Shown here one piece after another: positions 1 to 64,000 of a stretch of DNA of 64,000 nt. Below the pieces are notes generated by a model. The model made no database searches. It saw only the letters and a program-made list of their open reading frames with translations, and was not told where the DNA came from. The stretch comes from Thioploca ingrica. Lineage in GTDB: Bacteria > Pseudomonadota > Gammaproteobacteria > Beggiatoales > Beggiatoaceae. The position numbers were made by a program, and so were the translations under genes. The DNA is taken from positions 1,798,001 through 1,862,000 of the forward strand of contig AP014633.1 of the NCBI GenBank assembly GCA_000828835.1, written 5' to 3'. Within the stretch, counting starts at the first letter, position 1, and each line of letters begins with the position of its first letter.

Positions 1-2602
1 TACAAGTTTCCCTACGGTTGCTCGCCCCGTTTAAACCGAGGACATGACCTTGATTTTGGAAATAATCTGTGGCTTGGATTTCCAGGGCGGTGCCTTGGTC
101 GTCACGACTGAGAAGAATCGCTTGATTTTCAATACATAAGGCTTTAACTTGGATCAATGGTAAGCCTAATATAACATGAGCCGAGTTAATGCGAACTACA
201 TCGTTGGTGCTCGGAATTTTTGGACCTTCCTGGAGACGTTGCCAAGCCGCTGGATTTTCCCAAAGCGGAGATTGACCGGTAGTGGCTATCGTGATTTGCT
301 CCGGTGAACAAGCGGTTGGGCCAATAACCGCTGCCTTAAGCGGTATCTGTACCGTTGTTCCTGCGTAAACTAGGGTCAGTTGAGCTAATTTGTCTCCCAA
401 AGAAATCGGCGTCAATTGCACCCAGAGCTGACAACTTTGTTGCGGCGCAATTAAAGTACAATTACTGTCATACAGTTTGAATTCTGCTTGGTCAATACTC
501 ATTTGCTCAAACTCTAAGTTAGCCGTGCCACTATTAGTCAAAGTGAGTGACCAACTTGGCGTTTCTTCACCCAGCGTAATCGTCCCAAAGTCGTGTTCGG
601 TCTCGGATAATTCGAGTTGCGGTTTCCCATCGCTAATCGCTTCAGCATTCCAACGATAAGGAGACATTTCCATAGTTGGATCAGTATAAGTGATCTGGGC
701 TCGAACCTCTTTTAATCCGATCGACGTGGGATGAAATTCCGTCGTGAACCAACAAGAAGCATGATTTCGCCCTTGCCAAGTACCGTAGTAACAATCTTTC
801 TCAAGTAGAGTGAATTCATCTACATGACGACCTTTTAAAGTAATTGTGTCTAAATCTAAGAAACCACAACCTTGCGACCACATATCAATGCGTTGTTGAC
901 GAGTCGTGGTATGACCAACCGTCACCACACCAAAATCTAAGCGGTAAGGTTCAATGCTAACCTGCCGTTGATAAGCATCGTCATCGCTACAACCTTGTCC
1001 TTGCAATGCCACGCTGGTTGGTGATTTTGGATCGTTAGAAGTAATCAATAATTGACCTTGGTAATCCGCAATCGTCGGCGTCGGTGGTTGAAATTGTAAC
1101 GTCACGGTACAAGTACCATTGGGGATAAGCACGTTATTAGAACAATTATCTTTGCTCATTTGGAAAGTCGATGGTTCAATGAGTTCTACGGTTTCTATCC
1201 GTAATCCGCCGTTGCCGATATTCTGTATCGTCAGGGTGCGTTTAACTACAGTTCGAGTTTGCGCAAAATCAACCGCTTCTCGATCCAGCGTTAATTGAGG
1301 TATTCCAGCGATGCCAAACTCGGCGTTACAAGTGAGGTTGCTATAAACACCCACACTGGTTTTAGTCGTGGAACTGTCACAATCACCACTCCAACCCATA
1401 AAACTAGAACCCGCATCAGCTGTCGCTGTGAGAGTAACCGTGGTGCCGCTGAGATAAGAACGGATGCAATCATCGCCACAATCTAATTTACCGATATCGC
1501 TGGTGATATGACCATTACCTTGACCCGATTTAGTGACTGTTAAGGTGTAGATCGGTAATTTCTCAAAGCGGGCCTGACAATTTCGGTCTTGAGTGAGAGA
1601 GAAGGAACTGGCACAGCCTTGACCAAAAAAGCCAACCAAGTAGGAATCTGATTCAGGGATAGCCTGGAGAGTGATTTGGCTTTGGTGAACCAAAGTTTGA
1701 GTACAAGTCGGTTCGCAGGTGAGGGATGGTTTGTAGGGGGTGTTTAAGGTAAGAATTCCGCTACCAGAGCCAGTTTTCGTGACGGTGAGCGTGTGATCAG
1801 AAAAATCGATGCTGTCAAAGTGGGCGATGCAGGTCAAATTGTTGGTAATCTTTAGCGTAATCTCTGGGTCGAATTGGGTATTATTTGAGCTAATGCTCTT
1901 AATACAATCTTCGCCTTCCCAGCCCATGAAAGTAAAATTGGGATCAGCTTGAGCAAAGAGAGTGATGATGGTTTGAGCTGGATATTCTTCGCTGCAATCG
2001 GTGCCACAGTTGATGGTGTCATCCGGTTCGATGATGGTGCCGGTGCCTTCGCCGATTTTCTCGATAGTAAGAGTGTAAGTTTGGGAGGGGAGGCAATCAT
2101 CGGGTGGCAGATCTTGAGTTTGCCATCCTGGGCATTTTTGATCGAGAAATTGACTGAGATTAGGATCACTTGAAGTGGTGAGGTGGTTGCTGGATAGGTT
2201 ACATTCATTCAAGTTAGCTAATGAAGTAAGCGTATTAGGAATATCACCACAGAGATCATTATTTTTTAGACGAAGTTTTTTTAACTGACTTAGATTTCCT
2301 AAAGAATTAGGAATAGGGCCACTAAATTGATTATCAGACAACTGGAGTTGAGAAACGTTACCATTGGCACATTTTACTCCATACCAACTACAAGGCGTAT
2401 TTGTCTCATTCCAATCATCCTTCTTGGTCCAATTTGGCCCATTAGTACTAGTATAAAGATCAAGCAGTGCTTGACACTCGCTTGGCGGAATTTCAGTCAC
2501 TAGAGTACAATTGGTGGCGGTCCATCCCCAGCGAGATAGCATGAAAAAAGAAAATATTAAGAAATATTGATGGGGTTTTAAAGAAAATGAAATGGTCTTC
2601 AT
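1..2602 (-). CDS. Secreted LRR / InlB-type repeat / HYDIN-like multidomain protein, 3' end outside window
   Basis: Open reading frame of 867 codons running off the left edge, read leftwards from ATG at 2602 (AGGAGGAG just upstream). I checked the frame at the start, near 1546 and at the edge; it stays open. Residues 1-29 look like a signal peptide ending near WGWTA. Residues 30-150 resemble a leucine-rich-repeat N-cap (NGPNWTKKDDWN, PCSWYGVKC) followed by about three LRRs (SGPIPNSLGNLSQLKKLRL). Three or four repeats of about 75 residues then follow with the pattern TLTVTKSGQGNG...CGDDC...GTTVTLTATAD...FMGW, as in divergent InlB B-repeat/Flg_new_2 domains, each with paired cysteines. The rest has HYDIN/choice-of-anchor-D style beta domains (DFGTITLGEETPSWSLTLTN). 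A surface or secreted adhesion/recognition role is inferred; no enzyme motif is visible. Confidence 0.8.
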   Translation of the reverse strand, partial: MKTISFSLKPHQYFLIFSFFMLSRWGWTATNCTLVTEIPPSECQALLDLYTSTNGPNWTKKDDWNETNTPCSWYGVKCANGNVSQLQLSDNQFSGPIPNSLGNLSQLKKLRLKNNDLCGDIPNTLTSLANLNECNLSSNHLTTSSDPNLSQFLDQKCPGWQTQDLPPDDCLPSQTYTLTIEKIGEGTGTIIEPDDTINCGTDCSEEYPAQTIITLFAQADPNFTFMGWEGEDCIKSISSNNTQFDPEITLKITNNLTCIAHFDSIDFSDHTLTVTKTGSGSGILTLNTPYKPSLTCEPTCTQTLVHQSQITLQAIPESDSYLVGFFGQGCASSFSLTQDRNCQARFEKLPIYTLTVTKSGQGNGHITSDIGKLDCGDDCIRSYLSGTTVTLTATADAGSSFMGWSGDCDSSTTKTSVGVYSNLTCNAEFGIAGIPQLTLDREAVDFAQTRTVVKRTLTIQNIGNGGLRIETVELIEPSTFQMSKDNCSNNVLIPNGTCTVTLQFQPPTPTIADYQGQLLITSNDPKSPTSVALQGQGCSDDDAYQRQVSIEPYRLDFGVVTVGHTTTRQQRIDMWSQGCGFLDLDTITLKGRHVDEFTLLEKDCYYGTWQGRNHASCWFTTEFHPTSIGLKEVRAQITYTDPTMEMSPYRWNAEAISDGKPQLELSETEHDFGTITLGEETPSWSLTLTNSGTANLEFEQMSIDQAEFKLYDSNCTLIAPQQSCQLWVQLTPISLGDKLAQLTLVYAGTTVQIPLKAAVIGPTACSPEQITIATTGQSPLWENPAAWQRLQEGPKIPSTNDVVRINSAHVILGLPLIQVKALCIENQAILLSRDDQGTALEIQATDYFQNQGHVLGLNGASNRRETC

Positions 2603-2816
2603 TTTCTCCTCCTCGGTGTAATTTGATGAAGTATTTCAGTTAAGTAGATCGAGTATAATTATAGTTGATTTTTTTGAATTTGCTATGATGTTATAAAATA
2701 ACTTCACCATTTGTTATCACTGATTGGGTAATGCTAAACCGGTAGTGGTAAAAACCGGACCAGTTTTTGAAGTCGAGCAGATTTTTTGGGAAAAATCACT
2801 CCTTTTTTAGAACAAA

Positions 2817-2849
2817 GGTGCGTTACGGCTATCACCTAACGCACCCTAC
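2817..2849 (-). repeat. GTAG-foot palindromic repeat (REP-like)
   Basis: On the minus strand this reads GTAG, then GGTGCGTTA, an 11-nt loop, and TAACGCACC, a 9-bp perfect stem. It lies between the two convergently spaced minus-strand exoprotein genes, just after the stop of the downstream one. Near-identical copies occur at 35041 and, with shorter loops, at 34926 and 35725. The rest of the 2603-2857 gap shows nothing else I can name. Confidence 0.7.
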
Positions 2850-2857
2850 TTCCTTCC

Positions 2858-5254
2858 TTAATTGACAACCAGTGAGGGATTCCATAAATAGTTCGCTTTC
2901 CAATCATAAGGCGAAGGTGGGCTGCCTTTGAGTGGCTTGATTGATAAGCTGTCAGTATTTTCCAGGAGTTTATTACACTGGGTGATGAATAACTTACTCG
3001 CATCGAAAAAAGTAGCGGGTAACACCACCAGATTTTCACTGACATCTTGATCCGGGGAAGAAATCTCCACCACACCATCGATACCAAAGCGCGAAGAAGC
3101 ATTGATAACCTGTTCTAAGGGTTCCGAGGATAAATTATAAATCCCAGTGGTAGTGATATTGATATTACCACCCTCACCACTGATGGCTTGAGCAAAAATG
3201 TGGCTGTGGTTAAGAATGACAAACTCAGAGTTTAACGTAATGTTACCGCCATTGCCGGCTTGGGCATTAACACTAGTGGTGATTTCACTGTTAGTTAATT
3301 GTAAGTAATTGGGTACCGTGATGTTAATGTTTCCCCCATCCGTTCGAGCCGCTGAAGTTCGGATTGAACCTTGTTGCATTCTTAATTTATCGGTTAGAGT
3401 GAGTTCAATATTACCGGCATTACCCACACCGTCACTGCGAACCGAAAGCGCACCCCCGTCAGCAAGAGTGAGTTGACCGGTGGTTATTCTCACCTCACCG
3501 CCTTGACCGGAACTGCGGTTATCGGTGGCGGCGGTTATGCCGGTGTTATTACCTTTAATTTTAATCGCTTGGCGGGCAACAATTTCAATATGACCACCTG
3601 GACCACTTCCAGCCAAAGTATTCGTCCGAATAGTCCCACCTTCAGCGAGTTCTAAAGTAGAAACCTGGAGATTGACACTGCCAGCATGACCTTGGCGTAA
3701 AGTCAGTGCCTGAATCGTTGCGCCTTGTTCTATGATCAGTTGAGGTGTCCACAGGTTAATTTGTCCCCCAGAACCATTCAAGGTAAACACATTACTCAAT
3801 AAGCCACTGGGCTGATTCAAAGTTGACGATTTACCTTGGAGCCGAATGGCATCCGCTGCCGTTATCGTCAATTGTCCACCTTTACCAGCTCCCTGGACAT
3901 GGCGTTGATCGCCTACCCCAACTGCAATTTGAGCACCATCACGTATCTCTAAAGTATTGACTTGTAAAGACAGGTTACCCGCTTCACCTTCACCGAGGGT
4001 ATTCGCTTGTAATTGAGCGTCTTGTTCAAGTCGAACTTGCGGTGCAGTGATATTAATTTGACCGCCAGAACCATTACGAGTGGCATTACTCAATATCGCA
4101 CTGGGCAACAAACCTTGTTGATCCATTCCACTAAGGAATAAAGCCGATTTTAGGGATAAGTTGATGTTACCAGCGGTACTCGCTGTATAACTGGTACTGG
4201 CAATTTGTGAACCGGCGGTTAATTGCAATTGCTCTGCTCGAATATCAATTGGACCGGCGGTACCGGTTGCTTGACCAAATAAGTTGTTATCAGCCACCTC
4301 GGTAGTAACACGAGCAGCCTGGGTAAGGGCAAATTCTTTATCCACCTGAATAGTAATCCCGCGTCCTGGCTGGTCGCCTAAAGTGTCCGCAAAAATCCAA
4401 CCGCCCTCTAAAAAAAATTGCCCCGCACGGATAAAAACCGCTCCCCCACCGCGACCGCTTGTTTGTAAATTGCCGACTAATTGTCCGGTCGTGTCCGCAT
4501 CACTTATTCGCACCGTGCCATAATCGGTAAAAGCACCAGTCGTTAACTGCTGGGTATCAACGGGCGCTTCTCCAGCAGAATCAACACTAACTATATTGAT
4601 ATTACTACCAAAAGTATCTACAACACTATCCTGAATGGTTATATCGCCACCGATAAATGCCAGAGTGTGATTAGGATTGGCTGTTCTTTGAATAGCCTGC
4701 TTGATATCGGTTGGACTGGTCAGATTTAACTGGCTGTTTTGTACTGTAATTGGCGAAGGATGATCTAAGAAACCAAATGCCGTCGGTGCAGCCACTGAGA
4801 GTAAAGTATTATTCGGCAGAGTAGCATTAAACTGTCCGGTTGCGCCTAATTGCAAATAATCGGCCGTACTCAGATATAATGACGCTGGCACATCGATTTG
4901 AGCCTGTGGTCCAAATAAAATACCCGCCGGATTAATAAAATAGAAGTTCGCCTGCGGAATTTGCGAACGAAATAGACCATTAATATGAGAGGGTTGTCCA
5001 CCAGTGACCCGATTAATAACATTGTTAATCGTCGCTGGACCCGTAAAAGTAGCGCTTTCAGTTGGGTCGAGATTAAAGCGCTCAAAGCTGTGAAAGAGAT
5101 TATCTCCTACTTGTTGTCCTAATGGTGCATCAATAACAAAATTTGGTCCCGGTAAGGAACCAGTGGTACCTAAAGTTCCATCGAAGACAACCTCTCCATG
5201 AGCCAATGAAACGACACTCAACCAACCGAATCCAGTTATTAAGTGACAACGCAT
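2858..5254 (-). CDS. Filamentous haemagglutinin-type exoprotein (two-partner secretion TpsA-like)
   Basis: 798 residues. Residues 1-20 form a short signal peptide ending SLAHG. Residues 22-150 are a typical TPS/haemagglutination-activity domain: GPNFVIDAPLGQQVGDNLFHS, FTGPATINNVINRVTGG, and the family hallmark FYFINPAGILFGPQA. The remainder is a series of short glycine/asparagine-rich repeats (SGGQINITAP, GNINLSLKS, GGEVRITTGQL), as expected for a right-handed beta-helix. Known TpsA proteins are exported by a TpsB outer-membrane partner; no TpsB gene is in the window. At about 800 residues it is shorter than classical FHA and resembles the exoproteins common in cyanobacteria and Thiotrichales. 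The C-terminus (KANYLWNPSLVVN) carries no obvious anchor, so release or a noncovalent hold is likely. The 5' neighbour is an ABC exporter on the same strand, 160 bp away. Confidence 0.88.
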   Translation of the reverse strand: MRCHLITGFGWLSVVSLAHGEVVFDGTLGTTGSLPGPNFVIDAPLGQQVGDNLFHSFERFNLDPTESATFTGPATINNVINRVTGGQPSHINGLFRSQIPQANFYFINPAGILFGPQAQIDVPASLYLSTADYLQLGATGQFNATLPNNTLLSVAAPTAFGFLDHPSPITVQNSQLNLTSPTDIKQAIQRTANPNHTLAFIGGDITIQDSVVDTFGSNINIVSVDSAGEAPVDTQQLTTGAFTDYGTVRISDADTTGQLVGNLQTSGRGGGAVFIRAGQFFLEGGWIFADTLGDQPGRGITIQVDKEFALTQAARVTTEVADNNLFGQATGTAGPIDIRAEQLQLTAGSQIASTSYTASTAGNINLSLKSALFLSGMDQQGLLPSAILSNATRNGSGGQINITAPQVRLEQDAQLQANTLGEGEAGNLSLQVNTLEIRDGAQIAVGVGDQRHVQGAGKGGQLTITAADAIRLQGKSSTLNQPSGLLSNVFTLNGSGGQINLWTPQLIIEQGATIQALTLRQGHAGSVNLQVSTLELAEGGTIRTNTLAGSGPGGHIEIVARQAIKIKGNNTGITAATDNRSSGQGGEVRITTGQLTLADGGALSVRSDGVGNAGNIELTLTDKLRMQQGSIRTSAARTDGGNINITVPNYLQLTNSEITTSVNAQAGNGGNITLNSEFVILNHSHIFAQAISGEGGNINITTTGIYNLSSEPLEQVINASSRFGIDGVVEISSPDQDVSENLVVLPATFFDASKLFITQCNKLLENTDSLSIKPLKGSPPSPYDWKANYLWNPSLVVN

Positions 5255-5414
5255 TATTTTTAGGCCTTATATTGAGTGATTAGAATCAATAATCAGAAAA
5301 TAAATGCTTTATGTACAAAATATTAGGTAGCTATAAAGCGATTACTTATTTATAAAAATCGGCAATGACTACGCTATTGTATAACACTTTGAGCGGGTAC
5401 AACTAAAATAACTG

Positions 5415-7208
5415 CTATTTCTCTTCTTGCTGTCGTGCCCACATGGCGGCATAAACCCCGTTGGCGTTTAATAATTTGATATGAGTACCTTGTTCAATAA
5501 TTTGCCTTTGTTCCATAACTAAAATCTGTTGAGCATCAACAATTGTCGAGAGACGGTGAGCAATCACTAAAGTGGTGTGATTCACGGCAACTTGAGATAA
5601 AGCGGTTTGGATGAGTTGTTCAGAATGAGAATCTAATGAAGAAGTGGCTTCATCAAAGATGAGAATCTGGGGGCATTTTAACATCGCACGTGCAATGGCA
5701 ACTCGTTGCTTTTCACCACCAGATAATTTTAAACCACGTTCTCCTACGGTCGTATCATAGCCTTGCGGTAAAGATTCAATGAAAGTATGAATGTTCGCTA
5801 ATTGAGCAGCGGTTACTATTTCGGCTTGACTCGCTTGCGGTCGAGCATAAGCAATGTTGTAACGAATCGTATCATTAAATAACACCGTATCCTGGGGTAC
5901 TACACCGATAGCGGCACGCAGGCTAGCTTGAGTGACGTGGCGAATATCTTGGCCGTTGATTAAAATACGACCCGTGGTTACATCGTAAAAACGCAGCAAC
6001 AACCGTGCAACGGTAGATTTACCAGCACCGCTTGCGCCCACAATAGCGACTTTATGTCCGGCAGGGATGGTAAAACTAAGTGGAGCTAAAATGGGTCGAT
6101 CCGGTTGATAGTGAAAACTCACCTCCTCAAAACAAACTGCTCCACCATTGACTTGTAAGGGCTGCGCTTGGGGATGATCCTGAATTTCAGGTTGATTATC
6201 CAGTAATTTGAACATTAAATCCATATCAGCTAAGGCATATTTAACAGAACGATAAACCACACCCAAAAAATTTAAAGGAATAAACAACTGTAATAAAAAC
6301 GCATTGACTAAAACTAAATCACCTAAACTCATCTGACCGGTAACCACACCCTGACTAGCCAATAACATAATTAAAGTAACGCCTATCGCAATAATGGCAG
6401 ATTGTCCAAAGTTGAGCGCTGACATCGAAGTTTGACTTTTGACTGCCGCTAGTTCCCATTGGGACAAGGTGTTATCATAACGTTGTACCTCGAAAGCTTC
6501 GTTATTAAAGGCTTTAACAGTTTCATAATTGACTAAACTATCAATAGCTTGATTATTTGCTTCCGATTCTTTAGCATTCATAGTATAACGAAATTCCATG
6601 CGCCATTCGGTGACAGCAAAGGTAAATATGACGTAGATAATAACGGTTAGAAAAGTAATCCCAGCGAATTGGATGTCATATTGAGAAAATAAAATCAGCG
6701 CGATAAATAAAAATTCAGCTAAAGTTGGAATAATCTGAAAAATCATGTAATTTAGAATGGAACTAATACTGCGGGTACCTCGCTCTAAATCACGGGAAAT
6801 GGCGCCAATTTGTCGTTCGAGATGAAACCGGAGGGATAAATCATGTAAATGAGTTAATACCTGATTAGAAAGACGTCGCATGGCGTGATAACGAACTCTA
6901 GCAAAAACCGCATCACGTAACTCGTTAAACAGCGAACTCGACAGACGTAAAATGCCATAAGCAGTCAGTAAGGTAATCGGTAAAACTGGTGTGGTTTGTT
7001 GGTGTTTATCAAGCGCATCAACAATATATTTCAACACCATCGGCACGCCCACATTGGCCATTTTAGCCAAAACTAAAAACAAAAGAGCCAAAAGTACCCG
7101 TCCCCGATAATCCCAAATATAGGGCAACATATTGGGTAAATTTTTACGGTCACGTCGGTCCAGGTGAGCTTTGGTGGTATAACGATAATGAGTCATGATA
7201 TTGCGCAT
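5415..7208 (-). CDS. ABC transporter, fused permease-ATPase (Atm1/HMT1-like)
   Basis: 597-residue half-transporter. An N-terminal membrane domain (residues about 35-320) has several hydrophobic helices (VLLALLFLVLAKMANVGVP, PTLAEFLFIALILF). A C-terminal ATPase domain (about 355-595) has Walker A GASGAGKST, Q-loop GVVPQDTVLF, signature LSGGEKQRVAIARA, Walker B ILIFDEATSSLD and the switch H in VIAHRLSTI. The N-terminal NVGVPMVLKYIVDAL and length fit the Atm1/ABCB7/HMT1 branch, whose known members export glutathione-linked sulfur or metal compounds; the substrate here cannot be read from the sequence. The start at 7208 gives MRNIMTHY; an ATG four codons later is possible. Divergent from the gene at 7270 with only 61 bp between. 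Confidence 0.85.
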   Translation of the reverse strand: MRNIMTHYRYTTKAHLDRRDRKNLPNMLPYIWDYRGRVLLALLFLVLAKMANVGVPMVLKYIVDALDKHQQTTPVLPITLLTAYGILRLSSSLFNELRDAVFARVRYHAMRRLSNQVLTHLHDLSLRFHLERQIGAISRDLERGTRSISSILNYMIFQIIPTLAEFLFIALILFSQYDIQFAGITFLTVIIYVIFTFAVTEWRMEFRYTMNAKESEANNQAIDSLVNYETVKAFNNEAFEVQRYDNTLSQWELAAVKSQTSMSALNFGQSAIIAIGVTLIMLLASQGVVTGQMSLGDLVLVNAFLLQLFIPLNFLGVVYRSVKYALADMDLMFKLLDNQPEIQDHPQAQPLQVNGGAVCFEEVSFHYQPDRPILAPLSFTIPAGHKVAIVGASGAGKSTVARLLLRFYDVTTGRILINGQDIRHVTQASLRAAIGVVPQDTVLFNDTIRYNIAYARPQASQAEIVTAAQLANIHTFIESLPQGYDTTVGERGLKLSGGEKQRVAIARAMLKCPQILIFDEATSSLDSHSEQLIQTALSQVAVNHTTLVIAHRLSTIVDAQQILVMEQRQIIEQGTHIKLLNANGVYAAMWARQQEEK

Positions 7209-7269
7209 ATAGAGTTGATCAATTTTGTTATTACTTTTATAGTATAAACTTTCATATACGGAGAGAAAT

Positions 7270-9093
7270 ATGGGCTATTATTTATTGAAAAAATGGGGTA
7301 AATACGGTGTTAGCAGTTTTATATTCGGTTACGCTGCCATCAATGCCTCATGGGCAGCGACTTGTAGTGAAGTTGAAGCTTTAAAAACCTGGCAAGAGAA
7401 AGGTGATTATCGCAGTGCCTTACAAGAATTAGACAACTGCTTAAGTGCACAACCATCGCTTTCTAATCAGGATATTGGCTTATTTAATGACTTACTTAAA
7501 CAAGTCTTAGCACCGAATACCGCGACCTCGCTGGAAGAAAGTTATCGTAATTTCCAAAGTGTGTTAAAAACGCACTTACTCAGTACTTTAGGGTTTGAAT
7601 TTGCGGACTATTTTAAAACCAATCCTAAAGAAGACAGCAAGTTATTTGCTGAAATTCGTAAACCCGAGGAAAAATACTATTTCTACTATGACACCGGTCG
7701 CGTCATGTCACATTCTCGTGGGATTGCGCTGACAGATAAAGCCTTGCTTTGGAAGAATTTAACCGGTGAACCACAGCGGTTAGAATTTAATGACATTAAC
7801 CACATGACGTTGGTTTATGAACTCGGTTTGTCCTTAACTGGTTGGAAAATCAAAGTAAATCATAACGAAGCCAATGAAATTCGCTTATCTGGTGTACCTG
7901 ATAAAGTCATACAGCCCTTGGTAGCAGCGATGATTTATTTTATCAATGCCAACAAAACCACGCCAGCAAAAGAAATGATCAGTTTGGAAGTAGCCGATAG
8001 AGAAATTGCTATTCTAGCGGGTTGGGTAACCCTTTGTCGTGACAAATACGCAAGTCCGGCTGATCCCCTCAAAGATTTACAAGCAGTGGATACTTGTTTA
8101 GTCAAGTATGGCAAAGATTTTAAGTTATCGCAAACTGATAATGAATTAGTCCACCAACTCACTGGCCAAATTTTAAGCCAAACTAACCTCGACCTCGAAG
8201 CCGGATATAGTCATTTTAAGGCAATATTAGCAACTCACTTTTTTAGTGATCTAAAATTGAGTTTTAAAGATAACTTTAATCCCCAACGACAAGCTGATCT
8301 GTTTAAAGAGGCAAATACGGCTGGTGATCTTTACTATTTTTACTTCGATACTGGCAAAGTAGCGGCTGATTCTAGAGGAATTGCGTTGACCAATAAAGCC
8401 ATTATTTGGAAAAATTTATTAGGCACTTCAGTGAGCTGGGAAAATATAACGGGATCTGCCAATCAATTGCCTTTTGAAAAAATCACTCACATCAGTTTAA
8501 TTCATGAAATTGGGTTATCTTCGATAGGTGGTTGGAAATTGCGACTCAATGAAGATGAAAAAAATGATATTGTTTTATCGCAGTTATCCGCAGACAATGT
8601 CGAATTATTTGCTACTACACTGGTTTATTTTATCAATGTCGCTGCCCATACCCAATTAGCACTGCAAATTCCTCAAGCCACTCAGGATGTATTAACTAAA
8701 ACTTTCTTAGAAAGACATCCCCAAATTAAATCCGCAACGGATTCAGTTTTTAGCCTGTTCACGCCTAAAAAAGCGGCAACCCCGGCTGAAAATTCCACCA
8801 AACCCGCTGCTGAGTCTCAATCTGAAGAACCTAAAGCAGTGACACCCAGTGAAGAAGTCGTACCCGCCGATAAAACCACTGCAGATTCAGCAACCGCTCC
8901 GACCACTGAAAATTCCACTACGGAAGCAACGCCAGCGGCTCAAGATTCAGCAAAAGAATCAACTGCTTCACCTTCACCAGCCAGTGAACCCGCCGAAAAA
9001 TCAACCACTGAAGATTCAACTCCTAAAGAAACCAGTCCGGCTGAAGAAAAATCGGCACCACCGGCGGCTAACACTAAAGAATCTTCGGAATAA
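7270..9093 (+). CDS. Periplasmic protein with two internal PH-like repeats and a Pro/Ala/Thr/Glu-rich tail
   Basis: 607 residues, ATG preceded by GGAGAG. Residues 1-29 are a signal peptide ending SWA. Two copies of a module of about 200 residues follow (about 30-225 and 245-455). Each has a helical first half (SYRNFQSVLKTHLLSTL / GYSHFKAILATHFFSDL) and a second half with YYFYYDTGRV...SRGIALTDKALLWKNL / LYYFYFDTGKV...SRGIALTNKAIIWKNL, then a tryptophan-containing strand (GWKIKVN / GGWKLRLN). The RGIALTDKALLWKN signature resembles bacterial PH-like domains that sit behind zinc-ribbon modules; this is by eye. The last 100 residues are low-complexity P/A/T/E/S/K, a flexible linker or wall-spanning tail. 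No enzyme motif seen. Function unknown. Confidence 0.7.
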   Translation: MGYYLLKKWGKYGVSSFIFGYAAINASWAATCSEVEALKTWQEKGDYRSALQELDNCLSAQPSLSNQDIGLFNDLLKQVLAPNTATSLEESYRNFQSVLKTHLLSTLGFEFADYFKTNPKEDSKLFAEIRKPEEKYYFYYDTGRVMSHSRGIALTDKALLWKNLTGEPQRLEFNDINHMTLVYELGLSLTGWKIKVNHNEANEIRLSGVPDKVIQPLVAAMIYFINANKTTPAKEMISLEVADREIAILAGWVTLCRDKYASPADPLKDLQAVDTCLVKYGKDFKLSQTDNELVHQLTGQILSQTNLDLEAGYSHFKAILATHFFSDLKLSFKDNFNPQRQADLFKEANTAGDLYYFYFDTGKVAADSRGIALTNKAIIWKNLLGTSVSWENITGSANQLPFEKITHISLIHEIGLSSIGGWKLRLNEDEKNDIVLSQLSADNVELFATTLVYFINVAAHTQLALQIPQATQDVLTKTFLERHPQIKSATDSVFSLFTPKKAATPAENSTKPAAESQSEEPKAVTPSEEVVPADKTTADSATAPTTENSTTEATPAAQDSAKESTASPSPASEPAEKSTTEDSTPKETSPAEEKSAPPAANTKESSE

Positions 9094-9103
9094 ATCTTGT
9101 CTT

Positions 9104-9125
9104 GTAGGGTGTGCATCGCACACCC
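9104..9125 (+). repeat. GTAG-foot hairpin
   Basis: GTAG followed by GGTGTGC, loop ATC, GCACACC. It is the first of five palindromes packed into the 570-bp gap between the PH-like protein gene and the giant propeller gene. It begins ten bases after the stop codon and could also act as a transcription-stabilising 3' structure. Confidence 0.65.
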
Positions 9126-9151
9126 CTTCTTGCCATAGTTAATTTCCATTG

Positions 9152-9174
9152 GGGTGGGCAATGCCCACCCTAGC
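9152..9174 (-). repeat. Palindromic repeat, CTAG-foot variant
   Basis: On the minus strand: CTAG, GGTGGGC, loop ATT, GCCCACC. It has the same build as its neighbours but with C instead of G at the first foot base. Confidence 0.55.
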
Positions 9175-9218
9175 TGGCTTTGTTAATATCCTGACTTTGG
9201 CTTGACTTAATTCAGCGC

Positions 9219-9244
9219 GTAGGGTGGATAAGGCGCCATCCACC
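9219..9244 (+). repeat. GTAG-foot hairpin
   Basis: GTAG, GGTGGAT, 8-nt loop, ATCCACC; perfect 7-bp stem. Third element of the intergenic cluster. Confidence 0.65.
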
Positions 9245-9267
9245 TTCATGGCATGAATCCGAACCGT

Positions 9268-9297
9268 GGTGTATGACGCTTCGCTTATACACCCTAC
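9268..9297 (-). repeat. GTAG-foot hairpin
   Basis: Minus strand: GTAG, GGTGTAT, 12-nt loop, ATACACC. Fourth element of the cluster, in opposite orientation to the preceding one, so the pair looks like a BIME-type arrangement. Confidence 0.65.
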
Positions 9298-9320
9298 GCA
9301 GGCTAATGCTATTAAGCACG

Positions 9321-9349
9321 GTAGGATGCGCTGTGGAACGAAGCGCATC
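9321..9349 (+). repeat. GTAG-foot hairpin of the RAYT-flanking subfamily
   Basis: GTAG, 8-bp stem GATGCGCT/AGCGCATC, 9-nt loop GTGGAACGA. The two REPs flanking the RAYT gene at 35906 and 36546 have the same 29-nt layout, with stem GCTGGGTT/AACCCAGC and loop GAGGAACGA. Thus foot, stem length and loop are kept and the stem sequence changes in both arms. The remaining gap to the next gene (9350-9652) is plain AT-rich sequence with no further element I recognise. Confidence 0.75.
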
Positions 9350-9664
9350 GTTCGCGATTGAGGCACTTGCTGAATACACCCATCGGGAAAAATTCCTACT
9401 CACCTAGGAAAATTACGTCATCTTTTCTATCCTGGTCAGAATATTTCCCAATTAGCTAGGAATTTTACCTCTAGTCATTTGTTAAGTTTAAAGGTAATCT
9501 TACACTTTAAAGATAACCATAGAATTAAAAGTATCTGTTGGCAAGGATGTTAAAATTTTTGCAACTCACTCTCATAAGATTCCCTTTCAGAAAAAGCTAG
9601 CCAACTGATAGTGTTTATTAAGATTAAGACACCAAATTCAAGTCTTACCTCAAGAGGAGAGATT

Positions 9665-11242
9665 ATGATGAACAAAAATATTTCCATTCCGCTTGTACTT
9701 ACTTTCTATCTGTTGTTACCGAGTTTTTTGCTCACTTTATCTTTGCCGGCTTTAGCCGGAATGAGCTTCGTCGAGAGGTTGCAAAATGGTCAAGGGCAGG
9801 TTGAAGGATTGGATGGTGCTAGTTTAGTAGCAGTCAGTCATGATGGTAAATTCGTCTATGTCGCCTCTAGTGAAGATAATCTGTTAACGGTATTGATACG
9901 CAATTCAGCCACCGGAGAAGTTACCCCAACTCACAGTGTCTCAGTTTCCGATGCTCGTTCTCTCACGGTGAGTGCCGACGACCAGTTCATCTACTCAGTA
10001 GGTTCTGAAGGATTAACGGTATTTAAGCGCGATCCAAACACCGGTCAATTAAGCTTGCAACAAACCATACCCGGAGAGAAGCTTGAATCTAATATTATAT
10101 CGGTCACAGTAAGTGCAGATAATCAGTCTGTCTATGTGCTCAGTTGGGTTTCGTTGGCAGTATTTAAACGTGATCCAAGCTCCGAGCAATTAACTTTTAA
10201 GCAAATTCTAAGAAACGGACAAGATGGGGTAGAGGGACTTGGGGATACTCGCTCAGTCACAGTAAGTTCGGATAATCAGTTTGTCTATGTGCTCGGTGGG
10301 GATACATTAGCAGTGTTTAAGCGCGATCCAATCACAGAACAGTTAACTTTTCAGCAAATTCTAAAAAACGGACAAGATGGGGTGGAGGGAATTGAGAATG
10401 CTCACTCGGTTACGGTAAGCCCAGATAATCAGTTTATCTATATGCTCGATTGGGATACGTTGGCAGTGTTTAAACACGACCTAAGCACTGAACAGTTAAC
10501 TTTTAAACAAATTCTAAAAAACGGACAAGATGGGGTAGAGGGACTTGGCGATGCTCGATCGATCGCAGTAAGTGCAGACAATCAGTTTGTTTATGTGGCT
10601 TCTTATGGTGACAATGCGGTAGCCGTGTTTGCATGTGATTTGAGCACGGGTCAATTAACTTTGCAACAAGTCCTGAAAAACGGAGAAACTGGGGTGAAGG
10701 GGCTTGAAGGTGCTAACTCAGTCTCAGCGAGTGTGGACAATCAATGGGTCTATGTAGCCAGTATTCTTTCTAACGCAGTAGCGGTGTTGGCACGCAATCC
10801 CAGCACCGGTCAGTTAACTTTGCGACAAGTCCTCAAGGATGGACAAACTCAGGTGGATGGACTTGATGGTGTTAGGTCAGTCGCGGTAAGTGCTGATGAC
10901 CAGTTTGTTTATGTGGCTTCTGGGGCGGACGACGCAGTGGTCGCGTTTGCGCGCGATAAGAACACCGGTCAGTTAACTTTACGACAAGTCCTGAGAGACG
11001 GACAAGCTGGGGTAGATGGACTTGTTGGTGCGAGGTCAATTACGGTAAGTGCTGATGACCAATTCGTTTATGTAATTAGTAACGGTGATAAAGCGTTGGC
11101 AGTGTTTGCACGTGATAAAAACACCGGTCAGTTAAGCTTTCAACAAGTCCTCAAAGATGGACAAAACGGGGTGGAAGGGCTTGCGAAGGCGCGGTCAATC
11201 ACGGCAAGTGCGGACAACTTGTCCGTCTATGTAACCCCCTGA
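9665..11242 (+). CDS. Giant beta-propeller exoprotein, N-terminal fragment (frameshifted)
   Basis: Start ATG 9665 with AGAGGAGAG just upstream; signal peptide MMNKNISIPLVLTFY to about residue 31 (LPALA). It then carries ten repeats of about 50 residues of the form ARSITVSADDQFVYVASNGDNAVAVF-RD-STGQLTLQQVLKNGQDGVEGL, the YncE/6-phosphogluconolactonase-like beta-propeller type. The frame ends abruptly in the middle of the tenth repeat (SADNLSVYVTP, stop at 11240). Deleting one C from the five-C run at 11235-11239 restores VYVTPDENNAVAMVVF, an exact repeat continuation, and joins it to the next reading frame. I therefore regard this and the following entry as one gene of about 7.8 kb. Whether the extra C is a sequencing error, a real mutation or a slippage switch cannot be decided here. 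Confidence 0.85.
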   Translation: MMNKNISIPLVLTFYLLLPSFLLTLSLPALAGMSFVERLQNGQGQVEGLDGASLVAVSHDGKFVYVASSEDNLLTVLIRNSATGEVTPTHSVSVSDARSLTVSADDQFIYSVGSEGLTVFKRDPNTGQLSLQQTIPGEKLESNIISVTVSADNQSVYVLSWVSLAVFKRDPSSEQLTFKQILRNGQDGVEGLGDTRSVTVSSDNQFVYVLGGDTLAVFKRDPITEQLTFQQILKNGQDGVEGIENAHSVTVSPDNQFIYMLDWDTLAVFKHDLSTEQLTFKQILKNGQDGVEGLGDARSIAVSADNQFVYVASYGDNAVAVFACDLSTGQLTLQQVLKNGETGVKGLEGANSVSASVDNQWVYVASILSNAVAVLARNPSTGQLTLRQVLKDGQTQVDGLDGVRSVAVSADDQFVYVASGADDAVVAFARDKNTGQLTLRQVLRDGQAGVDGLVGARSITVSADDQFVYVISNGDKALAVFARDKNTGQLSFQQVLKDGQNGVEGLAKARSITASADNLSVYVTP

Positions 11243-11255
11243 TGAGAACAACGCG

Positions 11256-14200
11256 GTGGCGATGGTGGTGTTTAAACGCGATCTAAGCACCGGTCAGCTC
11301 AGCTTGCAACAGGTTTTAAAAAAAGAACAACTCGGGATGGGAGAATCTTCCATCAATGTTAGCCCGGTCGTTGTGAGTGCGGATAACCGATTTGTTTATA
11401 TGACTGCTTATAATTATAGTGGTGAATCAGTAGTAGCAATATTTGCACGCGATCTGAGCACCGGTCAATTAACTTTACAACAACTCCTAAAAAACGGACA
11501 AAATGGGGTGGAGTGGCTTGAGAAGCCTTACCTAATCACAGTGAGTGCGGACGACCAATTTGTTTATGTGTTAGGTGACCAGCAGTTGTCCGTACTTGAA
11601 CGCGATCCGAGTACTGGTGAATTAAGGTTTCAACAAGCCCAAGAAGATTGGTATTGTGATTATTATGGTGATTCTGTCCCGACTTCAGTTGCGGTGAGTG
11701 CAGATAACCTATGGGTTTATGTAGTTTGTGAAAGAAATGACTCCGTGGAGGAAAGGGGAATGAGTGTATTTATACGCGATCCCAGCACGGGTCAGTTAAT
11801 ATTACAAGATAGATGGTATTATTACAACGATTGGTTTTGGGGAACGCCATCATCAGTCGCAGTCAGTCACGACAGCAGATTCGTCTACATCACGAGTCCT
11901 AAAACGGATACGATTATGGTATCCGCGCAAATCAACAATAGCCCTGAGAATTACATTTATTATTCTTACCAAGATAATCCCATTATTTTCAATGAAAATA
12001 CTTCTTTTACTTTTGTTACTACTTGGTGGGAAAGTATTCGTGATTTAGATGCCGGAATTTTTCCTCTTCAGGTTACTTTAACCGTTACCAACGGTACTTT
12101 AACCTTGAATGGTAGAGAAGGGCTTTCCTTTACAGAAGGTGATGGTACAGCAGATAATCGGTTGGTGTTTATCGGCACTTTAACCGCTATTAATAACGCC
12201 TTAAAGGGCATGACCTTTACACCGACTTTAAATTTTTACGGTGAGGCTACACTCAATATAGTAACCGATGACTTAGGTCACACCGGTTATGGTGGTGCTC
12301 AACAAGATACCGATACGCTGATTATCAAAGTTTTAGATGTCAATGAACCCCCGGTTATAGAAACCATTGCAACTCAATACGGCATACCTAATAAATTACT
12401 TAGTTTTAAAGTGATAGCGATAGACCCCAATGTACCCAAACAAAATTTAACTTATAAATTAATCAATAAAGATCTACCACCAGGTGCGAGCATCGATTCT
12501 GAAACCGGTCAATTCAAGTGGACACCTTTACCCACGCAAATTGGTATTTTTAAACTAACGGTTGCGGTGACTGATAACGGTGTCAATCCGGATAATTTGG
12601 AAGCAAGCCAAACTTTTGAAGTGATTATTAGCGATACCCCTATACTCAAGCCAATTGGTGCTCAAACGGTACTGGTTGATAACACCTTAACTTTTACTGC
12701 TCAAGCGGATTTTCTCGAAACGCCAGCTTTAACTTTTAGTTTGCTCAATGCCCCGACGGGTGCGCAGATTGATAAAAAAACTGGGAAATTTACTTGGACG
12801 CCGACTCAAACCGGGGAATTTCCAGTAACGGTAATGGTAACTGAACCCTTCGGTCAACGCACGGCAGAAGAAACGGTGATTATCACGGTCACTCAAGTTC
12901 TAACAAGCCTGGAGTTAACTTTAAACAGTGTGGCGATTTTCCAAAATGGTCACTTAACCGCTAAAGGGAAGTTAACCAGTTATCCGCAGCAACCCGCCGG
13001 TCTGAAAGAATTACCGATTCAATTGCAAATAACTGCTCCGGATGGCAGCATAACAACGCAGGAAGTTACTACGATAGCCAGCGGTGAATATCACTTTACT
13101 CAATTACCGGCTTTTACGCAAACGGGTCAGTATCAATTACAAGCCCAGTTTGCGAATGATGATCGCCTAGCTGCAAGTCAGTCCGAGCCACAAACGGTGT
13201 TAGTCAGTGCGTTAGCCGGTTATGCGCTGTTAGTCCAAGGACGGGATGCCAAAGGTAATGGTCAGGAAGCCTATGGTAAATCGCTCAATCGCGTGTATCA
13301 AAAACTGATAAATCGCGGCTTTATTGATGACAATATTGACTATCTCGGTTTTGATCAAAATCAAATCGGGGTGCTGGTGGATGACACTCCAGATAAAGCA
13401 AAAATTCAAAACACATTAAAAACTTTACAAACTCGTCTCAATGCCGATCCGGCGCCGCTGTACATTGTCATGGTTGATCACGGTGATTTAGAGGGAAATT
13501 TTCATTTGGATAATGGTAACCACGAAGAAATTGCCCCCACCGAATTGAATAATTGGTTAGCGGCGTTAGAACAAGGTTTAAATGACCCAGCTAAAGCTCA
13601 ACCACGTGTGATTATCATCGGTTCGTGCTATTCTGGCAATTTTATCTCGGCTTTATCTAAACCCGGTCGAATTTTGGTAACCAGTACCGCACCCGGAGAA
13701 GAATCTTACAAAGGTCCCAAAGAACCCGATGAAGTGCGCAGTGGTGAATACTTTATTGAAGCGTTGTTTGCCCAGCTTGGTCAAGGCTACTCACTAAAAA
13801 CCGCTTTTGAATTAGCAACGCAAAGTACCGAACTGTTTACTCGTACTGATGACACTGACTTTTTTAATGAGCAATTTCAAGATAATGCGGTGCAACATCC
13901 GTTACTCGATGACAACAGTGATAACCAAGGCAGCAATGTGTTGGGAGTAGATGGTCAAGCCGCTAAAACTATTTATTTAGGTTTAGGACCACAATATGAT
14001 CCCACTGCACCCGATAGTCCAGCGGTGATTTTGAGTGTCACGCCGACCGTTCACTTAGAGGCTAATACCACCAGCGCGCCATTATGGGCACGGGTTAATC
14101 AACCGAGCCGGGTGAAAGGCGAACAAGTTTTTGTCGATATTCGCCCACCCAGTCTGCAATTAACTAATAATGGTATCGAACAACGGGAAACGTTGGCAAT

Positions 14201-17200
14201 GGAGGGATTAGAACGAATCGAACTCGGCTTGGCTAGTGATAGTGAATTTAGTGGCCATTTTGACGGGTTTACACAAATGGGTCGTTATGAATTATTCTAC
14301 TTTGTGGTCGATAGTGAAACCGGCGATCGCTCGCCTTTACAACGTTCCCTGGTTTACAAAGACCGCGCTGGCAATCAACCCCCAACACCGGTGCAATTAC
14401 GCGCTCCCCAGAATGGAGACGAAACTCATACCACCGTCATTTTTGCTTGGCAACCCAGTCCTGATCCCGATAATGATCCGGTCACTTATACTTTTTTATT
14501 GGCGACGGAGCCGAGTATGCAACAAATTATCTATCGGCAAGAAGAACTGAGAATGACGATGACCTACTTAAATTCGGAATCCGTGATAGCTGATCCGTTA
14601 AATCAAGGTCAACCGGGTTTACGCGATGGGACAAAATACGCTTGGCAAGTTCAAGCTATTGATAAATATGGCGCAGTGGCAGAAAGTCCGGTCTTTACCT
14701 TCCAAACTAATGATACCAATTTACCGCCCGGTTTAGGCAGCCTCTACGTTTATAATGCGGTGGATTTTGTGTCCTTAGATAATGCCATGCTGGATTTTTG
14801 GGTAGTCGATGAGTGGGGAAATTTAGTTTTAGATGCCAATGGCTTACCAATTCCAGTGCAACAACCACCTGAAGTATTTCAAGATCAAGGATTTTACAAC
14901 CTGACGCTGCCGTATGGGCGCCGGCGCGCTACCCTTCACGCTACCGGTTATCAAGATCAACCCGTACTTATTGATACTACCGACGGCTTAGCTCACCTTC
15001 GAGTTGCCATGACGCCGGCGGGTGGTATTTCCATCCAACCGGGGCAACTGCAATTGACGGCTGAACAAACTCGAGTTGACGAAACGCAAGGTCAAATTGC
15101 CTTGGTAGTGAAACGAGTTGGTGGTGATGATGGAGTAGTCTCGGTCGCGTATCAATTGTTACCTGACAGTAGTGCTAGCCTGGGAAGTGACTATAGCGTT
15201 CAAGAAGGTCAATTAACTTGGGCGGATCAGGATAGTTTACCGAAAAAAATCTCAGTGACCTTACACGATGATGACCAGAAAGAAGGTGATGAAACTTTTA
15301 CTGTGCGGTTGAACAACCCCAGTGGTGGTGCTACACTGGGCACACCGAATACCATAAACATTACTCTCCTCGATGATGAAGCCCAGCAGCCACTGCAATC
15401 GGGAACACTGCAATTTCAAGTCCCGACTTATTCTGCAACCGAAGGAACGGTTTTACCCTCTATTCTCGTCAGTCGTGTTAAGGGGAGTAATGGAACCGTT
15501 GCCGTGCAATATTCAATTACCCCTCAAAGTACAGCGATTGCCAGCGATTACACCGGCGGGACTGGAATTTTGGAATGGGCGGATGGCGATACCGAACCCA
15601 AACCACTGCAATTGACCTTAATAGATGATTCGGAAGCGGAAGCGGTTGAAATAATTCAATTAACCTTATTCAATCCGACCGGTGGCGTCCAGTTAGGTGA
15701 ACCTATCCAAACGACTTTAACTATTGCGGATAATGAAATAACTACTCAACCTGGGGAAAATATGGTTATTGTGCCTCCTCAACCGGGTGATACTACCATA
15801 CCCAAAACCGATCCACCCAAAACGGATACTCTTCCAGTCATTGAACCATCAGAATCCCAAGCGGGTGTGCTACAATTCCTTGCACCAACTTATTCTCTAA
15901 ACGAAGGCCTTGGTTCAGTGAGGACTTTCACTGTCACCCGCAGTGGTGGGAGTCAAGGGGCGGTGTCAGTGGAATATGCCACGATAGGTGGAACTGCCGA
16001 AATGGGTTTAGATTATGTTGGTGGTACTGGCTTACTGACTTGGGCGGATGGTGATGATATGCCGAAAGCGATTGAACTGACAGTACTTGACGATCAAGAA
16101 GCAGAAAAAGCCGAAACCATTCAATTACAGTTAGCCAATCCTACCGGTAGAGCCACTTTAACTCTGTATCGACAAGCGACTTTAATTATTGCCGATAACG
16201 ATACCACCGCTGCTCAATCGCCCCATGAGGAACTGGCTTCGATAGAATTTACTTCACCGCTGTTTTGGGCACAAGAAGAAGATAATCTAGCTGAACTCAC
16301 GGTACTGCGCACTGGCAGCAGCCAGGGTGAGGTGTCGGTACAATATATCACTACCACCAACAGTAGCGCCATTTTAGGAGACGATTACCTCAATGGCAGT
16401 GGGACTCTTGTTTGGGCTGACCAAGAAACTCAACCCCAGACGATTACCTTAAACCTAATTGATGATCAGCTACCAGACGAAGAAATCATTCATCTCCTGC
16501 TAGTGAACCCGACCGGTCAAGCCCGGTTAGGTAAACAAAGTGAAGCCGCCGTCATCATTAAGGATAACGATAAGCCAGTTATCGCTCCTTCTCAGCCGGC
16601 CGTATTACAATTTACCCAAACATTTGCCACCGTACCAGAAAATCAGGGCTACATCCTCATTTCCATTATTCGCACCGGTAATCATCAAGAACCCATTACC
16701 GTTGATTACGAAACGATTAGCGAGACAGCGACGGCGCATGAAGATTACCTTCCCAGTCAAGGGCGTTTGAGTTGGGATGAAAGCGAAAAAGAGATGATTA
16801 GCTTAATTATCCCCATTTTGAAAGATAATCAGGTGGAACCCGATGAAACTTTTGTTATTCGCTTATCCAATCCCAGTGCCGCTGCCCAATTAGGCCCGCT
16901 GTCGCAAATAACCATTCAGATTCAAGACCAGGAAAGCTACTCCGATACTCAACCTTCGCCGCTGCTCCCCAATCTCGGTCGAGGTATGGCTTTGGTTAAT
17001 AGCCTTTCAACCCAGTGGAAAACCAGCTTAAATTGCCAGGCATTCCCTTGTCCACTCAAGGCGGCTTTCCGCGGTGGCAGTTCACTCAATGGCTTAAGTT
17101 ATCATCCGCAGTTAACTTTACATCCTTATCAATATGTCAATATTCGAGGAGAAATGGATGTAGCAGCGGAACACGTGGGACAACCCGCTGAGTTGCTGAT

Positions 17201-17480
17201 TGTCGCGGCTTGGAAACCGATTAATTCAACCGAGCCAGAAAATTACTTTATGCAAGATAATCAAGGTCAAATTTTACCTTGGGATTTGAATTTAGCGCAT
17301 TTGGTGGCGGCTCAAAAAGCGGTGACGTTGATGCCCACCCAGGTAATTGATCTGTATACCGGTTTCCTCGGTAGCGGGCAAATTCGGTTATTTTTTGGTT
17401 ATCAATTGCCGGACGGGGTGATCGTTTTTAATGGTGAACAATCGGTGGAATTGGTGGTGAAGACATTGGCAGAGGATTAG
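11256..17480 (+). CDS. Giant exoprotein, C-terminal part: propeller, cadherin/Ig-like, C13-like peptidase, five Calx-beta domains
   Basis: 2074 residues from the first ATG, but the coding frame is meaningful from 11241. Residues 1-225 complete the propeller with four more blades (14 in all with the first fragment, enough for two seven-bladed propellers). A cadherin-like adhesin module (about 225-360) and two putative Ig domains (PPGASIDSETGQFKWTP, PTGAQIDKKTGKFTWTP) follow, then an Ig-like domain. Residues about 650-910 resemble a legumain-type C13/caspase-fold peptidase: YALLVQGRD, MVDHGD with the candidate catalytic His near 740, and IIIGSCYSG with the candidate Cys near 790. A fibronectin-like section lies near 1040-1150. 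Five Calx-beta domains (about 1260-1895; DYTGGTGILEWADGD, DDSEAEAVE) and a unique C-terminal domain with LNCQAFPCPL complete it. Extracellular matrix or proteolytic surface role inferred. Confidence 0.85.
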   Translation: MAMVVFKRDLSTGQLSLQQVLKKEQLGMGESSINVSPVVVSADNRFVYMTAYNYSGESVVAIFARDLSTGQLTLQQLLKNGQNGVEWLEKPYLITVSADDQFVYVLGDQQLSVLERDPSTGELRFQQAQEDWYCDYYGDSVPTSVAVSADNLWVYVVCERNDSVEERGMSVFIRDPSTGQLILQDRWYYYNDWFWGTPSSVAVSHDSRFVYITSPKTDTIMVSAQINNSPENYIYYSYQDNPIIFNENTSFTFVTTWWESIRDLDAGIFPLQVTLTVTNGTLTLNGREGLSFTEGDGTADNRLVFIGTLTAINNALKGMTFTPTLNFYGEATLNIVTDDLGHTGYGGAQQDTDTLIIKVLDVNEPPVIETIATQYGIPNKLLSFKVIAIDPNVPKQNLTYKLINKDLPPGASIDSETGQFKWTPLPTQIGIFKLTVAVTDNGVNPDNLEASQTFEVIISDTPILKPIGAQTVLVDNTLTFTAQADFLETPALTFSLLNAPTGAQIDKKTGKFTWTPTQTGEFPVTVMVTEPFGQRTAEETVIITVTQVLTSLELTLNSVAIFQNGHLTAKGKLTSYPQQPAGLKELPIQLQITAPDGSITTQEVTTIASGEYHFTQLPAFTQTGQYQLQAQFANDDRLAASQSEPQTVLVSALAGYALLVQGRDAKGNGQEAYGKSLNRVYQKLINRGFIDDNIDYLGFDQNQIGVLVDDTPDKAKIQNTLKTLQTRLNADPAPLYIVMVDHGDLEGNFHLDNGNHEEIAPTELNNWLAALEQGLNDPAKAQPRVIIIGSCYSGNFISALSKPGRILVTSTAPGEESYKGPKEPDEVRSGEYFIEALFAQLGQGYSLKTAFELATQSTELFTRTDDTDFFNEQFQDNAVQHPLLDDNSDNQGSNVLGVDGQAAKTIYLGLGPQYDPTAPDSPAVILSVTPTVHLEANTTSAPLWARVNQPSRVKGEQVFVDIRPPSLQLTNNGIEQRETLAMEGLERIELGLASDSEFSGHFDGFTQMGRYELFYFVVDSETGDRSPLQRSLVYKDRAGNQPPTPVQLRAPQNGDETHTTVIFAWQPSPDPDNDPVTYTFLLATEPSMQQIIYRQEELRMTMTYLNSESVIADPLNQGQPGLRDGTKYAWQVQAIDKYGAVAESPVFTFQTNDTNLPPGLGSLYVYNAVDFVSLDNAMLDFWVVDEWGNLVLDANGLPIPVQQPPEVFQDQGFYNLTLPYGRRRATLHATGYQDQPVLIDTTDGLAHLRVAMTPAGGISIQPGQLQLTAEQTRVDETQGQIALVVKRVGGDDGVVSVAYQLLPDSSASLGSDYSVQEGQLTWADQDSLPKKISVTLHDDDQKEGDETFTVRLNNPSGGATLGTPNTINITLLDDEAQQPLQSGTLQFQVPTYSATEGTVLPSILVSRVKGSNGTVAVQYSITPQSTAIASDYTGGTGILEWADGDTEPKPLQLTLIDDSEAEAVEIIQLTLFNPTGGVQLGEPIQTTLTIADNEITTQPGENMVIVPPQPGDTTIPKTDPPKTDTLPVIEPSESQAGVLQFLAPTYSLNEGLGSVRTFTVTRSGGSQGAVSVEYATIGGTAEMGLDYVGGTGLLTWADGDDMPKAIELTVLDDQEAEKAETIQLQLANPTGRATLTLYRQATLIIADNDTTAAQSPHEELASIEFTSPLFWAQEEDNLAELTVLRTGSSQGEVSVQYITTTNSSAILGDDYLNGSGTLVWADQETQPQTITLNLIDDQLPDEEIIHLLLVNPTGQARLGKQSEAAVIIKDNDKPVIAPSQPAVLQFTQTFATVPENQGYILISIIRTGNHQEPITVDYETISETATAHEDYLPSQGRLSWDESEKEMISLIIPILKDNQVEPDETFVIRLSNPSAAAQLGPLSQITIQIQDQESYSDTQPSPLLPNLGRGMALVNSLSTQWKTSLNCQAFPCPLKAAFRGGSSLNGLSYHPQLTLHPYQYVNIRGEMDVAAEHVGQPAELLIVAAWKPINSTEPENYFMQDNQGQILPWDLNLAHLVAAQKAVTLMPTQVIDLYTGFLGSGQIRLFFGYQLPDGVIVFNGEQSVELVVKTLAED

Positions 17481-17556
17481 CCCTGGTTGGTTCACTGCCA
17501 TTTTTGCCCTAACGCCCAACAGCCCGCGTTAACGCCATTAAGTTAAGCCGAGTTTG

Positions 17557-17580
17557 GTAGGGTGCCTCCCACGCACCCTA
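17557..17580 (+). repeat. GTAG-foot hairpin, possible terminator
   Basis: GTAG then GGTGC, short spacer, GCACCC, followed by TATCTATCCTTTTTT. It sits between the convergent giant gene and the HepT-like gene, so the palindrome with its T-rich tail could end transcription of the giant gene. Confidence 0.5.
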
Positions 17581-17640
17581 TCTATCCTTTTTTCATTTCT
17601 GCTTCTCCTTTGCTGTTTTAATAATTGTAAATTAAAATTA

Positions 17641-18009
17641 CTATAATTGTGCTAAGAGCAATTCAAATAACACCAAATATTTTCGCAGGCTAGCATAGAT
17701 TTCTTCTGCTAAATTGTCGTTATAAGTATGAATGGTCAAGTTACGCTTGGCTATCATTTCTACAAACGTTTCTTCATCTGTAATCCAACCCTGCTGAAAG
17801 GCTTGTTGGAAACAATTTTTAGGCGATTTGCACACTTCTAACCCTTCATTTCTTAAAGCTTCTTGAATAGCCTTCCAAGCTAATTCATAACACAGTTCAT
17901 AGCGTTTGATAGCGGCATCACGCACAATCGGTGTTGCTGTTTCTCCCAGAATAATTTTTAGGTTATCAACTGCTTTAGCAAAATTAGCACGCTTATATTT
18001 ATCGTTCAT
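17641..18009 (-). CDS. hepT: HEPN toxin of HepT type (HI0074-like nucleotidyltransferase partner)
   Basis: 122 residues, all-helical by appearance. Residues 89-96 read RNLTIHTY, the R-x4-H-x-Y motif of HepT HEPN ribonucleases, whose tyrosine is the residue AMPylated by the partner MntA in the characterised Shewanella system. Overall length and the phrase CYELAWKAIQEAL also match the HI0074/NTase-substrate-binding family. Its ATG overlaps the stop of the upstream nucleotidyltransferase gene by four bases (18006-18009), so the two are translationally coupled. By family knowledge it is an RNase toxin kept silent by AMPylation; activity here is inferred from the intact motif. Older annotation would call it a nucleotidyltransferase substrate-binding protein. 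Confidence 0.82.
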   Translation of the reverse strand: MNDKYKRANFAKAVDNLKIILGETATPIVRDAAIKRYELCYELAWKAIQEALRNEGLEVCKSPKNCFQQAFQQGWITDEETFVEMIAKRNLTIHTYNDNLAEEIYASLRKYLVLFELLLAQL

Positions 18010-18317
18010 AACCTTTGTCCATATCGTTTTATTTCTTGCTTTAATAGGTCACTGGCCGATTTCATATCGACTAGATCAATACGATACAGTGTAGGAAAAT
18101 CGTCAAGCCAGTTTCTAAAATGGGTTAAATCTTGTGAATTTAATTCCTCATTATATTCAATGGCTAAATCAATATCTGATTGTGGGTAAGCGTTACCTTT
18201 TATCCAAGAACCAAACCAAATCAGATTAGCTTTACCCTGGAAACGATGATTAAATTCGGTTGAAATCACTTTAACAATCGTTTTAACTCGCTCTGGAATC
18301 ATCTCTTTCATTTTCAA
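18006..18317 (-). CDS. mntA: Minimal nucleotidyltransferase antitoxin of MntA type
   Basis: 103 residues. Residues 36-50 are GSWIKGNAYPQSDID, an exact G-S-x10-D-x-D pattern of minimal nucleotidyltransferases (HI0073/MntA), followed by LAIEY. A third acidic residue may be the D in RIDLVDM near residue 80. First gene of a two-gene operon with the HEPN protein (4-bp overlap). In known HepT-MntA modules this enzyme transfers AMP from ATP to the HEPN tyrosine and so neutralises it. Several ATGs are clustered at the 5' end (MKMKEM), so the exact start may be up to five codons later. The pair is isolated between the giant exoprotein gene and the tRNA, fitting an accessory module. Confidence 0.82.
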   Translation of the reverse strand: MKMKEMIPERVKTIVKVISTEFNHRFQGKANLIWFGSWIKGNAYPQSDIDLAIEYNEELNSQDLTHFRNWLDDFPTLYRIDLVDMKSASDLLKQEIKRYGQRL

Positions 18318-18554
18318 TATGTTTGGATTAATATTGCAACATGGCCACTTAGATTAATATCATTTTAGAGTTTCTTCAACAAAATAACGAAATTCTAGAT
18401 AGGTCACCGGCAGCATAACGCCGACCGATATAAAGTTAAAAAGAAAATTTCTTGTTATTAAAATTATTATGTTACCTTACAAAGCTGGACTGGAGCACAT
18501 CCTTTCGGTTAGAATGACATCTGTCAATATCGGTATTGCTTAATTTTGATTTAC

Positions 18555-18645
18555 GGAGAGGTGTCCGAGTGGCTGAAGGAGCACGACTGGAAATCGTGTG
18601 TACGTTAACTACGTACCGAGGGTTCGAATCCCTCTCTCTCCGCCA
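18555..18645 (+). tRNA. tRNA-Ser (anticodon GGA)
   Basis: 91 nt including encoded CCA. Acceptor stem GGAGAGG (18555-18561) pairs with TCTCTCC (18635-18641), discriminator G, then CCA. The anticodon loop in CGACTGGAAATCG gives GGA, reading UCC/UCU. A long variable arm (GTACGTTAACTACGTAC) typical of serine tRNAs and a T arm GAGGGTTCGAATCCCTC are present. The SRP RNA gene follows 15 nt later. Confidence 0.96.
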
Positions 18646-18660
18646 ATGATTAATGATTAT

Positions 18661-18774
18661 GGTGGTTCGTGTCGGTCCCCTCGCAACGTAAAGTTGTGAA
18701 CCCCGTCAGGTCCGGAAGGAAGCAGCGGTAGCAGCGAAAACGGGTGCCGGGGTGTGGCTGACATGGGCTACCGC
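18661..18774 (+). ncRNA. ffs: Signal recognition particle RNA, small bacterial (4.5S) type
   Basis: It contains the universally conserved SRP domain IV core GTCAGGTCCGGAAGGAAGCAGC-like segment at 18705-18726 (internal loop plus GGAA tetraloop). The two ends, GGTGGTTCGTGTCGG and GGCTGACATGGGCTACC, can pair to make the long single hairpin. The length near 110 nt matches gammaproteobacterial 4.5S RNA; ends are approximate by a few bases. It binds Ffh for co-translational membrane targeting. It lies directly after tRNA-Ser and may be co-transcribed with it. Confidence 0.93.
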
Positions 18775-18831
18775 CCCCCTAATCTTAACGCTTAGCGCTC
18801 GTGCTGATGACGAGATTCAGTTGACGACCCA

Positions 18832-19797
18832 TTAAGATGATTGGGTTTGAGTGGTCGCTTCAATCTCAAAGTAACTAGCGGCAATGGCATCGTGAACATG
18901 ACCCAAACCGGTTTGTAGTTCTTCAATAAATTCATGCAATCCTTCCTGAGCTAGGATTCGCACATTGGCCGATTGGACTTGCCGGTGCACCCGAGCTAAC
19001 CCCCGTAGTGAGGGATCATTTTTAGGTAATCCAGACAGACAGCTTTCAACGGTGGTGATACAATAACTGACCGCTCTTGGAAAATCAGTATCTTGCAATA
19101 AAAATTTCAATACATCTTCATCCTTAACGCGCAACCGCATACAGCGACGATAAGCTTGGTAAGCCGTTAGCGATTTTAGAACACTCATCCATTGAATATT
19201 ATCAAAAGGACTGAGGATAGTCTCATCTTCATCACTTTGCTCAGGCAATAAATTAGCGGAACAAACATCTAAAATCCGCGTTGTCATATCGGCTCGTTCT
19301 AAATAGCAGCCCATACATAAGAAATGATAAGCTGTATCATGGCTCATGGTGCTGGTAATGATCCCGGTTACTTGTTGACAACCTAAAATGACTTTTTTTA
19401 GAAAATCATAAAGATTTCGTTTACTGACTCCCGTGGAGAGGGAACGTTTAACTAATAAATATAATTCATTGACTTGTTCCCAAGCTTCAGTAGGAATAAT
19501 ATCGCGGCTGGTGCGCATATTTTCACGAGTTTGTGCTAAGCAACTTAAAATAGAACTATGATTATAAGTATCGCCGAGCAAAAATTTGATCACATTTCGT
19601 TCATTGGGTTCACGATAACTCGCAGCGAAAAGTTGTTCATTACTCATAATATCAATCAGTGGCGCCCAACCAAAAGTCGTATTTTTGGGTAGATCTAATA
19701 ACAAATGGCTATTGACACTGACTAAACGAGCGGTATTTTCTGAGCGTTCTAAATAGCGCGCCATCCAATAAATGCTGCCAGCAACTCTCGATAACAT
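18832..19797 (-). CDS. Alpha-E (DUF403) domain protein
   Basis: 321 residues from ATG 19797, chosen because GGAGGATAAATAAA lies immediately upstream and MLSRVAGSIYWMARYLERSE is the standard family start; the open frame extends 16 codons further but through the previous gene. The protein is almost entirely helical and has the two conserved ER signatures of the family, YLERSENTAR near residue 15 and CYLERADMTTR near residue 165. These proteins are nearly always encoded beside a circularly permuted ATP-grasp protein and often a transglutaminase; biochemical role unproven, peptide modification is the usual guess. Here it follows the ATP-grasp gene by one base, so they are certainly one operon; no transglutaminase gene is visible in the window. 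Confidence 0.88.
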   Translation of the reverse strand: MLSRVAGSIYWMARYLERSENTARLVSVNSHLLLDLPKNTTFGWAPLIDIMSNEQLFAASYREPNERNVIKFLLGDTYNHSSILSCLAQTRENMRTSRDIIPTEAWEQVNELYLLVKRSLSTGVSKRNLYDFLKKVILGCQQVTGIITSTMSHDTAYHFLCMGCYLERADMTTRILDVCSANLLPEQSDEDETILSPFDNIQWMSVLKSLTAYQAYRRCMRLRVKDEDVLKFLLQDTDFPRAVSYCITTVESCLSGLPKNDPSLRGLARVHRQVQSANVRILAQEGLHEFIEELQTGLGHVHDAIAASYFEIEATTQTQSS

Positions 19798-19798
19798 T

Positions 19799-21250
19799 TT
19801 ATTTATCCTCCAGGTCAATGATCCAAGTATCTTTACTACCACCACCTTGAGAAGAATTGACCACTAACGAACCTTTTTTCAGAGCAACCCGAGTGAGACC
19901 TCCGGTGGTAACATAGGTGGTATCACTTTGTAAAATGAACGGTCTTAAATCAACGTGACGCGGTTCGACCTGATCATCACAGAGCGTTGGCACGGTTGAG
20001 AGTGTTAAAGTCGGTTGGGCAATATAATTGCGGGGATCTTGTTGAATTAATTCAACAAATTTGTCACGTTCCCTTTTGCTCGCATGCGGACCCACTAACA
20101 TGCCATAACCTCCAGATTCATTGGCGGGTTTCACCACAAGCTTATCCAGATTAGCTAACACATAGCCGCGTTGTTTATCGTCTAGACAACGATAAGTTTC
20201 AACATTAGGAATAATCGGATCTTCATTTAAATAATATTTAATGATATCGGGAACATAGGAATAAACCACTTTATCGTCGGCAACGCCAGCACCCGGTGCG
20301 TTAGCTAACCCGACCCGACCTTTGCGCCAAGCTCGCATTAATCCCGGTACACCTAATAACGAATCTGGATTAAACACTTCTGGATCTAAAAACCAATCAT
20401 CCACTCGCCGATAGATGACATCGACTCGCTTAAGACCTTGAATATCACGCATATAAACACAATCATTGTCACCGACCACGAGATCCGGTGCTTCTACCAA
20501 TTCAGCACCCATATTCTGGGCGAGATAAGCATGTTCAAAATAAGCCGAGTTATAAATTCCGGGCGTTAACACCACGACTTGCGGGTAATCTAAAGGACGT
20601 GGCGAAATAGCCGCTAACATATCAAATAATTTGGAGGGATAATCATCCACCGGTTGAATATTTTGATACTCAAATAATTCCGGCAAGACCCGTTTCATGA
20701 CCGAGCGATTTTCTAACATATAGGATACGCCCGACGGTACGCGGAGATTGTCCTCTAACACATACAGAGTACCATCCCGATCCCGCACTAAATCACTACC
20801 ACAAATATGGGCCCAAACGTTAAATGGCGGTTTAATTCCGACGCATTGGGGGCGAAAATTTTTTGATTTGGCTAATAATTCTGCTGGAAAACGACCCGCT
20901 TTAATAATTCGTTGTTCATGGTAAAGATCATCAATAAATAAATTAAGCGCTGTGACTCGTTGCTTTAACCCTGCTTCAGTGCGATCCCACTCGGATTTAG
21001 GAATAATACGCGGAATAATATCAAAAGGCCAAGCTCGGTCAATGGTTGAACCTTCAGAATAAACCGTAAAAGTAATTCCCATAACTTGAATAGCCAGTTC
21101 GGCAGCATCCTTACGTTCCTTCAATTCGGCATCGTTCATGGAACTTAAACAATTACCCAATTCAGCGGCGGCCGGTCGAAGTTCAGCAGAATTGCCAATC
21201 AGTTCATCATAAATATTTTTTATCGGATAATTTTTCCAATCAATCGGCAT
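19799..21250 (-). CDS. Circularly permuted type-2 ATP-grasp protein
   Basis: 483 residues. Recognised by the DUF404/DUF407 order of motifs: DLVRDRDGTLYVLEDNLRVP near residue 155, SYMLENRSVMKRV, then GGYGMLVGPHASKRERD near residue 390 carrying the glycine-rich ATP loop, and HVDLRPF. The KPANESGGYG segment supplies the lysine expected to hold ATP. The family is predicted to form amide bonds to peptides; substrate unknown. First gene of a tight operon with the alpha-E protein. The start at 21250 is preceded by GAGGAAAAATTC on the minus strand, supporting it. About 30 residues of N-terminus (NYPIKNIYDELIG) look normal for the family. Confidence 0.88.
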   Translation of the reverse strand: MPIDWKNYPIKNIYDELIGNSAELRPAAAELGNCLSSMNDAELKERKDAAELAIQVMGITFTVYSEGSTIDRAWPFDIIPRIIPKSEWDRTEAGLKQRVTALNLFIDDLYHEQRIIKAGRFPAELLAKSKNFRPQCVGIKPPFNVWAHICGSDLVRDRDGTLYVLEDNLRVPSGVSYMLENRSVMKRVLPELFEYQNIQPVDDYPSKLFDMLAAISPRPLDYPQVVVLTPGIYNSAYFEHAYLAQNMGAELVEAPDLVVGDNDCVYMRDIQGLKRVDVIYRRVDDWFLDPEVFNPDSLLGVPGLMRAWRKGRVGLANAPGAGVADDKVVYSYVPDIIKYYLNEDPIIPNVETYRCLDDKQRGYVLANLDKLVVKPANESGGYGMLVGPHASKRERDKFVELIQQDPRNYIAQPTLTLSTVPTLCDDQVEPRHVDLRPFILQSDTTYVTTGGLTRVALKKGSLVVNSSQGGGSKDTWIIDLEDK

Positions 21251-21577
21251 GAATTTTTCCTCGGTGGTTTCTAGATTCTAATCAATAAATTATCAGATTT
21301 TTTTAGCGTAACAAAATAAATATAACTTATTAACAACCAATGGTTTTCTTGCTAAAGTTATTAGTGGTGATTTAATTGCAACCTGAAAAGTGGTGAAGGA
21401 ATAAAGTATTATCTAAAAACTATGGCAATAGTTATGCCTATTTTATAATTAATTGAAGTTAATATAATTTTATAAAATTAATTTAACAATTGTTATAAAT
21501 CTAACAAAGAATGAGGAACTCGTTGTAAGCAACTTGACATTATCTTGGGAGCGAGAAATCATTGTTAAATCAGCCGG

Positions 21578-21644
21578 GTAGGGTGAGCAAGATGCCGTCG
21601 TGATGTTGAATTTTAGCAGGGCATTTCCCGGCATTTTGCCCACC
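21578..21644 (+). repeat. Long GTAG-foot imperfect hairpin
   Basis: Begins GTAGGGTGAGCAAGATGCCG and ends CGGCATTTTGCCCACC; the arms pair over about 16 bp with one or two mismatches, loop about 30 nt. It is the first of two related elements in the 625-bp gap 21251-21875. The rest of the gap (21251-21570) is AT-rich with no gene or other element that I can recognise. Confidence 0.6.
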
Positions 21645-21686
21645 AAAATCGCTGCCTACCCAATATCATCGCGGTGAGCGGCATGG

Positions 21687-21759
21687 TTAGGGTGGGCAAA
21701 ATGCCGTGTGAGTCCTGTGACCATGCCAAGTGCATAAGACGGCATTTCACCCACCCTAC
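21687..21759 (-). repeat. Long GTAG-foot imperfect hairpin, second copy inverted
   Basis: On the minus strand it begins GTAGGGTGGGTGAAATGCCG and its other arm is GGCATTTTGCCCACCC, so the two arms pair over about 17 bp around a loop of about 35 nt. Its arms match those of the element at 21578, in opposite orientation, 43 bp away. Confidence 0.6.
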
Positions 21760-21875
21760 CGGGCTGTTACTCAACAGTCTAATTAAGGTAATATTTTGAT
21801 AAATATTATTTTATTTATAAATAGATTAATATATCGAAGCTTAAGTGACTACCCCAAAGCCTATTATAGGCACCG

Positions 21876-22463
21876 TTAATCAATTTTAAGCGGAGGTAAT
21901 ATTTTGCTAATATCTTGAAGTGGACCGAGTGGATTCTTTTTATCTTCAAATTCAGAAACATTAGGTTCACCACCCCAGAGTTTGTGAACCACCAGATCAC
22001 CTTTGAGCACAATCAAGGCAGTGAAATTCCAACCGGTGGTAATTTGCTTGCGACGAAAATTAAATAAGTCAAGAAGTACATTGCCATAACGATTGCTATT
22101 CAGTACTTTGGGGGAAACTTCATAACCTTGACAAGTTGCTCGTGCACGCAAGCAAGCTTGTACGCCGGGATCAAGATCTTCTATCCGAATAGACTGATTA
22201 GGCAAAAATTTTTCGGTCAGTTCCAAATAAGTCACTAACTTGACGTTTGGTGTCGCAAAGGGGTCAAATCCTAAGCGTTTTAAATCTTGACTCGTGGTTT
22301 GTGAAGGAACTATTTTGTCAAAAGCTATTTTAGCTTCTTCAAAACTTTGCCAAGGTGATTTAGTCGTTTGTTTGATAGAGGGTAATAATCCGCCTGAACA
22401 ACCGCTACTCGTCATTAATATGAGCAGTATCATCGTGACAGATAAAAATACTGAGTTAAGCAT
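21876..22463 (-). CDS. Putative lipoprotein of unknown function
   Basis: 195 residues from ATG 22463; an upstream TTG-started extension of 23 codons exists but would bury the signal. The start gives a hydrophobic segment VFLSVTMILLILMTSSGC whose SSGC is a lipobox, so Cys about residue 22 would be the lipidated residue. The mature part has FDKIVPSQTTSQDLKRLGF, a phrase like the SmpA/BamE-type helical hairpin (PGMTKAQVLALLG), then a central region with two cysteines (VQACLRARATCQGYE) and a terminal ILPPLKID. By eye this could be a BamE-like small lipoprotein, but I would not assign it. It follows the BepA-like gene on the same strand with 127 bp between. Confidence 0.6.
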   Translation of the reverse strand: MLNSVFLSVTMILLILMTSSGCSGGLLPSIKQTTKSPWQSFEEAKIAFDKIVPSQTTSQDLKRLGFDPFATPNVKLVTYLELTEKFLPNQSIRIEDLDPGVQACLRARATCQGYEVSPKVLNSNRYGNVLLDLFNFRRKQITTGWNFTALIVLKGDLVVHKLWGGEPNVSEFEDKKNPLGPLQDISKILPPLKID

Positions 22464-22590
22464 CTTGATAATCCGAGTAAGTGAACTGGTTAATCTTAAT
22501 TTAATCCGTTGTAGAAATTGCAGAATGGGCAAATGATTTAAGCTTATCCAAGCGTTTTAGCCTCTTGTTCGGTTGATGTTTACGCAAAAT

Positions 22591-24051
22591 TTATTCCTTA
22601 TCAGGTTCTTCCTGATCCGGTTTTTCCTTGGAATGGGTTTGTTCTTCTAGCCATTCTGCTTGTAATTCTTTATAACGGGCTTCGATACGTGAAGCCAGAT
22701 AAAAATCTAACCCTTTCTGTTGCCGTGCTAATTTAAGCTGTTCTATCGCTAATGGAGTTTGTCCTAGCAAATAATTATCTTCCGCTAAAGCGAGATGTGC
22801 TTCAGCAGTAGCCCCAGTCATTTGCTGAGCTTGAGCTAACAACCGGTAATAATGCGGGTTGGCCAGCGGTGCTAGATTGAGCAACAGCGTTTTTGCTTTA
22901 GCAGCGGCTTTATCTTGTAATAATTTTTCTGCATATTCCAAGCTGACCATTTGGTCATGGGGGTAAATTTGTAAAGTTTGTTCATAAATTTGCAGTGCTT
23001 GCCGGTCTTGTTTTTGTATCCAGGCTAACTGTGCGCTTAACAAATGATATAAAACCCTATCGCCATCCTGTTTCAGAAGCCAATCGATATGAGATTTTAC
23101 TCCGTTGGTTTGTTGAGTCGCTAATAAAGTTAACGCCAAAGCATAGCGAGTGGCTCGTTCGTCTTGGTAGCGACCGGTTTTGAGCATTTCTGTTAACGTT
23201 TTTAATAAATTCACTTTATTTTCAGTCACCAGAAGCAGCAACTTGGCCTTCATTAAGTGATAAAAAGGCGTGTCCGTTAAAGGAGGAGGTGAATATTTTT
23301 CCGCCCGATCCCGAGCCTCGGCAATGCGTTCTGTCGTCACCGGATGAGTCCGCAAAAACTCTGGGATGCCATCCTCATAATAACGATAAGCCGCTTGTAA
23401 CCGTTCAAAAAAATTAGGCATATCCCGGGGATCAAAGTGGGCATTCGCTAAAATTTGCATCCCCACTCGATCGGCTTCTCTTTCATGAGTGCGAGTAAAA
23501 TTAATTTGCATTTGAACATTACCCGCCATAATGGCCGTTACAGCTGCTTGTCCTATTTGGGGATTTTTAGCGCCGGCTATCACGGCGGCAATAAGACCAG
23601 CGATTGCGGGTAAGGAAAGATTCTGTGCTGATTCCACGGTACGAGCAATATGATGTTGAGTAATATGGGCAATTTCATGAGCCAGTACTGAAGCGAGTTC
23701 ACTCTCATTGCGAGTGGCTAAAATTAAGCCGCTATGTACTCCGATTAAACCACCCGGTACGGCAAATGCGTTAATATCCGCCTGATTAACCACCACAAAG
23801 CGAAAAGTTTGTTCTGGTTCATCACTAGAGGAAGCGAGTTGATTACCCAGTTCATTGATATAGTTGCTTATATGTGGATCATCAATAATTTCCATTCGCC
23901 GCCGTAATTGCCGTAGAAAAGCTTCTCCCAATTTCTGTTCTTCTGCCGGTGACATAACGCTTTGAGCAGAATTGCCAATATCAGGTAGTTCTATGGCCTG
24001 AATAGGTAGCTGAATTAAACAATTTATTAGAAAATATAATAAATAACGCAT
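22591..24051 (-). CDS. bepA: M48 family metalloprotease with TPR repeats (BepA/YfgC-like)
   Basis: 486 residues from ATG 24051 (MRYLLYFLINCLIQLPIQA, signal peptide). The frame is open for 11 more codons, but these translate a dispersed ATAACTGAT repeat and are probably untranslated. The protease domain has HEIAHITQHH (HExxH zinc site) near residue 130 and EREADRVGMQIL supplying the third ligand. The C-terminal half (about 260-470) is made of TPR-like helices (LLSAQLAWIQKQDRQALQIYEQTLQIYP). The E. coli homologue BepA helps assemble or degrade LptD at the BAM complex in the periplasm. The C-terminus is strongly charged (EEQTHSKEKPDQEEPDKE). Confidence 0.88.
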   Translation of the reverse strand: MRYLLYFLINCLIQLPIQAIELPDIGNSAQSVMSPAEEQKLGEAFLRQLRRRMEIIDDPHISNYINELGNQLASSSDEPEQTFRFVVVNQADINAFAVPGGLIGVHSGLILATRNESELASVLAHEIAHITQHHIARTVESAQNLSLPAIAGLIAAVIAGAKNPQIGQAAVTAIMAGNVQMQINFTRTHEREADRVGMQILANAHFDPRDMPNFFERLQAAYRYYEDGIPEFLRTHPVTTERIAEARDRAEKYSPPPLTDTPFYHLMKAKLLLLVTENKVNLLKTLTEMLKTGRYQDERATRYALALTLLATQQTNGVKSHIDWLLKQDGDRVLYHLLSAQLAWIQKQDRQALQIYEQTLQIYPHDQMVSLEYAEKLLQDKAAAKAKTLLLNLAPLANPHYYRLLAQAQQMTGATAEAHLALAEDNYLLGQTPLAIEQLKLARQQKGLDFYLASRIEARYKELQAEWLEEQTHSKEKPDQEEPDKE

Positions 24052-24237
24052 ATCAGTTATCAGTAAACAATTATCAGTTATCAATAAATAATCATACTCT
24101 ATAATCCAACGGATTTTTTAACCCAATTATCTGTCATATCAGTTAAAAATAGATACCTCGCAACCCATTGAGTATAAGTCGCTATAATAAACAACTGCTA
24201 ACTGATCATTATGACCTAAAAGTTCAATAGGAATATC

Positions 24238-24942
24238 ATGCCAATTCGCGTTATTTGTTTTGACTTAGATGATACTTTATGGCCAATTGAACCGGTGATT
24301 TATCATGCGGAAGCACAACTTCATCACTGGTTATGTCAACACTATCCACGCATCGCCGCGCAGTTTGATCCACTTACTTTTCGCCAATTACGTCAACAGT
24401 TAGTCGAAATACAACCGCAGTTAAGTTGTGATTTAACTCGGTTACGTAAACTGAGTTTAGCACAGGCAGCTGCACAGGTGGGTTACAGCGATAGTTTAGT
24501 TGAGCCGGCATTTGAAGTATTTATGGCAGCACGTCATCAGGTACAATTATATGATGATGTGTTACCAACCTTAGAAAAATTGCATCATCATTATCTTATT
24601 TGTGCTGTAACTAATGGTAATGCTGATGTTCGCCGGTTAGGATTAGGCCATTGGTTTGACGCCATTTTCTTTGCCCGAGAAGTTGGCGCAGCTAAACCTC
24701 ATCCAGCCTTATTTGAGGCAGTTTGCCATTATGCTCAAGCTCAGCCTGCACAGGTAGTACATATTGGTGATGACGCGGTTTGCGATATAGCCGGTGCAGC
24801 CGCAGTGGGGATGAGAACGGTTTGGATTAATCGTTATCCTCATAAACCCTGGTCTGGAACGATATTGCCAGATGCCATGATTCACTCTTTGACAGAATTA
24901 GAAAAGCTATTAATAAATTGGAATACCAAGGAAAGTAACTAG
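24238..24942 (+). CDS. HAD-superfamily phosphatase (YigB-like)
   Basis: 234 residues; ATG 24238 with AATAGGA upstream. HAD motif I is FDLDDTLWP at residues 8-16, motif II is VTNGN near residue 119, the motif III lysine lies in GAAKPHPALF, and motif IV is HIGDDAVCDIAGA. A helical cap between residues 20 and 90 makes it a C1-cap member. The closest recognisable type is YigB, an FMN/5-amino-6-(5-phosphoribitylamino)uracil phosphate phosphatase of flavin metabolism; the substrate assignment is by general resemblance only. Divergent from the BepA-like gene; the 187-bp space between contains ATAACTGAT repeats. Confidence 0.8.
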   Translation: MPIRVICFDLDDTLWPIEPVIYHAEAQLHHWLCQHYPRIAAQFDPLTFRQLRQQLVEIQPQLSCDLTRLRKLSLAQAAAQVGYSDSLVEPAFEVFMAARHQVQLYDDVLPTLEKLHHHYLICAVTNGNADVRRLGLGHWFDAIFFAREVGAAKPHPALFEAVCHYAQAQPAQVVHIGDDAVCDIAGAAAVGMRTVWINRYPHKPWSGTILPDAMIHSLTELEKLLINWNTKESN

Positions 24943-25161
24943 TTTTATTACTTAAACCAAACCTCATTTGACCGTTTATTATTAAGATTTTTTCTTAATA
25001 AATTAAATTTATTTGTTTGTTATTAAAGCAATTGATATAAAATATCATTTAAATTTAGCTTTACTGAGTTAAAAAAGCAAAATACTTATTTATAAGTAAA
25101 TTATTGACTCCCTATCTTCATTGATAATTGAGATAACTGATAACTGAATAAAGGCACAAGC

Positions 25162-28100
25162 ATGATTACGCTTTTTGGTTACACCATCACTGGAGAAATT
25201 TATACCGATGCCAAAATCAGTATTTATCGTGGTTATAATCATGATGACAACACGCCGGTTATTATTAAAACGTTAACAACGGAATATCCTACCCCTAAAG
25301 AAATTACTCGATTTCGTCATGAGTATGAAATTATTAAAGAATTACAACTGAATGGTTCAGTTAAAGCGTACCAATTACAAAAGTATAAAAATGGTTTAGC
25401 GCTCATTTTGGAAGATATTGGTGGCGATTCACTGCGAAATATTATTGCTAATCAAAAATTAGATCTGTTAACTATTTTGAAAATTGCTTTACAACTCACT
25501 CAAGCCATCGGTGAATTACATCAACATAATATTATTCATAAAGATATTAAACCAGCCAATATCATTGTTAATTTAGCGACGGGGCAAGTTAAGATTACTG
25601 ATTTCAGTATTTCTACTGAAAATAACTCAGAAAATAATACTCTGTTGACTAATAAAACCCCATTGGAAGGCACATTAGCTTACATGTCTCCAGAACAAAC
25701 GGGGCGAATGAATAGAACGATTGATTATCGAAGCGATTTTTATTCTCTGGGAATCACCGTTTATGAAATGTTAGTCGGACGATTGCCCTTTCAAAATACG
25801 GATGCAATGGGTCTAGTCCATTGTCATATTGCTAAAATGCCCATTGCACCAACCATTCTCAATGCCAATATTCCGCAGATATTATCTGATTTAGTCATGA
25901 AACTATTGGCTAAAAATCCAAGTGAACGTTATCAAAGTGCCTATGGTTTAATAGTGGATTGGCAAAATTGTTTACAACAGTGGGCCGAACATCAATCGAT
26001 AACCCCATTTCCTTTAGGTCAGCAGGACATGGTGGATAAATTCCAATTACCGCAAAAAATATATGGCCGTTCCATTCAAATCGCTGCCTTGTTAGATACC
26101 TTAGCTTATGTTAGTCAGGGACATGCTGCCGTGGTGATGGTCTGTGGAGAAGTGGGTATGGGCAAATCCGTTTTGATCAACGAGTTACAAAAATCGGTAA
26201 AAAACTCATCCGGATTCTTCGTTAGTGGCAAATTTGATTTGGCTCGTCAAAACTTGCCCTATAGTGGGATTATTCAAGCATTGCGTGAACTCATGTTGCA
26301 ATTATTAACGGATTCTTCAGAACAAATAACCCAATGGCAAGAGCAATTACAAACGGGTCTAGGAACACATGCCAAACTACTTATCCAGATGGTGCCAGAA
26401 TTAGAAATGGTTATGGGTCAACCCGCTGCAACTAAAACACCCGGGGCAGAAGAAGTCAATATTTTAGATTTGCAAAACCGGTTCGCTATCGTCTTGGAAA
26501 AATTTATCCATATTCTGGCTCAACCGAATCACCCATTAATCCTGTTTTTAGACGATTTACAGTGGGCGGATAAAGCCAGTTTGAAGTTACTGCAACATTT
26601 AATTTTTGACTTAGAAAATGAAGCTATATTATTAATTGGTGGTTATCGCCGGATGGTTGAATCCGTGGAAAATCATCCACTTCAGCAAGTATTGAAGCAA
26701 ATCGACCACACGCCCATTCGTACTGAACATATCCATTTAACCCCACTGACTTTAGAACATATTACCCAAATCATTGCTGACACCTTACACTGCACCCTCA
26801 CTTATGCTGCACCACTCGCTGATCTGGTTTTCAAGAAAACAGAAGGAATTCCTTTTTTTGTTCGAGAATTTTTAACGCGGTTGTATGAAGAAGGTCATTT
26901 GCGTTTTAATACCTTCAAACGGTGTTGGCAATGGGAAGTTAAACACATCCTCGAAATGGGGATGACTGATAATGTAGTCACCCTAACCACTTCACGGTTA
27001 CAAAAGTTATCCCTCGCCACTCAAGAAGTATTGAAGTTAGCGGCGGCGATTGGTCAACAGTTTGATATTAAAACGTTAGCATTACTTTATCAACAAACTG
27101 AAATCGTGACCACCGAAGCGCTTTGGGAAGCGGTGGAACAACATTTAGTCGAACCACAAGATGATACTTATTATCAACTGATGTATGGTAATTTAGAAGA
27201 AGAAAATAGTACTCATTTAGATTTTGTCAAAATTACCTACCGCTTTGTTCATGAGCGCATTCACCAAGCCGCTTATTCTATGCTAACCGCTGAACAAAAA
27301 ACCGCTGCCCATTATCAATTAGGATGGCAATTACGGGAAAGTACACCACCGGGACACTTAGAAGAACATTTATTTGATATTGTTAACCATTTAAATTTGG
27401 CGATCAAACTGATTCATAATCCCGCTGAACGGAATGATCTGGCACGGCTCAATTTAGCAGTCGGCAAAAAAGCCAAATTAGCTAGTAGTTATGAAGCCGC
27501 CTTGAATTATTTTCAAATTGGTCTGTCTTTATTAGCCGCAGACAGTTGGGAACGTCAGTACCATTTAACCCTGGCTTTACATGTCCAAACCATAGAAATG
27601 GCGTATTTAACGGGTCATCGTGAGCAAGCCGATCAATTGTTTGCACGGGTATTACGCTGTGCTAATAGCTTACTCGATCAAGTCAAGGTCTATGAACTGA
27701 AAATCTTATTTTATGTTTCTCAAAATCAAGCTCATGCCGCCTTAGAAACGGGCTTGCAGGTGTTACATTTACTGGATATTAGTTTACCGGAACCGCTTGA
27801 TGATTTTTCTATTTTGTTTAATACGTTACAACAAGCCATGGGAACACGACAAATTGAAGAATTAGTCGATTTACCCCCCATGAAAGATAAATACAAATTA
27901 GCCGCTTTACGTCTCTTGGTTTATATTTCTTCATCAGCCTATTTAGCTGCGCCCCAACTTTATCCGTTAATTTGTTTTACTCAAGTTAAATTATGTATCA
28001 ATTACGGTAATTCAGCCTGGTCAGCGAATGCTTATGCTTCTTATAGTCTTATTTTGTGTGGAACTTTGGGAGATATTGAAGCGGGTTATCGTTTTGGCCA

Positions 28101-30489
28101 AGTGGCTTTAAAAATGTTAGAACGGTTTCAAGCGAAAGAAATGATGGCCAAGGTGTTAATGTTAGTCAATGCCGGTGTACGACATTGGAAAGAACCGGCG
28201 TGGCAAACTTTACCCTCCTTACTAACCGCTATCCAAATGGGGCTAGAAACGGGTGATGTTGAATATGCTTGTTACGCGGCGATGTTTTATGGCATTTATA
28301 GTTTTTTAACCGGTTGTGATTTAGATACAGTTAATCAACGATATCGGCAGTATGTCGAATTAATGGAGAAATTTAATCAGAATTTTCAACTTCACTACAC
28401 TCAATTATGGCAACAAGTAGCCCTAAATTTACAAGGTGCAGTTGAGCAACCTTCCCGTTTAAGTGGTGATAGTTTTGATGAAGATACTTTATTACCGGTC
28501 TTTTTAAAACAAAATAATTTTTCCGCCTTGTTTGCGGCTTACTTTGCTAAAGCGTTCTTATGTTATTTCTTTAAAGATTTTCGACAAGCCCTCACTCATG
28601 CTCGGTTAGCAGAAAGATATATCATTGAAAATAATACTTTTTTATATTATACCGGGCATAATTTTTATTATTCATTGATTTTATTGGCTAATTGCACCGA
28701 AGCCCCTGCCAATAAACGCACGACTTATCTGGAACAAGTGCATAAAAATCAAGTTAATATGCGTAATTGGGCTCGACATTCTCCCAGTAACTACCAACAC
28801 AAGTACGATTTAGTTAATGCCGAGCAAGCGCGGGTGTTAGGAGATATTCCCCATGCGATGGTCGGTTACGAACAAGCGATTCAAGGTGCAAAAGCCCAAG
28901 GCTATCTCCAAGATGAAGCGTTAGCCAATGAATTAGCAGCACAATTTTATGCTAAGCTCAACATTGATAAAGTGGCTCAAACCTATTTAACTGAAGCGCA
29001 TTATGCCTATTTAACTTGGGGAGCAACGGCTAAGGTGAGATCGTTAGAATCAGCTTATCCATTTTTGCTTTACCGCTATCTCCATACCGAAACGGCTACC
29101 CAGGTTACTCAAGCGCCAACGATAGTGACAACCACACCCATCCGGTTACGAAGCAATAATACCCTAGACTTAGTGACAGTTATGAAAGCTTCACAAGCGA
29201 TTTCCGGTGAGATTGTATTAAATCAACTCATTGAGAAACTTTTACATATTGTGGTGGAAAACGCTGGAGCACAAAAAGGACTATTTATTTTAGAAAAACA
29301 GGGACAACTCTTTATTGAGGCGCAAGCTCAAATTGAAGAACCGCTTGCAGCGACAGTCTCCAATGAAACGACTCAACTGAGCACCACCGAAGCAATCATT
29401 TTGCAGTCCATTGCTTTAGAAAGTTTGCATGATGATGATCCGAATAATACTTTATTACCGGTGGCGATGATCAATTATGTGGTTCGTACCAAAGCCGATA
29501 TTGTACTCAATGATGCCATACATAATGGTATTTTTACGAGTAATCCTTATATCACGCGTTATCAAATTAAATCAGTGCTATGTACTCCTTTGATTAACAA
29601 AAATCTTTTAAAAGGAGTTCTTTATCTAGAAAACAATTTAATTACTAATGCCTTTACCACTGAACATTTAAATATCTTAAGACTGCTATCAACGCAAATT
29701 GCGATTTCTATTGAAAATGCCTTATTTTATGCAGAACTAGAACAAGCGAGAATGGCTGCTGAATCGGCTAACCGGGCCAAAAGTACTTTTTTAATGAATA
29801 TGAGTCATGAATTACGTACCCCCTTAAATGCAATTTTGGGTTATTCTGATATTATTCGTGAAGACGCTCAAGATATGGGGTATGAAGAAATTCTACCGGA
29901 TTTAGACAAGATTCAAACGGCGGGGAAACAATTACTCGAAATCATTAGCAACGTTTTAGATATTTCTAAGATAGAAGCGGATAAAATGGGGTTAAACCTA
30001 GAATTAGTTGAAATTAAGCCCATTATCCAGGATGTTGTCACGGTAATACAACCTACCCTGGGAGGAAATACCTTACATGTTAATTGTACTGATCTCATTG
30101 GTTCAATGTATGCGGATCGAACTAAAATACAACAAATTTTACTCAATTTACTGAGCAATGCTATCAAATTTACCCATCATGGTACGATTACGTTAATAGT
30201 TAGCCGCCACTATCCTATCTCTTTACCTGGGCAAAATAATTGTGATTGGATCCATTTTGAAATTGCAGATACGGGAATTGGGATGAATCCCCAACAATTA
30301 AAATATATTTTTGAAGCGTTTCATCAAGTGGATAATTCTACCACGCGTCAATATGGCGGGACTGGTTTAGGGTTGACTATCAGTGATCATTTCTGTCGCA
30401 TGATGGGTGGTAAAATTACCGTCACGAGTGAAATCGGTCAAGGTTCTGTATTTACTGTGCAATTACCTTCAGAAGTAGCAACCCAATAA
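25162..30489 (+). CDS. Trifunctional Ser/Thr kinase - AAA/NACHT-like ATPase - GAF - histidine kinase
   Basis: 1775 residues. Residues 1-270 are a protein kinase: VIIKTL (ATP lysine), IIHKDIKPANIIV near 126, and a DFS in place of DFG (ITDFSIS, near 147), followed by YMSPEQTGRMN. Residues about 295-560 are an AAA-type ATPase with Walker A GEVGMGKS near 328 and Walker B LILFLDDLQWAD. About 570-1300 is a long helical TPR-like region (ALNYFQIGLSLL). About 1340-1520 is a GAF domain. HisKA has FLMNMSHELRTPLNAILGY with the phospho-accepting His near 1548, and HATPase has LLSNAIKF, ADTGIGM and GGTGLGL. No receiver or output domain follows. This architecture is known from cyanobacteria and filamentous sulfur bacteria. 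No membrane segment; cytoplasmic sensor with unknown signal. The 5' leader carries a GATAACTGATAACTG repeat. Confidence 0.92.
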   Translation: MITLFGYTITGEIYTDAKISIYRGYNHDDNTPVIIKTLTTEYPTPKEITRFRHEYEIIKELQLNGSVKAYQLQKYKNGLALILEDIGGDSLRNIIANQKLDLLTILKIALQLTQAIGELHQHNIIHKDIKPANIIVNLATGQVKITDFSISTENNSENNTLLTNKTPLEGTLAYMSPEQTGRMNRTIDYRSDFYSLGITVYEMLVGRLPFQNTDAMGLVHCHIAKMPIAPTILNANIPQILSDLVMKLLAKNPSERYQSAYGLIVDWQNCLQQWAEHQSITPFPLGQQDMVDKFQLPQKIYGRSIQIAALLDTLAYVSQGHAAVVMVCGEVGMGKSVLINELQKSVKNSSGFFVSGKFDLARQNLPYSGIIQALRELMLQLLTDSSEQITQWQEQLQTGLGTHAKLLIQMVPELEMVMGQPAATKTPGAEEVNILDLQNRFAIVLEKFIHILAQPNHPLILFLDDLQWADKASLKLLQHLIFDLENEAILLIGGYRRMVESVENHPLQQVLKQIDHTPIRTEHIHLTPLTLEHITQIIADTLHCTLTYAAPLADLVFKKTEGIPFFVREFLTRLYEEGHLRFNTFKRCWQWEVKHILEMGMTDNVVTLTTSRLQKLSLATQEVLKLAAAIGQQFDIKTLALLYQQTEIVTTEALWEAVEQHLVEPQDDTYYQLMYGNLEEENSTHLDFVKITYRFVHERIHQAAYSMLTAEQKTAAHYQLGWQLRESTPPGHLEEHLFDIVNHLNLAIKLIHNPAERNDLARLNLAVGKKAKLASSYEAALNYFQIGLSLLAADSWERQYHLTLALHVQTIEMAYLTGHREQADQLFARVLRCANSLLDQVKVYELKILFYVSQNQAHAALETGLQVLHLLDISLPEPLDDFSILFNTLQQAMGTRQIEELVDLPPMKDKYKLAALRLLVYISSSAYLAAPQLYPLICFTQVKLCINYGNSAWSANAYASYSLILCGTLGDIEAGYRFGQVALKMLERFQAKEMMAKVLMLVNAGVRHWKEPAWQTLPSLLTAIQMGLETGDVEYACYAAMFYGIYSFLTGCDLDTVNQRYRQYVELMEKFNQNFQLHYTQLWQQVALNLQGAVEQPSRLSGDSFDEDTLLPVFLKQNNFSALFAAYFAKAFLCYFFKDFRQALTHARLAERYIIENNTFLYYTGHNFYYSLILLANCTEAPANKRTTYLEQVHKNQVNMRNWARHSPSNYQHKYDLVNAEQARVLGDIPHAMVGYEQAIQGAKAQGYLQDEALANELAAQFYAKLNIDKVAQTYLTEAHYAYLTWGATAKVRSLESAYPFLLYRYLHTETATQVTQAPTIVTTTPIRLRSNNTLDLVTVMKASQAISGEIVLNQLIEKLLHIVVENAGAQKGLFILEKQGQLFIEAQAQIEEPLAATVSNETTQLSTTEAIILQSIALESLHDDDPNNTLLPVAMINYVVRTKADIVLNDAIHNGIFTSNPYITRYQIKSVLCTPLINKNLLKGVLYLENNLITNAFTTEHLNILRLLSTQIAISIENALFYAELEQARMAAESANRAKSTFLMNMSHELRTPLNAILGYSDIIREDAQDMGYEEILPDLDKIQTAGKQLLEIISNVLDISKIEADKMGLNLELVEIKPIIQDVVTVIQPTLGGNTLHVNCTDLIGSMYADRTKIQQILLNLLSNAIKFTHHGTITLIVSRHYPISLPGQNNCDWIHFEIADTGIGMNPQQLKYIFEAFHQVDNSTTRQYGGTGLGLTISDHFCRMMGGKITVTSEIGQGSVFTVQLPSEVATQ

Positions 30490-30612
30490 TAGTGATAAAA
30501 AGACAATTTATTGAGGGTATTTTTTTCCACCATGTGTAAATACCTATGCTAAGGCGGGGGAAATTTTCCTTAACTTAATGGCATTGAACCAACACTGGCT
30601 TGCTATAAAGTG

Positions 30613-31260
30613 TCATCCGTGGTTAGAAAATGATTGGATGAGTCGATCAATAATCATTTTGGTATGACGTAAGATGCTAACAATCTCTGTAATCTCTTCT
30701 TTTGTTGCATCATAAGCTAAACTTTCAGCGTATCGGGTCTCGTCTAATATCACAAAATACCAATGACGCCCAATAATATACGCACCATAAAGGGGATGAG
30801 AATGATTATTGAGTTTTTGAGCTGTGACCATTGCTGCTAATAATTGTCCTAAGGGATCATTTGAAGTATCCAGTTGTTTCTTATACTCATGAATGAAAAA
30901 AAAGGGTTCTTTCGGAGATTGTGTACCTGAAGCCACTAAAAAATCTACCTTTCCCCACAGACGTTTGCCTTCTCCATATTCAACTGACAAATCTCGTTCT
31001 AAAAAGGGACGATACAATTCTTGATAAAAATCAATAAAATCTAATAAGAAAGCAATAAAATAAACCTTTAACTCTTCTTCATTCCAATCGTGGACGTAGT
31101 TTAGCAACCTTTGGGATAATTGATTTAGGCGTACCTTTTCATCTACAGAAACGGCTGGCAAGGCAGTCAACCAGTTCTGAAGTTTCTTATTCTTGGGCTC
31201 TTTTCGGAGATTAAATTCCATTTCTACCTCTTCCTTCGTCCACTGAGAAAATGGCTTCAT
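30613..31260 (-). CDS. Hypothetical protein with PD-(D/E)XK nuclease-like core
   Basis: 215 residues. The N-terminal half is helical (NRRKEPKNKK-type charged start, then LNQLSQRLLNYVHDWNEEELKVYFIAFLLDF in two pieces). The middle has KVDFLVASGT followed after about 12 residues by FFFIHEYKKQ, an arrangement D...E-x-K as in the PD-(D/E)XK fold; a preceding E lies in SVEYGEGKRLWG. The C-terminal half (LLAAMVTAQKLNNHSHPLYGAYIIGRHWYFVIL) is a conserved feature of a family of unknown role seen in cyanobacteria and Thiotrichales. No partner methylase or toxin/antitoxin is adjacent. Nuclease activity is speculative. Confidence 0.65.
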   Translation of the reverse strand: MKPFSQWTKEEVEMEFNLRKEPKNKKLQNWLTALPAVSVDEKVRLNQLSQRLLNYVHDWNEEELKVYFIAFLLDFIDFYQELYRPFLERDLSVEYGEGKRLWGKVDFLVASGTQSPKEPFFFIHEYKKQLDTSNDPLGQLLAAMVTAQKLNNHSHPLYGAYIIGRHWYFVILDETRYAESLAYDATKEEITEIVSILRHTKMIIDRLIQSFSNHG

Positions 31261-31351
31261 GACTTATTCTCGCTCTATACAAATTCGCATTCTGATGTAG
31301 CTATCTAAAAATGATTAATAACTCAGGTTACACATCAGACAGTTTTTTTCC

Positions 31352-31390
31352 CATTCCCCCCTTTGAAAAAAATGGGTTAGGGGGGATTTA
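31352..31390 (+). repeat. C-run / G-run dispersed repeat, single copy
   Basis: A run of six C (ATTCCCCCCTTTG) and, 14 bases on, GGTTAGGGGGGATTT. The same paired blocks occur as an inverted pair at 41526-41619. It lies in the gap between the PD-(D/E)XK-like gene and the cupin gene. Confidence 0.55.
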
Positions 31391-31453
31391 CCGATGGCCA
31401 ATACTGACTAGTTTTTAATAATGGTTACTTTAAGTTACCCATTCTGAGATAAT

Positions 31454-31729
31454 TTAACTAAATTTATAGTGTTTTCTTATATTACGATGGATTTGCCAAG
31501 TACAGGACATTCCAGCGGAAAATGTCACTAGATCGCCTTCTCCTAACTGGACTGGCTGACCACCCTCGGGAGTGACTATGACTTCCCCCTCCAAAATATA
31601 GCAGGTCTCATTACTATCATAAGTCCATAGAAATTGGGACACTTCCTTAGTCCAAATGGGCCAATCATAAACTCCCATCACCTCTAATTTGGCGGGAGAA
31701 GGGTTATGTTCAACCATAATTTCACTCAT
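31454..31729 (-). CDS. Small cupin-fold protein (DUF861 type)
   Basis: 91 residues; ATG 31729 with AGGAG seven bases upstream. A single cupin barrel: TCYILEGEVIVTPEGGQPVQ is cupin motif 1 with the usual E, and GEGDLVTFSAGMSCTWQIH is motif 2. It resembles the cupin_3 / (S)-ureidoglycine aminohydrolase-like group, which also contains many small proteins of unknown role. The first metal-binding His positions are not both obvious, so catalysis is uncertain. Monocistronic; its neighbours are unrelated. Confidence 0.8.
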   Translation of the reverse strand: MSEIMVEHNPSPAKLEVMGVYDWPIWTKEVSQFLWTYDSNETCYILEGEVIVTPEGGQPVQLGEGDLVTFSAGMSCTWQIHRNIRKHYKFS

Positions 31730-31904
31730 ATTTGCTCCTGATGATGAATAATAAATTTACTCCAGTTAGCTTACTTAACCAAATTGATTAAAGCACTTTT
31801 AAATGATTTAATCTAGTTTATTCATAGCTTAGATAATCATCGTTCGTGAGGATTTTTTTAGTGGCAGATGGGTAGATCGATCGCTTTAATGATCTCTTCT
31901 ATCT

Positions 31905-33704
31905 CTAAGGCGTTGGAAATTCTACAATAAAAGTCGCTCCTTGGCCTAGTTGGCTTTCACACCACACTTTGCCTTTCATCGCCTCTACCAGTTTTTTGAC
32001 AATAAATAACCCTAACCCAGTAGAATGTTCTCCGCCAGTGGGTTTGGAACTTAAACGGGTGAATTTACCGAATAATTTGGGTAAGTCGCTTTCACTTAAG
32101 CCGGTACCCTCATCTTGCACTTCACTACGGATGTAGGAATCACGTTGACATAGGCGAATATAAATATTCTTATTTAATGGAGAGTACTTAATCGCATTGG
32201 AAACGAGATTGTCCAAAATTCCTTCACAAGTATTTTTATCAACTAACGCAATCAAAAGTGGTGGTTGAGATTCCAACTGTAGCTTAATATTTTTAGCTTT
32301 AGCTCGTTCCTGATAGTTATTAAGCACTTTTTGCATGATAGGTATAATATCTACCGCTTCAAACTTAAAATTCAACTTCCCAGATTCAATGGCGTTAATG
32401 TCTAATAAATTAACGACTAAATTGAACATTTGAATGGCCCCTAGTTTAATTTTACTAACTAATTCAATTAGTTCTTCTTTAGTTAATTCATCAAAAGAGT
32501 CGAGAATGTCTTCAGCATAGCCTTTAAGACCAGATAAAGGATTTTTTAAATCATGAGCCACAACCCCTATAAATTCATTTTTTTCTTGATTTAGCCTGAT
32601 TAAATCGGCGTTTTTAGCTGCAATTTCCTCACTATGGCGCAATGCTGCCTCTTTCGCTGCTTCTTCTTGTACTAGCCGAATTTTATTAGCTTCCGCTCGT
32701 TGGCGTTCGGTAATATCTTGAAAGACACTGAGTGCATAAACAACTTGTTGTTTTTCGTCAAAAATAGGCGTTCCACAAGATTCTATCGGGATAATTTGGT
32801 CAGCTTGTCGAATTTCAATATCGTTAACGCAACTACTTTGACCCTGCAAAGCACGTATTAGCGGCAATTGATTTAACGGGTACCATTCGGAACTACCCGC
32901 TTGCATCATTTGATAGCTAATATTAAAGTTATCCGCGGTTACTTGTGGTTCAACCCCTTTACCAAACAATTTACGGGCCTGTTGGTTGATAAAGGTTGGT
33001 TTTTTACTCTTGGCTTCTAGTACACAAACACCCACCGGCATGGCTTCTAAAGTTTGTTTCAACGCTAATTTATTAATTTCCAAAGCCATCAAATCATAAT
33101 AAGCGCGAAGTGCGGCTATCATGGTCACAAAGAGTTTCCGTTGAGTCAGATCCGTTTTCAGCTTATAGTCGTTGATATCATAATCAACAATAATTTTCTC
33201 CTCTGGCGCTTCACCCGGTTGACCGGTGCGAAGAATAATACGTACTAAATGATTTTGCAGCGTTTCGCGGATGTATTTAACGATCTTGAGCCCAGAATCA
33301 TTTTCTTCCATCACCACATCCAAAAATATCACTGCAGCATCGAGGTGATTTTTCAGTAATTCCTGCGCTTCTTGACCCGAATAAGCCGATAAAAAAGTGA
33401 GCGGTTTGTTACGGAAAGTAAAGTCTTGTAAGGCAAATTGAGTGACCTCGTGAACTTCTGGGTCATCATCTATGATCACCACTTTCCATATTCTAGCCGG
33501 TATCGGATTGATAAAAGGTGGTTGATCATCCTCAATCGGCAGCAAAGTAGATGTCGATGATAAAGCCGTCTGATCTTCCGAGGCGAATAACGTTCCATCC
33601 TCTTCGTCAGCGAATTGTAACTCATCTTCTTCCAGAGCTAACGGTAATTCATCGCCATCTTTTTTATCCGAGTTGGGGAAGATCGCAGAAGATAGGGTAT
33701 TCAT
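31905..33704 (-). CDS. Response-regulator / PAS / histidine kinase hybrid
   Basis: 599 residues. The first 60 residues are acidic and low in complexity (LALEEDELQFADEEDG). Residues about 72-205 are a receiver domain: WKVVIIDDDPEVHE, phospho-acceptor D in VIFLDVVMEEND near 126, and YDINDYKLKTDLTQRKL, a wording shared with DUF3369-type signalling proteins. A PAS domain (LEAMPVGVCVLEAKSKKPTF) lies near 215-335, then a coiled segment. HisKA has FIGVVAHDLKNPLSGLKGY with His near 381; HATPase has LVSNAIKYSP, DEGTGL and STGLGLFIVKKL. No membrane segment. The order receiver-first, kinase-last suggests it relays from another kinase or senses through PAS. Confidence 0.9.
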   Translation of the reverse strand: MNTLSSAIFPNSDKKDGDELPLALEEDELQFADEEDGTLFASEDQTALSSTSTLLPIEDDQPPFINPIPARIWKVVIIDDDPEVHEVTQFALQDFTFRNKPLTFLSAYSGQEAQELLKNHLDAAVIFLDVVMEENDSGLKIVKYIRETLQNHLVRIILRTGQPGEAPEEKIIVDYDINDYKLKTDLTQRKLFVTMIAALRAYYDLMALEINKLALKQTLEAMPVGVCVLEAKSKKPTFINQQARKLFGKGVEPQVTADNFNISYQMMQAGSSEWYPLNQLPLIRALQGQSSCVNDIEIRQADQIIPIESCGTPIFDEKQQVVYALSVFQDITERQRAEANKIRLVQEEAAKEAALRHSEEIAAKNADLIRLNQEKNEFIGVVAHDLKNPLSGLKGYAEDILDSFDELTKEELIELVSKIKLGAIQMFNLVVNLLDINAIESGKLNFKFEAVDIIPIMQKVLNNYQERAKAKNIKLQLESQPPLLIALVDKNTCEGILDNLVSNAIKYSPLNKNIYIRLCQRDSYIRSEVQDEGTGLSESDLPKLFGKFTRLSSKPTGGEHSTGLGLFIVKKLVEAMKGKVWCESQLGQGATFIVEFPTP

Positions 33705-33994
33705 TGATTAATCCTTATAATTAATAACTAGTTATTACTGTTTGGATGACAGATAATAACTCAAAAAACGGTTAAATTTTTCTATAATCAAGGGTGATTC
33801 CAGCCAGCTATCAGCATTCAAAAATCCTGCTGAATTATTATTCAGTTAGAAACTTTATATGATTACCCTATATTATTCATTATCTCATTTCAACATGACC
33901 TTATTTATGATAACATTTCTAGTTTTCAGTGATTATTTTAAATTGACAGCTAGCTGATATAACTCAACTTCAATCAAAGATAGGGGAGTTGCTT

Positions 33995-34891
33995 ATGAGA
34001 CTAATTTTCCGTTGGCATTATAAATTTATCATTCTAGTTATCGTTGCCTTAGCAACCGCTTGCTTATGGGCTGATGATTTACCTTTACAACAAGGCTTGC
34101 TTTGGCAAATTAGTAAACCGGGAAGCACGCCCAGTTATCTCTTTGGTACGATTCATTCTGAAGATACACGGGTTAACCAGTTACCGACTATTGTCAATTC
34201 GTTTTTTGAACAAGCCGATAGTGCTTCTTTCGAATTATTGATGGATATTCCAACCTTGTTAAAATCGGCCAGTGCTATGTTTTTTACTGGCGAGCAATCT
34301 CTAGACCAATTACTTGATAAAAATATGTACAATCAAGTAGTTAGAGCATTAAATCAACAGAGTATGCCGGCTGATGTCGTCAAAAGGCTAAAACCTTGGG
34401 CGGTGATAGCTATGCTTAATGCACCGCCCGCAAAAACTGGAGAATTTTTAGATTTATTATTGTATAGAAAAGCACAACAGCTCAAAATACCCACTTACGG
34501 TCTAGAAAAAGTGGAAGAACAGTTGCGTGTGTTTGAAAGCTTATCATTAGAAGAGCAAGTGATATTGTTGCAAGAAACCTTAGCACAGCTTGAGCAGATG
34601 CCTAAAATTTTCGATAAACTGCATGAATTGTATCTACAGCGTAATTTGACAGCACTAATGCAATTTAGTACTGAATATATGCAACCGAGTCATTCTCATC
34701 ATGACCAGTTAGTTAAAAATTTTTATAAAAAGTTAGTTGATGATCGGAATGTTAAAATGGTAAAACGGATGCAAAAACGTTTACAAGAGGGGAATGCTTT
34801 TATTGCTGTTGGTGCCTTACATTTACCAGGAACCCAGGGTATTATCAAATTATTACAAGCCCAAGGTTATCAGGTGTTAGCGTTATATTAA
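33995..34891 (+). CDS. TraB/GumN family protein
   Basis: 298 residues from ATG 33995 (AGGGGAG six bases upstream; the frame is open two codons earlier from TTG). The signal peptide runs to about residue 26 (ATACLWA); a cysteine lies inside it, so a lipoprotein is possible but the lipobox is poor. Family hallmarks: SYLFGTIHSED with the first conserved His near 44, YGLEKVEEQLRVFESL, and AVGALHLPGTQGI near the C-terminus with the second His. Eukaryotic TIKI proteins of the same fold are metalloproteases; bacterial members are mostly uncharacterised. Divergent from the preceding kinase gene across a 290-bp AT-rich space with no recognised site. Confidence 0.85.
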   Translation: MRLIFRWHYKFIILVIVALATACLWADDLPLQQGLLWQISKPGSTPSYLFGTIHSEDTRVNQLPTIVNSFFEQADSASFELLMDIPTLLKSASAMFFTGEQSLDQLLDKNMYNQVVRALNQQSMPADVVKRLKPWAVIAMLNAPPAKTGEFLDLLLYRKAQQLKIPTYGLEKVEEQLRVFESLSLEEQVILLQETLAQLEQMPKIFDKLHELYLQRNLTALMQFSTEYMQPSHSHHDQLVKNFYKKLVDDRNVKMVKRMQKRLQEGNAFIAVGALHLPGTQGIIKLLQAQGYQVLALY

Positions 34892-34925
34892 TCGTGAGTA
34901 GGGGAGCAAGAATAGTTACAGCAGA

Positions 34926-34948
34926 GTAGGGTGCGTTGTTAACGCACC
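34926..34948 (+). repeat. GTAG-foot hairpin
   Basis: GTAG, GGTGCGTT, loop GTT, AACGCACC: perfect 8-bp stem. An imperfect copy lacking the GTAG foot follows at 34998-35019. Part of the dense repeat tract 34892-35354, which holds no gene. Confidence 0.7.
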
Positions 34949-35040
34949 ATTAACTTAATACCTTAATTCATTCGCCATCAAAGTAGTGAGCAGACTCGGG
35001 TGCGTTGTTAACACACCGTTAACCAGAAAATAGCTTTCAG

Positions 35041-35070
35041 GCGTTACGGCTAACACCTAACGCACCCTAC
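35041..35070 (-). repeat. GTAG-foot hairpin
   Basis: Minus strand: GTAG, GGTGCGTTA, loop, TAACGC. It is nearly identical to the element at 2817, differing by a single loop base and lacking the last stem bases. Confidence 0.65.
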
Positions 35071-35172
35071 CTTGCTTTCACACCCTGATTTTCTAGCCAT
35101 TTGACCAACGGTAGGAAATGTGCACATCTTATAGTGTGACTTACCAAAAATTTTCTGAGTAGAATTTTCTTT

Positions 35173-35284
35173 CTCGTTCCCACGCTCCAGCGTGGGAATG
35201 CGTATTTGACGCTTTGCGTCATGGAAGCAGGTGTGACGCCAGAGCGTCACGATAGACATTCCCAACGAGACGTTGGGAACGAGA
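35173..35284. repeat. Composite of four hairpins bounded by inverted CTCGTTCCCA / TGGGAACGAG
   Basis: Four short palindromes in a row, CCCACGCTCCAGCGTGGG, GACGCTTTGCGTC, GTGACGCCAGAGCGTCAC and CCCAACGAGACGTTGGG. The ends are exact inverted repeats of ten bases. This is a different family from the GTAG hairpins; similar blocks occur in many gammaproteobacteria and cyanobacteria. A degraded relative is seen near 41468-41500. Confidence 0.7.
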
Positions 35285-35354
35285 GAGAGAAATAATTACT
35301 AAAATTAAAACAATTGTTACAATAACAAAAATAACGGAAAAATTCAAAAACTGA

Positions 35355-35579
35355 TTACGCTTCGGGTGTGAACCAAAGTGCGACATAGCAAACGTCGATA
35401 TACTCTGAAAAACTTTTGGGTTCAGGGGTAAGATAACCGGTTTGTTTTAATCCTTCTAAGTGAAACTCCATCGCCGCTTGCATATTCTGTTTTAGCTCTG
35501 CTATTGTCGTTGCGGTCGCTATACCTCCCTCAACGTCTACACCATTGAGATTCACAGGGGATGCCATCCCCGTCTCCAT
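35355..35579 (-). pseudogene. HicB antitoxin remnant, N-terminus missing
   Basis: The readable part, DVEGGIATATTIAELKQNMQ then AAMEFHLEGLKQTGY and TPEPKSFSEYIDV, is the C-terminal two thirds of a HicB-type antitoxin (typical wording: PDLPGC-ATG-T-EE--N--EAIEFHLEGL). The first two beta strands expected before DVEGG are absent, replaced by sequence that in another frame encodes the end of an Excalibur domain. The apparent start (METGMASPVNLNG) lies in that foreign sequence. No HicA partner is adjacent. The C-terminal CYVALWFTPEA is also unlike HicB. A decayed fragment is the likeliest reading. Confidence 0.6.
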
Positions 35580-35724
35580 CTATTTTTACCCCTGGACAAT
35601 GTGCCAAATAATACTTGGCTTCTTCACACGAAGTCATTTCAGAACAATATACCTTACCTGAGCAACTATAAATATTAGAATTTGAGGTGATAGTTTTTTT
35701 TAGAATCGGGTTATAGTTAGCAAA
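35530..35724 (-). pseudogene. Excalibur-domain (calcium-binding) gene remnant
   Basis: A minus-strand frame, ending with TGA at 35530, reads ...IYSCSGKVYCSEMTSCEEAK, YYLAHCPGVKIDGDGDG, IPCESQWCRR. This is a complete Excalibur motif (DxDxDGxxCE with paired cysteines), as found in small secreted proteins and in nuclease tails. No start codon precedes it: the frame meets a GTAG hairpin at 35725-35747 and then a stop, so the 5' end seems lost where the repeat sits. Its 3' end overlaps, in a different frame, the HicB remnant. Confidence 0.6.
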
Positions 35725-35747
35725 GTAGGGTGCGTTGTTAACGCACC
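35725..35747 (+). repeat. GTAG-foot hairpin
   Basis: GTAG, GGTGCGTT, loop GTT, AACGCACC; identical in core to 34926. It abuts the broken 5' end of the Excalibur remnant. A half-copy (GCCTAACACACCCTAC) follows near 35793-35808. Confidence 0.7.
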
Positions 35748-35837
35748 ATTAACCAGAAAGTAGCTTATTTTTCAGTGCTTCAAATTACTGACGCCTAACA
35801 CACCCTACCTTGCTTCGTTGCTTCCAGAAATTACCTT

Positions 35838-35868
35838 CCTGGATTCCGCTGCGCTTCATCCAGGCTAC
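35838..35868 (-). repeat. GTAG-foot hairpin, CCTGGAT type
   Basis: Minus strand: GTAG, CCTGGAT, loop GAAGCGCAGCGGA, ATCCAGG. This stem-loop type is widespread in bacteria with RAYT genes. Confidence 0.7.
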
Positions 35869-35934
35869 GTTCCAATGCCATTAAGCACGAGCACGAGTAG
35901 CACGAGTAGGCTGGGTTGAGGAACGAAACCCAGC

Positions 35935-36387
35935 TTATTCAAGACCAACATCCATAACATTTCTGTTACTTGTAGCCCAATCAATTGGATAAACACCATG
36001 AGCTACCCAACGATGAAAAGAGGAATATTTCCAATCTCTCACCTGATTAACGTAACCCTGTTTTACCTGGTTATAGTGAATATATTCAACATGATGTACA
36101 TAGTCTTCCTCATCACGAATCACATGTTCCCAGAAACGGCGTTGCCATAGACCACGTTCGTTTTTACGTTGACGGCTTTTGGAAATGTATTCTTTTGTTT
36201 TTATAGACCTTGAGAAATCTGATTTAATTAAACGCCAACGAGATGAAAAATGAGCATCGCCTTCAGGTAGTTGCCAAATACAATGTAAGTGATTGGGTAA
36301 AATGACAACCGCATCCATAGTGAATGGGTGATTTTTTTGAACATGTTTAAATGATTCCCTTAAAGTATCAACATGTTGAACGAGCAA
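35935..36387 (-). CDS. REP-associated tyrosine transposase (RAYT, Y1_Tnp family), start codon unclear
   Basis: 150 residues from TTG 36387, but clear homology continues in frame upstream to about 36471 (NHENYKRIKIEGGCYFFTVV), which is the expected first beta strand. No ATG/GTG/TTG exists in frame there: the codon where Met is expected is TTA, and the nearby ATG at 36467 is in another frame and hits a stop after six codons. The catalytic parts are intact: HLH metal-binding pair at residues 33-35 (LPNHLHCIW) and the candidate nucleophile Tyr 105 in YIHYNQVKQG. RAYTs cut and join single-stranded DNA at REP hairpins through a GTAG foot. The gene is probably decaying or uses an unusual start. Confidence 0.82.
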   Translation of the reverse strand: MLVQHVDTLRESFKHVQKNHPFTMDAVVILPNHLHCIWQLPEGDAHFSSRWRLIKSDFSRSIKTKEYISKSRQRKNERGLWQRRFWEHVIRDEEDYVHHVEYIHYNQVKQGYVNQVRDWKYSSFHRWVAHGVYPIDWATSNRNVMDVGLE

Positions 36388-36501
36388 ATCATTTCCTTGT
36401 CGTTGTGCTAAAACAACCGTAAAGAAATAACAACCCCCTTCGATTTTTATTCGTTTGTAGTTTTCATGGTTTAATTGGTTTATGTAAAGCTTCGTGCTTA
36501 C

Positions 36502-36548
36502 CTGAATTTAGAATTTAGCTACGTGCTTGCTGAATTTAGAATTTAGCT
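36502..36548. repeat. Direct repeat, 19 bp, 28-bp period
   Basis: The unit CTGAATTTAGAATTTAGCT appears at 36502-36520 and 36530-36548, separated by ACGTGCTTG, and the right copy runs into the right-hand REP of the RAYT unit. Confidence 0.75.
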
Positions 36549-36594
36549 GGGTTTCGTTCCTCAACCCAGCCTACGTGCTACGTGCTACATGCTT

Positions 36595-38082
36595 TTATTG
36601 TTTGGTTATTTCCCCAGTTGAACTTTTTACCAGGCAATCCACTTGTTTGCCTTCGCAATTAACTAATTCGACATACAAAGGCATTTTACCTAACGCATGA
36701 GTGGCGCAAGATAAGCAAGGATCATAAGCCCGAACGGCGACTTCAATGTGATTTAGCAGTCCCTCGGTCAGGGTTTGTCCGTCTAAGTATTCTCTCGCAA
36801 CTTGCCGAATTGATTCATTCATGGCTTGATTATTGTTGGTGGTAGAGACAATTAAATTGGCTTTTTCAATGCTGCCATTGTCGTTAACCAGGTAATGATG
36901 AATTAAGGTGCCACGCGGTGCCTCAATCACACCAATGCCTTCTAATAATTTTTCTTCACCTTGGGCGACAATATCGGTTCCAGTGGTGACGGGATCTAAC
37001 AAAATTTCTTTAATGCGTTCAGCGGCATAAAGCATTTCAATCATGCGCGCCCAGTGGTAAGCGAGGGAAGCGTGTACCAAACCACCGTTTGCATGTGCTC
37101 TAAATTGCTGACGTTCCACTTCCGCCAGTGGCGTGGTAATGTAGTCGCAGTTATTAATTCGCGCTAAGGGACCAACTCGATACCAACCCACTTCTTTGCC
37201 TTTAGAAATAATGAAGGGAAATTTCATGTAAGACCACGGTTTAACTTCTTCGTGGATGTATTGAGGGTAGTTACAATAATCAACGTGATCAAAAATAATT
37301 TCGCCGTTAGCCTCTTTAGCACGTAAGCCACCGTGATATAAATCCAGTGCTCCGTCCGCTGTGACTAAACTGAGCATACTTGATTGAATCATAGCGAAGC
37401 GCTGGTGGAAATCGGCATTGGTTAAGTAGACTTTTTTGATCAAATCAACAGCACCTTTGCTCCAAAGAATAATTTGGTCAATATCGGCTAACAATAAAGC
37501 GCGATGTTGTAAAGAGAGCGGTTTGTTCATGCCACCCGGCAGACTGGCGGTGCCATGAACTCGTTTGCCCGAAATAATGCGAATGACTTCTTGACCATAT
37601 TTGCGGAGGCGAATTCCTTGTAAGCCCAGGTCGGGATGGTCGGCGATGACGCCAACGATATTACGATGTGCGACGGCGTCATTGATGCCAAACAGTAAAT
37701 CCGGTGAACAGAGATGGAAGAAATGCAAAGCGTGAGACTGTAAAATTTGCCCTAAGTGTAATAGTCTTCGCAGGTTATCCGCAGTTGGCGTGAGTTGTCT
37801 GGCGCCAGCAAGCATATCGACGGCTTTAGCGGCGGCTAAATGGTGACTCACCGGACAAATGCCACATAACCGCTGTACTAAGACGGGGATTTCCCAGTAG
37901 GGTCGTCCTTGAATAAATTTTTCAAATCCCCGAAATTCGACAATGTGTAAGCGGGCTTGGTGAACGTGATTATCTTCGTCTAAGAGTAAAGTGACTTTAC
38001 CATGTCCTTCAACTCGAGTTAAGGGTTCAATGACAACCCGTTTTAGGGTTTCTGGATGCGTTGCGGTTTCAAGTTGGCTCAT
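36595..38082 (-). CDS. hoxH: Bidirectional NAD-linked [NiFe] hydrogenase large subunit HoxH
   Basis: 495 residues; carries the nickel-iron active site of a group 3d hydrogenase. Proximal ligand motif RLCGICPVSHH at residues 71-81 (Cys 73 and 76) and distal motif DPCLSCATHALG near the C-terminus. About 30 residues follow the terminal His, the extension normally clipped by a HoxW endopeptidase when nickel is in place; no hoxW or hyp genes are in the window. The N-terminal RVEGHGKVTLLL is the L0 motif. Last gene of the operon, 45 bp after hoxY. Together with HoxY it oxidises H2 or reduces protons, exchanging electrons with the HoxFU diaphorase and NAD(H) in the cytoplasm. The RAYT unit sits immediately downstream. 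Confidence 0.95.
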   Translation of the reverse strand: MSQLETATHPETLKRVVIEPLTRVEGHGKVTLLLDEDNHVHQARLHIVEFRGFEKFIQGRPYWEIPVLVQRLCGICPVSHHLAAAKAVDMLAGARQLTPTADNLRRLLHLGQILQSHALHFFHLCSPDLLFGINDAVAHRNIVGVIADHPDLGLQGIRLRKYGQEVIRIISGKRVHGTASLPGGMNKPLSLQHRALLLADIDQIILWSKGAVDLIKKVYLTNADFHQRFAMIQSSMLSLVTADGALDLYHGGLRAKEANGEIIFDHVDYCNYPQYIHEEVKPWSYMKFPFIISKGKEVGWYRVGPLARINNCDYITTPLAEVERQQFRAHANGGLVHASLAYHWARMIEMLYAAERIKEILLDPVTTGTDIVAQGEEKLLEGIGVIEAPRGTLIHHYLVNDNGSIEKANLIVSTTNNNQAMNESIRQVAREYLDGQTLTEGLLNHIEVAVRAYDPCLSCATHALGKMPLYVELVNCEGKQVDCLVKSSTGEITKQ

Positions 38083-38127
38083 GTGTGTAATCCTTTTTAG
38101 TCAAGCCGTTATTTGGAGTTAGCTCAA

Positions 38128-38670
38128 CTAATCGTAATGGATGGCTTGGTAAGGTAAAGAAATTTCTTGACCAGCCAATAATTCATTTAAAAAAGTCCAA
38201 ATGGCATCCCCAGAAGGTGGGCAGCCGGGGAGAAAGTAATCGATTTTAACGATTTCATGAATGGGGTGAACTTTGTTCAATAATAAAGGAATTTCTGGGT
38301 CATTGGGAATTAAAGGATTCACCACGCCCACACCATTAAGGTAGGATTCCTCTAGACATTCTTTTAAAGAGTAATGGTTACGCAATGCGGGAACACCACC
38401 ATTAAAGGCACAAGCACCCATCGCAATCAGAATTTTACAGTTCTTCCGAAATTCTTTTAGGACATGGACATTCTCTGCATTACAAACACCACCTTCAATT
38501 AAACCAATATCGCAAGGACCGCAGTGTTTAATATCGGTTAGGGGAGTGCGATCAAATTCAATATGTTCTAACAGTTCCAGTAACCGTTCATCAATATCGA
38601 GAAATGACATGTGGCAACCAAAGCAACCGGCCAGTGAAGTAGTGGCAACCCGAATTTTATTTGCGGCCAT
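38128..38670 (-). CDS. hoxY: [NiFe] hydrogenase small subunit HoxY
   Basis: 180 residues from ATG 38670, chosen because AGGAG lies nine bases upstream and MAANKIRVATTSLAGCFGCH is the family start; the frame is open further up but inside hoxU. Iron-sulfur ligands: LAGCFGCHMSFLD at the start, CGPCDIGLIEGGVCN, GACAFNGGVP and PGCPPSGD. This short form, with only the proximal 4Fe-4S cluster, is typical of cytoplasmic group 3d enzymes and lacks a Tat signal. It overlaps the hoxU stop by 14 bases. It passes electrons between the HoxH nickel site and the HoxFU diaphorase. Confidence 0.94.
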   Translation of the reverse strand: MAANKIRVATTSLAGCFGCHMSFLDIDERLLELLEHIEFDRTPLTDIKHCGPCDIGLIEGGVCNAENVHVLKEFRKNCKILIAMGACAFNGGVPALRNHYSLKECLEESYLNGVGVVNPLIPNDPEIPLLLNKVHPIHEIVKIDYFLPGCPPSGDAIWTFLNELLAGQEISLPYQAIHYD

Positions 38671-39400
38671 ATTTAGTTGCTCCTGCATGTAGTTGCTGAG
38701 AATCGCCGACAATCCGAATCGATTGCTGGTCGTATAACCGTTCGCCAATCGGCGTGGTATAACGAGTTCGTTTACGTAAAATAGCGCCGACCGGACAAAC
38801 GAATGCGGCTTTATCGCCGACGGCAAAGTCGGTATCTTCCAGTTTGCCGGAGGGCGAATTAATAATTAAATGGGCTTTGATACCGCGACCACTAATCGCA
38901 AAAATATTTTTCTTATCCACATCGCGGCTAGCACGCACGCAAAGTTCACACAGGATACAACGGTTAAAGTCAATCACGTAGTCTGGATGGGAGGGATCCA
39001 GATCGCGATAGGGGTAAAAATGCTGATAATGGGAAGACAGCATCCCGACGTAGTAAGCCACCGCTTGGAGTTGGCAATTACCGGTTTTGGGACAACCGGG
39101 GCAAATATGATTGCCTTCTACAAACAGCATTTGAGTGAGTGCCCGCCGATTTTCGTTGAGTTCTTTAGTATTATTCAGAATTTCTTGACCGGCAGCGGCT
39201 GGCATGGTGCAGGCGGATTCATAACGTCCATTCACCATGACGGTACACAGTCTGCAACTGCCATGCGGTTTAAATTCTGGATGATAGCACAGGTGAGGAA
39301 TATAAATTTTAGCAGCCAATGCCGCATCCATAATCGTCTGCCCAGGTTGAAAGGGTATTTTTTGTCCGTCAAGCGTAATCGTTTGTTCTTCTGGTTGCAT
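38657..39400 (-). CDS. hoxU: Hydrogenase diaphorase subunit HoxU (NuoG-like)
   Basis: 247 residues from ATG 39400 with GAGGGA upstream; a longer frame exists but overlaps hoxF coding. The N-terminal 2Fe-2S ferredoxin domain has CYHPEFKPHGSCRLC and a later Cys in ESAC. A His-Cys3 4Fe-4S site follows (HICPGCPKTGNC) and then a further 4Fe-4S motif CILCELCVRASRD with CPVGAIL closing it. These match the N-terminal section of NuoG and the HoxU family in order and length. It carries electrons between HoxF flavin and the HoxYH hydrogenase module. Nineteen bases separate it from hoxF. Confidence 0.94.
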   Translation of the reverse strand: MQPEEQTITLDGQKIPFQPGQTIMDAALAAKIYIPHLCYHPEFKPHGSCRLCTVMVNGRYESACTMPAAAGQEILNNTKELNENRRALTQMLFVEGNHICPGCPKTGNCQLQAVAYYVGMLSSHYQHFYPYRDLDPSHPDYVIDFNRCILCELCVRASRDVDKKNIFAISGRGIKAHLIINSPSGKLEDTDFAVGDKAAFVCPVGAILRKRTRYTTPIGERLYDQQSIRIVGDSQQLHAGATKYGRK

Positions 39401-39419
39401 AGAGATTCCCTCAATCAAT

Positions 39420-41213
39420 TTATAAATAAGCCAATTCGTCTCTTCTACCGGTAATTTGGCGCGCCTCTTCCAAAGCACTATCCAAATCAAAAGCCGGTTC
39501 AAAATCCGCTTCGACTAACAAGCGCTTGCGGTAGACTTCGGGGAATTTTTTCAAAGTATCCGCAATGTGATTGGAAGCAGTTTGCCCCAAACCACAGTGG
39601 CTAGCGGTTTTGAGAATCTGACTAATATGGCTCATATCTTTTAAGTCATCGGCGGTACCATGACCGGTATAGACTTTTTCTACTAAATTCTTGAGTAAGG
39701 AAGTACCTACCCGACACGGGGTGCAAAAACCGCAACTTTCATGCACGAAGAAATGCGCAAAATTACGCACCACTTCCAGCAAATCGCGTTGCCGATTAAA
39801 GATCATCACTGATCCGCCGGTAGCGACATCTTCAAAGGCGATTTTGCGATCAAATTCTTTGGCGGATAAGCAGGTGCCGGCAGCGCCGGAAATTTGTACG
39901 GCTTGAGTATCTTGGGCGCCACAGGCTTCTAGAACTTCTCGCACGCTCACACCAAAGGGAAATTCATAGATCCCAGGGCGTAAACAGTCACCGGAAATGC
40001 TCAGTAATTTGGTACCTTTCGACTGTTTTGTACCGAGTGCCGCAAAGCCGTCGCCACCATAAACGGCGATTCGCGCAGCTAGGGCGAAGGTTTCTACATT
40101 ATTGACGACGGTGGGTTTGTTGAGATAGCCTTGGGTCACGGGGAAAGGCGGGCGATTGCGCGGGACACCTCGTTTACCTTCTAACGATTCAATCAAGGCT
40201 AATTCAGCACCACAAACGTAAGCGCCAGCCCCTAAATGAATTTTGATATCGAAAGAGAAATTGGGATTACCGAGAATTTGTTCACCCAATAAGCCCTGTT
40301 CCCGTCGCTTCGCGAGCACGGCTTCTAAGGGTTGCAGTAAATAACGATATTCACCTCGTAAATACAAAAATCCTTGGTGTGCACCAATAATGCGAGCACA
40401 GACTGTCATGCCTTCAAAGACCAGATCAGCATAGCTTTGTAGTAACACGCGATCTTTGAAGGTACCTGGTTCACCTTCATCGGCATTGCAAACCACGTAA
40501 CGTTCATCAGCATGCGTGTTGCGACAAAATGCCCATTTAGTTGCGGTTTTAAACCCAGCGCCACCACAACCGCGTAAACCGGATTTCTCAATCTCGGCTA
40601 AAGTCGCGTCGGTACCTCGAGCCAGCATGACCCGAATGGCCAAACCTTCTTCCAAGGGTTCTCCCAAGAGGATATGTTTGTGCTGGATGTTATCTTGTAC
40701 TTGAAAGAATTCAGTTGGCCAATGGGAGAGTGGTGTTTGGGTTTCGATTAACTCAGCAATTTTATCCAGCTTGGCTTGAGTTAATTGGGTTACCGTATAG
40801 CCATTAACTAACATCGCTGGCCCTTGATCACTCATGCCAATACAAGCAGTATTGTCAATTGTCACTCGGCCATCAGCGCGTGGCTTACCGATTTCCACCT
40901 TGAGTTTTTGTAAAAGGTAGTCCATTAATTGGGGTTTACCTTGTAGATGTTCAATGATATTGTCGCTAAAGTAAATATCATATTGACCACGGGGGCTATC
41001 ATGGAAAAAGCTATAAAAACCCGCTACACCGGCAACATAAGCGCGTGGTAATTTTAAAATTTCAGCAAAACTATCAATCGCTGCGGTTGGAATGTAACTG
41101 AGTTTTTCTTGCACCTGCCATAGCATTTGCACTAATTCAGTCGCTTGATAAGCGTAGCTATGGGTAATTTCTTGAACAGTCGTGTGGATAGTAGTCATGT
41201 CGATAGTCGACAT
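39420..41213 (-). CDS. hoxF: Hydrogenase diaphorase subunit HoxF, NuoE-NuoF fusion
   Basis: 597 residues, first gene of hoxFUYH. Residues 1-145 are a NuoE-like thioredoxin domain, 175-580 NuoF-like: FMN loop RGCGGAGFKTATKW, NADH site GAGAYVCGAELALIESLEG, and the 4Fe-4S ligands ESCGFCTPCRVG with a later Cys in ASHCGLGQ. The NuoE domain normally binds a 2Fe-2S cluster with four Cys; here only Cys 124 (NTACIGMSDQG) remains, the first pair position reading YFSDNIIEH, so the cluster is probably not formed. No separate hoxE gene precedes it. The fusion places it with the Ralstonia/Hydrogenophilus-type soluble hydrogenases rather than the cyanobacterial HoxEFUYH form. It exchanges electrons with NAD+/NADH. 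Confidence 0.94.
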   Translation of the reverse strand: MSTIDMTTIHTTVQEITHSYAYQATELVQMLWQVQEKLSYIPTAAIDSFAEILKLPRAYVAGVAGFYSFFHDSPRGQYDIYFSDNIIEHLQGKPQLMDYLLQKLKVEIGKPRADGRVTIDNTACIGMSDQGPAMLVNGYTVTQLTQAKLDKIAELIETQTPLSHWPTEFFQVQDNIQHKHILLGEPLEEGLAIRVMLARGTDATLAEIEKSGLRGCGGAGFKTATKWAFCRNTHADERYVVCNADEGEPGTFKDRVLLQSYADLVFEGMTVCARIIGAHQGFLYLRGEYRYLLQPLEAVLAKRREQGLLGEQILGNPNFSFDIKIHLGAGAYVCGAELALIESLEGKRGVPRNRPPFPVTQGYLNKPTVVNNVETFALAARIAVYGGDGFAALGTKQSKGTKLLSISGDCLRPGIYEFPFGVSVREVLEACGAQDTQAVQISGAAGTCLSAKEFDRKIAFEDVATGGSVMIFNRQRDLLEVVRNFAHFFVHESCGFCTPCRVGTSLLKNLVEKVYTGHGTADDLKDMSHISQILKTASHCGLGQTASNHIADTLKKFPEVYRKRLLVEADFEPAFDLDSALEEARQITGRRDELAYL

Positions 41214-41525
41214 ATTGGTTTAATCTCCTAGTTGAATGGGTTGAGGACGATGTAGTGACTACTTTAAGATTAGCTTGATTATTTCTTTATGATTGTGAGT
41301 TGAAGGTATTATAACGATTTTATTTTAATAGCTAAAGCTTTTTATTAATAGTATAGATGAGAAAAAGGTGCAAATTTGGGGCGAGTCTACTTTGCTAAGC
41401 GAATACCATTAAGCAAGTTAGTTGTGACGGGTAGAAGTTCTCGCTTCGCATTTTGTTAAGCAAGTATGAGCTTGGGAAACAAGCGTTTCCAACGAGGGTA
41501 GTCAATGCTATTAAGTTAAGCTATA

Positions 41526-41619
41526 ACTCCCCTCTTTAAAAAAGGGGGCCGGGGGGATTTTTTGGTAAGTCAACCGTTTAAAATCCCCCCTAACTCCCCT
41601 TTGAAAAAGGGGGGAATCC
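41526..41619. repeat. Inverted pair of C-run/G-run repeats
   Basis: Left arm ACTCCCCTCTTTAAAAAA then GGGGGCCGGGGGGATTTT; right arm AAATCCCCCC, then ACTCCCCTTTGAAAAAGG and GGGGAAT. The arms are approximate inverted copies about 20 bases apart; a single copy occurs at 31352. It occupies the middle of the 500-bp gap between hoxF and tolB. The gap also holds a degraded TTCCCAACGAG-type block (41468-41505). I see no gene there; the hox promoter should lie in the AT-rich part near 41220-41340. Confidence 0.6.
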
Positions 41620-41714
41620 TTAAGCGGGGGTAGTGCTAAAGAGCGTGAGTCAGTTGAAATCCGGTAGAAGTCTCTTACTCACCTAAATGTTACCACCGCT
41701 TAGTAGGCTAGAGG

Positions 41715-43016
41715 TTAATAAGAAAAAGGTGACCAAGCCGGTTCACGAACTTCTTCTCCTAAATTGACGACGAGTCGTTGGCGAACACTACCGTCGGAGG
41801 ATACTGCCGCTAATTCAGAACCGGTCGCATAAATGATCATATCGCCATTGGGAGCAAAACTCGGTGATTCGTCTAAACTCGTTTGACTCAAGATTTTTAA
41901 GTTACCACTCCCCAAATCCAATGAGGCAATTCGATAACCTTGACCGCTGCTATGTAATAATGCTAATCGATTCCCATCCGGCGAAAAACGAGCACGTGCA
42001 TTGTAATTGCCTTTAAAAGTTAACCGTTGTACTTGGCTACCATCCGCAGCCATACGATAAATCTGCGGCTGATTACCAACGCGGTCTGAGGTAAATACCA
42101 GTGATTGTCCATCAGGTGCCCATTCCGGCTCAGTATCAATCGCTGGATCATGAGTTAAACGAGTTAAGGCACCGGTAAGTAAATTAAAAACATAGATTTC
42201 GGGATTGCCTTCATGGGATAAAGTGACGGCTAAACGAGTTCCATCGGGTGACCAAGCCGGAGCGGCGTTAAGTCCACGTTTATCAGAAATGCGCAGCCGT
42301 CGTCCAGTCTGAACTTCTTGAACATAAATAGCCATTTTTTTATCACTTCCCCGGTTTTCATAGGTCACATAGGCAATCCGCCGCCCATCGGGTGACCAAG
42401 TGGGTGAAAAAATGGGTTCGTCTGAGCGCAACATCAAGCGTGGATTAGCGCCATCGGCATCGGCAACCTGGAGTTGATATTCTTTTTGCTTACCACGACC
42501 TTGTAAGGTCACATAGACAATTCGGGTACCAAATACACCTCGCACGCCAAGCAGAGCATTATAAATTTTATCACTAATTTGATGAGCAACTTGTCGTAGG
42601 GTTTGGACGGTGGCTGGATATTGAAATCCAATTAAACGGGTGCCTTTATAAACATCAAATAATTCAAATTCAACGGTATAACCGCTCAAACTCCCACCGC
42701 TAATCCGCCCAATCACTAAATAAGGAACACCGGCGGCTTGCCAATTGGAGAAAGTCACCTGATGTGCGTAGCTTGGGCGTTCTGGTAGACTAGAGGCTGA
42801 CATAGGCGAAAAGCGACCACTACGATGTAAATCACTGGACACAATGCCGGCTATATCCTGTGGTGGTGGAGTATTAGCGGATACGCCAAAGGGGACAATG
42901 GCAATGGGAGGTGCTCCTCCTTCTTCTGCATTGGCGGTAACCTCAATGGTTAGAATAGCATAGACTGGTTTTAATAAACACATGTAAATCAATAAAAAGA
43001 AGACAAAAATACGCAT
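41715..43016 (-). CDS. tolB: TolB, periplasmic component of the Tol-Pal system
   Basis: 433 residues from ATG 43016 (MRIFVFFLLIYMCLLKPVYA, signal peptide); the frame can be extended seven codons to a TTG inside tolA. The N-terminal domain (APPIAIVPFG...DIAGIVSSDLHRSGRF) interacts with TolA in known systems. The C-terminal half is a six-bladed propeller with repeated WSPDGRRIAYVT, WSPDGTRLAVTL, WAPDGQSLVFTS and FSPDGNRLALLH. It binds Pal and couples the inner-membrane TolQRA motor to the outer membrane during cell constriction. The usual downstream genes pal and cpoB are absent; after a 500-bp repeat-bearing gap comes the hydrogenase operon. Confidence 0.94.
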   Translation of the reverse strand: MRIFVFFLLIYMCLLKPVYAILTIEVTANAEEGGAPPIAIVPFGVSANTPPPQDIAGIVSSDLHRSGRFSPMSASSLPERPSYAHQVTFSNWQAAGVPYLVIGRISGGSLSGYTVEFELFDVYKGTRLIGFQYPATVQTLRQVAHQISDKIYNALLGVRGVFGTRIVYVTLQGRGKQKEYQLQVADADGANPRLMLRSDEPIFSPTWSPDGRRIAYVTYENRGSDKKMAIYVQEVQTGRRLRISDKRGLNAAPAWSPDGTRLAVTLSHEGNPEIYVFNLLTGALTRLTHDPAIDTEPEWAPDGQSLVFTSDRVGNQPQIYRMAADGSQVQRLTFKGNYNARARFSPDGNRLALLHSSGQGYRIASLDLGSGNLKILSQTSLDESPSFAPNGDMIIYATGSELAAVSSDGSVRQRLVVNLGEEVREPAWSPFSY

Positions 43017-43026
43017 TGTTTTTAAC

Positions 43027-44217
43027 CTAATCGACAAGTTTAAATGTAGATTGAACCGGATTAAATTCTCCCACTAAATCTTTAGGTATTGGTAAAGGTG
43101 ATGCTCGCTGGGCTGCACGTTTCGCGAAATCATCGAAAATACGATTACCACTTCCTTTAACAACAGTTACTTTAGTTACATGACCATTTTCACTAATGAA
43201 AATGTTTACTATGCAAGACAACCCGCGATAATTTTCCCCTCGAGGAGGATTACTCCTCCAAATCCTCTGTACTTTCCCTTCAACACTAGCTTTTACTCGT
43301 CCTATACGTTGTTTGTCATTTTTTTGACTAGCTGCCTCGGCCGCTTTACGTTTTTCCTCGGCTGCTTGCTCAGCCGCTTTACGTTTTTCCTCGGCTTCGC
43401 GAGCGGCTTGTTGTTCTGCGGCTTGGCGCTTCTTTTCTTCTGCCTCTCGCTCAGCTTTTTGTTCGGCCGATTTCCGTTGTTTCTCAGCTTTTTCAGTTGC
43501 TTTTTGCTCTGCGGCTTTACGTTTCTTTTCCTCAGCTTGAGCCGCTTTTTTCTCTGCTAGCTTGCGTTTCTTTTCGGCGGTTTTTTGTTCCGCCGCTTTG
43601 CGTTTTTCTTCCTCTTTAGCTAAACGGGCTTGTTTTTCAGCTTGTTTCTTTTTCTCTAACTTCTTTTGCTCGGCAAGGCTTTTAGCTTCCTCTTTTTTCT
43701 GCAATTCTTGCTTTTTTTCTAAATGTTGGTTTCGTTCGCGTTCGGCTTGTTCCAATTCATCTCGTAGTGCTTCTTCTCTTTCCCTTCTTGCTTTAGCTTC
43801 TTGTTTTAATCGTGCTTGTTCAATTTGTTGACGTTTGGACTTATCCAACTGAGCTGTTTCATTGCGGCGTTGCTGTTCTAATTGGGCTAAACGTTGTTGT
43901 TCTCGTTGTTTTTGTTCGCGTAGTTTATCTAAGCGTCGTGCTTCCTTTTCTACAGTACGTTCAACATTGTTTATTTGCTTTTCTAATTCAACATATTGAG
44001 TTTTTTGGGTTTTATTTTCATTGTGTTGTTGAGCTTTAAAATAGCTAACTGCGTTTAATACTTGCTTTTCATCCATCGCCATGGCTTGGATAATATGCTC
44101 CGGCTTAGGTGGTATTACGTGCGGTTTTAAAGGCCATTCTACATTAAAAATAACCACAATGAGTAGCAGCACATGAATAATAAGTGCATTGAAAAATGAA
44201 ATTGTCTTATCCCACAT
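43027..44217 (-). CDS. tolA: TolA, inner-membrane linker of the Tol-Pal system
   Basis: 396 residues. One membrane helix (ALIIHVLLLIVVIF, residues 11-24), then about 240 residues of K/E/A/Q-rich coiled coil (AEQKTAEKKRKLAEKKAAQ), and a C-terminal TolA-III/TonB-like domain (about 305-396) with the pattern CIVNIFISENGHVTKVTVVKGSG. TolA spans the periplasm and is energised by TolQR. Its start MWDK... is shared with the short paralogue encoded just upstream (46 bp gap). The repeated codons of the coiled coil open long frames on the opposite strand, which are not genes. Confidence 0.93.
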   Translation of the reverse strand: MWDKTISFFNALIIHVLLLIVVIFNVEWPLKPHVIPPKPEHIIQAMAMDEKQVLNAVSYFKAQQHNENKTQKTQYVELEKQINNVERTVEKEARRLDKLREQKQREQQRLAQLEQQRRNETAQLDKSKRQQIEQARLKQEAKARREREEALRDELEQAERERNQHLEKKQELQKKEEAKSLAEQKKLEKKKQAEKQARLAKEEEKRKAAEQKTAEKKRKLAEKKAAQAEEKKRKAAEQKATEKAEKQRKSAEQKAEREAEEKKRQAAEQQAAREAEEKRKAAEQAAEEKRKAAEAASQKNDKQRIGRVKASVEGKVQRIWRSNPPRGENYRGLSCIVNIFISENGHVTKVTVVKGSGNRIFDDFAKRAAQRASPLPIPKDLVGEFNPVQSTFKLVD

Positions 44218-44263
44218 ATTATTATAACTTAACTTAAAAAAGTGGCTTGCACTACTCTTGGCT

Positions 44264-44647
44264 TTATTCCGGTTGTGCTTGTTCTACTAAGGCTTGTTCA
44301 GCCCGTCGACGTTGTTCAAGTTGTTCTAATTGTTGCTGTTCTATTTTTTGTTCTTGCTGTAAAGCTTGCACCCGAGCTTGGGCTTGTTTCATTAATTGTT
44401 GATATTCGAGCTTTTTTTGCTCCAACGCATATTGTTGTGCCTGTTGCTCGGCATTTTTAATCGTTTCCGCTCGGGTTAACCTTTTTAATTCCAGTTGTAC
44501 TTGGTTTTCATCTATCCCGTTGTTGGTGCCGGTTGGTGGTGTTAATGTCGAAAAATAGGCAGTTAAATCGCTTCCACTTAGCAACATACCTATTAGGGTA
44601 GCGTGGAGAATTAAAGAATAAATAACAGCAACAATTTTATCCCACAT
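44264..44647 (-). CDS. Short TolA-like protein: membrane anchor and coiled coil without C-terminal domain
   Basis: 127 residues. It begins MWDKIVAVIYSLILHATLIGML, closely parallel to MWDKTISFFNALIIHVLLLI of the full TolA, then DENQVQLELKRL (TolA: DEKQVLNAVSYF) and a Q/E/A-rich coiled coil (QQEQKIEQQQLEQLEQRRRA). It ends at 44264 without the TolA-III domain. It lies between tolR and full-length tolA, five bases after tolR, so it is surely co-translated in the operon. It could occupy TolQR complexes without reaching Pal/TolB, or be a recent partial duplication. It is not a simple frameshift of tolA because the full gene follows intact. Confidence 0.78.
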   Translation of the reverse strand: MWDKIVAVIYSLILHATLIGMLLSGSDLTAYFSTLTPPTGTNNGIDENQVQLELKRLTRAETIKNAEQQAQQYALEQKKLEYQQLMKQAQARVQALQQEQKIEQQQLEQLEQRRRAEQALVEQAQPE

Positions 44648-44652
44648 CGTCG

Positions 44653-45072
44653 TTATTGATTTAAAGGTTTGGTAAGCAATCCCACTTTTTCAACGCCAGT
44701 TTCTCTGAGTAATGACATGACTTTAACGACTTTTCCATAAGCTAATTGGCTATCTCCAGCCACTAAAACTTGTGAATTAGGGTTAAGACGCATGACGGCA
44801 GTGACTCGGGTAAGCAAAGCTTCTGTCGAAATCGGTTCCTTGTCTTCATCTAAAAATAATTGTCCTTGAGCATCCACAGTCACGATCACGAAACGATTTT
44901 GTTCCGGTACCACTGTTTCAGCTTTCTTAACGGTCGGTAACTCCACTTCAACACTTCGAGTGAGTAGGGGAGAAGTAATCATAAAAATGATTAATAACAC
45001 TAACATGACATCAATATAAGGCACCACATTCATTTCGTTCATGCGGTGACGGCGAGCACGAGTATATGCCAT
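44653..45072 (-). CDS. tolR: TolR, proton-channel component of the Tol-Pal motor
   Basis: 139 residues. One membrane helix near the N-terminus (NVVPYIDVMLVLLIIFMIT) with the conserved proton-path Asp in YIDVMLVLLI. The periplasmic ExbD/TolR domain follows (VEVELPTVKKAE, FVIVTVDAQGQLFLDE, QVLVAGDSQLAYGKVV). Standard length. Five bases separate it from tolQ upstream and from the TolA-like stub downstream. Confidence 0.94.
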   Translation of the reverse strand: MAYTRARRHRMNEMNVVPYIDVMLVLLIIFMITSPLLTRSVEVELPTVKKAETVVPEQNRFVIVTVDAQGQLFLDEDKEPISTEALLTRVTAVMRLNPNSQVLVAGDSQLAYGKVVKVMSLLRETGVEKVGLLTKPLNQ

Positions 45073-45077
45073 ATTTT

Positions 45078-45770
45078 TTAGTTACTATTGACTAGGGTGA
45101 TGGTATGGGCTTGACGTTGTAAGATGCCCGTAAATTCATCTAGAAAAGTATCGTAGCGGGTGGTTAAGCGTTCGATATCTTCCACATAATGGTTGTAAGC
45201 CATGACTGCCGGAATAGCGGCAAATAAACCCATTGCCGTCGCAATTAAGGCTTCTGAAATACCCGGTGCCACCATCGCTAAAGTCACTTGTTGCATGCCA
45301 CCCAAGGCATGAAATGAATTCATAATGCCCCAAACCGTACCAAATAAGCCAATATAGGGGCTAACCGAGCCCACGGTGGCTAATGAGGTTAAATCCGCAT
45401 CCATTTCATCGACTTCGCGATGCAACACGACTCGCATAGCGCGTTGCGAACCCTCCAATAGGGCAGAAGGACTCATATTGAGTTGTTTACGCAAGCGAAC
45501 AAATTCCATATAACCGGAAGTGAAAATACCTTCCATCCCAGTGGGTTCATCATTGGTGCTACAAACTCGACTGTAAAGTGCATTCAAATCTTTGCCTTTC
45601 CAAAAGCGATCTTCAAAGTCATCTGCGGCACGACGTGCCTTTTTCAAGTAGCGACCTTTACGCAAAATCAGGCTCCAAGAATAAATGGAAATAAGTAATA
45701 ACAATAGCATCACCATTTGCACAAGCAAACTAGCGTCTAACACTAATTGTATAAGTGATAAGTTGGCCAT
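45078..45770 (-). CDS. tolQ: TolQ, stator component of the Tol-Pal motor
   Basis: 230 residues with three membrane helices: near residues 12-30 (SLLVQMVMLLLLLISIYSWS), 130-155 (SVSPYIGLFGTVWGIMNSF) and 170-190 (ALIATAMGLFAAIPAVMAYN). The GTVWGIMNSF and GLFAAIPAVMAYN segments are hallmarks of MotA/TolQ/ExbB proteins. The 5' leader between ybgC and tolQ carries an AACTGATAACTGA repeat ending just before the ATG. Confidence 0.94.
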   Translation of the reverse strand: MANLSLIQLVLDASLLVQMVMLLLLLISIYSWSLILRKGRYLKKARRAADDFEDRFWKGKDLNALYSRVCSTNDEPTGMEGIFTSGYMEFVRLRKQLNMSPSALLEGSQRAMRVVLHREVDEMDADLTSLATVGSVSPYIGLFGTVWGIMNSFHALGGMQQVTLAMVAPGISEALIATAMGLFAAIPAVMAYNHYVEDIERLTTRYDTFLDEFTGILQRQAHTITLVNSN

Positions 45771-45775
45771 TTTTC

Positions 45776-45808
45776 AGTTGTTCAGTTGTCAGTTATCAGT
45801 TATCAAAA
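45776..45808 (-). repeat. GATAACTGATAACTG repeat in the tolQ leader
   Basis: Minus strand: TTGATAACTGATAACTGACA then ACTGAACAACTGAAAA, directly before the tolQ ATG. Related short tandem blocks lie upstream of the BepA-like gene (24052-24085) and of the trifunctional kinase gene (25128-25147). Confidence 0.6.
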
Positions 45809-45896
45809 AATTGTCTTCCTATTTTAAGAAAGCGATCAACGTTTTGTCACTACTGGAGGTCATATTTGAGGAAAACAGGTGGGTTTTTCAATGTCT

Positions 45897-46307
45897 TTAT
45901 TTATTAATTTCTTGCAATGCACTAAATAAAGTGGTTGGATAAGGTTGTGGACGCATGTTAACGACATTAATAGCGGCTAATTTAACCTGTGCCATGCAAA
46001 GGATATCGCCTTGTCGTACCACTTGTTGTTGCAATGTCATGCTCGCTTTACCTAATTTGTGGAGTTGAACCGTGATATCCAGTGCTTCATTGAATAAAGC
46101 TGGTCGAAAATAATCAATCGCAATTCTCCGTACTACAATAACTAAATTATATTGTTGCATCAAGTCAGTTAATTCAAATCCTAATTTCCGCAACCATTCC
46201 ATGCGAGCACGTTCCATATACTTGAGATAATTCGCATGGTAAACAATTCCACCGGCATCGGTGTCTTCATAATAAATCCGGATCGGTAAAGCAAATTCTT
46301 TCATCAT
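45897..46307 (-). CDS. ybgC: Tol-Pal-associated acyl-CoA thioesterase YbgC
   Basis: 136 residues, hot-dog fold. The active-site segment IRIYYEDTDAGGIVYHANYLKYMERAR contains the catalytic Asp (YEDTDAGG) and the following HANYL, as in YbgC/4-hydroxybenzoyl-CoA thioesterases. Hydrolyses short or long acyl-CoA thioesters in the cytoplasm; its link with the Tol system is through conserved operon position. It lies between ruvB (29 bp upstream) and tolQ. Confidence 0.93.
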   Translation of the reverse strand: MMKEFALPIRIYYEDTDAGGIVYHANYLKYMERARMEWLRKLGFELTDLMQQYNLVIVVRRIAIDYFRPALFNEALDITVQLHKLGKASMTLQQQVVRQGDILCMAQVKLAAINVVNMRPQPYPTTLFSALQEINK

Positions 46308-46336
46308 GACAACTCATCAACGTTGAAGAAATAATT

Positions 46337-47371
46337 TTATTTTTCAGTGGTAAATAAATCTAATGAACCGGTGGGGTTAAGACCAAAATGTTGCCAAGCT
46401 AATTTCGTTACCATACGTCCCCTTGAAGTTCGCATTAATAAACCTTGTTGGAGTAAAAATGGCTCAATGACATCTTCTATGGTGCCTTTTTCTTCGCCAA
46501 GAACAGCAGCTAAACTGTCAATTCCAACGGGGCCACCAGCAAATTTTTCCATAATCGCGAGTAATAATTTTCTATCCATCATATCGAGCCCATAATTATC
46601 CACATTAAGCAAGTCTAATGCCTTTCGTGCCACTTCTAAGGTAATTTGACCGTTAGCACGAATTTGAGCATAGTCTCGTACCCGTCGTAGTAAGCGATTA
46701 GCAATTCGAGGCGTGCCTCGGGAACGCTGTGCCAATTCTAAAGCCCCGGCGGAGTCCAGGGGAACATTTAAAATATGGGCAGAGCGAGTAATAATAGCCG
46801 CTAAGTCTTGATTATTATAAAATTCCAGTCGTTGAGTAATACCAAACCGATCACGTAAAGGGGAAGTGAGTAATCCCGCTCGAGTCGTGGCACCAATTAG
46901 AGTAAACGGTGGTAAATCTAACTTAATCGAACGAGCAGCCGGACCTTCCCCAATAATAATATCGAGTTGAAAATCTTCCATCGCCGGATATAAAATTTCT
47001 TCGACTACGGGGCTTAACCGATGAATTTCATCAATAAATAAAACGTCATGTGGTTCTAAATGAGTTAACAACGCAGCCAAATCGCCAGGACGCTCCAAAA
47101 CCGGTCCCGAGGTTTGGCGAATATTGACCTCCATTTCATGAGCAATAATATGTGCTAGCGTCGTTTTACCTAAACCCGGGGGGCCAAAAATTAATAAATG
47201 ATCCAGTGCTTCACCTCTGAATTTAGCCGCCGGAATAAAAATTTCCATTTGTTCGCGAACCCGAGTTTGACCGGCATAATCAATTAAACGTCGAGGACGA
47301 ATAGCTCTATCTATAGCTTGATCTTCAACATCATGGGTGGAGCTAATAAGGCGTTCGATTTCAACAGTCAC
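46337..47371 (-). CDS. ruvB: RuvB, Holliday-junction branch-migration helicase
   Basis: 344 residues from GTG 47371, which gives [24 protein letters not shown] and so matches the usual RuvB start; a TTG 20 codons upstream is possible but adds an unrelated leader, and neither has a good ribosome site. AAA+ motifs: Walker [10 protein letters not shown], Walker [12 protein letters not shown], sensor [11 protein letters not shown], arginine-finger region SPLRDRFGI, and the C-terminal winged helix [17 protein letters not shown]. RuvA and RuvC are not in the window, although ruvA normally precedes it. Confidence 0.95.
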
Positions 47372-47486
47372 AGTGATAGCAGTCGATTTTGAAAGGTTTA
47401 AAGCCAGGTTAGAATTTGGGGTAGTGCCCAATGAGTAGTGATTTAACTCGGTCGCAACCAGGAGTTACAATTCCTTATTACACTAA

Positions 47487-47516
47487 AATCACTCTTACTT
47501 TAATCACTCTTACTTT
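47487..47516 (+). repeat. Tandem 15-bp direct repeat
   Basis: AATCACTCTTACTTT occurs twice without spacer in the divergent region between ruvB and the cytochrome c4 gene (47372-47709). The rest of that region is AT-rich with no recognised site. Confidence 0.8.
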
Positions 47517-47709
47517 AAGTACTACCGAACTTTATATTATATCTGTTTAAATTGACTTGTTCAAAGTAAAAACTGGTTGTTTAGGTAAGATAACTTTAAA
47601 CCGAAGTGAGTATTAGATATAATGCAAAATTCATTTTGTTTCCCTTATTAAGGAAACAAGTTTAATTTTAGCGATATCTATACTGTTCAATTCATTGATG
47701 GACCATTGA

Positions 47710-48351
47710 ATGAAGAAATTAACCTTTGCTGTTTGTATTTTATTAACAACTCATACGATTGGTTATGCCACCACTACTGCTCCCGCTTCTGCTGGACTTG
47801 TTGGTAATGCCGAAGAGGGTAAAACTAAAAGTACCAATTTAGCCTGTGTGGGCTGTCATGGCCCTGATGGTAATAGCCTTGGACCCACTTTTCCTAACTT
47901 AGCTGGACAACATGCCAGTTATATTGTGCGGCAAATACAAGCCTTTAAATCGGGAGCACGCAGTGAACCGAGTATGACACCCATGGCCATGCCGCTCACT
48001 GAGCAAGACATAGTCGATTTGGCTGCTTACTTTTCTAGTCAAACCGTTAAAATGAGCTCTGCGAGTGAAGATTCAGTTAAATCAGGGCAAAAAATTTATC
48101 GTGGTGGTAATAAAAAAACCGGATTACCCGCTTGTGCTGGTTGTCATGGGCCACAAGGTTTGGGTAATCCGGCCGCGAATTACCCGGCGCTTAGCAGTCA
48201 ACACAAAGAGTATACCGTAAAACAATTGAAAGATTATCAGAGTGGTGCACGTAAACCCGAAGGTAATGCTGCCATTATGCGTGATATTGCCACCAAGATG
48301 TCTGAAGATGAAATGAAAGTAGTCACCGATTATATGCAAGGTTTGCATTAA
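47710..48351 (+). CDS. Dihaem cytochrome c4
   Basis: 213 residues. Signal peptide to about residue 20 (HTIGYA). Two haem-binding sites, CVGCHGPDGNS at residues 46-56 and CAGCHGPQGLG near 145, each in a domain of about 90 residues repeated in sequence (NLAGQHASYIVRQIQAFKSGAR / ALSSQHKEYTVKQLKDYQSGAR), with axial Met candidates in MTPMAMPLT and ATKMSEDEM. This is the c4 family, periplasmic electron carriers to terminal oxidases. The gene precedes dsbA, whose product helps form disulfides but is not needed for haem attachment. Confidence 0.93.
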   Translation: MKKLTFAVCILLTTHTIGYATTTAPASAGLVGNAEEGKTKSTNLACVGCHGPDGNSLGPTFPNLAGQHASYIVRQIQAFKSGARSEPSMTPMAMPLTEQDIVDLAAYFSSQTVKMSSASEDSVKSGQKIYRGGNKKTGLPACAGCHGPQGLGNPAANYPALSSQHKEYTVKQLKDYQSGARKPEGNAAIMRDIATKMSEDEMKVVTDYMQGLH

Positions 48352-48374
48352 TCATTTCTTATTTAGGAAAGCAC

Positions 48375-48428
48375 AGATAGCCATCGATCTAACCGACTAA
48401 TTGAGTTAAGTTAAGTCGATGCCTATCT
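48375..48428 (+). terminator. Imperfect hairpin after cytochrome c4 gene
   Basis: AGATAGCCATCGA (48375-48387) pairs with TCGATGCCTATCT (48416-48428), 13 bp with one mismatch and a 28-nt loop, then CTTTC. The long loop makes it a weak intrinsic terminator; another role in the leader of dsbA is possible. Confidence 0.35.
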
Positions 48429-48490
48429 CTTTCAAGTAGTCACAATCGGTTCTTAGCAAAACATTTTAATTGGCCGTGAGGAGTTAATCC

Positions 48491-49183
48491 ATGATGAAAT
48501 CGCCTTGTAATTGTTTGTTAGTGGTATTATTCGCCAGTTTTTTTTTCCTAACCCAGGCTGCTTATGCTGACAGTAAGTCACCATCCAACCCCTATGCCGG
48601 TAAATACGAATTAGTCACTCCACCGCAACCAACCAGTACACCCGATAAGGTTGAGATTGTTGAACTCTTTTGGTATCGTTGTCCACATTGCTATGCCTTT
48701 GAGAAATTCTTAAGGAAAACCGGTTGGTTGCAAAAGAAACCCAATTATGTTGAATTTACTCATATGCCGGCGGTGTTTGATAAAGATAACTGGATACCGC
48801 TGGCTAAGGCTTATTATGTTGCTGAATCTTTAGGTGTTTTAGATAAAGTACACCTCCCCATTTTCGAAGCTATCCATGATAAAAGACGCAACTTGAATGA
48901 TGAGCAAGCCTTGCAAAAACTATTTAATGAATATGGTGTCAATTCGGAGGAGTTTACTAAAACCTATAAGTCTTTTGCGATAGAAACGAAAGTAAATCGC
49001 GCTAAAGACATGACTACCCGGTATGGTATTAACGGTGTTCCCGTTGTTATTGTCAATGGCAAATATCGGTTGAATAGTGAAAAAGCCGATGGTTATGAAA
49101 ACATGATGTTAGTCATTGATTATTTAGTTGAAAAAGAACATACGATTATGACAGCCGCTCGTTCTGGTGCAGCGCCTAAATAA
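48491..49183 (+). CDS. dsbA: Thiol:disulfide interchange protein DsbA
   Basis: 230 residues; ATG 48491 with GAGGAG nine bases upstream. Signal peptide to about residue 26 (QAAYA). The thioredoxin-like active site is ELFWYRCPHCYAFE near residue 62, the CPHC typical of DsbA, and the cis-proline loop is GVPVVIVNG near 195. Oxidises cysteine pairs of exported proteins in the periplasm. A strong intrinsic terminator follows immediately. Confidence 0.94.
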   Translation: MMKSPCNCLLVVLFASFFFLTQAAYADSKSPSNPYAGKYELVTPPQPTSTPDKVEIVELFWYRCPHCYAFEKFLRKTGWLQKKPNYVEFTHMPAVFDKDNWIPLAKAYYVAESLGVLDKVHLPIFEAIHDKRRNLNDEQALQKLFNEYGVNSEEFTKTYKSFAIETKVNRAKDMTTRYGINGVPVVIVNGKYRLNSEKADGYENMMLVIDYLVEKEHTIMTAARSGAAPK

Positions 49184-49237
49184 AATTGATTGGAAGAATG
49201 GAATTCACTGACACTTATTCCATTCTTCCACAATTTT
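49182..49237 (+). terminator. Intrinsic terminator of dsbA
   Basis: Perfect 14-bp stem TGGAAGAATGGAAT (49191-49204) / ATTCCATTCTTCCA (49217-49230) with a 12-nt loop, extended by AAAATTG / CAATTTT on the outside and ending in a T-rich tract. It starts at the dsbA stop codon. Confidence 0.85.
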
Positions 49238-49321
49238 ATTGTTCGACCGGGCAAACACGTCCGTTTCCCCCTACTCCTCCAAAACGGTTAAAACTCATAA
49301 AGTGCTCAATTCCACATCTGG

Positions 49322-50107
49322 ATGAAAATTTTAGAACAAACACCCATTCTCTTGACACTACAATATCGCCCGATTGGATTTTGGTTAATGGGTAGTTTGC
49401 TAATCATCATCGGTATAGGAATTTTCACTTTTGGGAGCGAAACGCCAATCTTGACTTGTTATCGAGAACGAGTAACCGCCGGTTATTGTGAGCGAACCAT
49501 TTTATATCATCGGGTTAGTTCTCAAGTTGAGCAATTTAAAATCAGTGAATTGCAAAAGATTGAAATAAAGACAGGACGGTTTCGATGGCAAGCGGAGGAG
49601 GAATCTTATCCGTCTGCGAGAGGTTATTATCATATTCTATTGTATCTAGATGGAAATAGAATATTTCCTTTATTTTTATATGGTAAGAAAAATTTTACTG
49701 AGCAAGCCGCTATTGTTGAGCACATTAAAGCTTTTCTCCATAATCCCGAGCAAATTTCGTTAATTATTAGGCGTAGTAACCGCTGGATAAGCTATCCCAT
49801 CAGTGGTGTTTTTATATTCATTGGTTTGATGGCGCAATTACGCCAAGTTATTACCGTGACGTTTGACAAACTCGGGGAACATCTCATCACTAACCAATGG
49901 CGAATATCAGGGATTCAAATGATTCAAGATCTGGATAATGTTATTGCCGTAGAAGTAGAATCAAGCTGGTTTTTGAGTCAGATCCGATTGGTACTCAAAT
50001 CCGGTGAACGTATTTCACTGACTTCTAAAAGTATCGGTAGAGTAAATAAACAAAACTTAGCTAATAACATAACTCGTTTTTTAGGGGAAAATAAGCGCTG
50101 CAGTTGA
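49322..50107 (+). CDS. Membrane protein of unknown function with PH-like segments
   Basis: 261 residues. Two hydrophobic helices: residues about 18-37 (IGFWLMGSLLIIIGIGIFTF) and about 158-175 (YPISGVFIFIGLMAQL). Between and after them are beta-rich stretches: VEQFKISELQKIEIKTGRFRW with YYHILLYLDGNRIFPLFLYG, and IQDLDNVIAVEVESSW with FLSQIRLVLKSGERISLTSK. Both pairs resemble bacterial PH-type domains, and the second looks like a repeat of the first. Ribosome site weak. Convergent with the dsrS gene, only three bases apart. No function assigned. Confidence 0.6.
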   Translation: MKILEQTPILLTLQYRPIGFWLMGSLLIIIGIGIFTFGSETPILTCYRERVTAGYCERTILYHRVSSQVEQFKISELQKIEIKTGRFRWQAEEESYPSARGYYHILLYLDGNRIFPLFLYGKKNFTEQAAIVEHIKAFLHNPEQISLIIRRSNRWISYPISGVFIFIGLMAQLRQVITVTFDKLGEHLITNQWRISGIQMIQDLDNVIAVEVESSWFLSQIRLVLKSGERISLTSKSIGRVNKQNLANNITRFLGENKRCS

Positions 50108-50110
50108 AAA

Positions 50111-51250
50111 TCACTCACTATGCCTTTGTAAAATCGCAATTTGTTCCAAAATAGGGTCAATTACGGGTGCTAATTTTTTTCGCATTAAACTTCCAACAGC
50201 CGTCGTATGGGAAAAAATCGGCCTTAATATTGAATAACCTAAACCAGATAAAATTAACATCGCCGTAATCGTCTCGCGTAATTTTGGCATCAGCGCTAAT
50301 ATCTCGCGTTGTTCAATCGAAGTGGTATCCAAACAAGTATCGCAACCATGATGAGCCCGTTCGATCAAACTTAAAATATTCATTTCATCATCATAAGATT
50401 GAGGACGAATACGGGCAAAATAATTAGCCATCACCTCGAATAAAATATTCACCACCTCTTGATTAACCGGTTTGCGCAAAACTTGCTCACTGGTTGCTAA
50501 AAAAGATTGACCGGTACTAGAAGTTACTTTAACTAATTGTATGGCAAGTTGGTTTTCTTTAACAACTAAGGGAGCTAAAGTGGCTTTAATTTGCGATGTA
50601 TCAGCACGAGCCGCTACTAAATTAGGTAAATTATCCGGTTGTGCCCACAAAAATCCGACTAAATAAGCATTTTTACTGCGTCCCTTCTTCCAAAGCGTTT
50701 GCCGAGTGACTTCATCAATTAAATTGGGCTGTAAAACCAAGCGTACCGATTCAATGATAAGATAAGCCTCTTCTTCAAAGGGTAAATATTCAACCAAATA
50801 GTGTGCTAATATTTGACCGAATTCACTATGAGCAATCTGACTATGGGTTAACAAACTGCGCGCATTATCGGAATTGGGCAACGCCCACCAAGCACGACGC
50901 GCTAATTCTGGCGTTAAACCGGGTGCATGTACGACGGCTACCACCGCTTCGGGTTCACCTAATAACAATAATTGAGCTAAGTTATCAGATTTAGCTTGTC
51001 CCATGCGGTTCCAACGTTTCAAATAAGTTGGATACCCCCCGGGTGAACCTAAAATTTGTCCAGAAATTAATTCTCTAACATAACGTAAATAAATTTCATC
51101 ACGGCAATTGGGATGCAATTGCACTTTGGCATCCCCTTTTGCTGAAAGACCGTAAACAACCATTTTTGCTTCATCAATACGGATAGCTTGTATTTGATTA
51201 GCGAGTAATACATTCAAGCGTAGATTATCTTCAGGCGTCAGTTGTTCCAT
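50111..51250 (-). CDS. dsrS: DsrS-like sulfur-oxidation-associated protein
   Basis: 379 residues, soluble, largely helical. The N-terminal MEQLTPEDNLRLNVLLANQ and the segment LGSPGGYPTYLKRWNRMGQ agree with my memory of DsrS of purple sulfur bacteria, which is associated with the dsr operon and sulfur-globule oxidation; no enzymatic role is established. A Cys pair in HHGCDTCLDT lies near residue 300. The C-terminal end has a possible hydrophobic helix (ITAMLILSGLGYSILRP). No other dsr gene is in the window, so it is detached from the main operon. The assignment rests on recalled similarity only. Confidence 0.65.
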   Translation of the reverse strand: MEQLTPEDNLRLNVLLANQIQAIRIDEAKMVVYGLSAKGDAKVQLHPNCRDEIYLRYVRELISGQILGSPGGYPTYLKRWNRMGQAKSDNLAQLLLLGEPEAVVAVVHAPGLTPELARRAWWALPNSDNARSLLTHSQIAHSEFGQILAHYLVEYLPFEEEAYLIIESVRLVLQPNLIDEVTRQTLWKKGRSKNAYLVGFLWAQPDNLPNLVAARADTSQIKATLAPLVVKENQLAIQLVKVTSSTGQSFLATSEQVLRKPVNQEVVNILFEVMANYFARIRPQSYDDEMNILSLIERAHHGCDTCLDTTSIEQREILALMPKLRETITAMLILSGLGYSILRPIFSHTTAVGSLMRKKLAPVIDPILEQIAILQRHSE

Positions 51251-51490
51251 AACTTATGGCTAAATAAAATTAAAAGATGAGATCAAAGTAACCAGTTTGC
51301 ACCAGGTTGGGTCAATACCATTTAAAAATCAATTTTGACCTACCAATAGCCGGTCATGCTCCATTACCAAAATAGTTTAACAAAAAGTAGTACCCATTGG
51401 GTGATCACTTATAATAGCAGACATCAGTAAACGAATTAATTAGGAAAATATTTCTAAACCTCAAAATGATCACCCAGGAGAATATTATCT

Positions 51491-51877
51491 ATGGTTCATA
51501 AAGTGATTAATACACCTCATGCTCCTCAAGCAATAGGAACTTATTCACAAGCGATTAAAGTCGATAGAACGGTTTATCTGTCTGGACAAATTCCTTTAGC
51601 ACCCAGTACGATGACTTTGGTGAATGGTGATATGGCTAGTCAAATTCGACAAGTCTTTGATAATTTACGCGCGGTTGCGCAAGCGGCGGGTGGTGATTTA
51701 ACTGATGTGGTGAAACTCAATGTGTTTTTAACGGATTTAACCCATTTTACTCTGGTTAACGAGATTATGGCGGACTATTTTCAGCCACCCTATCCCGCTC
51801 GAGCAGCGGTTGGAGTAGCCGCTTTGCCCAAAGGGGCTGCCGTGGAAATGGACGCTATTTTAGTTCTGCCAGCTTAG
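51491..51877 (+). CDS. ridA: RidA/YjgF enamine-imine deaminase
   Basis: 128 residues, full family length. Signature segments: [28 protein letters not shown], and near the C-terminus [22 protein letters not shown] with the substrate-binding Arg in YPARAAVGV and Glu in VEMDAI. Hydrolyses reactive 2-aminoacrylate and similar imines produced by PLP enzymes. AGGAG precedes the start by about ten bases. The recG gene begins two bases after its stop, so the two are co-transcribed. Confidence 0.93.
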
Positions 51878-51879
51878 TT

Positions 51880-53988
51880 ATGGTAAAGGTATTCAGAGCT
51901 GATTCTGAATGCCACCATTTTAGTATGAGTTTACCCCTCACTCAGTTACCGGGCGTTAGTACCAGAATTGCTGAACTATTCGCACGGCTTGGTATCCTCA
52001 CGGTAGACGATTTATTGTTTCACTTACCGTTACGTTATGAGGATCGAACTCAAATTAAGCCACTGGCTACCGTTAAAGTGGGACAAACCGTTTTAATTGA
52101 GGGAACCATCCAAGCCAGCGAGGTAAAACAAGGTAAGCGACGTTCTTTAGTTTGTACTTTATCTGATGGTTCAAGTACGATTATCTTGCGGTTTTTTCAC
52201 TTTTATCCAGCACAACAACATCAATTACAAGCGGGTGCTAAATTGCGTTGCTTTGGTGAGATTCGGCAAGGTTACTCTGGTTTAGAATTGGTGCATCCGC
52301 AGTATGAGCGTATTAATTATTCTCCCGTTCACAATCCATTAGCAGATCATCTCACGCCGATTTATCCCAGTAATGCCCATTTAAATCAATCGGTTTTCTA
52401 TACCCTCATTGAACAAATTTTAACTACACAAGACATTGTTGATTATATTCCGATTCAAATACAACATCAGTTTAAATTATTACCGTTAACAACCGCCTTA
52501 CAACTGCTGCATCAGCCCCCGCCGACGGTGGCTTTAGCCGCATTGCAAAGTAGTACCCATCCCGCTCGACGACGACTGGCTTTTGAAGAATTACTGGCTC
52601 ACCACTTAAGTTTATATACCCTCCGTGCCCAAGCTTATCATCGTCAGGCACCCAGTCTGAATAACCGTGGACAATTAGGACAACAATTATTAGCCCAGTT
52701 ACCTTTTCAATTAACCGCAGCACAACAAAAGGTTTATGCTGAAATTACGACCGATTTACGTGCGACTCACCCCATGCAACGATTAGTACAAGGTGATGTG
52801 GGTTCTGGTAAAACTATCGTCGCAGCGCTCAGTGCTTTACAAGCGATTGAGTCAGGTTATCAGGTCGCGGTCATGGCACCAACCGAATTACTTTCTGAAC
52901 AACATATGCGTACCTTTAGCCAATGGTTACAACCTTTTGCGATTGAAATCGTTTGGCTAACCGGTAGCCTAACCAAAAAAAAACGCGATCAAGCTTTAGC
53001 CAACTTAGCCAGTGGACAAGCCGCATTAGCCATCGGTACCCACGCCTTATTTCAAAAAGAAGTTGAATTTGCGCGCTTAGGTTTAGTCATTATCGATGAA
53101 CAACACCGTTTTGGTGTTCATCAACGGTTAGCTTTACGCAATAAAGGCAGTAGCAGCGGTTATTATCCTCATCAGTTGATTATGACCGCTACCCCTATTC
53201 CTAGAACTTTAGCGATGACGGCTTATGCCGATTTAGATACTTCTATTATTGATGAACTACCCCCGGGTCGTACCCCAGTCAATACCGCTGTCATTCCCAA
53301 CACCCGCCGCGAAGAAGTGATTGAGCGAATTCGCTATGCGTGTCAACAAGAAGATCGTCAAGCTTATTGGGTTTGCACTTTAATCGAGGAATCTGAAGTT
53401 TTGCAATATCAAGCGGCGAAAGACACCGCCGAACAATTACACCAAGCATTACCACAGTTACGGATTGGAATTATTCATGGTCGGATGAAAGCCAAAGAAA
53501 AAGAAAAAGTCATGGCTCAATTTCAGGGAGGACAAATTGATCTACTGGTTGCTACCACGGTGATTGAAGTGGGTGTCGATGTACCGAATGCCAGTTTAAT
53601 GATTATTGAAAATGCCGAACGGTTAGGTTTGGCTCAACTTCATCAGCTACGCGGGCGGGTTGGTAGAGGCGTTTTGCCCAGTTATTGCGTGTTACTTTAT
53701 CAACTTCCTTTAAGTGATATAGCTAAATCTCGCTTAGCGACCATCCGTGATACCCACGATGGTTTTGCGATCGCCCAAAAAGATCTGGAAATCCGCGGTC
53801 CGGGTGAAGTACTGGGAACCCGTCAAACCGGCACGATGAACTTAAGAATTGCTGATTTACAACGGGATCAAGACTTATTGAGCGATATTATCCACGCCGC
53901 TAAAATGTTATTCAACGAATATCCCGAACATTGTCAACATCTCATTCAACGTTGGGTAAAAGAAGGATTGCATTACGGAGAAGTTTAA
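51880..53988 (+). CDS. recG: RecG, ATP-dependent DNA helicase
   Basis: 702 residues from ATG 51880; ATG 51925 (MSLPLTQLPGVS) is equally plausible and gives a more typical N-terminus. The wedge/OB domain has LLFHLPLRYEDRTQI and GTIQASEVKQGKRRS. Helicase motifs: Walker A GDVGSGKTI, Walker B/DExH-like IIDEQHRFGVHQR, TATPIPRTL, and the C-terminal GRMKAKEKEKVM, TTVIEVGVDVPNA and QLRGRVGRG. Remodels stalled replication forks and branched DNA. Overlaps no gene; the DUF302 gene follows after about 75 bp. Confidence 0.93.
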   Translation: MVKVFRADSECHHFSMSLPLTQLPGVSTRIAELFARLGILTVDDLLFHLPLRYEDRTQIKPLATVKVGQTVLIEGTIQASEVKQGKRRSLVCTLSDGSSTIILRFFHFYPAQQHQLQAGAKLRCFGEIRQGYSGLELVHPQYERINYSPVHNPLADHLTPIYPSNAHLNQSVFYTLIEQILTTQDIVDYIPIQIQHQFKLLPLTTALQLLHQPPPTVALAALQSSTHPARRRLAFEELLAHHLSLYTLRAQAYHRQAPSLNNRGQLGQQLLAQLPFQLTAAQQKVYAEITTDLRATHPMQRLVQGDVGSGKTIVAALSALQAIESGYQVAVMAPTELLSEQHMRTFSQWLQPFAIEIVWLTGSLTKKKRDQALANLASGQAALAIGTHALFQKEVEFARLGLVIIDEQHRFGVHQRLALRNKGSSSGYYPHQLIMTATPIPRTLAMTAYADLDTSIIDELPPGRTPVNTAVIPNTRREEVIERIRYACQQEDRQAYWVCTLIEESEVLQYQAAKDTAEQLHQALPQLRIGIIHGRMKAKEKEKVMAQFQGGQIDLLVATTVIEVGVDVPNASLMIIENAERLGLAQLHQLRGRVGRGVLPSYCVLLYQLPLSDIAKSRLATIRDTHDGFAIAQKDLEIRGPGEVLGTRQTGTMNLRIADLQRDQDLLSDIIHAAKMLFNEYPEHCQHLIQRWVKEGLHYGEV

Positions 53989-54064
53989 TGTTACCTTTTT
54001 GATTACTGGTGTAGTTTACAGTAACAATTGAATTTCATTACGGTAATTGGAGAAAAATTCGCTT

Positions 54065-54454
54065 ATGTATTATTTCGACGTCAAATTAAATGATCCCTTT
54101 GATAATGCTGTCAAACGCGTTACCGAAGCATTACAGCAACAAAAATTTGGTATCTTAAATGAAATCAACGTTGATGCCGTTCTTAAAAATAAACTCGAAA
54201 TCAACATACCACGCTATCGTATTTTGCATGCCTGTAATCCCGCTTTTGCTCACCGTCTCATTAGTCTGGATCCGGCGGTTGGTGTACTCTTACCTTGCAA
54301 TGTACTCGTTCGTGAAGAAGCAGATAGTACCACCACGGTTGTTTTTATGGATCCCGTCGCGGTTTTTGGCTTAACCCAAAATCAAGAAGTCATACGCATT
54401 ATTGAGGAAGCTAAAACATTATTGATGCACGTACGTGACCATTTAGCTAAATAA
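54065..54454 (+). CDS. DUF302 protein
   Basis: 129 residues from ATG 54065 (GGAGAA ten bases upstream); the frame opens six codons earlier at TTG. The DUF302 pattern is clear: DNAVKRVTEALQQQKFGILNEIN, YRILHACNPAFAHRLISLDP, VGVLLPCNVLVREE and TTVVFMDPVAVF. Members form small alpha-beta dimers of unknown function, frequently found in sulfur-oxidising and chemolithotrophic bacteria. No metal or catalytic residue can be singled out, although the Cys in HACNP and LPCNV is conserved in the family. Confidence 0.88.
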   Translation: MYYFDVKLNDPFDNAVKRVTEALQQQKFGILNEINVDAVLKNKLEINIPRYRILHACNPAFAHRLISLDPAVGVLLPCNVLVREEADSTTTVVFMDPVAVFGLTQNQEVIRIIEEAKTLLMHVRDHLAK

Positions 54455-54858
54455 TTTCAAACCGAGGGGTAGCGGCAACTAGCCAAAACCCCAGCGAATT
54501 CGCCTGATTTTTATCCCTCATCATTCCTTCCCGTTTTTAAATTAAACTCACCGGTTTGATCCAATTCTATCTCACCCGATTTTTATAGTAAAAAAATAAA
54601 TTTAACTTGAAAATCATATATTAATTATAAATTAATTCGTCATTTTTTAGACAACCGCAAAAAAAATTATAAATACTTTTTTCTGTTCTCATTATCAAAC
54701 TGTCATTTCTATGACAACTCTTTAGCAATTCACTTTATTTTTAGAATTATATTGCCTTACTATTAAATTTCAAGTTCACAGCAAGTGTACTCATTTATAA
54801 TCTATTTATTGTTATTTCAATCACAATAATTAATCATTTTATACCAATAAATTATTTA

Positions 54859-54873
54859 TGGCACATTTTTTGT
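54859..54873 (+). promoter_or_regulatory. Possible sigma-54 (RpoN) promoter
   Basis: TGGCACATTTTTTGT matches the -24/-12 layout TGGCACG-N4-TTGC with correct spacing and two mismatches. It is 97 bp before the sugar-transferase ATG, in the 515-bp AT-rich gap 54455-54969, which otherwise shows no gene or clear hairpin. AGGAGG at 54924-54929 is too far from the start to be its ribosome site. Confidence 0.4.
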
Positions 54874-54969
54874 ATAAAACGACAATAAGTTAATAAGTAG
54901 ATAAATTATATAATTATTAACATAGGAGGACCGTTTAAAGGATATATTAAGCAGTTTTAGGGCAACGAT

Positions 54970-56388
54970 ATGTACATTAGCAAAATATCCGATCAAGTTC
55001 CAATTGTAGATTCAATGGCGAAAAAAAATATATTTTTTGTACAACTATTTGATATATTAAGTATAATTTTTTCAGCTATAATCGCTTATACCAGTTATTT
55101 TTCCTTTGAAGAATGGCCTATACATGTTAATTATATTGTAGCTATTGTATTAAGTGTGTTACTTACAATCATTATTTTTCCATTATTTAAAGTTAACCAA
55201 TTATATGGAAATGATTTATTTTCATACATTCATAGACTTTTCTTAGCTTGGTTAACTGTGATAGCTATATTGATTATCATCGCATTTTCTTTAAAACTGA
55301 GTGCTCATTTTTCTAGAAAATGGTTATTTAGTTGGACTTTTTTAAGTTTTCTATTACTTTTTGGTACGAGACTTATTTTACATTACATTATTTATTTGGC
55401 TGCAAAGGATAATTTCAAAAAGATTGTTATCGTTGGTGCTCAAGAATTAGGTCAAACTTTGGTTCAACGGATTAGATCTGCAAAACCTTATCTAAATATA
55501 GATGTATTAGCTTTTTTCGATGATAATGACACCTTAAAAAACAAAGCAGTAGAAAACATTCATGTTAATGGAAATATATTAAATTTAAGTCGGTTTATCA
55601 GAGAAAATGAAATAGATGAAGTTTGGGTAACCCCACAATACATTGACCAAGCTTATCTAGAAAAAATTTTACATAATTTACGTTATAACCTAGTAACTAT
55701 CCGTTTTATCCCGAATATTTTTTCTTTTCATCTAATTAATTACTCGGTCTCTCAATTCTTAGGATTGCCCGTCATTAGTCTCACCGAATCACCGATGACT
55801 AATGAAGTTAACCGAGCATTAAAGGCCATTGAAGACAAAGTACTCGCCAGCTTGATTTTACTCGCACTGAGTCCACTCATGTTGATGATATCGATAGGAA
55901 TTAAACTGTCTTCTGCCGGGCCAATTTTTTACCGTCAAGAACGAATGGGATGGAATGGTAAACTCTTTATGATGCTTAAATTTCGCACTATGCCCATTGA
56001 TGTGGAGAAAGAAACTGGACCCGTGTGGGCAAAAATGAGCGAAACTAGAGCCACTCGTCTCGGTCATTTGTTAAGACGAACTAGCCTGGATGAATTACCA
56101 CAACTTTGGAATGTGCTAAGAGGTGAAATGTCCATTGTGGGTCCACGACCAGAACGTCCGTATTTTGTAGAAAAGTTTAAGGAAGATATTCCTGATTATA
56201 TGCAAAAACATTTAGTTAAAGCCGGAATCACCGGTTGGGCGCAAGTAAACGGTTGGCGTGGTAATACCGATTTACGCAAACGTATTGAACATGATATTTA
56301 TTATATTGAACATTGGTCAGTGTGGTTTGACTTGAAAATTATCTTTTTGACTATTTTTAAAATTCTTTTTGATAAAAATGCTTATTAG
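54970..56388 (+). CDS. Undecaprenyl-phosphate sugar phosphotransferase (WcaJ/PssY type)
   Basis: 472 residues. Four or five N-terminal membrane helices within residues 20-145, a nucleotide-binding-like middle (KKIVIVGAQELGQTLVQRI, residues about 150-250), another helix near 298-320, and the bacterial sugar-transferase catalytic domain (about 325-472). Catalytic motifs: FYRQERMGWNGKLF, KFRTMPIDVE, TRLGHLLRRTSLDELPQLWN and GEMSIVGPRPERPYF with the DE pair, then AGITGWAQVNGWRG. Such enzymes start exopolysaccharide or capsule synthesis by moving sugar-1-phosphate to undecaprenyl phosphate on the inner membrane. No other polysaccharide gene follows, so it is detached from any cluster. The gene is AT-rich. 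Confidence 0.9.
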   Translation: MYISKISDQVPIVDSMAKKNIFFVQLFDILSIIFSAIIAYTSYFSFEEWPIHVNYIVAIVLSVLLTIIIFPLFKVNQLYGNDLFSYIHRLFLAWLTVIAILIIIAFSLKLSAHFSRKWLFSWTFLSFLLLFGTRLILHYIIYLAAKDNFKKIVIVGAQELGQTLVQRIRSAKPYLNIDVLAFFDDNDTLKNKAVENIHVNGNILNLSRFIRENEIDEVWVTPQYIDQAYLEKILHNLRYNLVTIRFIPNIFSFHLINYSVSQFLGLPVISLTESPMTNEVNRALKAIEDKVLASLILLALSPLMLMISIGIKLSSAGPIFYRQERMGWNGKLFMMLKFRTMPIDVEKETGPVWAKMSETRATRLGHLLRRTSLDELPQLWNVLRGEMSIVGPRPERPYFVEKFKEDIPDYMQKHLVKAGITGWAQVNGWRGNTDLRKRIEHDIYYIEHWSVWFDLKIIFLTIFKILFDKNAY

Positions 56389-56440
56389 AATTTTTTGAGC
56401 AGATTAAGCAACTCACCTGACGCATGGCGGTTTGAACAAG

Positions 56441-56475
56441 ATTAAACGGATTATCAGGATGGACAGGATAAGATG
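56441..56475 (+). repeat. ATTATCAGGATGGACAGGAT-type dispersed repeat
   Basis: ATTAAACGGATTATCAGGAT followed by GGACAGGATAAGATG, in the 200-bp gap between convergent genes. I recall the same word being very common in filamentous sulfur bacteria and cyanobacteria; this window has only one clear copy. Confidence 0.4.
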
Positions 56476-56591
56476 TGGATTGGGTCTTAGAAGCGGTTGG
56501 TGCCAATTGGTTAAAAACCGCTCCAGCCAAGCGAGAAAGTTGGACTTCACTTCGTTCAGTTTAATCGACACACTCGGCGAATTGGGTATCT

Positions 56592-59500
56592 TCACAAATT
56601 TTGGGCTAGATGAAGAATTTCCTCAACATCGAAACTGCGCGCCAGAACGTCGATCTTTTTCACCAGGGTAGGACAACAGCCGATCTGTTCCAGTTCTTCG
56701 GCAAATTCTTTAATCGCCATAATATCGCCACACTTGGCAAAGTGTATTAGTTGTGCAACCTGTTCCGGAGATAAACGCCATTCCGCTTGCGCAGTCTCGC
56801 TAGCGTTGGTTTCTGCACACACCCACGTTAGCGGCAACAGTTGGCTTAATGTATCGAGTAATTCATCGAGAGATACGGGTTTGGCAAGATGAGCATTGCA
56901 ACCCGCTGCTTGGCTTTGCTCACGATCTTGAGCAAATACGGCAGCGGAGATAGCAACCACCGGCGTATCTCGAAAATCAGGCAAGGCACGTAAAGCGCGG
57001 GTAGTTTCTAGACCATCCATTTCCGGCATTCGCAAGTCCATGAGAATCAAATCGGGTTGCCAAGTGGTGACTATTTCCAGACAATGCCGACCGCTGTTTG
57101 CTTCCGTTACCACCAAGCCCAATGGTTCCAGCAATCCTCGCAATACTTGCCGGTTATTGGCGACATCATCGGTAATAAGCACGCGGAACGCGCCTTTGCC
57201 TTGGGTACGGTAGTAACTAGTGATAGTAAATTTATCCGGCTGCGGTTGTATTTCAACCGGGGTAGAAACTACTTCCACTGGAATCTCCACGCGGAAAGTG
57301 CTGCCGGTACCTAGTGTGCTTACCACGGTCAACTGACCATCCATTGCCTCTACCAAACGGCGGGAGATCGATAACCCCAAGCCGGTGCCCTGGAGTTTGT
57401 GCTTACTCTCGCCAGTTTGTCGGAAGGGTTCAAAAATTTTGTCTATCTCTGTTGGTGAAATCCCGACCCCGGTGTCCGCTACTTCGAAACATAGCCAACC
57501 GGTTTTGAAGTTGGTGCGTAGGGTAACCTCACCCTGTTCAGTGAATTTAACCGCATTGCTCAGCAGGTTCATGGCGATCTGACGCAGACGTTTGTTATCG
57601 CAGTACAAAGTATAAGGCAGTGTTGCCAAAGTTTCATGGCGGAACAATAGGCCCTTTTGCGTAGCACGGATGCGGAACATTTCGCTCAGTTCCTGAAAAA
57701 AGATCCGCGTGTCCCAAACTTCAGGAAAAAGTTCAAAGCGACCCGCTTCGATTTTAGCTAAGTCCAGAATATCGTTGATCAGGGTAAGCAAATATTCACC
57801 GCCACGCTGAATGCTTTGCACATAGCTACGTTGTTTCTTAACGATGGTTGGATCCTTATCCAGAATCTGGGCAAAGCCGAGCACAGCGTTGAGTGGGGTG
57901 CGTAATTCATGGCTCATGTTGGCGAGAAAGGCACTTTTGGCGCGATTAGCGGCTTCGGCGGCTTCACGGGCATGAATTAACTCAGTTTCTGCTTGCTTGC
58001 GACGGCTGATATCTACCAACACCCAGATGATGCCTTGCGTGGGGTCATTTGGATCCATAAGGGAAGCACTAATACTCATCCATACGAGAGAACCGTCTTT
58101 ACGTTTTAACGGGTATTCGAGATTGTGCAATTGGCCACCGTTGAAAACTTGAGTATAATATTTTGCCACAAACGCTTCATAGTCGGCTTGATCAGTATGG
58201 ACGATTACTGGACTCTGGCCAATGAGTTCTTCTCGAGTGTAGCCCAGGAATTTAGCCACACCGGGATTACACTCGACGATACGGCACTCGCCACTAACCA
58301 CACCGATGGCCACATTGCTGTGAGCAAACAGCGCCTGTTGCCATTGCAAAGCGTGGCGCAATTCCGCCTCAATCTGTTGCTGTGTAGTCATGTCACGTAT
58401 ACTGACCACGGCGCCGATGACCACTTGATGGATATCACGGTAGGGGGAATAAATCACATCTAGAAATTGCTTTTTATTGACAAAATTGAACCAAGCCTGG
58501 TAACGCATCTCTTCACCCGCAAAACAACGATCCAGATAGCCTTTTGCAGTGCTAGCAAATATTTCTACGCCAATAATCTCAGCAACGGGGTGACCGATGA
58601 TGGCGGATAGTGACTTATCAAAGCGGTTGGCATAGGCCGTATTCACCATGCGATAGACATAATCTCGGTCTATGAAGGCCATAAAATCTTGGGTAGCCAA
58701 TACCATATATTCAAAAATACGCCGTTGTTGTTCTGCCTGCTTGCGCGCGGTGATGTCGGTGAATGAAACAACCACCGCATAAGGAGAACTTTCGCCAGGA
58801 TGGAACATCGGCTCAGAATTAATAGCAAGCCAGCGCAATTCGCCATTGGGCTGACACACCCCCATAGTCACCTCGTGCTGCGCTTGACCGGTACGCAGGG
58901 TTACCATCCTCGGGTGAACTTCGCTGGGAAAAGGCGAACCATCTTCATGGATAGTTTGCCAGCGCGGATCGAGGGAAGTACGCCCCATCATTTGTTCACA
59001 GGTTAGGCCAAGAATTCGCTCTGCGGCGATATTACAGGTGAGGATTTCACCGGCTTGATTTTGCATCACGATGCCTTCACTCATCGCGGTGATGAGTGAC
59101 CGGTAGCGTTCCTCGCTTTGGCGCCGGGCAATTTCCGCCTGCTTGCGAGCAGTGATATTTTCGTGCGTTACTACCAATCGCACCGGACCATCACCGGAAA
59201 AACGAGTAACTTGAGCCATAAACCAGCGTTGTTCAGTGGCGCAATGACAGGGATATTCCAGGGTAAAATAATTTTGTTCTCCACGCAGTACCGCTCGCAG
59301 ACCGGCGGCAAAGGGTTGTGCTTCTTCAGTGCACTTACCGGTGGCTTGGTCGCAAATGGCTAGATAATTACTGCCTTCCGCGTAGTGGTTTGGCACGGGT
59401 GGATTAGCTTGCGCAAACGCCCGCCAAGCTTGGTTGACAGCCAAAATGGTGCCATTCTCGTCCAGTACACACAGGTGAGCAGAGAGTGCATCAATGGTTG

Positions 59501-60533
59501 CCCGCGCAAACCGCTCAGCGTCATACAACGCTTCCTGGGTTTGGCGTACTGCGCTGATGTCGTGAATATGGCCATGCCACAGGATGGAGCCATCGGCCTC
59601 TCGCTGTGGGGTAGCGTGACCGATAGCCCAAATAGTGCGACCAGTGGGCTGGTTAAGGCGAAATTCGCACTGCCAAGGTTGCATGGTCTTGGCTGACTCT
59701 TCGATACTGGCGATGACTTGCGCATAATCGTCTGAATGCAAGGTTTGAAAGGCGGGCGTGGCATCGGCTTGAACCGCTTCGGGCGAAACCCCACAAAGTT
59801 CTCGTATGCCGGCGCTGACGTAGGGAAAACCGGAATGGCCATCTGGCCATAACCGGTATTGATAGAGTATGCCGGGTACGTTGTCGGCAATCTTCTCCAG
59901 ACGTTCCCGCATTTCCCGTTCTGCCGCCTCGGCGCGGTTGCGTTCAGCAATATCCTGATGCAGGCGACGTTCTGCTTCGGCTAGTGCTTCACTACGCTGG
60001 CGCAGACTATGTACCATACGCAAACCTAAATAGGCGGTAATGCTGCTATACACGGTTAGCGTATAAATGGTCACTGCCCACGATAGCGGATTGCTGGCAT
60101 AGGCTTGGTAATCCAGGTCGAAATGGAGCTGACCTTGCACCGCTGCTACACCCAGCCCAGCAAAACTCGCCGCCGCTGCTGCGATAGTCAACCAAGCACC
60201 GAGTTCGCTCAAAAGCAACATGGCCAGGAATGCCAGCATAACTAATAACACCTTAACATCCGCTACTGGTCCTAAAGAGGCAACCCCCATGATCATCGCA
60301 AGCCAAATGCTTCCTAAGCAGAGTCCGGTTCGCCAACCATATGACAAATAAGAACGCATTAAAACCAATAGCCAAAAGCTGATACCAAGCCCGATATGAA
60401 AGGTAAATAAAGGCAGCCAGCCGATATACCAGGCGCGTGCTACTGACAAGATGATTCCTGGGACTAAAGCGATAGCGAGCAACAGAATCAGCTGATCCAA
60501 TAGGTGAGAACGGAGAGTGGCAAAATTTTCCAT
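56592..60533 (-). CDS. Membrane hybrid sensor histidine kinase with five PAS domains and receiver
   Basis: 1313 residues from ATG 60533 (MENFATLRSHLLDQLILLL); a TTG 29 codons upstream opens a longer frame without hydrophobic content. Six membrane helices (about 10-170), coiled coil, then five PAS domains (starts near YQYRLWPDG, LCVLDENGTILAVN, IVMQNQAGEILTCN, FIDRDYVYRMVN and GVVSGECRIVECN), each with PAC-type ends. HisKA has FLANMSHELRTPLNAVLGF; HATPase has LLSNAVKFTE, ADTGVGIS and GTGLGLSI. The receiver has LILMDLRMPEMDGL, followed by a helical C-terminus. The coding region is visibly richer in GC than its neighbours. The next gene (same strand, 160 bp upstream) is a diguanylate cyclase response regulator, a possible partner. 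Confidence 0.92.
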   Translation of the reverse strand: MENFATLRSHLLDQLILLLAIALVPGIILSVARAWYIGWLPLFTFHIGLGISFWLLVLMRSYLSYGWRTGLCLGSIWLAMIMGVASLGPVADVKVLLVMLAFLAMLLLSELGAWLTIAAAAASFAGLGVAAVQGQLHFDLDYQAYASNPLSWAVTIYTLTVYSSITAYLGLRMVHSLRQRSEALAEAERRLHQDIAERNRAEAAEREMRERLEKIADNVPGILYQYRLWPDGHSGFPYVSAGIRELCGVSPEAVQADATPAFQTLHSDDYAQVIASIEESAKTMQPWQCEFRLNQPTGRTIWAIGHATPQREADGSILWHGHIHDISAVRQTQEALYDAERFARATIDALSAHLCVLDENGTILAVNQAWRAFAQANPPVPNHYAEGSNYLAICDQATGKCTEEAQPFAAGLRAVLRGEQNYFTLEYPCHCATEQRWFMAQVTRFSGDGPVRLVVTHENITARKQAEIARRQSEERYRSLITAMSEGIVMQNQAGEILTCNIAAERILGLTCEQMMGRTSLDPRWQTIHEDGSPFPSEVHPRMVTLRTGQAQHEVTMGVCQPNGELRWLAINSEPMFHPGESSPYAVVVSFTDITARKQAEQQRRIFEYMVLATQDFMAFIDRDYVYRMVNTAYANRFDKSLSAIIGHPVAEIIGVEIFASTAKGYLDRCFAGEEMRYQAWFNFVNKKQFLDVIYSPYRDIHQVVIGAVVSIRDMTTQQQIEAELRHALQWQQALFAHSNVAIGVVSGECRIVECNPGVAKFLGYTREELIGQSPVIVHTDQADYEAFVAKYYTQVFNGGQLHNLEYPLKRKDGSLVWMSISASLMDPNDPTQGIIWVLVDISRRKQAETELIHAREAAEAANRAKSAFLANMSHELRTPLNAVLGFAQILDKDPTIVKKQRSYVQSIQRGGEYLLTLINDILDLAKIEAGRFELFPEVWDTRIFFQELSEMFRIRATQKGLLFRHETLATLPYTLYCDNKRLRQIAMNLLSNAVKFTEQGEVTLRTNFKTGWLCFEVADTGVGISPTEIDKIFEPFRQTGESKHKLQGTGLGLSISRRLVEAMDGQLTVVSTLGTGSTFRVEIPVEVVSTPVEIQPQPDKFTITSYYRTQGKGAFRVLITDDVANNRQVLRGLLEPLGLVVTEANSGRHCLEIVTTWQPDLILMDLRMPEMDGLETTRALRALPDFRDTPVVAISAAVFAQDREQSQAAGCNAHLAKPVSLDELLDTLSQLLPLTWVCAETNASETAQAEWRLSPEQVAQLIHFAKCGDIMAIKEFAEELEQIGCCPTLVKKIDVLARSFDVEEILHLAQNL

Positions 60534-60695
60534 ATTTTCTGGGGAGAATTTATCTGGGGGCAGCCAATGAAATTTTTTGAGCGATCTTATTCGGCAAGGA
60601 ATGTTGTATTTGAACGTCAATGCTTCGTCATCAATATCAATAGTCTTATCTCACTATGATTATTAAGCTAACTCCATAGCTTTAGCTAGCATCCC

Positions 60696-61661
60696 TCAAC
60701 TACTCGTTTTAAAAATAATCCGATTTCTGCCTTGTTCTTTAGCTTCATAAAGTGCGCGATCAGCAATTTGGATAAGTATATCCGGAGAACAGGTGGTAGT
60801 AGGAATAGTACTGGATACCCCCATACTCAAGGTGACATAAGGGTTAACTTCAGAATTCGGATGAATTAATTTAAGGGATTGTAAATGGTTTTGGATAAGA
60901 TAAGCGACTCGCATGGCACCCTCACTGGGTGTGTTCGGTAAAATCACCGTAAATTCTTCGCCACCATAACGTGCCGCTAAATCACCTGGCCGACTAACGG
61001 CATGGTTAATGGCTTCAGCGACTTGTTGTAAGCAATCATCGCCCGCTTGATGACCATAGGTGTCATTATACGGTTTGAAGTAATCAATATCACATAAAAT
61101 AAGCGATAAGGGGATTTGTTCTCGTAAAGCACGACGCCATTCGCGTTGAAGGTATTCGTCTAATCGCCGGCGGTTAGCCAGTTTAGTCAAGCTATCCAAC
61201 GTCGCCAGACGTTCTAATTCTTGATTCAGTTGTTGGAGTGCTTCTTTTTGGGTTTCTAACTCTCTTTGTAAATAGCGAATGGTGAGGTGAGTATTAACTC
61301 TAGCTAAAACTTCTTCTTGTTGAAATGGCTTAGTAATGTAATCTACGGCACCCAGTTTAAAAGCTTTAACTTTATTTAAAGTGTCGGATAATGCGGTCAT
61401 AAAAATGACCGGGATATTATGAGTTTTAGGATTATTTTTTAAATAGCGACAGGTTTCAAAACCATCCATACCCGGCATCAGTACATCTAATAAAATTAAG
61501 TTCGGTTGTTCTTCTTGGGCAATTTCGAGAGCGTCTTTACCATCCTCAGCAACCAAAATTTCAAAACCATAATTATTTAGAAATTCAAATAATAATTTAA
61601 TGTTATGAGGAGTGTCATCAACAATCAATAAGGTACCCGGTTGGGCATTATTCATAGGCAT
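60696..61661 (-). CDS. Response-regulator diguanylate cyclase (PleD-like, single receiver)
   Basis: 321 residues. Receiver (residues about 8-125): LLIVDDTPHN, phospho-acceptor in LILLDVLMPGMDG, VDYITKPF. A coiled linker follows, then a GGDEF domain (about 160-321) with LCDIDYFKPYNDTYGH and the active site RYGGEEFTVILP. RPGD lies five residues before it, an intact RxxD inhibitory I-site, so product feedback is expected. Makes cyclic di-GMP on phosphorylation. It is likely paired with the hybrid kinase downstream; c-di-GMP and the nearby polysaccharide-initiating enzyme suggest control of matrix or sheath production, which is inference. Confidence 0.93.
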   Translation of the reverse strand: MPMNNAQPGTLLIVDDTPHNIKLLFEFLNNYGFEILVAEDGKDALEIAQEEQPNLILLDVLMPGMDGFETCRYLKNNPKTHNIPVIFMTALSDTLNKVKAFKLGAVDYITKPFQQEEVLARVNTHLTIRYLQRELETQKEALQQLNQELERLATLDSLTKLANRRRLDEYLQREWRRALREQIPLSLILCDIDYFKPYNDTYGHQAGDDCLQQVAEAINHAVSRPGDLAARYGGEEFTVILPNTPSEGAMRVAYLIQNHLQSLKLIHPNSEVNPYVTLSMGVSSTIPTTTCSPDILIQIADRALYEAKEQGRNRIIFKTSS

Positions 61662-61774
61662 TTTGTATTAATCAAGGTGTTGTTAGAATATTGAACCGCC
61701 GTGATGAGTAAATCCAACTTTTGCTAATATCATTATTAGTTTAGCACTACCCAATGGTTAATTGCTTTACTGAG

Positions 61775-63535
61775 TTATAGCTGACCAACCGTTATTTTAA
61801 TTCGCTTTAACAGTTGTTGGATACCACTCGCGCATAGAATAATTATCATTCCATAAACAATTGCACCTTGCCAATCAGCAAAAATCAGTTCACCTAACCC
61901 AAATAAACAGCTATAACCTAAGCCGACACTCAATAACCAAATCACTATCAGTTGAGGTAAAATGGACTTCGGTGTCGGGTAGCCTAAACTATCGGCTACC
62001 GGTTGCCACCAACCCAGGGGTTGAATCCGTTGATAAAAATTAACGAGTACCGGCCAATCAGTGGGTTTGGTCAAGAAAGTAGCGGTTAACCACGCTAGCG
62101 TCGTAAAACCCACGGTAATAAATAAGCTATTAGGAAATGACCACTGCAGGTAAAATTGGGTAAAAGTATAGGCAATAAAAGGCGCTATGGTGGCTACAAT
62201 TTCACTCCAAGCGTTAATACGCCACCAATACCAACGTAATATTAATACTGCACCTAAGCCAGCACCACATTCAATCATAAAATGAAAAGCATTTTCTAGA
62301 GTTTTAATTTGCGAAGTGACACCCAAAGCGACCAGCATTAACAATAAGGTATTAAGACGTGAAGCCCGAATTAACTGGGATTGAGTGGCATTGGGTTTGA
62401 GGAAGCGGTGATAGAAATCGTTAACAATATAGCTTGCACCCCAATTTAGTTGCGTAGAAAGGGTACTCATATAGGCTGCTAAAAAAGTAACGAGCAATAA
62501 GCCGATTAAACCAGTTGGTAAAAAATCTCGCATGGCTAAAACGTAGCCTAATTTTTTATCAGTCGCTGCTAAATGCGGATATAAAATTAAGCTACATAAT
62601 CCCACCAAAATCCATGGCCAAGGGCGTAGCGCATAATTGGCTATTTGAAAAAATAAGGTTGCTTTAATCGCTTGTTGTTCATCTTTGGTACTCATCATTC
62701 GCTGAGCGACATAACCACCGCCGCCCGGTTCTGCGCCCGGATACCAACTCGCCCACCATTGTATACCGACAAAAGCGAAGAAAGTCGCTAAGCTAATGGT
62801 TAACATTTGACCGGTTTCGCCAATATGCGTCCAGCTAATCGTTGGAAAAAAGCTCAACGTTTCTGGGGGTAGTTTGGCTTGTAATCCGCTAATACCGCCA
62901 ATTGGTTCTGAATTGACCACCACAATCGCTAAGACAATACAACCGGTCATCGCAATAATAAACTGAATAAAATCGGTAGCGGCAACCCCTAACAATCCCG
63001 ACAAACTAGAATAAATCATCACCATTAGCATGGCACCCGCTAAGTAAAAAATAAGCTGACTTTCCGGGATACCAAAAAAGATTTGTAATAACGAACCGAG
63101 CGCAACGTTAACCCAGGCAATGATCACGGAATTCATAAAAATACCTAAATAAATCGCTTTAAATCCACGTAAAAAAGCCGCTGGTTTACCAGAATAACGT
63201 AATTCCGTGAATTCAACATCGGTTATGACATTAGCTCTACGCCAGAATTGCGCGAACAAGAAAGTCGTTAACATGCCGCCGATGAGTCCATTCCACCATA
63301 ACCAATTACCACTGATACCATATTGAGCTACCAATTCAGTCACCAATAAGGGCGTATCCGCCGCAAAAGTGGTTGCCACCATAGAAGTACCGGCCAGCCA
63401 CCACGGTAATTTTCTCCCCCCCAAAAAGAAATTTTCCACATTCTTACTAGCTGGTTTGGTGAAGAATAAGCCGATAGCTAATGTCAAGAACAGAAAAATA
63501 ATAATGATTGATATATCAAGTAGTTGTAGTTTCAT
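61775..63535 (-). CDS. Sodium:solute symporter family protein
   Basis: 586 residues with about 14 hydrophobic helices, beginning LDISIIIIFLFLTLAIGLFF. The SSF pattern is visible: NFFLGGRKLPWWLAGTSMVATTFAADTPL in the first two helices, and ATDFIQFIIAMTGCIVLAIVV with GISGLQAKLP. The substrate cannot be told; the long C-terminal section with W-rich loops (YWWRINAWSE) matches a subgroup of unknown specificity in gammaproteobacteria. Start MKLQLLD is reasonable. Isolated gene between the cyclase and the pseudouridine synthase. Confidence 0.87.
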   Translation of the reverse strand: MKLQLLDISIIIIFLFLTLAIGLFFTKPASKNVENFFLGGRKLPWWLAGTSMVATTFAADTPLLVTELVAQYGISGNWLWWNGLIGGMLTTFLFAQFWRRANVITDVEFTELRYSGKPAAFLRGFKAIYLGIFMNSVIIAWVNVALGSLLQIFFGIPESQLIFYLAGAMLMVMIYSSLSGLLGVAATDFIQFIIAMTGCIVLAIVVVNSEPIGGISGLQAKLPPETLSFFPTISWTHIGETGQMLTISLATFFAFVGIQWWASWYPGAEPGGGGYVAQRMMSTKDEQQAIKATLFFQIANYALRPWPWILVGLCSLILYPHLAATDKKLGYVLAMRDFLPTGLIGLLLVTFLAAYMSTLSTQLNWGASYIVNDFYHRFLKPNATQSQLIRASRLNTLLLMLVALGVTSQIKTLENAFHFMIECGAGLGAVLILRWYWWRINAWSEIVATIAPFIAYTFTQFYLQWSFPNSLFITVGFTTLAWLTATFLTKPTDWPVLVNFYQRIQPLGWWQPVADSLGYPTPKSILPQLIVIWLLSVGLGYSCLFGLGELIFADWQGAIVYGMIIILCASGIQQLLKRIKITVGQL

Positions 63536-63571
63536 AGGCGCTGAATTAAGTCCCCATAGAATGAATCATAC

Positions 63572-64000
63572 CTAATCGGCATTCTGGTTAATTTTATCCT
63601 GTTCCAGTTCCATCAATAAATTTTGCATATCGGGTGGTAAAGGCACAGTCCATTGCAGCCACTGACCACTGTGAGGATGCACGAGACCGAGGGTTTCAGC
63701 ATGTAAAGCTTGTCTTGGAAAAGTGCGTAAGGTTTGTTTTAATGATTCACTGCTGCCGGCGGGAAAATGTAATCGCCCCCCATAGGCTTTATCACCCACT
63801 AATGGATAACGCTGATAAGCCATGTGGACTCGGATTTGGTGAGTACGACCGGTTTCTAATTGAACTCGAATATGGGTATGCGCACGGTAACGTTGGATGA
63901 TTCGATAGTGAGTCACCGCCGGTTTACCCTGAGTGACGACGGCCATCTGGGTACGATGCGTTGGATGGCGTCCGATGGGGGCATCTATCGTTCCACCCGC
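63572..64000 (-). CDS. rluD: Ribosomal large-subunit pseudouridine synthase RluD-like, 5' end outside window
   Basis: 143 codons visible; the frame is open to the right edge, so the apparent ATG at 63946 is internal. The edge sequence reads AGGTIDAPIGRHPTHRTQMA, then HTHIRVQLETGRTHQIRVHM, GDKAYGGRL and RQALHAETLGLVHPHSG, the C-terminal half of RluA/RluD-family synthases. RluD modifies three uridines of helix 69 in 23S rRNA; RluC cannot be excluded without the N-terminal half. The catalytic Asp motif (RLDKDTSG type) lies outside the window. Confidence 0.87.
   Translation of the reverse strand, partial: AGGTIDAPIGRHPTHRTQMAVVTQGKPAVTHYRIIQRYRAHTHIRVQLETGRTHQIRVHMAYQRYPLVGDKAYGGRLHFPAGSSESLKQTLRTFPRQALHAETLGLVHPHSGQWLQWTVPLPPDMQNLLMELEQDKINQNAD

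Follow-up and report, generated by a model that had tools for sequence, protein, structure and literature searches.

What does a gene for a short, TolA-like protein do between tolR and tolA, inside the operon that encodes the Tol motor? The question is raised by the Thioploca ingrica window, the whole stretch of 64,000 nucleotides that was analyzed, whose source genome is a single contig of 4,810,005 bases. On the minus strand of the window, the gene row runs ruvB, ybgC, tolQ, tolR, the short gene (called the stub here), tolA and tolB. The stub is an open reading frame of 127 amino acids with an ATG start and a TAA stop, lying exactly at the place between tolR and tolA where a sequence-only reading of this DNA had put a 127-residue protein. 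Its start follows the tolR stop after 5 nt, and 46 nt separate its end from the ATG of tolA. The features of the locus are as follows.

44264-44647, minus strand: stub gene, encoding a 127-amino-acid TolA paralogue (anchor and helical rod, without domain III), from the open reading frame, TIGR02794 and the orthologues.
44549-44644, minus strand: membrane-anchor helix, stub residues 2-33, predicted by AlphaFold2.
44570-44617, minus strand: complete SHLS motif of the stub, S11-H15-L22-S26, the TolA/TonB motif for TolQ docking, following the motif definition in the available part of PMC12215075.
44510-44548, minus strand: linker, stub residues 34-46, in which the TolR-box consensus is missing, from pLDDT and the pattern search.
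44276-44509, minus strand: one long helix spanning stub residues 47-124, in which Q, E, L and A abound, from AlphaFold2 and composition.
44071-44091, minus strand: TolR box (R-box or motor box) IQAMAMD, TolA residues 43-49, from the pattern and the available part of PMC12215075.
43027-44217, minus strand: full-length tolA, 396 amino acids, from TIGR02794 (119.7 bits) and the TonB_2/TonB_C end.
43078-43278, minus strand: TolA domain III, matched by Pfam TonB_2 at residues 314-380 and absent from the stub.
44653-45072, minus strand: tolR, from the open reading frame.
45078-45770, minus strand: tolQ, from the open reading frame; its segment SIYSW was aligned by eye with the E. coli docking residues Ser28..Trp32.
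41715-43037, minus strand: tolB, aligned to the tolB of relatives; the listed start is a TTG and the true start may be downstream.

In the window, a long open reading frame at 39420-41715 follows tolB, in the place directly behind it that pal and cpoB take in some relatives; this frame presumably resembles a NADH-binding hydrogenase or complex I subunit. A scan of the locus against Rfam at the gathering threshold returned no family, and a promoter scan was near chance (16 vs 12.9). The genome has three further ExbD-type genes, and no stub-like gene was found next to them among open reading frames of at least 80 amino acids.

Similarity to TolA is detected along most of the stub. Both proteins of the window start with MWDK, and the stub aligns with the TolA of its own genome at 27% identity over residues 1-124 (E 3.8e-6), which bears out the TolA-like anchor proposed earlier; judged from this alignment, the homology is extended past the anchor. 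A search of the same genome with the stub found no matches besides the stub itself and TolA. The NCBIfam TolA model TIGR02794 matches stub residues 7-119 at profile positions 3-127 of 362 (E 3.8e-9), with a score of 36.2 bits that lies below the curated family cut-off of 59.45, and the same part of the model is matched by stubs of Parabeggiatoa, Marithrix and the Halobeggiatoa group (E 1.3e-8, 1.8e-7 and 2e-7). The stub had also been read as lacking the Pal/TolB-binding end, and this holds: the Pfam domains TonB_2 and TonB_C are present in TolA and give no match in the stub, the frame of which stops at residue 127. A single tolA split by a sequencing frameshift was considered for the window and rejected, because the stub is followed by an intact tolA that has an anchor of its own.

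Is the gene shared with relatives? A profile made from eight stubs was searched against 42 genomes of the family and matched in 25. In 11 of them, from five genera, the match is a separate open reading frame of 122-138 amino acids between tolR and tolA; in 14 it is only the start of a longer frame (at least 205 amino acids, the 205-residue frame running off its contig), and the other 17 gave none. The order tolR-stub-tolA is found in 11 of 11 bearers (G000, G001, G018, G003, G027, G023, G020, G033, G057, G058 and G059). These comprise Thioploca (the window and L076), Candidatus Parabeggiatoa sp. 2 (L080), Ca. Marithrix (L089, L090), the Thiotrichaceae MAG "M2" (L091) and a group of five genomes, g20, called the Halobeggiatoa group here after L084, the other four records being titled Thiotrichales bacterium HSG1 or Thioploca sp. 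and linked to G057-G059 through identical match figures. Among 369 genomes drawn from the class, no second origin of the stub was detected within the reach of the profile; 96 matched at E 1e-5, with listed frames of at least 234 amino acids except in G000 and G332. The short frame of G332 (L163) was rejected as a stub, as it belongs to a frameshift-split TolA with later TolA pieces in other frames. In another Thiotrichaceae, an unrelated open reading frame of 168 amino acids lies between tolR and tolA (L095, 5445-5951); it presumably resembles the Uma2-type nuclease family.

No stub was found in the relatives of Thiomargarita nelsonii, and the profile search of the 42 family genomes gave no stub match in three g2 genomes and G060. 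Many of the relatives are represented by assemblies from metagenomes, and absence from the incomplete ones (e.g. G032, G034, G061, G062) is not proof. In the g2 genomes and G060, tolA is separated from tolR and neighbors tolB (L057, L059, L060). No tolA comes after tolR in g2 genomes or in Parabeggiatoa sp. 3 (L078, L079, L083, L077). When the DNA behind tolR in g2 genomes and in Parabeggiatoa sp. 3 was searched by tblastn for a decayed stub, the best E was 0.002 and none of the best 40 matches was judged a remnant. The stub is thus dispensable, since none was found in the Thiomargarita nelsonii relatives or g2, which belong to the same clade as the bearers. The idea that it is suited to long filamentous cells fares poorly: tolA directly follows tolR in G010 and G028, which we take to be Beggiatoa alba and B. 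leptomitoformis, and no stub follows tolR at the Candidatus Albibeggiatoa locus L098. Its absence from Thiomargarita nelsonii and relatives would agree with the filament idea, in one group only.

Within its operon, the stub is closely spaced. Distances from tolR to the first start codon of the stub are 5, 5, 588, 1, 4 and -4 nt and, five times, -14 nt, short enough in 10 of 11 genomes to allow translational coupling, so the suggested co-translation with the motor genes would be compatible with the spacing. In Parabeggiatoa sp. 2 (L080), arrays of TAACTGA at 4951-4971, 5929-5977 and 6439-6526 end just 5' of three start codons, those of tolR, the stub and tolA. The window array nearest to the operon lies at 45782-45802 on the minus strand, directly before tolQ. 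TAACTGA matches number 7 in the window vs a shuffle mean of 0.53, and 24 vs 0.09 in L080. These direct repeats belong to a class already known from this group of bacteria, and the placement of such arrays before start codons is described as common in a marine Beggiatoaceae genome, in the part of the article at hand (PMC4679880).

Sequence change between related stubs indicates purifying selection. By the Nei-Gojobori method, dN/dS is 0.191 in the Thioploca pair, 0.479 in the Marithrix pair and 0.412, 0.247 and 0.275 in pairs of the Halobeggiatoa group, two of which share the sequence L084. For the same pairs, values are 0.08-0.31 in TolR and 0.26-0.37 in TolA, and the constraint on the stub is about equal to that on TolA and weaker than that on TolR. 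An excess of silent changes was found in each of the four pairs tested (Fisher p 5e-7, 0.014, 0.0004 and 4e-6), with the ratios of 0.48 and 0.41 denoting mild constraint only. Stubs of other genera are 25-44% identical to the window stub, and E53, L57, Q77, L96, L110 and R114 are invariant in 11 of 11. As a separate observation, the TolAs of the two Thioploca genomes share 90% identity in their first 150 residues vs 48% in their last 100 (window 43027-43330 vs L076), with dS of 0.25 vs 2.2; domain III seems to have been replaced or to evolve very fast, perhaps via recombination.

It could be argued that the stub is an evolutionary leftover, a partial duplication kept by chance or as a translational spacer and encoding a protein without a role, given its low identity between genera and its absence from the Thiomargarita nelsonii relatives and g2. 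However, the frame is open in all 11 genomes across five genera, dN/dS stays below 1 in five pairs, significantly in the four tested, six residues do not vary and the gene has its own TAACTGA leader in Parabeggiatoa, all of which make a leftover very unlikely. A passing duplication or a pseudogene was rejected on the open frames in five genera, dN/dS of 0.19-0.48 and the AU test given below. Nor is the gene lost or decayed in all close relatives, as the pair of Thioploca copies shows 87% identity and a dN/dS of 0.19. The conservation of the stub suggests that it is a real extra part of the Tol motor.

How the stub arose can be traced on a tree of the motor genes (TolQ, TolR, RuvB and TolB; 30 taxa, 1059 columns, missing genes as gaps). 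All 11 bearers fall in one clade (UFBoot 98), with Thioploca sister to the rest (84), and the stub-less Thiomargarita nelsonii and relatives, g2 and Parabeggiatoa sp. 3 fall inside it. Read on this topology, a single gain followed by some three losses is the simplest account; the number of losses is uncertain because the inner order of the clade is weak (UFBoot 12-53 in its deep part). Topology tests were performed on trees from the first about 140 residues of stubs and TolAs. An independent duplication in each genus was rejected (delta lnL 143, AU p 0.00012), and a tree with forced stub monophyly was no worse than the best one (AU p 0.487). The anchor tree places one long-branch TolA (g24) among the stubs; most of its deep nodes are weak and its middle is poorly supported. 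With leave-one-genus-out HMMs, held-out stubs outscored their own TolA in five of five genera; among the best 12 matches per search, the TolA of stub-less G060 scored higher than every held-out stub of the Halobeggiatoa group and Marithrix, and one g2 TolA scored higher than one Halobeggiatoa stub. The stub is most simply explained as a TolA paralogue that goes back to a single ancient duplication of part of tolA, in the ancestor of one giant sulfur bacterial clade, here Thioploca, Parabeggiatoa, Marithrix, the Halobeggiatoa group and the M2 genus.

At the structural level, an AlphaFold2 single-chain model made from the alignment of the 11 stubs (mean pLDDT 83.7, pTM 0.38) predicts an anchor helix at residues 2-33, a loose linker at 34-46 and one helix at 47-124, this domain II-type helix being shorter than that of TolA. 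The pLDDT is 84, 88 and 63 in the first, second and third 10-residue blocks of the anchor, below 50 at residues 34-42 and 89-97 in 10-residue blocks over 51-120. With a helix rise of 1.5 angstrom per residue, the predicted rod would measure about 12 nm. Of the coiled coil that had been read from the sequence, the long helix stands and the coil is not supported, because no hydrophobic stripe above shuffles appears in any of the 11 stubs (at least 108 of 500 shuffles reach the hydrophobic moment of the helix), in a test of modest power in which a GCN4 zipper control gave 12 of 500. TolA residues 51-128 do have a hydrophobic stripe (14 of 500 shuffles). A profile search of the PDB with the stub alignment matched 14 sequences, most of them coils of Max, Beclin-1 and myosin, at E 0.02 or worse, and the same search with the TolA alignment found solved TolA chains (e.g. 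9k49_H).

A long helix of this kind might act on TolA itself, pairing in the periplasm with the start of the TolA helix so as to stiffen, align or cluster TolA, which would make the force arm a hetero-assembly. The two genes share an operon, both proteins start with MWDK in three genera and both have long helices, that of TolA being striped. Domain II of E. coli TolA has been modeled as a helical hairpin in the excerpt used of PMC8928145, and the periplasmic part of TolA affects its oligomer state in that of PMC12215075; the stub would correspond to part of one arm of the hairpin. None of the 11 stubs has a stripe above shuffles, however, and the fact that the stub occurs only where tolA follows is predicted equally by shared expression, so this pairing is considered unlikely.

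Other clues come from the motifs by which TolA meets the motor. TolA docks on TolQ through the SHLS motif, and IDAVMVD is the suspected TolR box (PMC12215075), also termed motor box, where a strand is predicted in 93% of 113 TolAs (PMC12204202). In E. coli, the TolQ contacts are Ser28 and Trp32 (PMC12215075), and H22A abolishes the TolA-TolQ pull-down (PMC12965293), all as stated in the available parts of these articles. SHLS is taken as S-x3-H-x6-L-x3-S and the TolR box as I-x-A-x-x-V-D, the box being searched with a pattern written after inspection of the sequences. SHLS is complete in the window stub (S11, H15, L22, S26), and the window TolA has A-H-V-V. The docking His is kept in four of 11 stubs (two of Thioploca, Parabeggiatoa and M2), representing three of five genera, and is replaced in seven, by Leu in the five of the Halobeggiatoa group and by Asn in the two of Marithrix. 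Partner TolAs have His in 5/11 and Asn in 6/11, the six Asn cases amounting to few events because they come from two lineages, and the TolAs of stub-less relatives have His in 13/14. The docking His of TolA is Asn in L080, L084-L087, L093 and L096. The TolR-box pattern is found in 11/11 partner TolAs, 0/11 stubs, 9/14 TolAs of stub-less relatives and 3.4% of shuffled TolA segments; its absence is no proof of lost TolR binding, because five of the 14 stub-less TolAs missed it too. On the docking side of TolQ, the segment S-x3-W is present in 9/11 stub genomes. The tolQ of Parabeggiatoa sp. 2 (L080, about 3950-4621) has a frameshift at the docking segment, near the first membrane helix, which is either real or an assembly fault, and no tolQ was found at the HSG1 locus. 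TAACTGA repeats occur just upstream of the broken L080 tolQ.

A tentative reading, given a little less than even confidence, is that the stub is a TolA-like subunit that sits on TolQ without exerting outer-membrane force and tunes the number of full TolAs per motor. From TolA it retains the anchor that docks on TolQ and the first part of the helical domain II; the TolR-box consensus is gone, and the protein stops short of domain III. It could insert beside TolA at spare TolA sites of the TolQ5R2 ring. Such sites may exist, because E. coli TolQ5R2 rings are reported with one to three (PMC12583513), two (PMC12215075) or five TolAs (PMC12965293) in the excerpts on which this rests. A docked stub would be able neither to grip TolR nor to reach TolB/Pal, and would thereby set the number of full-length TolAs per motor and lower that of pulling arms, or else gate the motor or hold it idle. 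The earlier proposal of a competitor or spacer for TolQR is in this way retained as probably the most plausible class, on the docking His in three of five genera and the missing TolR box; the seven of 11 stubs without that His weaken it, as they do the tuning subunit in particular. The broken tolQ of Parabeggiatoa sp. 2, whose stub keeps the His, and the lack of a tolQ found in HSG1 also count against tuning.

Loss of the TolQ-docking His would be tolerable for a division-site adaptor, whose TolA-like domain I would bind a peptidoglycan synthase or septal protein outside the force cycle of the Tol motor. E. coli PBP1B needs domain I in order to pull down TolA, according to the available part of PMC4458516. 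The full SHLS of the window stub and the fixed position between tolR and tolA indicate the motor instead, and an adaptor of this type is regarded as distinctly improbable. Alternatively, duplication may have been followed by a division of the two jobs of the inner half of TolA, with the stub responsible for TolQ docking and gating, full TolA being the TolR-gripped force arm and the motor needing both. The erosion of SHLS in the Thioploca TolA to A-H-V-V and the loss of the TolA His in Parabeggiatoa sp. 2 follow this pattern. Judged by motifs, Thioploca would fit, Parabeggiatoa would fit by its His but has a broken tolQ, M2 appears neutral, and the stubs of Marithrix and the Halobeggiatoa group would speak against such a division, which has very little chance of being correct. 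If it were true, TolQRA would here be a four-protein machine.

Returning to the tuning subunit, current structural work leaves open how many TolAs a TolQ5R2 ring carries and whether each one pulls. A TolA that naturally lacks its end and is encoded beside the motor offers a direct test, and the existence of mixed rings would mean that nature itself regulates the stoichiometry. The stub is also a natural experiment that sets apart the portions of TolA that dock on TolQ, grip TolR and bind the outer membrane.

Among the matches listed in a mostly open-access literature search, no truncated or second TolA, nor such a TolA in these genera, was found; the "truncated TolA" in the available part of PMC8928145 denotes residues 1-100 used for a co-conservation computation. 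TonB paralogues such as HasB are comparable to the stub, by description only and from partial sources, in that each is an extra force-arm paralogue for a 5:2 motor. HasB presumably retains its receptor-binding end, and the stub has none. In the Vibrio TonB2 system, TtpC2, TtpB2 and TtpD2 are likewise extra operon-encoded proteins that one Ton-type motor needs, again likened by description only, and are not described as TolA-type truncations in the part of the article at hand (PMC6957404). Unlike TolA (TIGR02794), the stub is without domain III and the TolR-box consensus, has 127 vs 396 amino acids and scores below the family cut-off; with the N-terminal part of TolA, it shares the S-x3-H anchor, the post-anchor segment, the start of domain II and the place beside tolR.
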